The notes beneath the pieces are model-generated. The model had not been told where the DNA came from, searched no databases, and was given only the letters and a program-made list of their open reading frames with translations. From assembly GCA_011390205.1 (NCBI GenBank), contig JAABSX010000047.1, forward strand, positions 1 through 32,541: a stretch of 32,541 nucleotides of DNA. Direction: 5' to 3'. Source of the DNA: Microscillaceae bacterium (lineage in GTDB: Bacteria; Bacteroidota; Bacteroidia; Cytophagales; Microscillaceae). Positions 1-32,541 of the stretch are shown here, piece after piece (the first letter of the stretch is position 1; each line of letters begins with the position of its first letter). The position numbers and the translations under genes are program-made.

Positions 1-392
1 TTCAAAAAAGCCTGTGAGAGTTTGATGAAGCGAATGAGTTTGTCAGGGTGTTTTTCGGCGAGGAGTTTTACAAAGTCGGGATTGACATTATTTTCGTGAC
101 TAAAATACGCCAACAGCATATCCTCCAACAAAAAATTGTCAGATGAGAGTAAATTATCAAAGAAATAGGTAGGAAGTTGAGATGTCCAGAAGGAATCTGC
201 ACCAATGTAGGTATAGCATAAATTTCCACTACGATTTTTAGCTTTTTTGCTTCCTTTGATGAAAGAAAAAACCAACTCGTAAGGATTTTCGCACAAATCA
301 TCAAAAAAATCAGACAGTTGTCTATCTTTTTGAGTTAGTTCATAATCGGCTACTAAGTCAGCCACTTTAGTTTCTGAATATTGCTTACTCAT
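1..392 (-). CDS. Partial protein of unknown function (N-terminal 130 residues)
   Basis: An open frame starts at the ATG whose complement is at 390-392 and stays open to the left edge of the window, so the C-terminus is missing. The product begins MSKQYSETKVADLVADYELT and continues as a hydrophilic, helix-rich chain with aromatic patches such as LCYTYIGADSFW and LPTYFFDNLL. There is no signal peptide, membrane segment or motif that I recognise. The frame is open for about 390 nt in AT-rich DNA and has ordinary coding composition, so I take it as real. The CRISPR-like repeats lie about 185 bp upstream of its start, but nothing in the visible part resembles a Cas protein. Function unknown. Confidence 0.7.
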   Translation of the reverse strand, partial: MSKQYSETKVADLVADYELTQKDRQLSDFFDDLCENPYELVFSFIKGSKKAKNRSGNLCYTYIGADSFWTSQLPTYFFDNLLSSDNFLLEDMLLAYFSHENNVNPDFVKLLAEKHPDKLIRFIKLSQAFL

Positions 393-576
393 AATTTTGT
401 ATTTTAAAGTTAATGTTAAGATAAATAAAGAGCTATCTATTTTTTAACCTCAAAAACTTACTACGAGTAATCAGCTGCAATGATAGAAATAAATTTTGAT
501 TTCACAAAAAGATGAGTGAAGAAAATCTCTCTGTCCACCCAATATTTAAAGCAAAGCCTCATTTATCAAAAGATGC

Positions 577-672
577 ATTTCAATTCCTTTATGGTACTGT
601 GAAAATTGGCTCTAGCAACAGAACACGCTCTCTACGAAGCTGATTTCAATTCCTTTATGGTACTGTGAAAAT
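577..672 (-). CRISPR. Minimal CRISPR-like unit: two identical 30-nt repeats, one 36-nt spacer
   Basis: Two exact copies of a 30-nt sequence lie at 577-606 and 643-672. Each begins atttcaattcctttatgg and ends tactgtgaaaat. They are separated by a unique 36-nt sequence (607-642). Repeat length, spacer length and sequence style (TTTCAATTCC near one end, GAAAAT at the other) match type I-B/III CRISPR repeats. Read on the minus strand the repeat ends GGAATTGAAAT, which would give the familiar AUUGAAA-type crRNA 5' handle, so transcription is probably on the minus strand. No third repeat and no cas gene is visible. It is an orphan or decayed array, or a chance duplication. Confidence 0.6.
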
Positions 673-705
673 AGGTTATTAATTTCATAAAAAAAGGATT
701 AAAAG

Positions 706-747
706 TCGTCTATCTCCAATCATAAGATTTTACCCAGAGATAGACGA
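706..747 (-). terminator. Hairpin with downstream T-rich tract, probable terminator of the SDR-ALDH operon
   Basis: An 11-bp perfect inverted repeat (tcgtctatctc at 706-716, gagatagacga at 737-747) encloses a 20-nt loop. Read on the minus strand it is followed by CTTTTAATCCTTTTTTT. This suits an intrinsic terminator downstream of the aldehyde dehydrogenase and the short frame at 751-987. The loop is longer than usual. Confidence 0.45.
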
Positions 748-750
748 GAT

Positions 751-987
751 TCATAAAAAATTATCTATGCTGTTTTTTCCCAAGCCTCTAATTTCCTTGT
801 TTAGCCACCTTTCATTTCTGCTCTTAAAAATAATCAAACTATCTTCTAGTACAAAACTAAAACCGTAGGCGGCTCCCTTAGTTTGGTCTGGCATATGGGC
901 TTTGATGGTCGGAATTCTTTTTCTAGGCTTGCTTTTTCGATAATACGTGTGTAACTGCAATCCAAATAATCTCGATGCTTCATCCGC
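751..987 (-). pseudogene. In-frame open stretch directly after the ALDH stop; unrecognised fragment
   Basis: After the TGA stop of the aldehyde dehydrogenase (988-990) the same frame stays open for 78 codons to 751. It reads ADEASRLFGLQLHTYYRKSK onward and ends SIDNFL. There is no ATG; the only usable initiation codon nearby is a TTG at 958-960, which would give 69 residues. The peptide is basic (KSKPRKR) with protein-like composition, but I do not recognise a family. It could be a small gene with a TTG start, a leftover piece of a gene whose front was replaced, or a chance open frame. It shows no similarity to the end of the ALDH. Confidence 0.3.
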
Positions 988-2367
988 TCAAAACGGGTCA
1001 TTGAGTTGGCTTACCCGAATAAGTTTTTTATTCACAAATTCTTGAATCCCTAATTCAGAGAGTTCTCTGCCAAATCCAGAACGCTTCGTTCCACCAAAAG
1101 GAAGGTCAGCCTGTGTCCAAGTAGGGTGGTTGATGAATACCATTCCAGCATCAATCTGGTCGGCAATCCTCTCAGCACGCTCGATGTCTTGTGTAAAAAT
1201 AGAAGCCCCCAAGCCAAACTCAGAATCATTGGCCAATTCAATGGCTTCCTTTTCGTCTTTCACCACGTAGAAAGATGCAACAGGCCCAAATAATTCTTCA
1301 TAGTAGGCCGCAATTTCAGGGTTTAGGTCAGTAAGTATTGTAGGTTCCATAAAAGCACCTTCACGGTCTGCACGTTTACCTCCCAACAAAACTTTGGCAC
1401 CTTCATCAATCGAGCGTTTCACCTGATCAGCCAAATAAACTGCAGCTTCTTCACTACTCAATGGACCTAGCTCTGTGGCGGCATCCATCGGATTTCCTAC
1501 CTTCATTTTTGATAGCTTTTCCTTAAACTTTTGAATAAATGCACTGGCAATTGATTCTACTGCGATGAACCGCTTGGAGGCTACACAACATTGGCCATTG
1601 TTGTTCATTCTGCCTACAACTGCCCACTCTACTGTTTTTTCGATATCGGCATCTTCCAAGATAATAAAGACATCATTGCCACCAAGCTCCAGCACCACTT
1701 TTTTCAGATGTTTTCCAGCTTCCATAGCAACGCTTGCTCCAGCTTCTTCACTTCCTGTTAAGGAGACTCCTTTTATTCTTTTGTCAGAGATGAGTGCAGA
1801 GGCACGTTTGCCGGAGATGAACAGATTGGTATATAACCCTTTGGGTGCTTCTGCTTCTGCGAAGAGTTCTTCAAGCGCTTCGGCACATTGTGGCACGATG
1901 GAGGCGTGCTTTAACAAAATAGTATTACCCACCATGATATTAGGAGCGACAAAGCGGGCCACTTGATAAAATGGGAAGTTCCAGGGCATTACGCCTAACA
2001 ATACGCCAATAGGGCTGCTGCGAACAATGGCTGTTCCAAATGCTGGATTGAGGACTTTATCTGCCAAAAACGCTTCTCCATTTTCGGCGTAGTAATCAAA
2101 TATATCTGCACTCAGGTCAATTTCACCTTCTGCCTGTGCAAGGATTTTGCCCATTTCTAAGGTAATGGTTTTGGCAAGTTCAGATTTTTTGATGCGCATA
2201 AGTGTGGCGACTTTGCGGAGCAAATCGGCTTTTTGTTGGTAGCTTGTTTCTTTCCACTTGGTAAAAGCTTGCTGGGCATTTGCTACTTTGATATCAATAG
2301 TTTTTTCTGTCATTTCTTCAAATGACTTTATTGTTTTGTTTGTGTTTGGATTAATTGTTTGTATCAT
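988..2367 (-). CDS. NAD(P)-dependent aldehyde dehydrogenase, succinate-semialdehyde dehydrogenase-like
   Basis: This is a full-length ALDH-superfamily enzyme of 459 residues, oxidising an aldehyde to the acid with NAD(P)+ in the cytoplasm. Visible hallmarks are the oxyanion-hole Asn in PWNFPFYQ (128-135), the ELGGND motif with general base Glu227, the catalytic Cys261 in NNNGQCCVASKR, EELFGPVASF (358-366) and LPFGGTKRSGFGRE (422-435). Length, the WNFP motif and GQCC resemble the Sad/YneI and GabD branch, which favours succinate semialdehyde or similar short aldehydes; substrate is inferred, not proven. It starts 48 bp after the SDR gene stops on the same strand, so the two are probably co-transcribed and may oxidise an alcohol through aldehyde to acid. 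Confidence 0.93.
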   Translation of the reverse strand: MIQTINPNTNKTIKSFEEMTEKTIDIKVANAQQAFTKWKETSYQQKADLLRKVATLMRIKKSELAKTITLEMGKILAQAEGEIDLSADIFDYYAENGEAFLADKVLNPAFGTAIVRSSPIGVLLGVMPWNFPFYQVARFVAPNIMVGNTILLKHASIVPQCAEALEELFAEAEAPKGLYTNLFISGKRASALISDKRIKGVSLTGSEEAGASVAMEAGKHLKKVVLELGGNDVFIILEDADIEKTVEWAVVGRMNNNGQCCVASKRFIAVESIASAFIQKFKEKLSKMKVGNPMDAATELGPLSSEEAAVYLADQVKRSIDEGAKVLLGGKRADREGAFMEPTILTDLNPEIAAYYEELFGPVASFYVVKDEKEAIELANDSEFGLGASIFTQDIERAERIADQIDAGMVFINHPTWTQADLPFGGTKRSGFGRELSELGIQEFVNKKLIRVSQLNDPF

Positions 2368-2415
2368 TAATTTTTAAAATTTCGGATTCGTAATAATTCT
2401 TTTTACATTGATTTT

Positions 2416-3174
2416 TTAAGCAGTCATTCCGCCGTCTATCACTTGTGTGGTACCTGTAATGAATTGGCTATCATCACTGGCAAGAAACAAAACCAGTTTG
2501 GCTATTTCTTCGGGCTTGGCATACCTGCCTAAGGGGATGGTTTGCTCGAATCCTTTTTTGGCTTCGGCTCCTTGGTCGGGGGCAAAGCCTTCCTCCAGTG
2601 AGCGCATCATTCGGTTATCAACTGGGGAGGGGTTAATGGTATTCACTCTTATTTTTCTGGGTGCAAGCTCGAAGGTTAAATTTCTCATGATGCCTATAAC
2701 AGCGTGTTTACTGATTACATACGCACTCACATTGGGAGTGCCCGCCAATCCTGTAACCGAAGAACTCATGATAACGCTGCCCCCATCTCTCATGAGAGGC
2801 GAAATGTATTTATTACCTAGCCAGACCCCTTTTACATTCACTGCCATTACTTTGTCAAACATTTCTTCGGGATATTCAGCGACTGGCTTTACTACACCTT
2901 CAATGCCTGCATTGTTAAAGAACACATCTACTTTGTTGAGCTGCTTTGCTGCTTCATCAGCATACTGCTTTACATCGGTCGCTTTTGTAACATCAGCCAC
3001 ACAGTAGCTTACGTTTTTGCTGCCTAGTTCTTCTACTGTATCTTTCAGAGATTGCTCATCAAGGTCAACCAACATTACTTTTGCGCCCTGCGCTAAAAAG
3101 AGTTTGGCGGTTGTTTTGCCGATACTTCCTGCCCCACCTGTGATGACAGCAGTTTTGTTTTCTAGTTTTTTCAT
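2416..3174 (-). CDS. Short-chain dehydrogenase/reductase (SDR)
   Basis: A classical SDR of 252 residues. The cofactor loop TGGAGSIGK is at 12-20, with an acidic residue after the second strand (VDLD, about 37) favouring NAD(H). NNAG is at 87-90, Asn113 lies in AVNVKG, and the catalytic Ser139, Tyr152 and Lys156 (YVISK) are all present. The C-terminal VIDGGMTA is typical of 3-oxoacyl-ACP reductase-like SDRs. It is the first gene of a probable two-gene operon with the aldehyde dehydrogenase. A palindrome and a -7-like box sit just before the start. It is clearly related to the SDR at 6813, sharing NNAGI-G, NGVW/KGVW and SKHAVIGM-type segments, but the two differ over much of their length. Substrate unknown. 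Confidence 0.92.
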   Translation of the reverse strand: MKKLENKTAVITGGAGSIGKTTAKLFLAQGAKVMLVDLDEQSLKDTVEELGSKNVSYCVADVTKATDVKQYADEAAKQLNKVDVFFNNAGIEGVVKPVAEYPEEMFDKVMAVNVKGVWLGNKYISPLMRDGGSVIMSSSVTGLAGTPNVSAYVISKHAVIGIMRNLTFELAPRKIRVNTINPSPVDNRMMRSLEEGFAPDQGAEAKKGFEQTIPLGRYAKPEEIAKLVLFLASDDSQFITGTTQVIDGGMTA

Positions 3175-3177
3175 AAT

Positions 3178-3201
3178 CTATCTTTGTTTCATCAAAGATA
3201 G
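3178..3201 (-). promoter_or_regulatory. 9-bp palindrome overlapping a Bacteroidota -7-like box before the SDR gene
   Basis: ctatctttg (3178-3186) and caaagatag (3193-3201) form a perfect inverted repeat around a 6-nt centre. On the minus strand the upstream arm reads TATCTTTG, an exact match to the Bacteroidota -7 consensus TAnnTTTG, 18 nt before the ATG. No good -33 TTG lies at the expected spacing. The arrangement suggests an operator laid over a promoter, but this is inference. Confidence 0.35.
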
Positions 3202-3383
3202 CCTTTGTCGTATGAGACCTTGTTGCACAATCTTATTTAATAGTTGTATCATTCACACATTCAATTTTTATTCATGAAAATACCCTGAATCCAAAGTAGG
3301 TTATAAGATGGTGAAGACAACAAACAAGAGGTGGACTTAAAGTATAAAATAAAATACGAAAACAAACCCACCTTAATCTCCCC

Positions 3384-5174
3384 CTACTCATTTAAACTCA
3401 CTCCGTCATTCCCAATCAAAATAGGGTCAGATGAGAGACGGTCTTTCGTCGGGCCATTTTCTAAGTTAAGTACTCCTCTGGGGCAGACCGCTGAGCAAAT
3501 GCCACAGCCTACACAAGAAGACCGGACAATGTCTTGCCCTCTCTGTGCGTACCAGCGTACATCTATGCCCATTTCGCAGTAGGTAGAACAGTTGCCACAC
3601 GAAATGCACTGCCCCCCATTGGTCGTGATTCTGAATCTTGATTGAAAACGCTGCACCAGCCCTAGATAGGCCGCCAAAGGACAGCCAAACCTGCACCAGA
3701 CTCTGTTGCCCATCAAAGGGTAAAAACCTGTGCCCACCACCCCAGCAAAAATAGAGGAAATCAAAAATCCATAGGTTTCTTTGATGGCATAGGTGCTGAT
3801 GCCCAGCACTTGCCCACTGCCCGTAAAAAAAGTATAAAGCATCAAGCCCGTCATCGCTACTGCAAAAACCAAAACAGCATGCACCAAATAACGCTCTAAC
3901 TGCCAAGCCCCGAGAGATTTATCAGACAACTGTCTGTAGGGGTCGCCCAAGGTCTCTGCCAAGCCTCCACAGCCACAGACCCAAGAGCAGTACCAGCGCT
4001 TCCCAAAAAAATACACCATCAGCGGTACACCCACTAGAGTCAGTAAGATTCCCCAAAAAAGCATTAAATAACCTATATTGCCCGCTGCAATGAATGCCCG
4101 AAGGCGCTCAGGCGTAAAAAGGTCATAGTCTAGAGGCCAGATATTTTTTAAATCCATATAAGGCAGGTGCAAAGCTATGAGCATCTGAGGAATGATAAAA
4201 GCAAAGGAAATCTGAAAAAACATCACCGAACCCGTACGCCAGATTTGATAAGGACTGTGCCTGTATTTGAGTACCATGCGTACACCCATGACCAGTATTG
4301 CAAGGGTATAAAGTATGCCATACAAAAACCATTGGCTCGCCTCTCCCCCATTCAATGCGTAGCTGATAGGGTCCACCAAAATCACCCAGTTGGTGAGGTA
4401 ATACGGATAAAAATACAGCACTACATAAAAAGCAATCAAAAACATCCCCGTTGCGATTCCGATTGCTCCTCTGTGAGTAATTCCACTCTGGAAGATTCGG
4501 TCATTTTTGATGCCCGCCGTGCCTCGGTTGCCTTGAAGGTAGATGTAGAGCAATGCCCCCAATGTGCCCCCCAAGAAAATAAGCAGCAAAAACAAGGTAC
4601 TGTTTTCTGGCAAAAAGCCTCCGCTTGATTGCTTGGTCAGCTGGAAAAGGAAGTTTTTGGTATCGTAGTCTGGGAATCCCTTTTTCTCTATGATGGCTTG
4701 GTTGATGTGCTGCACTGCGGCTGTGAGGTGATTCCGAAGCTCTTCGGCAGAGGCAAACTCCCGCCCTTCTAGCCAGCCTGTGTAGTCTTTAAGGGCTTGG
4801 ATTTTGTATGCACCTATGGGGCTGTCTGCTGCATAAGTAGAGATTGCTTTGTTTATTTGGTAAGTTTTGCCAGGATTGTTAGAAGAGAGGATAATGTTTA
4901 TTTCTTCTTCTATCATCTCATATCGGACTTGAATATCTTGGTTGGCTTGTAGGCGGATTTGCTCCATTGCTGCCACAAATGTAAATTGAGAATTGTATTT
5001 TTTTTCCATTAGCCCATAGGCAGCTTCTTTAAAAAACTGCCTTTTCTCTTCATCCGAGATGACCTTGGAGAGGCTTTGCTCGCTTAACTGGAAGTGGCTC
5101 AGGCTCAATGCTGAGATAAAAAGCGCAAAACTGAGTATAAAAAATACCAAGCCAAAATTTTGAATCAGACGCAT
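3384..5174 (-). CDS. Polytopic membrane polyferredoxin (NapH/NosR-like 4Fe-4S protein)
   Basis: A 596-residue membrane redox protein. An N-terminal anchor (about 8-26) is followed by a soluble, probably extracytoplasmic stretch to about 190, then seven hydrophobic segments (about 193-213, 236-257, 283-302, 318-338, 366-390, 430-452, 466-487). Two Cys-x3-Cys pairs typical of the NapH/NosR family follow transmembrane segments: C396/C400 (WYCSWVCGCGG) and C494/C498 (WCRFGCPLA). The tail carries two 4Fe-4S ferredoxin motifs, C523-C526-C529-C533 and C554-C557-C560-C564-Pro. Such proteins move electrons between the quinone pool or cytoplasmic donors and a partner. It follows the FAD oxidoreductase by 30 bp, so that enzyme is the likely electron partner. 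No nap, nos or cco genes are nearby and NosR's FMN-binding domain is absent, so those assignments are not supported. Confidence 0.85.
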   Translation of the reverse strand: MRLIQNFGLVFFILSFALFISALSLSHFQLSEQSLSKVISDEEKRQFFKEAAYGLMEKKYNSQFTFVAAMEQIRLQANQDIQVRYEMIEEEINIILSSNNPGKTYQINKAISTYAADSPIGAYKIQALKDYTGWLEGREFASAEELRNHLTAAVQHINQAIIEKKGFPDYDTKNFLFQLTKQSSGGFLPENSTLFLLLIFLGGTLGALLYIYLQGNRGTAGIKNDRIFQSGITHRGAIGIATGMFLIAFYVVLYFYPYYLTNWVILVDPISYALNGGEASQWFLYGILYTLAILVMGVRMVLKYRHSPYQIWRTGSVMFFQISFAFIIPQMLIALHLPYMDLKNIWPLDYDLFTPERLRAFIAAGNIGYLMLFWGILLTLVGVPLMVYFFGKRWYCSWVCGCGGLAETLGDPYRQLSDKSLGAWQLERYLVHAVLVFAVAMTGLMLYTFFTGSGQVLGISTYAIKETYGFLISSIFAGVVGTGFYPLMGNRVWCRFGCPLAAYLGLVQRFQSRFRITTNGGQCISCGNCSTYCEMGIDVRWYAQRGQDIVRSSCVGCGICSAVCPRGVLNLENGPTKDRLSSDPILIGNDGVSLNE

Positions 5175-5204
5175 AAGTTTAAAATGATTAATAAGTGAAT
5201 GTAT

Positions 5205-6551
5205 CTATTTAAGTAGCGCAAAAAGCCCTTTTTTGGTTTTTATTTTGAGTTTTTTGCCTCGCTCTTGGTTATATTGTACCAATATCTCACCCTCGTATTG
5301 CTTAGAAAACTCAGGGTCAAAATTGGCATTGGGGAGGTACTCGATGATTTCATCTATTGTTTTTTGAGCCTTGAGCCACTTGTTCCAGACTTCGTGCCTT
5401 TGGCGTATGCCGAATACGTTCATTCCTGTAAGTGTTTCTGTATTTTTATCATAATTGATTCTGAGGCAGCATTTTCCATTCTTGGCTTCCCAGTAGAAAG
5501 TTTGCTCATTTTCGGCAAGCTCCGCTCCCACCACGCCATAGGTTTGGTATTCTATGTCAAAGAATTTGGCCGAATTAAACCAATGCCCAGGACTGTAGTG
5601 GGTTCTTTGTTGGCAAATGGTTTTTGCGAGGGTCTCCCCCATCATCCGCCCTGTGTACCAGACCTGCTCTATGGCTCGGCGGTCTTCGAGGGCAGTTGTT
5701 CGCTCGGCACAGTCTCCGATGGCATAGACATCAGGGATGCTCGTCTCGAGGTATTCATTGACCAAAATCCCTCTATTGATTTCAATGCCTGAATCTTTCA
5801 AAAAATCAATGAAAGGGCTTACACCTGCGGTCAGTCCTACAAACTGACAAGGGATTTCTTCGCCTCGGCTTGTCATAACTGCTTTGGCTCTTCCTTGCTC
5901 ATCTGAGATAATTTCTTTGAGTTCGGTATTCAATCGGAGGTCTATGTGATGCTCTTGGAGATGTCGGCTGATGAGTTCGCCTTCTTCTCTGGGCAATACA
6001 TTGCCCCAGAATCTATCTTCACGTACCAAGAAAACGACAGGAATATTTCTGCTTGAGAGCATTTCTGCCATTTCTACGCCTATCAGCCCACCACCCACGA
6101 TGACGGCTTTTTGGGTAGTAGGGGCGTATTTTTCCATTGATTCTAAATCTTGGTAACTATACAGCCCTTGTACGCCTGCCAGGTCTTGCCCTTTCCAGCC
6201 AAATTTATTGGGTTTTGAGCCTGTGGCAAGGATGAGTTGGTCATAAAGCATGTTTTCTCCCCCTTCAAGATAAAGTATCTTTTTGGTAAAATCTATGTTT
6301 TTAACCCATGCTTTTTTGAGCTCTATGCGGTTTTTAGCCCAGAAATGGTCTTCATAGGGCTTGGTGTGTGCATACTGCATATGCCCCATAAAAATATACA
6401 TCAGTGCTGTGCGAGAAAAAAAATGTTCTGTTTCTCCTGAAATGACTGTAATTCGGTGATTGCTTTGCTTTCGGATATGCCGTGCAGCCGTAATCCCCGA
6501 GATTCCATTCCCGATGATTACAATGTGCTTTTGTGTGTTTTGGGCTTTCAT
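5205..6551 (-). CDS. FAD/NAD(P)-dependent pyridine nucleotide-disulfide-family oxidoreductase
   Basis: 448 residues from the ATG at 6549-6551. I prefer this start to a GTG at 6602 because the FAD-binding strand HIVIIGNGISG then falls right at the N-terminus, as in the family. Seen: the FAD dinucleotide fold GNGISG (14-19), ATGSKP (109-114), the NAD(P)-binding GGGLIGVEMAE (153-163) and the second FAD motif VYAIGDCAE (275-283). There is no CxxxxC redox-active disulfide, so it resembles NADH:rubredoxin/ferredoxin reductases and the reductase part of nitrite reductase rather than lipoamide dehydrogenase. The C-terminal about 100 residues are an extra domain ending in a basic tail (KKLKIKTKKG). 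The next gene, 30 bp on, is a membrane polyferredoxin, implying NAD(P)H-linked electron exchange with the membrane. Confidence 0.88.
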   Translation of the reverse strand: MKAQNTQKHIVIIGNGISGITAARHIRKQSNHRITVISGETEHFFSRTALMYIFMGHMQYAHTKPYEDHFWAKNRIELKKAWVKNIDFTKKILYLEGGENMLYDQLILATGSKPNKFGWKGQDLAGVQGLYSYQDLESMEKYAPTTQKAVIVGGGLIGVEMAEMLSSRNIPVVFLVREDRFWGNVLPREEGELISRHLQEHHIDLRLNTELKEIISDEQGRAKAVMTSRGEEIPCQFVGLTAGVSPFIDFLKDSGIEINRGILVNEYLETSIPDVYAIGDCAERTTALEDRRAIEQVWYTGRMMGETLAKTICQQRTHYSPGHWFNSAKFFDIEYQTYGVVGAELAENEQTFYWEAKNGKCCLRINYDKNTETLTGMNVFGIRQRHEVWNKWLKAQKTIDEIIEYLPNANFDPEFSKQYEGEILVQYNQERGKKLKIKTKKGLFALLK

Positions 6552-6812
6552 GTATGTATTTGCTAATATGCGCTCTTTGTATCTTGTGTCTTTACAAAAC
6601 ACTTCATTTTTATCTTGACAAAGAAAGTAATTTTCAATGAGAAACTATGTCAGACAAATGACAAGAAGTAAAAATCTTAAAAATAAAAGCTAGGTCAGAA
6701 TAATTCATCGTGTCTGCACTAAATTTTCATAAAAAACAGGTTAAAGGAGGTTTATTACTATTTTAATTTTTAATTTGGCTCATTAAATATTTTAAACAAA
6801 TACAACTTAATT

Positions 6813-7577
6813 ATGTCATCATTTGAAGGAAAAGTGGCCGCTATCACAGGCGGAGCATCAGGTATTGGAAGAAAAACGGCCTTGTTATTTGCTCAAAAAG
6901 GGGCAGATATTTCTATTTCAGACTTACAAACCGAGGCAGGTGAAGAGACTCGCCGTATGGTGGAGGCACTGGGCAGAAAATGCTTATTCATGAAAGTAGA
7001 TGTTACCAAAGAAGCCGAAGTTGCAGAGTGGATACAAAAAACCGTCTCTACACTAGGAGGTTTACACATCGGCATCAATAATGCAGGCATAGACGGTGTA
7101 GCAGCTTATACAGATTCATACCCCAATGATGTATTTCAGAGAGTCATGGACATCAATGTAAATGGTGTTTGGTATGGAATGAAGGCACAAATAGCCCACA
7201 TGAAGGCCAATGGAGGAGGGAGCATTGTCAATATTGCCTCCGTTGCTGGGCTCATGGCACTCCCCCGAAACATAGCCTACACTGCCAGCAAGCATGCCGT
7301 CATAGGGATGAGCAAAGTAGCCGCTGTAGAATATGCCCGCAAAGGAATCAGGGTGAATGCGGTTTGTCCATCTTTTACAGAAACGCCCATGGTCATAGAT
7401 TCTTTGGTAAGACAAGACAGCGGGCTTGACCTAGAAACTATGGGGCAAATGAACCCAATGAAGCGAATCGCACAGCCCGAAGAAATCGCTAGGGCAATCG
7501 TGTATCTTTGCTCAGAGGATGCCTCCTATGTCAATGCACACTCGATGATTGTGGATGGGGGGCTTTCTGTCATCTAA
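6813..7577 (+). CDS. Short-chain dehydrogenase/reductase (SDR)
   Basis: A complete classical SDR of 254 residues: TGGASGIGRK (12-21), acidic Asp37 in SISDLQ pointing to NAD(H), NNAG (89-92), Asn115 in INVNG, catalytic Ser143, Tyr156 and Lys160 (YTASK), and a VDGGLSVI tail. It belongs to the same broad group as the SDR at 2416-3174. It is transcribed alone, divergently from the FAD oxidoreductase across about 260 bp, and ends at a strong bidirectional terminator facing greA. The upstream region holds no clear TAnnTTTG box. Likely an NAD-dependent alcohol or hydroxyacyl dehydrogenase; substrate unknown. Confidence 0.92.
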   Translation: MSSFEGKVAAITGGASGIGRKTALLFAQKGADISISDLQTEAGEETRRMVEALGRKCLFMKVDVTKEAEVAEWIQKTVSTLGGLHIGINNAGIDGVAAYTDSYPNDVFQRVMDINVNGVWYGMKAQIAHMKANGGGSIVNIASVAGLMALPRNIAYTASKHAVIGMSKVAAVEYARKGIRVNAVCPSFTETPMVIDSLVRQDSGLDLETMGQMNPMKRIAQPEEIARAIVYLCSEDASYVNAHSMIVDGGLSVI

Positions 7578-7600
7578 GGCACTTGCCCAGCAAGCAAATA

Positions 7601-7636
7601 AAAAAGCCTGACCTTATAAACAAAGTCAGGCTTTTT
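7601..7636. terminator. Bidirectional intrinsic terminator between the SDR gene and greA
   Basis: A perfect 12-bp stem (aaaaagcctgac at 7601-7612, gtcaggcttttt at 7625-7636) has a 12-nt loop, with A- and T-tracts on either side. It serves both convergent genes. Confidence 0.88.
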
Positions 7637-7654
7637 TTATGTTTTTGTGCCTTT

Positions 7655-8128
7655 TTAACGGCTAATTTCTAAGATTTCAAATTTTATCATTCCAGCTGGC
7701 ACTTCTATCTCTGCGACCTCGCCTACTTTTTTGCCAAGCAAGCCTTTGCCAATAGGAGATTTTACAGAAATACGTCCTGACCTTACATCCGCCTCTTCTT
7801 CTGAAACGAGCATATAATCAAAGACTTTATTTACCTTAAGATTCTTTACCTTCACTGTAGATAAAATAGCTACTTTAGAAGTATCAATGTTAGAATCATC
7901 TAAGACACGGGCATTGCCGAGTACCTCTTCTAGTTTGGATATTTTCATCTCTAAGAGCCCTTGGGCATCCTTTGCGGCATCATATTCAGCGTTTTCACTC
8001 AAATCACCCTTATCACGTGCTTCTGCTATCTGCTGTGCAATGTCATGCCTCCCCTTGGTCTTTAGCTCATTTAGCTCTTTTTTAAGCCTATCCAAGCCCT
8101 CTTTTGTGTAATAAGATATTTTTGCCAT
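7655..8128 (-). CDS. greA: Transcription elongation factor GreA
   Basis: 157 residues, the normal GreA length. The N-terminal coiled-coil carries the tip motif DKGDLSENAEYDAAK, with acidic residues Asp42 and Glu45 that hold the catalytic Mg2+ in RNA polymerase's secondary channel. The C-terminal FKBP-like domain ends with SPIGKGLLGKKVGEVAEIEVP. GreA rescues backtracked RNA polymerase by stimulating cleavage of the transcript 3' end. The opening MAKISYYTKEGLDRLKKEL matches Bacteroidota GreA. The gene stands alone, sharing a terminator with the convergent SDR gene. An unusual hairpin lies 33 nt upstream of its start. Confidence 0.97.
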   Translation of the reverse strand: MAKISYYTKEGLDRLKKELNELKTKGRHDIAQQIAEARDKGDLSENAEYDAAKDAQGLLEMKISKLEEVLGNARVLDDSNIDTSKVAILSTVKVKNLKVNKVFDYMLVSEEEADVRSGRISVKSPIGKGLLGKKVGEVAEIEVPAGMIKFEILEISR

Positions 8129-8160
8129 AAATTTAATTTTTATCTTAACGGATACGAAAA

Positions 8161-8195
8161 TAAAAAGAACGGCAAATAAGAAACCGTTCTTTTTA
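8161..8195 (-). terminator. Terminator-like hairpin in the 5' region of greA
   Basis: A perfect 12-bp stem: taaaaagaacgg at 8161-8172 pairs with ccgttcttttta at 8184-8195, with an 11-nt loop. Read on the minus strand the 3' arm ends in TTCTTTTTA and leads into TTTTCG, so it looks like an intrinsic terminator lying between a promoter-like box at 8302-8309 and the greA start codon. It may end a small RNA or act in an attenuator. Confidence 0.55.
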
Positions 8196-8301
8196 GATTA
8201 TCAAAAATCAAAATAATTATTCTCTATAAACTAGCTCTAGTGTGTTTAGAATGTATCTCTAAACAATCCCCATATTAACGTATTTTTTTTAGATTCGGAT
8301 T

Positions 8302-8309
8302 CAAAGTTA
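8302..8309 (-). promoter_or_regulatory. Promoter -7-like box TAACTTTG upstream of greA
   Basis: The minus strand reads TAACTTTG, matching TAnnTTTG. It is the only such match I found on the minus strand between greA and the next gene, and lies 173 nt before the greA start. No -33 TTG is visible. Between it and greA are small inverted repeats (gtttag/ctaaac, about 8235-8260) and the terminator-like hairpin. The rest of 8129-8486 is AT-rich non-coding DNA that must also hold the promoter for the plus-strand gene at 8487; I found no consensus box for that one. Confidence 0.3.
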
Positions 8310-8486
8310 ATACTTTTTTTTATTTTTCATTATATCGTATCATAAAAATCTTCCCAAATTGTAGGATTCACAGTTTTCAGAAATAGATCCAAAATAAAAC
8401 TGATTGACAAATTACACTGAAAATAAATAAAGTTTAGATTATTTTTTAATAAATTAGCACGGTGTAACATTTAGTAAGTGCATAAA

Positions 8487-9326
8487 ATGGAAAACAAAAC
8501 AACCTATTCTTATTTTTGGGCAGGGCTTCTGCTGCTGCTCTTAAACCCCTCTGCTGCTGATGCACAGATGAAACTGCCCTTTCAGCACCGTGTAGAGGTG
8601 GATATTCTCTCTAGCCAGCTAGATAAAAAAGACACAAGTATCGTCATTCGGTATAGCCTCAAAGGAAGCCACAAAAGACTCTACAACACACAGTTGTACT
8701 ACTCTAACAATGGCGGAAACTCTTTCAAAGGACCTCTCAGAGCTATCACAGGAGACTTAGGAGACAGCACAGGGGCAGGCAAAAACAAATCCATTGCGTG
8801 GGCATTCAGGAGAGACAATCCTTACTTTGATGGGCAGCGAACAATGTTTAAAATAGAAGCTACCGAAATCCCCAAAATAGCCAATGGCGGCCCTGGCAAT
8901 GCACTTAAATCCTTGCTCATCCCTGGCTTAGGAGATAGCAAAGTACGCAATGGCTATAACTATGGCTGGATTACGGCACTCACTTATGGCTGCATCGGCA
9001 CGGGCATCGCTATGGAGATAAGGGCCAATCATAAATACAGTGATTATAAGTCTAGAATCGCTATTTCACCCGAAAACCATGACAATCTCCTTGACCAAGC
9101 CCGCCGCTCCCAAAATATAGCTGGTGGATTTCTGATAGCTGGTGGAGTGATTTGGCTGGCTGACATTATCGGTGTGTATGGGCGTGGACTCAAAAACCGC
9201 AAAAGAATTAACCAAGAAAAAAAACAAGCCGAAGAAGAGGGAGAAAGCCCTTCGAGAGGGCTCAAAATGGTCTATCCGAGTATGCAGCAGAATGCAGCTC
9301 GTTTGAATCTGCTCTGGGAATTTTGA
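8487..9326 (+). CDS. Exported protein of unknown function with beta-sandwich-like N-terminal half and hydrophobic C-terminal segments
   Basis: 279 residues from the ATG at 8487; a GTG three codons earlier is less likely. The N-terminus is a signal peptide (hydrophobic WAGLLLLLLNPSAADAQ, about 11-27). Residues about 35-128 look like an Ig/FN3-type beta-sandwich (VIRYSLKG, LYYSNNGGNSF, IAWAFRRDNPYF). Then come NALKSLLIPGLGDSK, a pattern common in Bacteroidota envelope proteins, and two hydrophobic stretches (about 160-177 and 211-231) before a charged tail. The next gene, 33 bp downstream on the same strand, encodes a caspase-like protease, and both are exported, so they may act together. I do not recognise a named family for the whole protein. 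Confidence 0.8.
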   Translation: MENKTTYSYFWAGLLLLLLNPSAADAQMKLPFQHRVEVDILSSQLDKKDTSIVIRYSLKGSHKRLYNTQLYYSNNGGNSFKGPLRAITGDLGDSTGAGKNKSIAWAFRRDNPYFDGQRTMFKIEATEIPKIANGGPGNALKSLLIPGLGDSKVRNGYNYGWITALTYGCIGTGIAMEIRANHKYSDYKSRIAISPENHDNLLDQARRSQNIAGGFLIAGGVIWLADIIGVYGRGLKNRKRINQEKKQAEEEGESPSRGLKMVYPSMQQNAARLNLLWEF

Positions 9327-9359
9327 AAAAATTAGCATTGCCTACAAATCATTACACTT

Positions 9360-10319
9360 ATGTTGATACCCAAAATGAATCTTACTTACTACACCTGCCT
9401 TGTTTTTGTGCTTCTAACCCTATTGCCCAATCACAACTACGCACAAGAAAAAGGAAAAAAACAAAAACTCGCCAAAGATGTGGGTTATAGCCGAGTCCAA
9501 GATTATGATTTGTCTTTCTTGGCATCTTCTAGTGATGTGCTTGACCTTGATTTTGATATTCCAGTAGATGGGCAATACTACCTCTTCGTGATTGCTGTAG
9601 ATAAATATAAATTTTGGAAGCCCCTCCAGAATGCCGTCAAAGATGCCAGAGATGTAGAAAAAGTGCTAATGGAAAAATACGGGTTCAAACGTGAAAACCT
9701 TTACGAATTATTCAATGAAGAAGCCACTCCCGAAAATATCAAAGCACAGTTTGAAGTATTACAAGAAAAAGGGACTAACCTTGATAATCTACTCATCTAT
9801 TACTCAGGGCATGGCTTCTATGACCCGTCTTTTGACTTAGGCTATTGGGTGCCTTCACTGGGTAAAACCAACAGTGGTGCTACCGAAACCTACATCCCGA
9901 ATGACAATATCAGGGATTATATCAGAGGGCTTAAATTTAGGCATGTCTTCTTGATAGCAGATGCTTGCTTCTCAGGCTCGCTATTCGCCAATGATGCCCG
10001 AGGCTTCAAAGAAGATGAATCTCTCAAATCACGCTGGGGGCTTAGCTCAGGCAATATAGAAGTGGTCTCTGATGGTAAAAAAGGTGAAAATAGTCCTTTT
10101 GCAACTTACTTGCTTAAATTCTTGCGTGAAAATCTGCAAGACCGCATCCGAGTAGAGACCTTGATAGAGTACATCGTCAAAAATGTTTCAGAAAATACAC
10201 AGCAAGAGCCGCAAGGGGGCTACCTGAGCGGCGTAGGCAGTGAAGGAGGTCAGTTTGTATTCTTAAACCAAGGGCAGAAAGAAGAAAGCGATACAGACAA
10301 AGTGAAAAAGAAAGATTAA
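9360..10319 (+). CDS. Exported caspase-like cysteine peptidase (C14/metacaspase fold)
   Basis: 319 residues. A signal peptide covers about 1-29 (LVFVLLTLLPNHNYAQ); the start could be Met1 or Met6. The caspase p20-like domain (about 72-305) opens with YYLFVIAVDKYKFWKPLQNA, contains DARDVEKVL, then the catalytic His151 in YYSGHGFYD and Cys203 in LIADACFSGSLF, both in canonical context. The C-terminus is short and charged (DKVKKKD), with no WD40 or TPR fusion. Bacterial caspase-like proteins usually cleave after basic or acidic residues and many are cytoplasmic regulators; an exported one suggests processing of envelope or secreted proteins. It lies between an exported partner and a large T9SS protein with 33-35 bp gaps, so all three are probably one operon. 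Confidence 0.9.
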   Translation: MLIPKMNLTYYTCLVFVLLTLLPNHNYAQEKGKKQKLAKDVGYSRVQDYDLSFLASSSDVLDLDFDIPVDGQYYLFVIAVDKYKFWKPLQNAVKDARDVEKVLMEKYGFKRENLYELFNEEATPENIKAQFEVLQEKGTNLDNLLIYYSGHGFYDPSFDLGYWVPSLGKTNSGATETYIPNDNIRDYIRGLKFRHVFLIADACFSGSLFANDARGFKEDESLKSRWGLSSGNIEVVSDGKKGENSPFATYLLKFLRENLQDRIRVETLIEYIVKNVSENTQQEPQGGYLSGVGSEGGQFVFLNQGQKEESDTDKVKKKD

Positions 10320-10354
10320 TTATTATTTTATATTCTTAACTAAATTATATTTCA

Positions 10355-13213
10355 ATGAAAAATCATTTAACTTCCTTAAAAACCCATTGTTTGCTACTCC
10401 TATGCTTCGGTATAACCTATATTGCTCAAGCACAAATAGACCTCTCCAACCCTGGAGATAGTTATACACAAAATTTTAATGGCGCAACTGACAGTAATGG
10501 AGATAATAATCCTGACCTTGCCTCTTTAAATTGGACCTTTGAAAATGCCAATAACGATGACCGTAGCTGGACTGTAGTAGGGCTAATCGGCACAGACGGA
10601 GAGAATATCGCAAGAGGCGGAAGCGGACTCTGTGCAGGCTACCCATGGAGTACGCCCAATGCCGCCAATGATTGGCTATTCAGCCCTGCACTTACACTAA
10701 AAACAGGCTTTACATATCGATTGAGCTTCTATTATGCAGCACTGAATGCAGGGGCTACAGTCTATCCTGAGAAGCTAGAATTATTCATAGGCAGCAGTAA
10801 TAATGCTACTAGCATGACCTCTTCTTTGCAAAACTTCGGGACTATTAGCAATACTAACTACCAACAGGCCATTGTAGAAATCACCGTAGATACTGATGGA
10901 GATTATTACCTTGGCTGGTATGCCTACAGTGATGCCGACCAGTATTGGCTCAGAATTGATGATGTAGAGATTATCAATGTCCCTGCAAATGATGTAGCAC
11001 CCATCAGTATAAGCCTGCCAAATACAGACCTTACAGACTGTGCCTCTTTTACTGCCACTACAAATATAGAGGTAGAAGTATCTAACCTAGGCACTGACAA
11101 TCAGACTGGTTTTAACTTAAATTATACCGTTACGGGTGCCAATGTAGGCGAAGTAGCCAATGCCTCCACAGCAGTACCCGCACTAAATGCAGGAGAAATT
11201 ACGACTGTCAGTTTTACAGCAGACTTATCCGCAGGAGATACCTACACAATATCTGTGAGTACAGCCCTGGCAGGTGACCAAGTAAGCACGAATGATGACC
11301 TAGAAAGTGATTTCCTAAACCCCTTTGTTGCACTGACTGAAGAAGCAGACAATTATAACCAAGGTTTTGAAGGTATTGAAAATCTTGCAGAAGCAGGCTG
11401 GACTTCAGAGAATGTCAATGGAGATACTCAAACTTGGGTCATATTTACCAATGCAACTTTCTCGAATAGCGGGAGCAATTTTGCTGTATGCTTTAAAAAT
11501 AACACCAATGCTGGAAATGACTGGCTCTTCAGTAATTGCTTAGATTTGGTGGCTGGGCAGACCTATAGAGTGTCTTTTTTCAGACGTGCCAACGGAGGGA
11601 CTAGCGAAAACTTAAGCCTTCACCTAGGGACAAACCCCGCCTCAACAGGCATGAACACAGAAATAGGCTCTTACCAAGGATTTACAGAAAACTCTTACGA
11701 ACTTATTAAAGAAGAATTTACAGTAGATAGTGATGGCACATACTATCTTGGATGGCACATGACAAGCCCCACAGCTACCGAAGATGGTACTAGTGGTGTA
11801 TTATTAGATGACATTCGAGTCATTGCTGTACCTGCTGCAGATATTGCTATCACAGAAGTATTGATAGATGCTGACCTATCAGATTGCAGTAATTTTACAG
11901 CAATTACACCCATAGAAGTTACTATAAGCAATGAGGGCTCTGCTACACAAACTAACTTTAACATTACTTACCAAGTAGAAGGCACTGCTGTAGGAGCAGT
12001 GAGAAATGGTACTGAAATGATTGCTACTCTAGCCCCAGGAGAAGAATATACATTTACTTTTAATGCAAACTTAAGTGCACCTGATACTTATAGCATTACA
12101 GTTACGAATACCCTTGATGATGCCATAGAAGAAAATGATGAAATCTCAGGTGAGGTAATCAATCCTTTGGCAGAATTAGCAGGTACATCTGCAAGTTATA
12201 GCCAAAATTTTGATGGAGATGTTATCTCAGGATGGAGTATTGATAATACCAATGGCGCTGGGATTGGCTGGACACTGGGAGCGAATACGGCACTCGCCAA
12301 TAGTGGTGAAAATTACTTCTTCTGCCTTACCAACGAAACTGAAGCCAATGATAACTGGCTCTTTAGTAATTGTGTAGATTTGGCTGCCAATACGGTTTAT
12401 AATCTGACTTTCTCTTACCGTACCAATGACCTCAATGAATTTTTGAGAATCTCACTCGGCACTGCTGCTGGCGCTGAATCTATGACCAGACAACTATTCA
12501 CAAGCAATACACTCCTTAGTGAAGGAGACTACACCACAGTTACAGTAGCGTTTGCTGTCGAAAATGCAGGTGTGTATCACTTAGGTTTTCATAATGTAAG
12601 CCCTGCAACTACTGAAAGTGGTTCACTTCGCATAGATGATGTAAGCATCAGCAATACTGATGAAAGTGTGCAAGCTCCTAGTGCACCAAGTAGTCTAAGC
12701 TTAAATAACCCAAACCCACTGGAATCTACCATCGGCTTAAGCTGGAACGCAGGCACGAATGCTGTAAGCTATGTGATAGAAAGAGCAGCAGGTACAGGTA
12801 GCTTTGAGGTGCTTGCAAGCAATGTAACTGGAACTAATTATACTGATGAGAGTGTAAACTTTGACATCAATTACGCATACAGAGTAAAATCTGTGAATCC
12901 ACTTAGCGAATCTGATTACTCTAACGTGGCAAGCCTACAGATTACAGCCATTGAAGATAATAGCATCACTCGGCAGATTCAAGTATTCCCTAACCCTAGT
13001 ACCGATAAGGTATATCTCGACTTCTCAAATGCTAATTTTGAGATCATAGGCATAGAAATGATGGGGGCAGGCGGCTCAAGTGCAAAAGTCTGGAATGGCA
13101 GCAATGATACAGGCATCTATGAAATAGAACTGAGCGACAAACCCGCAGGACTTTACTTTGTCAAAATACAAACGAGCAAGGGGGTAGCTGTCAAGAAAAT
13201 CATCAAACAATAA
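10355..13213 (+). CDS. Large secreted T9SS cargo protein with three MAM-like (choice-of-anchor J) domains
   Basis: 952 residues. Signal peptide about 1-27 (LLLLCFGITYIAQAQ). Three homologous jelly-roll domains of the cleaved-adhesin/choice-of-anchor J type lie at about 35-208, 332-492 and 613-767. Each has a Y-QNF/Y-QGF opening, an NDWLFS/NNWLFS strand, a YYLGW/YHLGF strand and a terminal LRIDDV/LLDDIRV. CARDB-like beta domains follow the first two (about 213-323 and 496-604, each with L-DC-F and AG/APGE motifs). A fibronectin type III domain is at about 774-864. The last about 78 residues are a type A T9SS sorting domain (VFPNPSTDKVYLDF, then AGLYFVKI and a KKIIKQ end), so the protein should cross the outer membrane by T9SS and be released or surface-anchored. 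No catalytic motif is seen; adhesion or carbohydrate binding is inferred. Confidence 0.92.
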   Translation: MKNHLTSLKTHCLLLLCFGITYIAQAQIDLSNPGDSYTQNFNGATDSNGDNNPDLASLNWTFENANNDDRSWTVVGLIGTDGENIARGGSGLCAGYPWSTPNAANDWLFSPALTLKTGFTYRLSFYYAALNAGATVYPEKLELFIGSSNNATSMTSSLQNFGTISNTNYQQAIVEITVDTDGDYYLGWYAYSDADQYWLRIDDVEIINVPANDVAPISISLPNTDLTDCASFTATTNIEVEVSNLGTDNQTGFNLNYTVTGANVGEVANASTAVPALNAGEITTVSFTADLSAGDTYTISVSTALAGDQVSTNDDLESDFLNPFVALTEEADNYNQGFEGIENLAEAGWTSENVNGDTQTWVIFTNATFSNSGSNFAVCFKNNTNAGNDWLFSNCLDLVAGQTYRVSFFRRANGGTSENLSLHLGTNPASTGMNTEIGSYQGFTENSYELIKEEFTVDSDGTYYLGWHMTSPTATEDGTSGVLLDDIRVIAVPAADIAITEVLIDADLSDCSNFTAITPIEVTISNEGSATQTNFNITYQVEGTAVGAVRNGTEMIATLAPGEEYTFTFNANLSAPDTYSITVTNTLDDAIEENDEISGEVINPLAELAGTSASYSQNFDGDVISGWSIDNTNGAGIGWTLGANTALANSGENYFFCLTNETEANDNWLFSNCVDLAANTVYNLTFSYRTNDLNEFLRISLGTAAGAESMTRQLFTSNTLLSEGDYTTVTVAFAVENAGVYHLGFHNVSPATTESGSLRIDDVSISNTDESVQAPSAPSSLSLNNPNPLESTIGLSWNAGTNAVSYVIERAAGTGSFEVLASNVTGTNYTDESVNFDINYAYRVKSVNPLSESDYSNVASLQITAIEDNSITRQIQVFPNPSTDKVYLDFSNANFEIIGIEMMGAGGSSAKVWNGSNDTGIYEIELSDKPAGLYFVKIQTSKGVAVKKIIKQ

Positions 13214-13258
13214 GTAAATGTGCAATTACCAACACATTATACAAAAAAAGCTTGCTCC

Positions 13259-13282
13259 GTGGTTCGTGATGACACGAACCAC
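13259..13282. repeat. 10-bp perfect palindromic hairpin, REP-like
   Basis: gtggttcgtg (13259-13268) and cacgaaccac (13273-13282) pair perfectly around a 4-nt loop. No T-run follows, so it is not a simple terminator. It lies 46 bp after the T9SS gene and 68 bp before the real terminator. The GC-rich compact form resembles dispersed intergenic palindromes; whether it recurs in the genome cannot be seen here. Confidence 0.4.
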
Positions 13283-13350
13283 TCCTACAAGCCACCTAAT
13301 TGATTCATTTGGCAATGCCTTTTCATAAGATGAGGCAGCCTTTCAACTAG

Positions 13351-13387
13351 AAAACCCCTTCAAAGCCAGACTTCGAAGGGGTTTTTT
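13351..13387. terminator. Intrinsic terminator downstream of the T9SS cargo gene
   Basis: aaaaccccttc (13351-13361) pairs with gaaggggtttt (13375-13385), an 11-bp stem followed by further T's. The flanking A- and T-tracts make it usable by both the plus-strand operon and the convergent radical SAM gene. Confidence 0.85.
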
Positions 13388-13481
13388 GTAGCTTTCTCGT
13401 ATCAGAAGAGTATGCAAAATGAAATAGTTTACAGAATCTTTCTTACCTAATGAATTTTCCGTTTTCAATCAAGTAAACTCC

Positions 13482-14522
13482 TTATGCCCATACCTTTGTG
13501 CCTTCGGTGCAGTTTTGGCACATTTCTATTTTGCTGCGAGATGTAAGGACACTTTTTCTAAAACGCTGATAATCAGCACTTTTCCATATTTCGTCTAGGC
13601 TGTGTTGGCTTACATTGCCCATCTCATGCTTTGCGTCTTTGTCAAAACAACAAGGGACTACCTTGCCATCCCAAGTAATGACACAGGAGTGCCACATTTT
13701 CCAGCAGTGATTTTCCATTTCGTTTTTGATGCTGTACGTGCCATCTCTATTTTTTTTATAGCGGGCATATTTATCAATGGTTGGGATAAGGTCAGAGCCA
13801 TTTTTGTAATCATAGATTTGGGCTGTTTTGAGTGAGAGTTTGTTCACACCAATTTCTTTGGCAAGTTTTTTTACATCCTCAATCTGGTGTTCGTTGGGTC
13901 TGACCACCAAAAACTGTAAAATCACTTTGGGTGTGGCAGCGTTCATTTTCTTCTTCCATCGGATGATATTTTTTGCACCTTCTATGACTTTGTCCATTTT
14001 GCCACCTATTCGGTAAGCGGCATAGGTTTCTTGGGTGGTACCGTCAAGGGAAATAATCATTTGGCTGAGTCCTGATTCTATGGTTTTTTGTGCGTTTTCA
14101 TCATTTAGGTAATGTGCATTGGTAGAGGTAGAAGTATAAATCCCTCTTTCTGAGGCATAGCGCACCATGTCTAAGAATTTAGGGTTTAGATAGGGCTCTC
14201 CCTGAAAATAAAAAGTAAGGTTAAGCAAGGTAGATTTTTGCTCATCTACTACTTTTCTAAACAAATCTTCGGGCAGCATGCCCGTAGGGCGAGTAAAAGC
14301 CCTCAAGCCACTGATGCACTCAGGGCAGCGCAGATTACAAGAGGTAGTCGGCTCGAAAGCCAGGCTGTAGGGTCTGCCCCAATGCACTACTTTTTTGGTA
14401 TATTTTGATATTTTGTAACTGACAAATATTTTAAATCCATTGATTATCTTCGCAAATGTAATCTTTGGAATGATGGTGAGTGGTTTATTTTTTATTTTGC
14501 GTACTGCATTCATAGGTTTCAC
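13482..14522 (-). CDS. Radical SAM protein with SPASM-type C-terminal domain
   Basis: 346 residues. The 4Fe-4S/SAM motif is C62-x3-C66-x2-C69 (TSCNLRCPEC), followed by the FQGEPYLNP glycine-rich segment and ISLDGTTQETYAAYR, all typical of the radical SAM core. The C-terminal part holds Cys273, 280, 291, 292, 335 and 338 (CWKMWHSCVITWDGKVVPCC, MCQNC), the pattern of a SPASM domain carrying auxiliary iron-sulfur clusters. SPASM enzymes modify peptides, proteins or small molecules. A basic N-terminal stretch (1-50) precedes the core. No precursor peptide or partner is obvious next door; the GSCFA gene is 102 bp upstream on the same strand. Substrate unknown. Confidence 0.9.
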   Translation of the reverse strand: MKPMNAVRKIKNKPLTIIPKITFAKIINGFKIFVSYKISKYTKKVVHWGRPYSLAFEPTTSCNLRCPECISGLRAFTRPTGMLPEDLFRKVVDEQKSTLLNLTFYFQGEPYLNPKFLDMVRYASERGIYTSTSTNAHYLNDENAQKTIESGLSQMIISLDGTTQETYAAYRIGGKMDKVIEGAKNIIRWKKKMNAATPKVILQFLVVRPNEHQIEDVKKLAKEIGVNKLSLKTAQIYDYKNGSDLIPTIDKYARYKKNRDGTYSIKNEMENHCWKMWHSCVITWDGKVVPCCFDKDAKHEMGNVSQHSLDEIWKSADYQRFRKSVLTSRSKIEMCQNCTEGTKVWA

Positions 14523-14575
14523 TTAAGCTTTGGTATATTAAATAATTTAATTCTGGGTATAAACCCAGGTAAGTA

Positions 14576-14583
14576 CAAAACTA
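14576..14583 (-). promoter_or_regulatory. Promoter -7-like box TAGTTTTG upstream of the radical SAM gene
   Basis: It matches TAnnTTTG on the minus strand, 53 nt before the start codon. A small inverted repeat, ctgggt/acccag (14553-14568), lies between the box and the gene and might be an operator. No -33 element is evident. Confidence 0.3.
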
Positions 14584-14624
14584 AGGATTTTTATAAGTTA
14601 ATCTACGGATATGTACCATCTCTC

Positions 14625-15608
14625 TTAAGATTGGGTTTTAATTTGGCTTGTGATCTGTGCTATTTCGGCACTTACATCTCGTTTTTTGTGTAATTCTTGG
14701 AGTTTTTGCAGAGTGCTTTTTAAGAATTTTTGGTGTGCTTCCGAGCCAGGGTTAAAAGGGCGATGCGCCAAAGCACTGCGTATTTCACTCCATTCTTTGA
14801 GCCAGTCTTGGGCTGTGTCTGTCAGATGCACCTCCTGAAATTTCTCCCAAATATACGCCTCAGCTTGCGGGCTAGGGTGCAGCATATCACTGCCATAAAA
14901 GCGATAATCTCTCAAATCATCTAGTAAGAGCTCATAAGCAGGAAAATAACTCACTGAATTATAGGCAGTGCAAATCTGATGTGCTGCCAGTCTTAGTGTC
15001 GCCTTGCTAACAGCATTGAGGGGGAGCGTGTCTTTAAGATGCCTTATGGGACTAAGCGTAAGAATGATTTTTAGGGCGGGGTGCTGCTGCTGAATCAACG
15101 CATATACTTCTGAAAACGCCTCCAAGATTTCTTCTATGCTGAGTAATTTTTTCTCAAACAGTTTGGAGGGCTGTTTATGACAGTTGGCTACTGGCCCACG
15201 GCTGTCTTTTAGGTGATAGACATATGCTGTACCAAAAGTAATGACAAGGTACTGGCTATTGAGTAGGCTTGCCCTGACTTGACTGTGCAAGTGCATCAAA
15301 TATTGCTGTAGTTTTTCTTCAGAATTTGCACTTATTTGAGAGTGATAATCAAAATGATAACACAGGTTTTCGTGTGTCAGAAATTTCTCTTTGGCAGGTG
15401 CTGCTTGGTATAGGCTTTTGTGAAGCAGCCTAAAAAGAGAAAGCGGATTGAAAATAACTCCAAAAGGATTAAGCATCACAGGGAATTTTGCCTCTAACAG
15501 ACGGCTACCCATGGAAGAAGCAAAGCAAGACCCTAGCCATAACTGAGGGGATGATTCAGAGATTTGAAAAGATGATTTTTCGGGTTTGAGTTCTGTTCTA
15601 AACTGCAT
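14625..15608 (-). CDS. GSCFA-domain protein (SGNH-hydrolase-like)
   Basis: 327 residues with the family-naming motif LWLGSCFASSMG (23-34), whose Ser27 sits where SGNH hydrolases carry the nucleophile. Further conserved-looking blocks are NPFGVIFNPLSL, ITFGTAYVYHL, LTLSPIRHLKD and the C-terminal YGSDMLHPSPQAEAYIWEKF, whose Asp/His would complete a catalytic site. GSCFA proteins are common in Bacteroidota and their substrate is not established; carbohydrate or lipid ester cleavage is a reasonable guess. There is no signal peptide, so it is likely cytoplasmic. Its start lies just beyond the M16 gene terminator, so it probably has its own promoter, though none matches the consensus. Confidence 0.88.
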   Translation of the reverse strand: MQFRTELKPEKSSFQISESSPQLWLGSCFASSMGSRLLEAKFPVMLNPFGVIFNPLSLFRLLHKSLYQAAPAKEKFLTHENLCYHFDYHSQISANSEEKLQQYLMHLHSQVRASLLNSQYLVITFGTAYVYHLKDSRGPVANCHKQPSKLFEKKLLSIEEILEAFSEVYALIQQQHPALKIILTLSPIRHLKDTLPLNAVSKATLRLAAHQICTAYNSVSYFPAYELLLDDLRDYRFYGSDMLHPSPQAEAYIWEKFQEVHLTDTAQDWLKEWSEIRSALAHRPFNPGSEAHQKFLKSTLQKLQELHKKRDVSAEIAQITSQIKTQS

Positions 15609-15649
15609 TTTATGTTTGATTATTAAAATCTAAAAATACACAAAAACAA

Positions 15650-15680
15650 AAAAAGACAAGCCACAAGGACTTGTCTTTTT
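15650..15680 (-). terminator. Terminator of the M16 protease gene
   Basis: aaaaagacaag (15650-15660) and cttgtcttttt (15670-15680) form an 11-bp stem with a 9-nt loop, 24 bp after the M16 stop codon. Both flanks carry A/T tracts. Confidence 0.8.
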
Positions 15681-15704
15681 AATCAAAAATATAACTTGCA
15701 AAGT

Positions 15705-18700
15705 TTACTCTTCTACACTAAACTTTCCTTCCTCAAACTCAGGATTTAGTTTTGTCTCCTCAAAGCTCATGGTCATTTCCATATTTTGAGCTTTTTGGGT
15801 GATAGACATCGTTTTGGGGAATTTGATTCCGTCTATGGTTTCATATTCTTTGATAATGCTAATGCTTTGCTCATTTTCGTTTTTGAGCATCAAGCCTGTT
15901 TCTGTACTGAACCAGTTGCTAGCTTCTGCACCTTTGCGGAGGTCACTGATGAGTAGCTTGTAAGCAGGCTGTCCATCTATCATTTCTATGCCTTCTAGCG
16001 TAACTTTAAACTTGCTTACATCCGTATAATCTGTTTCAGGAAAAATACTGGTATCTCCCATTTTAAGAGCGTCTTCACCTTCCACTACATTTGAGCCTTG
16101 TTGCGTAACTACTTTTGCTTTTTCTAGCTCAGTATCTACCACCATTTTCATGATTTCTTGCCCCATCATACTTTGTGAAAGGTATAACTTGCTAGAGTTT
16201 ACTTTTGCCATTTCTAGGCTTAGGGTCATTCCCATGGCATCTATGCTGGCAGTGCGGACGATGCCTTTGACGGCACTTATTTTTTCTTTTCCACCGATAG
16301 ACTCAATGTATCTGTCAATGACCTTTGCTGCGGTCATGTCTTTTAAAAGTGCTTCTTTGTCTGTTTTTGATTCGTTGCTTTGTGCACTTTGCTCACTTGC
16401 TTTTGCCTCTTCCAGTGCTTCAGGGTCAGGATTCATTACCAAGGTAATGTGCTCATCCATATCTAAATACTTCTTGGCTATTTTTTTAAGTTCTTTGCCT
16501 GTGAGCTTATCTATGCGGGCAAGCTGTGCCTCCTTGGTAAGTTTGCTTACATCCCCATTATTTTCGTAGTAGGCAGTTCTGAGTGAGTTAAGCCAAAATC
16601 TGTTTTCTTGTTCGTTTTTCTCTACATCTTTGCGTTGTGCTTCTTTGATTTTGTCAAGGTCTTCTTGTGTAGGGCCTTTTTTCTGCACCTTTTCTATTTC
16701 TTCATAGACTGCTGCCATCAGCTCTGCTACATTTTCGGGGGCACAAGTAAAGCTCACACTCAATCCGTAGGCTTTGTATGGATAGACAGATGTATTGGCA
16801 GAGGCACGTGTACCATAGACACCTCCTTTTTCTTCACGAAGATTTTCTATCAGCTTGATGGTCAGCACTTCGGCAAGAGAACGCATGAGGTATCTTTCTT
16901 CATTCTTTTTGTATTCGCCATTAAAAGAAATCATTACTTGGCTTTTGGGGTCTTTGCCTTGTTCAAATTTCTCACTTACCATACCCTCAGGTGTGCGGAT
17001 ACCCAAATCTTTGAAGCTTTCGTTGCGATTGATAGAAGGCAAGCTGCCGAGGTAAGTTTCTAGCCAAGGTTTGATTTTATCTACTTCAAAATTACCAATC
17101 ATCACAAAAGTAAAATCGCTTGCATCTGCAAATCGCTCTTGGTAGATTTTGAATGCACGGTCAAGGTCAATCTTGTCATAATCTTCGGGTGTAGGGATGC
17201 CACCTGCACGAGGGTGGTTTTGAGTCATTACTTTAATCTGCTTGTCTAAGAAAGCAAATTGAGGGTTTTTCATGACATTTGCTAAGAAAGTTTTTTGCTT
17301 TGTTACGTAAGACTCAAAGGCTGTTTTATCCATTCTGGGGGCTGTAAAGTATAAGTTTACAAGCTGCAGCATGGTTTCTAGGTCTTTGGGAGAGGCACTT
17401 CCGTTAAATCCTTCATTGGTATCACCGATAAAAGGAGATACATTGACTGTTTTGCCTGTGAGAAGCTTTTGCAAGTCAGTAGATGAAAAATCACGGATGC
17501 CACTTTCATTGATAATGCTGCTGGCATTGACAGCAGATTGATAATCAGCATCTGATACTAGAGAGTGCCCTCCAAAACTGAAGGCAGTCATTAAGATTTC
17601 ATCATCTTTAAAATCAGTGGGTTTTAAGACTACTTTTACGCCATTAGACAGTGTAAGCTCTGTAGCTCCTACTGTGCCGAGAGATTTTTCTGTGGTGATG
17701 GTACCTGCTTTGGGCATCTCTGCCATGAGTGGCTCGTCAATGACTTTGTCTTCGTAGGCTTCTACACTCATGGCTTCTACCTCTGTGAGCACTGCCATTA
17801 CATCAGCCTCCGTAGGGATTTTCACGCCTTCTTTGTCGGGAGCAGTGATGATAACCACACGGTTTTCTTGAGTAATCCACTTTTGGGGAAGTTCATTGAT
17901 GTCTTTTGCAGCAATGGTAGGCAATAGTTTTTGCACCATTTCATACTCCCACTCTATGCCAGGCTCTGGGTCATTTTCTAAGAAATTAGCCACAAAGCTA
18001 GATACTAGGCGGTCAGAGCCTGTTTTTTTGCGTTCGTTGTATTGTCTTTCGTATCGGTTGAGGAGGCTTTTCTTGGCACGCTCTAGCTCTGATTCATTGA
18101 AGCCGTGCTGCAGCACTCTTTTGTTTTCGATAAGGGCTGCTTTCAGTCCGCTGATAATGCCTTCTTCGCCTACGCTTGCACTTGTAAAATAAGCGTCTTT
18201 GGTGCGTAAGAATCCTCCATAGCCTGCATAAGCACTCAAGAAAGGAGGTTCAGCTTGTTGGGTAAGTTCATTGTAGCGGTCACTAAGCATGCTAGAATAC
18301 AAACTAGCGGCAAGGCTTTCACGGTAATCTCCCACTGTTTTCATTTCTTTGTGTGGGTGCTTGTAATACACTTGCACTTGCGTAAAAGGAGATTCCTTAT
18401 CAGTAGCGATGCTAATGATGGTTTCTTTGTGGTCAGGGATTTCGTATAGTTTTTTGGGGCGAGGGTTTGCTTGAGGTTTTAGGTTTCCGAAGTGGGCTTT
18501 TATTTTTTGCTCCATTTCGTTTACATCTATATCTCCTACCACCACTACAGCCATGAGGTCGGGTCTGTACCAATCTTTGTAAAACTTTTTGATGGTTTCG
18601 TACTCAAAAGTTTCTAGAATTTCTTTTTTACCGATGGGCAGGCGTTCGGCATACCTTGATCCTTTGAGTAATTTGGGGAAGTATTGGTCTCTCATTCTTT

Positions 18701-19235
18701 GGCCAGCACCTCTTCCTGTACGCCATTCTTCTATCACTACACCACGCTCCTTGTCTATTTCTTCATTGTCAAAAGTAGCAAGATGAGCCCAATCTTCTAA
18801 TATTTGGAAGCCTTTTTCTAGGATTTCAGGATTATCAGAGGGGATAGGCAACATATACACTGTTTCGTCAAAACTTGTGTAGGCGTTTAGGTCTGCTCCA
18901 AACTTCACTCCTACCGACTGTAAGTAACTCACAAGGTCGTTTTTGGCAAAATTTTTCGTGCCATTAAAAAGCATGTGCTCTGTAAAGTGTGCAAGTCCAA
19001 GCTGATTTTCATCTTCTTGCATTGCTCCTGCATTGATGGCAAGCCGCAGCTCTACCCTCTTCTCGGGCTTAGCATTTTGGCGGATGTAATAAGTGAGCCC
19101 GTTTTCTAGCTTACCTACTTTTACTTGATTGTCTAGGGGAATGTCTTGTGTAAGGTCTATTTTTTGTGCTATTAAACCTGAGCTAATCAGCAGTCCGAAG
19201 ATTAGACACAGAAATGTCTTACTATTTTTATACAT
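15705..19235 (-). CDS. Exported M16-family zinc metalloprotease with extra C-terminal LolA-like domain
   Basis: 1176 residues, about 200 longer than usual PqqL-type M16 proteases. Signal peptide about 1-24 (CLIFGLLISSGLIAQ). The inverted zinc motif H83-F-T-E86-H87 (GLAHFTEHMLFNGT) is intact, and the third ligand is in ERGVVIEEWR (Glu169 or Glu170). Two M16 halves span about 35-500 and 520-945; the second half lacks HxxEH, as usual. A linker rich in S/E/K (about 946-967) joins a 209-residue tail starting TAAKVIDRYIESIGGKEKIS, whose pattern (IGG near the start, beta-rich, GLMLKNENE, TIDGIKFPKTM) resembles LolA-like or DUF4292-like lipoprotein-sorting beta domains of Bacteroidota. The role is likely periplasmic peptide degradation. 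The extension is unusual. Confidence 0.92.
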   Translation of the reverse strand: MYKNSKTFLCLIFGLLISSGLIAQKIDLTQDIPLDNQVKVGKLENGLTYYIRQNAKPEKRVELRLAINAGAMQEDENQLGLAHFTEHMLFNGTKNFAKNDLVSYLQSVGVKFGADLNAYTSFDETVYMLPIPSDNPEILEKGFQILEDWAHLATFDNEEIDKERGVVIEEWRTGRGAGQRMRDQYFPKLLKGSRYAERLPIGKKEILETFEYETIKKFYKDWYRPDLMAVVVVGDIDVNEMEQKIKAHFGNLKPQANPRPKKLYEIPDHKETIISIATDKESPFTQVQVYYKHPHKEMKTVGDYRESLAASLYSSMLSDRYNELTQQAEPPFLSAYAGYGGFLRTKDAYFTSASVGEEGIISGLKAALIENKRVLQHGFNESELERAKKSLLNRYERQYNERKKTGSDRLVSSFVANFLENDPEPGIEWEYEMVQKLLPTIAAKDINELPQKWITQENRVVIITAPDKEGVKIPTEADVMAVLTEVEAMSVEAYEDKVIDEPLMAEMPKAGTITTEKSLGTVGATELTLSNGVKVVLKPTDFKDDEILMTAFSFGGHSLVSDADYQSAVNASSIINESGIRDFSSTDLQKLLTGKTVNVSPFIGDTNEGFNGSASPKDLETMLQLVNLYFTAPRMDKTAFESYVTKQKTFLANVMKNPQFAFLDKQIKVMTQNHPRAGGIPTPEDYDKIDLDRAFKIYQERFADASDFTFVMIGNFEVDKIKPWLETYLGSLPSINRNESFKDLGIRTPEGMVSEKFEQGKDPKSQVMISFNGEYKKNEERYLMRSLAEVLTIKLIENLREEKGGVYGTRASANTSVYPYKAYGLSVSFTCAPENVAELMAAVYEEIEKVQKKGPTQEDLDKIKEAQRKDVEKNEQENRFWLNSLRTAYYENNGDVSKLTKEAQLARIDKLTGKELKKIAKKYLDMDEHITLVMNPDPEALEEAKASEQSAQSNESKTDKEALLKDMTAAKVIDRYIESIGGKEKISAVKGIVRTASIDAMGMTLSLEMAKVNSSKLYLSQSMMGQEIMKMVVDTELEKAKVVTQQGSNVVEGEDALKMGDTSIFPETDYTDVSKFKVTLEGIEMIDGQPAYKLLISDLRKGAEASNWFSTETGLMLKNENEQSISIIKEYETIDGIKFPKTMSITQKAQNMEMTMSFEETKLNPEFEEGKFSVEE

Positions 19236-19275
19236 AATTTTGTGATTATTGGTTATGAATGACTATTCAATGCTT

Positions 19276-19283
19276 CAAAGTTA
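19276..19283 (-). promoter_or_regulatory. Promoter -7-like box TAACTTTG of the M16 gene
   Basis: It matches TAnnTTTG exactly, 40 nt before the M16 start codon. The spacing is like that at 20376, 26951 and 27318. No clear -33 TTG is present. Confidence 0.4.
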
Positions 19284-19398
19284 GTATATTTTTTCAAAAA
19301 AATCTACTTTTATTGAATTTTGGTGAAATACTTTCACGTGTCAGAGCATACAAATAAGCACAATGTTTTCATCTTAATTCAGGTCATTTTTTTTCTTA

Positions 19399-20340
19399 TC
19401 AAGTCTGCCCAATATGAAATAAAGCATCTCCTTTGTGCACTACAGGCACATTGTTATGCCCGATGATATAGCCTTCTGTATCAGCTTCTACAGGTTCTTC
19501 ATAGCGGTTTGCAGGCCCATGTATATAACCAATGAGGTCTCCTTTTTCTACCTGCTCACCAGAGTATTTTTTGAGACGAAACAGCCCTGAATTATTGGCA
19601 CGTACCCAGTGGCTTTGTGTGAAAACATGCGAAACCCTCGGTTTGGGAGCATTTTTAATCATGCCCAAATGCTTCAGTACTCGCTGCGAGCCTCTGATGG
19701 CCTCATCTATGGCAAAGTTATCAAAACGTAAGGATTCTCCACCTTCATAGACGACCATGGTCTTGCCCATGCTGCGCATTTGCCCACGCAAAGAATTGGG
19801 AATCACACCAGAATGAAGTATAAAAGGAGGCGCAAAAGCATGTGCTATTTCCTGTGATTTGGGGTCTTCGGGGGCATGGCGTATTTGTGGGTAATTAGTG
19901 CGGCTTGCACCACCCGTATGAAAATCAATGCCTATATCCACGGCAGGCAGTATCTTTGTGCAAAGTGTATTTGCAACAATGCCAGCCAAAGAGCCACTAT
20001 CACTGCCCGGAAAGCTTCGATTTACATCTTTGCCATCGGGCACTTCTCTAGAAAAATTAATAAACCCGTATATGTTGATTATCGGCAGTGCGATGACAGT
20101 GCCACGGATAAGCCTTTCTAGCATGTGGTTGTCTATCATCCGCCTAACTATCTCTATGCCGTTTACTTCGTCTCCGTGCAAACCTCCAGAGAGTAAAATA
20201 GTGGGCCCATCAAATTTACTTCTAAACACATAGACGGGCATGTGAATCTTAGTGCCAGAGGGCAGGCGTGCGATTCCAAGTTCTATCTCTGCATTGACCC
20301 CTTTGGGTATTTTTTCATTTCCGATGGTGATATGACTCAT
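19399..20340 (-). CDS. Succinylglutamate desuccinylase/aspartoacylase-family zinc deacylase
   Basis: 313 residues of the AstE/AspA (M14-like) fold. The zinc ligands are seen in SGGLHGDEVNG (His55, Glu58) and IDFHTGG (His141). The substrate-binding KDVNRSFPG (104-112) and a candidate catalytic Glu199 in VVYEGGESL are present. The C-terminal beta domain (about 230-313) includes VEADTEGYIIGHNNVPVVHKGDALFHIG. The family hydrolyses N-acyl amino acids or removes terminal residues from small peptides in the cytoplasm. No arginine-catabolism (ast) genes or RimK-like ATP-grasp partner are nearby, so an AstE role is not supported and the acyl substrate is unknown. It is co-directional with the DUF3124 gene upstream (50-bp gap, own promoter-like box). 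Confidence 0.9.
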   Translation of the reverse strand: MSHITIGNEKIPKGVNAEIELGIARLPSGTKIHMPVYVFRSKFDGPTILLSGGLHGDEVNGIEIVRRMIDNHMLERLIRGTVIALPIINIYGFINFSREVPDGKDVNRSFPGSDSGSLAGIVANTLCTKILPAVDIGIDFHTGGASRTNYPQIRHAPEDPKSQEIAHAFAPPFILHSGVIPNSLRGQMRSMGKTMVVYEGGESLRFDNFAIDEAIRGSQRVLKHLGMIKNAPKPRVSHVFTQSHWVRANNSGLFRLKKYSGEQVEKGDLIGYIHGPANRYEEPVEADTEGYIIGHNNVPVVHKGDALFHIGQT

Positions 20341-20375
20341 AAACTTCTCTTGCTAATGACATAATAAAACAAATG

Positions 20376-20383
20376 CAAAACTA
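20376..20383 (-). promoter_or_regulatory. Promoter -7-like box TAGTTTTG of the deacylase gene
   Basis: It matches TAnnTTTG on the minus strand, 35 nt before the deacylase start codon, in the short gap after the DUF3124 gene. It suggests the deacylase can be transcribed separately. Confidence 0.35.
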
Positions 20384-20390
20384 AGTAAAA

Positions 20391-20987
20391 TTATTTAGCA
20401 GAGTTTTCTTTGTGATACTCTAGCACTGTTCTTGCCTGTGTTACGAAAGAAATCCCTGTGTTAGAGTCTGTGCTAATCATCACCGCCTCTATGATGGGCT
20501 TGCTCACTTGCCGAATAGACTTCCACTCTACTAAAAAATTAGCTCCTACTCCTCCTTGGTTCTCGGCAGTCTCAATCACGTAGTGCTTGGTAGCAAGCGG
20601 ACTGAGTGAAATCGGTTCTTTTTGTGAAGCTCGGATAAGTTTTCCTTTTGTGTTATAATATTCTACCTTTGTGATATAAATGGTATGATTCAGGTCTATG
20701 TTATGAATACTCAATGTAGCAGACAAGGGGATTGTCCTTTTGTTACTGTAGCTGTATATTTCTGAATAAATAGGGATGTAAATTAGCTGCCCTACACTGA
20801 ATGTATCATTGGGTGCAAGTGCATAATTTTTAATATTTTTATTGTCTTTGCTTGCATCTATCATCGTGATTAAATCCTCTGTATTCTCTGCCCGAGACTG
20901 AGGGCGGCAAGCAAACATCCAACTTGATGATACACACAATAATAGAAAATAACTGCAAGCATCAAACCTAAAAGCGTAATTTATCAT
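20391..20987 (-). CDS. DUF3124-family exported protein
   Basis: 198 residues from the ATG at 20985-20987; a TTG 27 nt earlier gives only a non-conserved extension. A hydrophobic N-terminus (about 12-26, ending SSWMFAC) could be a lipoprotein signal with Cys27, though the lipobox (M-F-A-C) is poor. The mature part carries the blocks typical of DUF3124: LIYIPIYSEIYSYSNKRTIP, SATLSIHNID, ITKVEYYNTKGKLI, EPISLSPLATKHYVIE, GGVGANFLVEW, PIIEAVMIST and GISFVTQAR. The family is widespread, beta-rich and uncharacterised. It is transcribed divergently from the LysM/transglycosylase gene; three TAnnTTTG matches on the minus strand (21080-21087, 21095-21102, 21111-21118) lie in the shared gap, 90 nt or more from its start. 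Confidence 0.85.
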   Translation of the reverse strand: MINYAFRFDACSYFLLLCVSSSWMFACRPQSRAENTEDLITMIDASKDNKNIKNYALAPNDTFSVGQLIYIPIYSEIYSYSNKRTIPLSATLSIHNIDLNHTIYITKVEYYNTKGKLIRASQKEPISLSPLATKHYVIETAENQGGVGANFLVEWKSIRQVSKPIIEAVMISTDSNTGISFVTQARTVLEYHKENSAK

Positions 20988-21125
20988 AATTATATTTTTT
21001 AGAATGAAAAACAAAAAATACTCAGCTTGTTATGAGAAAGATGGTTTATATTTTTTGTATTTTTAAACAACAAGCAATCCAAAAGTACGTTTTTCAAACC
21101 TAAGATATTCCAAAAATAGACAACA

Positions 21126-23246
21126 ATGACATATAAATGCATAAAATTAGGGCTGCTACTCGGATTTATGAGCCTTGCCAGCATACAGCCCACTCTAGGG
21201 CAAGAGAGTCAAGTGCCTAGTAGATTTGACTTTGCAGGGATTCGCCTAAAAATCAAACCAGATGCCCGCCGTGAAATAGAGGCCCGCATCAATGCCATTC
21301 ATAGAGATACCGTACAGTTTCAGAAACAAATCAAAGTGGCTGATTTGTACCTACCCTTGATTGAGGATATTCTTCAAGATGCAGGGCTTCCAGAGGATTT
21401 TAAATACCTCTCACTCATGGACAATACCCAGCCAGACAGTCTTTTGTTTTGGCAAATGGCAAACCAAAGAGCACAGCAACTAGGGCTAAACATCAGTGCT
21501 GAGGTAGATGAAAGATTGAATGTGCTGACTGCCTCAAAAGCAATCGCCAAACACCTCCAAAGCAACCAGCTAGAGCTGCAAAACTGGATTTTTACCTTGC
21601 TCTCTTATCACCTAGAAGTAGGAAAAGTAAAAACCTATCTCCAAGAGATGTTTCCAAAATTAAAACCACTAGAACTCTTAAACCTGAGAGATTTTGAAGT
21701 AGATTTATCATCACATCCTGATATTATTACTTTTTTGTCTTATCATTTTGCCTTTCGTCCTTACCTAAATAAAAATATCTACCCTGAAATAGAACTCATC
21801 AGCTTTGACAATATACAAGGGAAAACCATGACAGACCTTTCAAAACTGTTTAGCCTGCCCGAAAATCAACTTAAAAGTTATAACTCATGGCTCAAAACTG
21901 AATCCATCCCTTTTGATAAAAATTATGAAGCAATTATCCCGATGCCTACAGCCTCCCCCACAGCAGATGTCAGTGTGTCTGTATCAAGAGGTGGAAAAGC
22001 AATCTATGAAACCGAAGAAGAACAAATAAAACACATCGTAAGGTCAGGGGAAACACTCTACCGTATTTCGCTTCTATACAGTGTAAAAGTAGAAGACATC
22101 AAAGCTTGGAATACACTCAATAGCAATGATTTAAGTATAGGACAGGTACTGGTCCTGCAAGATACAAACCCAAAAGAAACACCTATCTACAGCCCACCCG
22201 CTACTACCATTGATACAGCCCCTGCACAAGTCCAAACCATCCACACTGTGGAAAGAGGAGAAACACTCTACAAAATATCCAGAAAATACAAGGTAGATGT
22301 GATAGATTTAAGAAAATGGAATCAATTGTCTAGTGATAATCTACGCATTGGTCAAAAACTCACCATCAATACAAACAAAGAAAATCTACCAGAAAAACCC
22401 AAAGAGATACCCTCTCAGCCCAATCCTGGAAGCCAAGATGTCATTATCCCTGTAAAACCTACGAACCCGAATCAGCCCCGAACCTTAGACTCTAAAAGCA
22501 TCCCTAACCGAATGAATATCGGCAATATATCTCTCATCATCACCAAAGAAGGGCAAAGACTCCTAGAAAAAGACGTAAAATTACTCACCCGAAATGAAAA
22601 ATACTTCTTTGAAAACCTGCAAAGGGTAGATTTGTATGCACCGTTAATAAAAAACACGCTATCAGAAGAGGGCATCCCCATAGACTTACAATATCTCCCC
22701 ATTCAAGAAAGTGAAATGATAGCCAATGCCGTATCTCGCTCACAGGCAGTGGGTTACTGGCAGTTTAAAGCGCCCTCAGCCGTAGAAGTAGGCATGATTG
22801 TAAACGACAACATAGACGAAAGAATGCACATCATAGAAGCCACACAGGGAGCTGCCAAGTACTTTTTGAGAAGCCAAGCCTATTTTAACAACTGGGTTTT
22901 TACCTTGCTTTCTTTTAATATGGGCTTCACAGGGGCTAAAAATCACCTAGAAAGGCAATATCCTCGCCAAAATATCCGAAACATGAAAGAGATAAGCATA
23001 GACGGCAATACGCACTGGTATATTCGTAAATTTTTAGCCCATAAAATTGCTTTTGAAGCTGAAATAGGCATTGACTCTACCCCCTACTATCTTCGCTCAC
23101 AAACTGCAAGTGCTCGCCGTTCGCTAAGAGATATAGCTAAAGAAAAGGGCTGCGAGACCAATACGCTGAGGCTGCACAATCAGTGGCTCAAAAGCACTTT
23201 AATCCCTACGGACAAAACCTATTCTGTCTTGATACCTCTTAAATAA
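21126..23246 (+). CDS. MltD-like LysM/transglycosylase protein with duplicated catalytic unit
   Basis: 706 residues. Signal peptide about 1-25 (LLLGFMSLASIQPTLGQ). The C-terminal unit (about 468-705) is an SLT-type lytic transglycosylase: YLPIQESE with catalytic Glu528, AVGYWQFKAPSAVEVG, and NWVFTLLSFNMGFTGAK in place of the usual AYNxG. The N-terminal unit (about 38-274) has the same plan (ADLYLPLIEDIL, FKYLSLMDNTQ, NWIFTLLSYHLEVGK, NSWLKTESIPFDKNY) but has Asp99 at the Glu528 position and FWQMANQ for GYWQF, so it looks catalytically dead. Two LysM domains (about 302-345 and 371-415, each with GETLYRIS/GETLYKIS) sit between the units. The predicted role is murein binding and cleavage in the periplasm. 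It ends at a strong terminator. Confidence 0.92.
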   Translation: MTYKCIKLGLLLGFMSLASIQPTLGQESQVPSRFDFAGIRLKIKPDARREIEARINAIHRDTVQFQKQIKVADLYLPLIEDILQDAGLPEDFKYLSLMDNTQPDSLLFWQMANQRAQQLGLNISAEVDERLNVLTASKAIAKHLQSNQLELQNWIFTLLSYHLEVGKVKTYLQEMFPKLKPLELLNLRDFEVDLSSHPDIITFLSYHFAFRPYLNKNIYPEIELISFDNIQGKTMTDLSKLFSLPENQLKSYNSWLKTESIPFDKNYEAIIPMPTASPTADVSVSVSRGGKAIYETEEEQIKHIVRSGETLYRISLLYSVKVEDIKAWNTLNSNDLSIGQVLVLQDTNPKETPIYSPPATTIDTAPAQVQTIHTVERGETLYKISRKYKVDVIDLRKWNQLSSDNLRIGQKLTINTNKENLPEKPKEIPSQPNPGSQDVIIPVKPTNPNQPRTLDSKSIPNRMNIGNISLIITKEGQRLLEKDVKLLTRNEKYFFENLQRVDLYAPLIKNTLSEEGIPIDLQYLPIQESEMIANAVSRSQAVGYWQFKAPSAVEVGMIVNDNIDERMHIIEATQGAAKYFLRSQAYFNNWVFTLLSFNMGFTGAKNHLERQYPRQNIRNMKEISIDGNTHWYIRKFLAHKIAFEAEIGIDSTPYYLRSQTASARRSLRDIAKEKGCETNTLRLHNQWLKSTLIPTDKTYSVLIPLK

Positions 23247-23286
23247 AATAACATGAAGAAAATTTATTTGAGAAAAACAAGGCACT

Positions 23287-23321
23287 AAAAAAACCTTCTG
23301 AAATTTCAGAAGGTTTTTTTA
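23287..23321. terminator. Bidirectional terminator between the transglycosylase gene and sdhB
   Basis: A fully self-complementary segment: the left half 23287-23303 (aaaaaaaccttctgaaa) matches the right half 23304-23320. The central accttctga/tcagaaggt stem plus the A- and T-tracts make a terminator for both convergent transcripts. Confidence 0.88.
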
Positions 23322-23349
23322 TTTATACTAAGCATTGATTATCAGTGCT

Positions 23350-24129
23350 TTACACATTATTAGAGGTCAGTTTTGCTCCGTAATACTCACGGTTCATACG
23401 AGCGATGTATTCCATAGAAATTCCCTTAGGGCACTCAGCAGAGCAAGCCCCTGTATTGGTGCAAGCTCCAAAGCCTTCTGCATCCATTTGTGCCACCATG
23501 TTTTCTACACGTGTCTTACGCTCGGTTTTGCCTTGTGGCAGCATAGAAAGCTGAGATACCTTGGCAGATACAAACAGCATTGCAGAGGCGTTTTTGCAGG
23601 CTGCCACACAAGCACCGCAGCCTATACAAGTGGCTGCATCAAAGGCTTTATCGGCGGTACTTTTGGCAATCGGGATTTCGTTGGCATCTACGGTTACACC
23701 TGTATTGACAGATACGTATCCACCTGCTTGCATAATCCTGTCAAAAGCACTTCTATCCACCATCAAATCTTTGATGACAGGGAATGCTTTGGCACGCCAA
23801 GGCTCTATGTAAATGGTATCACCATCTTTGAAAGAACGCATGTGTAGCTGGCAGGTAGTAGTGCCTTGCTGTGGGCCATGCGGTTGCCCGTTGATGTACA
23901 TACTGCACATTCCGCAAATGCCTTCACGGCAGTCGTGGTCAAATACGATGGGTTCTTTGCCACTGCGGAGGAGGTCTTCATTGAGTACATCTAGCATTTC
24001 TAAGAAAGACATATCTTTGGAAACGTCTGAAACTTGGTAAGTTTCCATTTTACCGCCGCCAGAAATAAGTTTTCCGTTTTCTACTTTATCGGGCTTGCTT
24101 TGTCGCCAAACTTTTAGGGTTAGTTTCAT
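23350..24129 (-). CDS. sdhB: Succinate dehydrogenase/fumarate reductase iron-sulfur subunit
   Basis: 259 residues from the ATG at 24127-24129; an upstream TTG at 24163-24165 would add 12 residues that do not fit the family. The 2Fe-2S ligands are C67, C72, C75 and C93 ([16 protein letters not shown]). The C168-C171-C174 motif with C233-Pro gives the 4Fe-4S cluster, and C178, C223 and C229 the 3Fe-4S cluster. It carries electrons from FAD in SdhA to the quinone site in the membrane. It is last in the sdhC-sdhA-sdhB order usual for b558-type complex II in Bacteroidota. The 89-bp gap after sdhA holds a strong hairpin. Confidence 0.96.
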
Positions 24130-24159
24130 ATTTTTTGATATTTTAGAGTGCCTCTTAAA

Positions 24160-24198
24160 CCCCAAAGAAAAAATGATGGTGCAAGTCTTTCTTTGGGG
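24160..24198 (-). promoter_or_regulatory. Hairpin in the sdhA-sdhB gap
   Basis: ccccaaagaaa (24160-24170) and tttctttgggg (24188-24198) form a perfect 11-bp stem with a 17-nt loop. No U-run follows on the minus strand, so it is more likely an mRNA-stability or processing element than a full terminator. Confidence 0.5.
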
Positions 24199-24218
24199 AA
24201 TTTGGGGGCTACTGATAA

Positions 24219-26153
24219 TTATTTATAACTTCTTTGCGTTAGTTTTACATTCTCAAAAATGAGGTCTTCTTTGATGAGTTCTTCTTGTGCTTCCTCGCCT
24301 ACATACTTCCAAGCAGCCACGAAAGAGAAGTTGTCATCATCACGTTTTGCCTCACCTTCATCGGTTTGGTATTCTTCACGGAAGTGTCCTCCGCAAGATT
24401 CTTCACGCATCAATGCATCATCTATCATGAGTTCACCTAACTCTATAAAGTCAGATACTCGGCAAGCTTTTTCAAGCGTAATGTTAAGTTCTTCGCTGCC
24501 TCCAAGCACTTTTACATTACTCCAAAACTCCTTGCGAAGCTTTTGCACTTTTTCTTTAGCTATTTTTAAGCCCTCTGCATTTCGAGACATTCCGCAATAA
24601 TCCCACATGATTTTTCCTAGCTCTTTGTGGAAGTCATCTACTGTTTTGTCTCCATTGATAGAGAGGAGCTTGTCAATATTTGCTTTTACATTTGCCTCTG
24701 CTTCTTTGAAGGCAGGGTGGTCGGTAGGCACTTTATCAGTAGGAAGCGTAGCTATATAATCTCCAATGGTATAAGGAACTACAAAATAGCCATCTGCCAA
24801 GCCTTGCATCAATGCACTTGCACCGAGTCTATTGGCACCATGGTCTGAGAAGTTGGCTTCTCCTAGAGCATATAGCCCTGGCACAGAGGTCATGAGGTTA
24901 TAATCTACCCAAAGTCCGCCCATTGTGTAGTGAATGGCAGGATAGATTTTCATAGGCGTTTCGTATGGATTGTCGTCTGTGATTTTTTCATACATCTGAA
25001 ACAAGTTTCCGTATTTGGCACGGATGAGGTCTTCACCATCACGCTTGATAGCATCTCTAAAATCCAAAAATACTGCCAAGCCTGTGGGTGCTACGCCACG
25101 CCCTTCGTCGCATACATATTTGGCATTTCGAGAGGCAACATCACGGGGCACAAGATTGCCAAAAGAGGGATATTTGCGCTCCAAATAATAATCACGGTCT
25201 TCTTCCTTGATGCTTTCGGGCTTCATCTCACCTTTGCGGATTTTTTCAGCATCTTCTATTTTCTTAGGTACCCAGACACGCCCATCGTTGCGTAATGACT
25301 CAGACATGAGGGTCAGTTTGGATTGATAATCACCAGAAACAGGGATACATGTGGGGTGAATCTGTACGTAACAAGGGTTGGCAAAGTGTGCTCCTTTTTT
25401 GTGGGCACGCCATGCGGCAGTTACATTAGAACCCATGGCATTGGTGGAGAGGAAAAACACATTGCCATAGCCACCTGTGCAGAGCAAGACGGCATGGGCA
25501 GAGTGTGATTCTATCTGACCTGTTACTAGATTTCGGGTGATGATTCCACGTGCCTTACCATCAATGGTTACCAAATCAAGCATTTCAGTACGTGGGTATA
25601 ATTTCACTTTTCCGTTGGCTACTTGGCGGCTCAAAGCACTGTAAGCACCCAAAAGCAACTGCTGCCCTGTCTGACCTCGTGCATAAAACGTACGAGATAC
25701 TTGTGCTCCACCGAAAGAGCGGTTGTCGAGCAACCCTCCATATTCACGAGCAAAAGGAACACCTTGAGCGACGCATTGATCTATAATATTGACACTCACT
25801 TGGGCAAGACGGTGTACGTTTGCTTCACGAGAGCGATAATCACCTCCTTTGACAGTATCATAGAATAATCTAAAGACACTGTCTCCATCGTTTTGGTAGT
25901 TTTTGGCTGCGTTGATGCCTCCTTGTGCTGCGATGCTGTGTGCACGGCGAGGGCTGTCTTGAAAACAAAACGATTTTACATTGTAGCCAAGCTCAGCAAG
26001 GGAGGCTGCTGCAGAAGCACCTGCAAGCCCTGTCCCTACCACGATTACGTCATACTTACGCTTGTTGGCAGGGTTTACTAATTTTATGTTGAATTTATGA
26101 CGCTCCCACTTTTCTGCTAAGGGACCGTCAGGGATTTTTGACTCTAACTTCAT
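24219..26153 (-). CDS. sdhA: Succinate dehydrogenase/fumarate reductase flavoprotein subunit
   Basis: 644 residues. The FAD dinucleotide fold is [12 protein letters not shown] (38-49). The covalent FAD attachment His is His72 in [15 protein letters not shown]. Active-site residues appear in IHPTCIP (His267), the PRDVASR block (Arg338/Arg343) and AIHYTMGG (His409). The second FAD-binding segment is [20 protein letters not shown] (about 429-448). It oxidises succinate to fumarate in the TCA cycle, or the reverse under anaerobic conditions. Length and [16 protein letters not shown] style match the Bacillus/Wolinella/Bacteroidota type rather than the E. coli SdhA (588 residues). It sits 33 bp after sdhC. 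Confidence 0.97.
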
Positions 26154-26186
26154 ACTGTTTATTTTTTATTCTTGATAATTTATATT

Positions 26187-26909
26187 CTAGCTAAGACTTT
26201 TAATATACATCAGTATAGGGATGAGTGCAAAACCTAGAGGAACTAAGATGCTGTAAATCAGACCCAATGTCTTGATAAAAGGTGTATATTTTACGTGATT
26301 GATTCCCAAGGTCTGAAATACACTCTGAAAACCGTGCAAGAGGTGATAAGAAAGACCTATCATAGATACCACATAAATGCCTACAATGACTGGATTTTCA
26401 AACTCGAAGACTACCAAAGCATACAGGTTGTGCATGGTTTTGCCATCATAGGTTACTTGCTCAACCGTTCCGAATTTAGATTTCGCCCAAAAATTAACGA
26501 GGTGAAGCACCAAAAATATCATTACGATAGAGCCTAGCCAAATCATGTTACGTGAACTGAAAGAACTGTTTGCGCTTGGCTTGCTGTATGCGTATTTGGT
26601 AGGGCGAGCAGTGCGGTTGTAGATGGTAAGCACTACTGAGACAATGATGTGTAAGATGATAAAAAAGAAATTGCCAACAGAAATAATCTGAATTAACTCG
26701 TTGTGCCCCATAAAATAGGCATATTCATTGAAGGCCTTTCCCCCGTCATCAAACAATATCATCTGAAGATTGCCTATCAGGTGAACCGCCAAAAACAGGA
26801 TTAAAAATAAACCTGTGAGAGCCACCAAGAGCTTGCGACCGATGGTACTCGTAAAAAATTGTATAAACCAATTGGGTTTTTTTGAAATAGTTGGATTAGA
26901 TGCACTCAT
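26187..26909 (-). CDS. sdhC: Succinate dehydrogenase cytochrome b558-type membrane anchor
   Basis: 240 residues with five hydrophobic helices (about 24-46, 77-97, 122-141, 172-192, 212-236), the single-anchor design that replaces separate SdhC and SdhD. Candidate haem-ligand histidines lie in helices: His43 (FLAVHLIGN), His87 (IILHIIVS), His136 (LVLHLVNF) and His189/His192 (SYHLLHGFQS). This fits a dihaem cytochrome b558 family anchor that passes electrons to menaquinone. It is first in the operon, and a TAnnTTTG box lies 41 nt before its start. Confidence 0.94.
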   Translation of the reverse strand: MSASNPTISKKPNWFIQFFTSTIGRKLLVALTGLFLILFLAVHLIGNLQMILFDDGGKAFNEYAYFMGHNELIQIISVGNFFFIILHIIVSVVLTIYNRTARPTKYAYSKPSANSSFSSRNMIWLGSIVMIFLVLHLVNFWAKSKFGTVEQVTYDGKTMHNLYALVVFEFENPVIVGIYVVSMIGLSYHLLHGFQSVFQTLGINHVKYTPFIKTLGLIYSILVPLGFALIPILMYIKSLS

Positions 26910-26950
26910 TTTTTTTAATCATTTAATGAAGATAAAGAATATCTGTTCCT

Positions 26951-26958
26951 CAAATTTA
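26951..26958 (-). promoter_or_regulatory. Promoter -7-like box TAAATTTG of the sdhCAB operon
   Basis: It matches TAnnTTTG on the minus strand, 41 nt before the sdhC start. The rest of 26910-27121 is AT-rich and shows no other obvious signal. Confidence 0.4.
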
Positions 26959-27121
26959 CATCTCCATTTTTAGAAATCGATATAAATTGCCAAACATTCT
27001 TTATATTTTAAATTGATTCTAAATTTATAGAAGCTTCTAAATTTTGAATAATTAAGATTTTGTGTGGGTAAAAAGTTTGTCAAAGGTGGTTTTTTTTGGA
27101 ACATAGCTTGATTTTAGGCAT

Positions 27122-27155
27122 AAAAAAAGGCTTGCCGAGTGGCAAGCCTTTTTTT
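27122..27155. terminator. Terminator overlapping the end of the 41-residue gene
   Basis: A 15-bp perfect stem (aaaaaaaggcttgcc at 27122-27136, ggcaagccttttttt at 27141-27155) with a GAGT tetraloop and long A/T tracts. It touches the stop codon of the small gene. Confidence 0.9.
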
Positions 27156-27279
27156 ATGCTTCGGCTTTTTTATTTTTTTCGTAGCGTCTTGCTACTCCCT
27201 CGGCAATGATAACTTGCTGTCTAGTATAAGTGAGTGTCTCTTTATTTTTTAAGATTTTTTTGGCAACACGTATTGTCAT
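27154..27279 (-). CDS. Small conserved-looking basic protein, 41 residues
   Basis: The ATG at 27277-27279 gives MTIRVAKKILKNKETLTYTR followed by a helix ending RYEKNKKAEA. Longer versions starting upstream add an AT-rich, non-conserved-looking extension. Small, highly basic proteins of this style (IR-AKKILKNKE, then a Q-V-AE helix) are frequent in Bacteroidota, but I know of no assigned function. A promoter-like box 38 nt upstream and a strong terminator directly after the stop argue that this is a real single-gene transcript. Confidence 0.7.
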   Translation of the reverse strand: MTIRVAKKILKNKETLTYTRQQVIIAEGVARRYEKNKKAEA

Positions 27280-27317
27280 GATGTTCTGATTTTGATTAAA
27301 CGGAATTATTTGGAGTG

Positions 27318-27325
27318 CAAAGATA
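27318..27325 (-). promoter_or_regulatory. Promoter -7-like box TATCTTTG of the small basic protein gene
   Basis: An exact TAnnTTTG match on the minus strand, 38 nt before the ATG at 27279. No -33 TTG at canonical spacing. Confidence 0.4.
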
Positions 27326-27404
27326 ATTACTTTTGTATAAAAACTCCGAGTAATTGCCAAGATTTATCGAAACTTACCCAAATTACTATACTATCTATCG
27401 GGTT

Positions 27405-27482
27405 CAAGTCAAATTTCCCTTTTTAGTCACCTCACCCCTTCCCTGCCCTCAAGATAAGACATAAGGGGGGCAATTTGACTTG
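27405..27482. repeat. Long-armed inverted repeat in a gene-poor region
   Basis: caagtcaaatt (27405-27415) and aatttgacttg (27472-27482) are perfect 11-bp inverted copies. The sequences just inside (tcccttttt, aagggggg) can extend the pairing. The enclosed 56 nt contain C-rich DNA unlike its surroundings. It could be the ends of a tiny non-autonomous element or a structured RNA; I see no target-site duplication. Confidence 0.4.
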
Positions 27483-28056
27483 CACTCTGTTTATCTCTTT
27501 ACCGATATATCTCTCTAGGGGCTGCACTTCACAAAACTGGTCGATAGCTGGGGTTCAAGAAATGGCTGTTATTCAATTTGTAAAAGATTAAGCGTTTTTC
27601 ACAGCCATCCCGATGCCAAGAGTAACATAGCGTTTATTTCAGCTTACTCTTGAAGGCTTCCATCTTCTCACAAGGCAAATAACCTTCTGGCATACCCAGA
27701 TAAGAGATAGGTTCTATGATGTAAGTAAATTTATTAATTTGGTAATATGCTAATTATCAGCAGGTTAGATAAAGAATAATATAAACTATTTTTGCTCAAG
27801 TACTTAGCCCTTACAGGCACTATACTATCCATTTTCGTAAGGCTTGGCATAGCTCATCAGGTCATCTTTGCACTTGTCTAAACATTTATTTATTTTATCT
27901 CGAGCCGTTTTTCAGGTTCGATAAATAGGTGTTTATCAACTAAATAGTATCATTGGTGTATTTTTAGGGGGGGGTTATAAAAGCATACTGCTTATACTGC
28001 TATCCTCACGTTGATATATCTGTAAGAAATACCAATTCATTTAAAATTATAATTTC
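27483..28056. other. Gene-poor region with broken reading frames
   Basis: No gene can be supported here. Two short minus-strand open stretches without start codons look protein-like: 27640-27753 (with FTYIIEPISYLGMPEGYLPC) and 27825-27911 (with KCLDKCKDDLMSYAKPYENG). A plus-strand scrap ends EMAVIQFVKD near 27590. These may be debris of decayed genes. A run of eight G's (27967-27974) and a tandem atactgctt/atactgcta lie shortly before the lipoprotein gene. No recognisable promoter box precedes that gene. Confidence 0.35.
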
Positions 28057-28575
28057 ATGAAAAAAAATCATTTATTTACTTTGTTTATTATTATCCTTTC
28101 ACTAGGCTTTACCGCTTGCAATAGTGATGACCCTCAACGTGCCAACACACTTACCATCAATGGAGAGAACTTCCCCTTAGAGAAGGGATATATTCAGGGA
28201 GATGGCCCGCAGTATAACATCACATTAATGAATGGTGCTATTGATGAGAATGGAAGATTCAATGCTGAGGTTACACAATATATCTATTTTGAGATTACCT
28301 CGACCTCTGCAGCAGCACTAGCCCCTGGCACTTATACTTTTAACCCAGAAGAACCCTCAGGTACTTTTTCTCAGATATATATTTCTAGGGGGAATAGCAC
28401 TCAAGACGGGGAGTGGAACGAAAATCTTGGCTATTTCAACGCCACGAGTGGCACAGTAGTGGTAAGCAAAAGTGGAGATACTTACACTTTTGAATGTACC
28501 TTTACCTTCGGCGATGAAACTATTACGACTTACTACGCTGGAACATTAGAACTGATGCCTGTTCGACCAGCATAG
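28057..28575 (+). CDS. Lipoprotein of unknown function
   Basis: 172 residues. The N-terminus MKKNHLFTLFIIILSLGFTAC is a lipoprotein signal with Cys21 (lipobox F-T-A-C). The following NSDDP is an acidic tail after Cys, like the Bacteroidota lipoprotein export signal that sends lipoproteins to the cell surface. The mature part is beta-rich (TLTINGENFPLEKGYI, IYFEITS, GTVVVSKSGDTYTFECTFTF) and resembles the many small Bacteroidota surface lipoproteins with a single beta-sandwich. I do not recognise a specific family. It ends before a strong hairpin at 28655. Confidence 0.85.
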   Translation: MKKNHLFTLFIIILSLGFTACNSDDPQRANTLTINGENFPLEKGYIQGDGPQYNITLMNGAIDENGRFNAEVTQYIYFEITSTSAAALAPGTYTFNPEEPSGTFSQIYISRGNSTQDGEWNENLGYFNATSGTVVVSKSGDTYTFECTFTFGDETITTYYAGTLELMPVRPA

Positions 28576-28654
28576 TAAAACCCATACCACTATGCAAAAA
28601 TAGAAATCTCTAACTATTTTCTGAAAGTATCTTGTTCATAATCAAGAATTTAGG

Positions 28655-28681
28655 TGTGGCACTTTTTGAAAAAGTGCCACA
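28655..28681 (+). terminator. Strong hairpin after the lipoprotein gene
   Basis: tgtggcacttttt (28655-28667) and aaaaagtgccaca (28669-28681) are perfect 13-bp arms around one base. The effective stem is tgtggcac/gtgccaca with an A/T loop. It lies 80 bp after the lipoprotein stop and 41 bp before the next start; the weak following T-run makes termination likely but not certain. Confidence 0.6.
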
Positions 28682-28721
28682 TTTCTACAAAATTTTATGC
28701 AATCAATTTGAATTAAAAAAA

Positions 28722-29192
28722 ATGAAAAAAATAGATGTAATTTCAACTGCGCTTAGTATTATTTTGCTAGGATTGAGCCTTTCTAGCTCTGTGGCTCAGA
28801 CTACGAAAGAAATGTTGCGTATCGTCACCGAAGATTTGAGCCATAACGATGACGCTTATTATTGCTTTACTCACTCTTCTGAAAAACAAAATGTGGAAGC
28901 TGCATTCACCGATGAGTCAATAATACTGATAGGTGTTCTCAAAGTAAGTCCGCCAGACGGATATGCTGGAGAGGGTTCTGACCAAGCATTCTTCTATTTT
29001 TTTACAGGAAACTGGATAGACGATACTAGTGCCAGTCTTGATATGTATATGCTTGGCCCAGATCAAGACATTATAGAAGAAAGCAAGCAAGAAGTGCTGT
29101 TCAAAAAAATAAATGATTTTGAAATAGCACTCACAGAGGGAGATAGGAAAGAAATCATCTTAGACCTAGTCAGTTGTGAAGAAATTGAATAA
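28722..29192 (+). CDS. Small exported protein of unknown function
   Basis: 156 residues from the ATG at 28722. An earlier in-frame start at 28632 would read straight through the hairpin and put 30 residues before the signal peptide, so I reject it. The signal peptide is MKKIDVISTALSIILLGLSL with likely cleavage after SSSVAQ. The mature protein is acidic, with VSPPDGYAGEGSDQAFFYFF and two cysteines (in YYCFTH and LVSCEEIE) that could form a disulfide in the periplasm. No family recognised. Confidence 0.75.
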   Translation: MKKIDVISTALSIILLGLSLSSSVAQTTKEMLRIVTEDLSHNDDAYYCFTHSSEKQNVEAAFTDESIILIGVLKVSPPDGYAGEGSDQAFFYFFTGNWIDDTSASLDMYMLGPDQDIIEESKQEVLFKKINDFEIALTEGDRKEIILDLVSCEEIE

Positions 29193-29268
29193 AACTACGA
29201 AGCACTAGGAGTTCTTAAGCTAAATTCTAGTGCTTTATTATAGCTTTTCATTCCTCTCAAGCATTTTT

Positions 29269-29295
29269 ACCCATGGTCTAGGCTATGGGTTTTTA
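29269..29295 (+). terminator. Terminator of the small exported protein gene
   Basis: acccat (29269-29274) pairs with atgggt (29285-29290), followed on the plus strand by TTTTATTTG. A second weaker hairpin, aagcactag/ctagtgctt (29200-29235), lies nearer the stop. Confidence 0.5.
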
Positions 29296-29309
29296 TTTGC
29301 TACATAGCT

Positions 29310-29771
29310 CTACTCAGGCATACACCTGATAAAACCTGAGCCTTCAAAGGTCATCACTATCTCATTCTTTTGGTTAGTCATCTCTGCCTTTCCATATAAG
29401 ATCCCTACATCTGGGCGGCTTTTTGATACCCTTTTATCCAATATGTAGTATTTTCCTGTGAGTGTATCTTCAGGATGCACGGGCTTAAGCCATTGAAGTT
29501 TTTCTACACCAGGTGCCCCCAAGGTCTCGGCATGGCTCAGAATGGCATCTACATACATCCGCATAAACATACTGGCAGTATGCCAACCACTTGCCGAAAG
29601 TTTGCCAAAAAGTGATTTTGCGGCTGCCTCATCATCCAAATGAAAGGGCTGAGGGTCAAACTCTGTAGCAAAACGAATCACCTCTTCTCGGCTTACTGTC
29701 TTGTAACCTACGGGGATGATGTCTCCTATTTCAAAATCTTCGTAATAAGTTCTTTTCTTTTCTTGATTCAT
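29310..29771 (-). CDS. MaoC-like hotdog-fold hydratase/dehydratase
   Basis: 153 residues, the usual single-hotdog MaoC length. The catalytic loop FDPQPFHLDDEAA holds Asp39 and His44, followed by FGKLSASGWHT, the characteristic turn of (R)-specific enoyl-CoA hydratases. The opening YYEDFEIGD and the later LQWLKPVHPEDTLTG are also standard. The enzyme hydrates an enoyl thioester or a related unsaturated acyl-CoA in the cytoplasm. It is the last gene of a tight operon, 14 bp after the M23-like gene, which is an uncommon partner. Acyl-chain preference cannot be read from the sequence. Confidence 0.93.
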   Translation of the reverse strand: MNQEKKRTYYEDFEIGDIIPVGYKTVSREEVIRFATEFDPQPFHLDDEAAAKSLFGKLSASGWHTASMFMRMYVDAILSHAETLGAPGVEKLQWLKPVHPEDTLTGKYYILDKRVSKSRPDVGILYGKAEMTNQKNEIVMTFEGSGFIRCMPE

Positions 29772-29785
29772 TCTGTATTTGTTTT

Positions 29786-30466
29786 TTAATGTGTGGTATT
29801 TAAAATGTAACCAGGGTCAGGGCAAATCTCAAGATAATATCCCTGCTCGTGCCGTGGTGCTACGCCTATAAAATCTCCTTTGCGCCCGAGCATATCACCC
29901 ATTACCTGAAAATGCAAGTGAGAAGCCCATTGTCCGTTCTCGGTTTCTGTGCCTATTTCAGAAATTTTTTGTCCTTTTTGGATGTGCTGCCCCTCTGTGA
30001 GTGGCAAAAGAGAGCTTCGGGTAAGGTGCCCATAGAGTGTATAAAAAGTGCAGCCCTCTAAAATATGCTCCAAAATAATGGTAGGCCCATAATCCCCAAA
30101 ATTATCATTGTCTTGGAAGCTATGGACTTTTCCCTCCCAAGGAGCAAATACGGGTGTGTGTGCAGGCATCCAGATATCTATACCAAGGTGAATGGACCTT
30201 GCCCCTGCACTCATAGAAAACACATGGCTTTTCTGATATACACTTCGGTCTTCGGCATAGCCTCCGATGCCAGCCTTTGCAGCAGCATCTGAGATTCGCC
30301 CAAAAATATACGCATTCATTTGTGAGATATTGCCTAGGTCAAAATGGGCAAGCTCAGGATTATTCTCCGAAAAATCAAACCAGAAAAGCGTGTCTTGCTG
30401 AAAATCAAGGGGGACTACAGATGCAAATTGCCCTTGGTATTTTTTTAGTAAAGTATTGAGGTTCAA
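29786..30466 (-). CDS. M23 (LytM-like) metallopeptidase-fold protein without signal peptide
   Basis: 226 residues. The LytM zinc site is complete: His93 and Asp97 (SIHLGIDIW), His147 (TLYGHLTR) and His183-x-His185 (ASHLHFQV). Unlike cell-wall M23 endopeptidases it has no signal peptide or membrane anchor, and it starts with a 70-residue region ending IGGYAEDRSVYQKSHVF. This arrangement resembles the M23-like module found fused between kinase and class III aminotransferase domains in some bacterial proteins, more than murein hydrolases; that comparison is from memory. It starts 11 bp after a PLP aminotransferase and 14 bp before a MaoC gene, so a cytoplasmic metabolic role is possible. Confidence 0.85.
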   Translation of the reverse strand: MNLNTLLKKYQGQFASVVPLDFQQDTLFWFDFSENNPELAHFDLGNISQMNAYIFGRISDAAAKAGIGGYAEDRSVYQKSHVFSMSAGARSIHLGIDIWMPAHTPVFAPWEGKVHSFQDNDNFGDYGPTIILEHILEGCTFYTLYGHLTRSSLLPLTEGQHIQKGQKISEIGTETENGQWASHLHFQVMGDMLGRKGDFIGVAPRHEQGYYLEICPDPGYILNTTH

Positions 30467-30477
30467 TGTTTTATAAT

Positions 30478-31572
30478 TTAAAATTGGTTCATGATTTCTA
30501 TTACATACGCTATTTCATTTTTTTGATGAAAAAAAGCAATGGGCAAACTTAACTGAGTTTCTGCAATTTTTTTGCTAATGGGGTAATCATTTATATTCCA
30601 TTTTCCTAGAAAGGCTTCTTGGGCAGGGAGAGCTATGGGGTAGTGCAGCCCCGTCTGAATGCCTTTCTGGAGGAGATATTCTCTTAATTTATCACGCTGA
30701 GGATGTCTAATAGCAAATATGTGATAGACTGACTCTGCCTCAGGGAGGATATGCGGCTTGACAAAATCTTCTTTCAGATGGGCGTGGTAGAGTGTCGCCA
30801 AGTCATTTTTGTGGGCATTGATACGGTCTAGGGCTTTTAGTTTGATATGGAGGAAGGCTGCCTGCAGCTCGTCTAATCTGGTATTGTAGCCCTGCTCGCT
30901 GTGTATATATTTTTGGGTAGAGCCGTAGTTGCGGAGGAGATTTATTTTCTGAAAATATTTTTCTGAATGGCAGACTACAGCCCCTGCATCTCCGAGTGCG
31001 CCCAGATTCTTGGCTGGATAAAAACTAAAACTTGCCAAATCTCCCCAACTCCCCACCTTTTGCCCTTGAAATCTTGCTCCGTGGGCTTGGGCGGCATCTT
31101 CCAATAAGTATAAATGGTGTTGCCCACAAATACGCTTGAGTGCATCCATCTTGCAGGGGCTTCCATAAAGATGCACAGCAATGAGGGCTTTGGTCTGTGG
31201 AGTGATTTTTTCTTCTATCCTGTGGTGGTCTATATTATAAGTATGCTCCTCAGGCTCTACCAGCACAGGGATATGCCCTGCTTGCAGCACCGATAAAACC
31301 GTGGCGATAAAAGTGTGTGCAGGTACGATGATTTCGCTTTTGGGCGGAAGCTCCAAAGCCAAAATGGCCAATGTAAGTGCATCTAAGCCCGAATTAACCC
31401 CTACCGCAAAGCGAGTCTGACAATAATCCGCCCAAGATTTTTCAAAATCAGCCACATGTTGCCCCAGCACAAACTGCCCCTGTATGAGGGTCTGTGAGAA
31501 AATGGACTGAAAATCTTCTCTGAAGCAGTGATTGGTCTTTGCCAAATCTTCGTAAGCTATTTCAATGTGCAT
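30478..31572 (-). CDS. DegT/DnrJ/EryC1/StrS-family PLP-dependent aminotransferase
   Basis: 364 residues, normal for the family. The PLP site includes NSGLDAL (60-66), the Asp159 in LLEDAAQAHGA that contacts the pyridine nitrogen, and the Schiff-base Lys188 in SFSFYPAKNLGALGDAGAVV. VPAHTFIATVLSVL and the C-terminal IQTGLHYPIALPAQEAF are family signatures. Such enzymes aminate nucleotide-linked keto sugars (FdtB/QdtB-like) for surface polysaccharide or antibiotic sugars. No other nucleotide-sugar genes are visible here. It is first in the operon with the M23-like and MaoC genes, and starts just after the initiator tRNA terminator. Confidence 0.93.
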   Translation of the reverse strand: MHIEIAYEDLAKTNHCFREDFQSIFSQTLIQGQFVLGQHVADFEKSWADYCQTRFAVGVNSGLDALTLAILALELPPKSEIIVPAHTFIATVLSVLQAGHIPVLVEPEEHTYNIDHHRIEEKITPQTKALIAVHLYGSPCKMDALKRICGQHHLYLLEDAAQAHGARFQGQKVGSWGDLASFSFYPAKNLGALGDAGAVVCHSEKYFQKINLLRNYGSTQKYIHSEQGYNTRLDELQAAFLHIKLKALDRINAHKNDLATLYHAHLKEDFVKPHILPEAESVYHIFAIRHPQRDKLREYLLQKGIQTGLHYPIALPAQEAFLGKWNINDYPISKKIAETQLSLPIAFFHQKNEIAYVIEIMNQF

Positions 31573-31617
31573 ATCCTAAAAATACTGACCTGATTATTCT
31601 TAGAAGGGAATCCCCAT

Positions 31618-31650
31618 AAAAAAACCCAGTAGTAAACTACTGGGTTTTTT
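31618..31650. terminator. Terminator of the initiator tRNA gene
   Basis: A long perfect stem (aaaaaacccagtagt at 31619-31633, actactgggtttttt at 31636-31650) has a very tight loop and lies just downstream of the tRNA on the minus strand. It separates the tRNA from the aminotransferase operon. Confidence 0.85.
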
Positions 31651-31657
31651 GTTTTTG

Positions 31658-31730
<73 letters not shown>

Positions 31731-31967
31731 ATGTGATAGTAATACAAATCAAGTCTTCAAATAGTTTCATAAAAATTTATTTTTTTAAAAAAATAATTTG
31801 AACCTCTCTCTTAGGGCAATTATCCAAGCATTTTGCTGTGGGTGGTTTTATGGGTGGCAGCAGACTGAAGAGAGAGTTTTTATACCCAACTTAACTAAAA
31901 AGACAAAGCTCTAAAAAGCACTTTTGCCTCTTTTTTGCAAATACAGTGTTTATGGCTAGTTTTTGTT

Positions 31968-32516
31968 TTATGCCATCCCATTTACACCTAAGTTACTTAG
32001 TGTTTTTTCGTCTAAATTAACATTTATTTGCCAGTAGTAACTACAACCATCGAAAACCATTACATAATCTGAGTCGAAGCTAAGCCTATGGTCAGAGTAG
32101 CCTTTTATTCTATCCCATAAACTATATCTATCCCAATAGAAATTTATATGGATTATTTTTTGACCTTTATTGTTTCTTATTCCCACATATTGTCTAAAAT
32201 ATTTGTTAAGGTTTCTATGTATTACAGGACAATTTCCAACCTGATTTAGACGATTTTTGTTGATTTTTTTAATTTGCTGCTTTAGTATTTTCTCTGCTAA
32301 CTCAATATCTTTTTTGTCAGGTATCCATCTTGTCGTAGAATCAACATCATTTACATAAAAATTTCTAAATCGGTAATTATTGTTGAATACTGTCCCACGA
32401 ACTTTATTGATTTTTACAGCAATTTTTGAGTTATCTGCTGTAAATAAACTTGCTTCTATTTTGCATGATGTTAGAATGCAAGAAAGTCCAATAATTATGA
32501 TTACCGTATTTCTCAT
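31968..32516 (-). CDS. Lipoprotein of unknown function
   Basis: 182 residues. MRNTVIIIIGLSCILTSC is a lipoprotein signal peptide with lipobox L-T-S-Cys18. The mature part is basic and rich in N, K, Y and R (VRGTVFNNNYRFRNFYVNDV, LNKYFRQYVGIRNNKGQK) and ends with aromatic strands (MVFDGCSYYWQINVN). No motif or family recognised. It is the last gene in view; the upstream promoter is beyond the window. Its lower G+C than its neighbours may mark a recent arrival, but this is an impression rather than a measured value. Confidence 0.75.
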   Translation of the reverse strand: MRNTVIIIIGLSCILTSCKIEASLFTADNSKIAVKINKVRGTVFNNNYRFRNFYVNDVDSTTRWIPDKKDIELAEKILKQQIKKINKNRLNQVGNCPVIHRNLNKYFRQYVGIRNNKGQKIIHINFYWDRYSLWDRIKGYSDHRLSFDSDYVMVFDGCSYYWQINVNLDEKTLSNLGVNGMA

Positions 32517-32541
32517 ATTAAAATATCACACAGTATCTCCA

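Follow-up and report, generated by a model that had tools for sequence, protein, structure and literature searches.

MltD, known for example from E. coli and P. aeruginosa, is a family-1 lytic transglycosylase of GH23, and the motif scheme of MltD-type enzymes is taken here to be ES, GYWQF, YN, and Y. Among regulators of wall-cutting enzymes, EnvC, NlpD, and ActS are degenerate LytM proteins in addition to DipM, several such regulators carry LysM, and LytM itself has the M23 metallopeptidase fold, which differs from that of SLT. In the lysozyme superfamily, alpha-lactalbumin has lost catalysis and works as a regulatory subunit. As for experimental precedents, E. coli MltD E125A and E125K are described as catalytically inactive (PMC10931528), and the dead LytM domain of Caulobacter DipM is reported to interact with lytic transglycosylases and to stimulate SdpA (PMC10336132).

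The stretch of DNA analysed here (32,541 nucleotides, hereafter the window) contains a 706-aa ORF that reads, from its N-terminus, degenerate SLT, LysM, LysM, SLT (Table 1). The protein resembles MltD in that both its first (N) unit, by fold and profile, and its second (C) unit, by sequence, match P. aeruginosa MltD, and in carrying LysM; it differs, however, in having two units instead of one, with the N-terminal one degenerate and LysM placed between them. With DipM it shares a conserved, catalytically dead wall-hydrolase domain, but here this domain is joined to an enzyme of the same type that looks intact, and the fold is a different one. Alpha-lactalbumin differs in being an animal GH22 protein that forms a separate subunit and has no peptidoglycan role. 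We assign the C unit to the MltD type; the protein as a whole counts as a new variant in architecture, headed by a pseudo-enzyme. According to our preferred reading, to which we give a probability of roughly 0.5, this is a two-headed MltD-type protein in which the N unit is a retained pseudo-lytic transglycosylase that binds the wall, or serves for docking, without catalysis. By computation, the units are homologous, the N unit keeps the fold but has lost the catalytic motifs, the pairs tested show purifying selection, and most family genomes conserve the layout.

Table 1. Features of the two-unit gene and its downstream flank (window coordinates)
Feature	Position	Strand	Basis
706-aa ORF: signal-peptide-like start, degenerate MltD unit, LysM pair, intact-looking MltD unit	21126..23246	+	
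Signal-peptide-like stretch, residues 1-26	21126..21203	+	by eye, no predictor
First (degenerate) MltD unit, residues 30-273	21213..21944	+	alignment, Pfam, model, structure match
Asp99 in place of the catalytic Glu	21420..21422	+	alignment
FWQ (108-110), remnant of GYWQF	21447..21455	+	alignment, sequence
Probable LysM-like module within first unit, residues 222-274	21789..21947	+	model, structure match
LysM 1, about residues 302-345	22029..22160	+	Pfam LysM; limits approximate
LysM 2, about residues 371-416	22236..22373	+	Pfam LysM 373-414
Second (intact-looking) MltD unit, residues 458-705	22497..23240	+	Pfam SLT, motifs kept
Glu528 (ES), presumed catalytic residue	22707..22709	+	register with ES of P. 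aeruginosa MltD
GYWQF of second unit	22752..22766	+	alignment, sequence
Asn598 (motif III)	22917..22919	+	alignment, sequence
Tyr632 (motif IV)	23019..23021	+	invariant in 11 C units, in 0/12 N units
Likely intrinsic terminator: perfect palindrome of 22 bases with a T run after it	23293..23314	+	by eye

An earlier note on this DNA had described two homologous SLT-like units around two LysM domains, and the comparison of the halves agrees: residues 30-273 and 458-705 align end to end with 68/251 identical positions (27%, E=1e-39), and Pfam reports SLT in both halves with two LysM between them. Taken alone, the N unit scores 22.3 bits and the C unit 49.1 bits against Pfam SLT (PF01464, cut-off 21.3 bits). 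The whole protein reaches 117.8 bits against the NCBIfam equivalog NF008050 (murein transglycosylase D), below its cut-off of 508, and departs from the canonical MltD order of a single N-terminal SLT followed by C-terminal LysM; the N unit by itself had no NCBIfam match. The C unit has an SLT domain with the ES, GYWQF, YN, and Y motifs and aligns with P. aeruginosa MltD, ES and WQF being in register. Glu528 and GYWQF, which the second unit had been said to keep, are both there, together with Asn598 and Tyr632. Among Pfam matches up to E=1, no M23/LytM domain was found in the whole protein, and a scan using the single protein alone returned nothing. With regard to an outer-membrane lipoprotein signal, residues 1-40 contain no Cys after the hydrophobic stretch, as judged by eye without a predictor and from a start codon that is unproven.

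Regarding the fold of the first unit, an AlphaFold model built with eight aligned N units has pLDDT 87.1 and pTM 0.86. Foldseek gives six matches below 0.001, each of them a chain of P. aeruginosa MltD (query TM 0.56-0.59), and VIA-align matches the model to 8rhe, also P. aeruginosa MltD, with Z 15.4 and rmsd 4.5 over 220 residues, the best entry of another protein being MltF (Z 8.9). A profile of nine N units searched against PDB sequences finds P. aeruginosa MltD only (E=2.7e-9), and a literature search for the structure code 8RHE gave no paper. Residues 30-273 thus have the SLT/MltD fold, and any fold other than SLT is rejected by the AlphaFold model, Foldseek, and VIA-align. The earlier note had made its account depend on the first unit being an SLT fold, and structure prediction, with the MltD match above, favours it. 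The final ~50 residues of the N unit are modelled as strand-helix-helix-strand, the same order as in the C unit of the full-length model, and their best LysM match is 4a1i, with a middling Z of 4.5 (rmsd 1.8, 47 residues); judging from these models, they form a probable LysM-like module.

This fold lacks the catalytic Glu, a complete GYWQF, and the Tyr of motif IV. Asp99 stands opposite Glu528 in the alignment, exactly where it had been placed from the sequence, whereas the reported loss of the GYWQF loop holds in part: seven residues are deleted between the Glu and GYWQF, but FWQ persists. The damage exceeds the earlier account, the Ser after the Glu and Tyr632 being gone as well. A table of invariant positions, which leaves out N_G178, C_G153, and C_G178, lists 31 positions invariant in 11 C units, and nine of them (R500, E528, S529, S537, A541, G543, Y544, K548, and Y632) occur in 0/12 N units. 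P518, W545, N685, and W687 are retained in 12/12 N units and E565 in 11/12; W545 corresponds to Trp109, the sole GYWQF residue that first units keep throughout. Asp or Asn occupies the Glu column in 9/12 N units, and the Ser of the ES pair is replaced by Asn in 9/12, so the N units own a distinct pattern at the former ES pair. The equivalent of Asn598 is altered too, but this column also varies among Glu-bearing units, and the change is therefore not diagnostic.

Still, Asp is an acid, and the window's N unit could for this reason be weakly active; a first unit that remains enzymatic through Asp99 or some other residue would fit Asp in the Glu column of 5/13 N units (G000, which is the window's genome, G129, G153, G116, and G178). 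We consider such an enzyme very improbable, since the other 8/13 have Asn (5), Gly (2), or His (1, the G102 unit, where the register is unsure) and never Glu, while Ser and Tyr632 are lost in 12/12 and the stretch preceding GYWQF is absent or shortened. With dead motifs in the N unit and an intact-looking C unit, the sequences agree with the proposal of a pseudo-enzyme SLT unit fused, along with LysM, to a presumably active one.

The dual layout was found in 13/15 genomes searched of one family, probably Microscillaceae (Cytophagales), and in 10/11 of its genera, and no first unit has Glu. It is a single ORF in 11 of the 13 genomes, lies in pieces with apparent frame breaks in G153, and is split over two contigs in G178; it was not found in G141 (86% complete) and G161 (79% complete). 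In a search of 291 genomes of the order, matches from outside the family, among the matches listed, start at query residue 449 at least, i.e., they do not reach the first unit. A profile search of 395 genomes of the phylum, a sample with no other genome of the window's family and with at most six candidates scored per genome, gave the window ORF as the only one with two units among the matches listed. Hence, to say that the layout does not occur outside the family is a statement about the matches listed.

A set of 80 named loci, the best 80 of 175 relatives, was found by two patterns, one of them GYWQ, which favours intact units. Nine of these loci are dual (seven complete, one truncated, and one broken), but they duplicate, gene for gene, nine of the 13 family-genome cases and are not independent. 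The remaining 71/71 have a single N-terminal unit, with LysM detected downstream in 66; none of these units lacks Glu, and a few of the loci are titled as coming from outside Cytophagales (Chitinophagaceae, Rickettsiales, and Bacteroidia). Thus, among the matches listed and the best 80 of 175 relatives, the architecture, an unusual one, occurs only in the window's family. Among the titles and abstract openings listed by literature searches, which covered few subscription papers and no bioRxiv preprints, none concerned an inactive or tandem SLT/MltD unit; this is weak evidence of absence.

Both flanking genes, encoding a DUF3124 protein upstream (20391-21014, minus strand, divergent) and an iron-sulphur subunit downstream, lie on the opposite strand, so the two-unit gene is probably transcribed alone. 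A conserved operon partner was rejected: one of ten window proteins (AstE/AspA-like) recurred, in one of 12 related loci, several of which are on short contigs. Elsewhere in the window, an M23 (LytM-type) peptidase (29786-30466, minus strand) lies about 6.5 kb from the two-unit gene, with HLGID and HLHFQ motifs that appear intact by eye. A caspase-domain (Peptidase_C14) protein (9360-10319, plus strand) has a signal-like start by eye and adjoins a large protein (10355-13213) that has CARDB and a C-terminal sorting domain of a secretion system. The final ~200 residues of a 1176-aa M16 peptidase (15705-19235, minus strand) resemble an extension by eye, and Pfam gave no additional family for this protein.

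Selection was measured as dN/dS by the Nei-Gojobori method. In the same-genus pair G088/G031, the values are 0.057 for the N unit, 0.057 for the C unit, and 0.211 for the LysM/linker region, and in the other same-genus pair, G170/G075, they are 0.119, 0.071, and 0.269, respectively. For G178/G116, with a partial N unit, the N value is about 0.20 at dS 1.5 and the C unit is saturated. These low values indicate that the N unit is maintained by purifying selection in the pairs tested. A sequencing artefact or a recent pseudogene is rejected, since the reading frame is uninterrupted, 12 further genomes show the layout, and N-unit dN/dS is low. 

The first unit might also be a leftover of evolution or an inert spacer with no specific function, which we judge to be improbable. 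Mean pairwise identity over the whole SLT part is 0.27 for N units vs 0.48 for C units, and the N unit is strongly eroded in 2/13 genomes (G014 and G102); this erosion, with the faster SLT divergence, implies that its role is not equally needed everywhere. Against a relic stand the low dN/dS in the pairs tested, the presence of a mostly uneroded N unit in 12 further genomes, and the confidently predicted fold of the window's copy. Within N units, the motif I/II stretch has a mean pairwise identity of 0.40, the highest among the SLT regions compared, and the LysM-like part has 0.32 vs 0.36 in C units (nine sequences each); all of these identities leave out the N and C rows of G178, G102, G153, and G031, as well as S_G031b.

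Degenerate MltD units also exist by themselves. The window's genome has a second one with LysM, a standalone protein of 577 aa (G000 C80:100819-101577, locus L081) with Arg in the Glu column, and also a 510-aa MltD-like protein that is intact but of a different type (GLWQF). Among the matches listed, standalone degenerate MltD with LysM occurs in 13/15 family genomes: seven (G000, G129, G088, G031, G014, G102, and G153) have members of a group termed S, six aligned members of which are 28-37% identical to the G000 copy, and six (G141, G161, G075, G170, G116, and G061) have more divergent proteins. For the standalone protein of the G088/G031 pair, dN/dS is about 0.09. The G129 protein (one of the seven in group S) and the G061 C64 standalone have Glu in the column and a changed GYWQF. 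Altogether, Glu is absent from 27/178 distinct units compared, all 27 from the window's family, with four of these rows being fragments or gapped at the column and some representing one gene twice. Among the family genes fetched, none was seen to encode a standalone protein with an intact GYWQF-type unit.

In a 66-row tree, which leaves out N_G178, N_G102, and N_G014, the N units form one group (99/91) and the C units another (91/72), and a branch with support 96/96 parts C and canonical units from N and S. Without the motif columns, in a tree from which ten more rows and 20 of the 36 canonical ones are left out, N and S group with support 97/93. When divergent dead proteins and an outgroup are included and N_G088, N_G116, N_G061, and S_G102b are additionally left out, C and canonical units stay together (96/90) and the dead units are not resolved. 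The dead unit thus groups with standalone dead paralogues and not with its active partner, which suggests a fusion. Long branches, however, are flagged in every tree, and with these and AU p=0.059 for N placed with C, the N+S grouping is uncertain.

On these sequence comparisons, fusion of a dead paralogue is, with moderate support, the likely origin of the two-unit protein. An MltD paralogue would have lost its activity within the family; it would persist on its own, dead but with LysM, and one copy would have been fused ahead of an active unit. The alternative, which bears on origin only and is compatible with every reading of function, is that both units arose by duplication within one gene. 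Constraining N with C costs 6.8 log units, so this course is disfavoured, and the grouping of N with standalone dead units, with or without motif columns, tells against it as well; the constrained clade is not rejected at 0.05, however, and given the long branches we hold in-gene duplication to be possible, if rather doubtful. Of the duplicated unit described in the earlier note, the homology of the halves therefore stands, while their origin is perhaps a fusion.

As for function, a dead unit that evolution has kept, in a design common to family relatives, suggests a binding or control job. Substrate positioning or self-regulation, as suggested in the earlier note, may be jobs of this sort. 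Because the N unit retains its fold and a conserved LysM-like module but shows no active site that can be recognised, it most likely binds peptidoglycan or a partner without cutting. The C unit, as a predicted lytic transglycosylase, would cleave the MurNAc-GlcNAc bond of peptidoglycan via Glu528. The N unit, which retains the MltD fold and probably its built-in LysM-like module, is not expected to cleave; together with the two central LysM it would anchor the enzyme to glycan strands or to a partner, and its docking would thereby set the cutting site of the C unit. A non-cutting role in binding and positioning is thus what we infer for the N unit.

The main rival to binding and positioning is a regulatory role by analogy with DipM, in which the dead unit would dock onto its own C unit or other wall hydrolases and switch them, instead of mainly binding glycan. 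Dead units are retained both fused and standalone with LysM, and DipM offers the reported precedent of a dead LytM domain that interacts with lytic transglycosylases and stimulates SdpA (PMC10336132). The full-length model (pTM 0.62), however, does not settle the relative placement of the two units, and with LytM and SLT being different folds the likeness is one of analogy only; we regard such a switch as a tentative alternative.

LytM factors, in which dead domains regulate wall-cutting enzymes, have reshaped the view of how bacterial wall cutting is controlled. If a lytic transglycosylase that is dead yet conserved is covalently linked to one that looks alive, the pair would be a self-contained system for testing positioning or restraint, because the dead unit alone can be deleted or transplanted. 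More speculatively, Microscillaceae may possess a class of pseudo-lytic transglycosylases, fused and standalone, that controls cleavage by docking hydrolases or holding glycan strands. Such a class, if true, would be the lytic-transglycosylase counterpart of the degenerate LytM activators.
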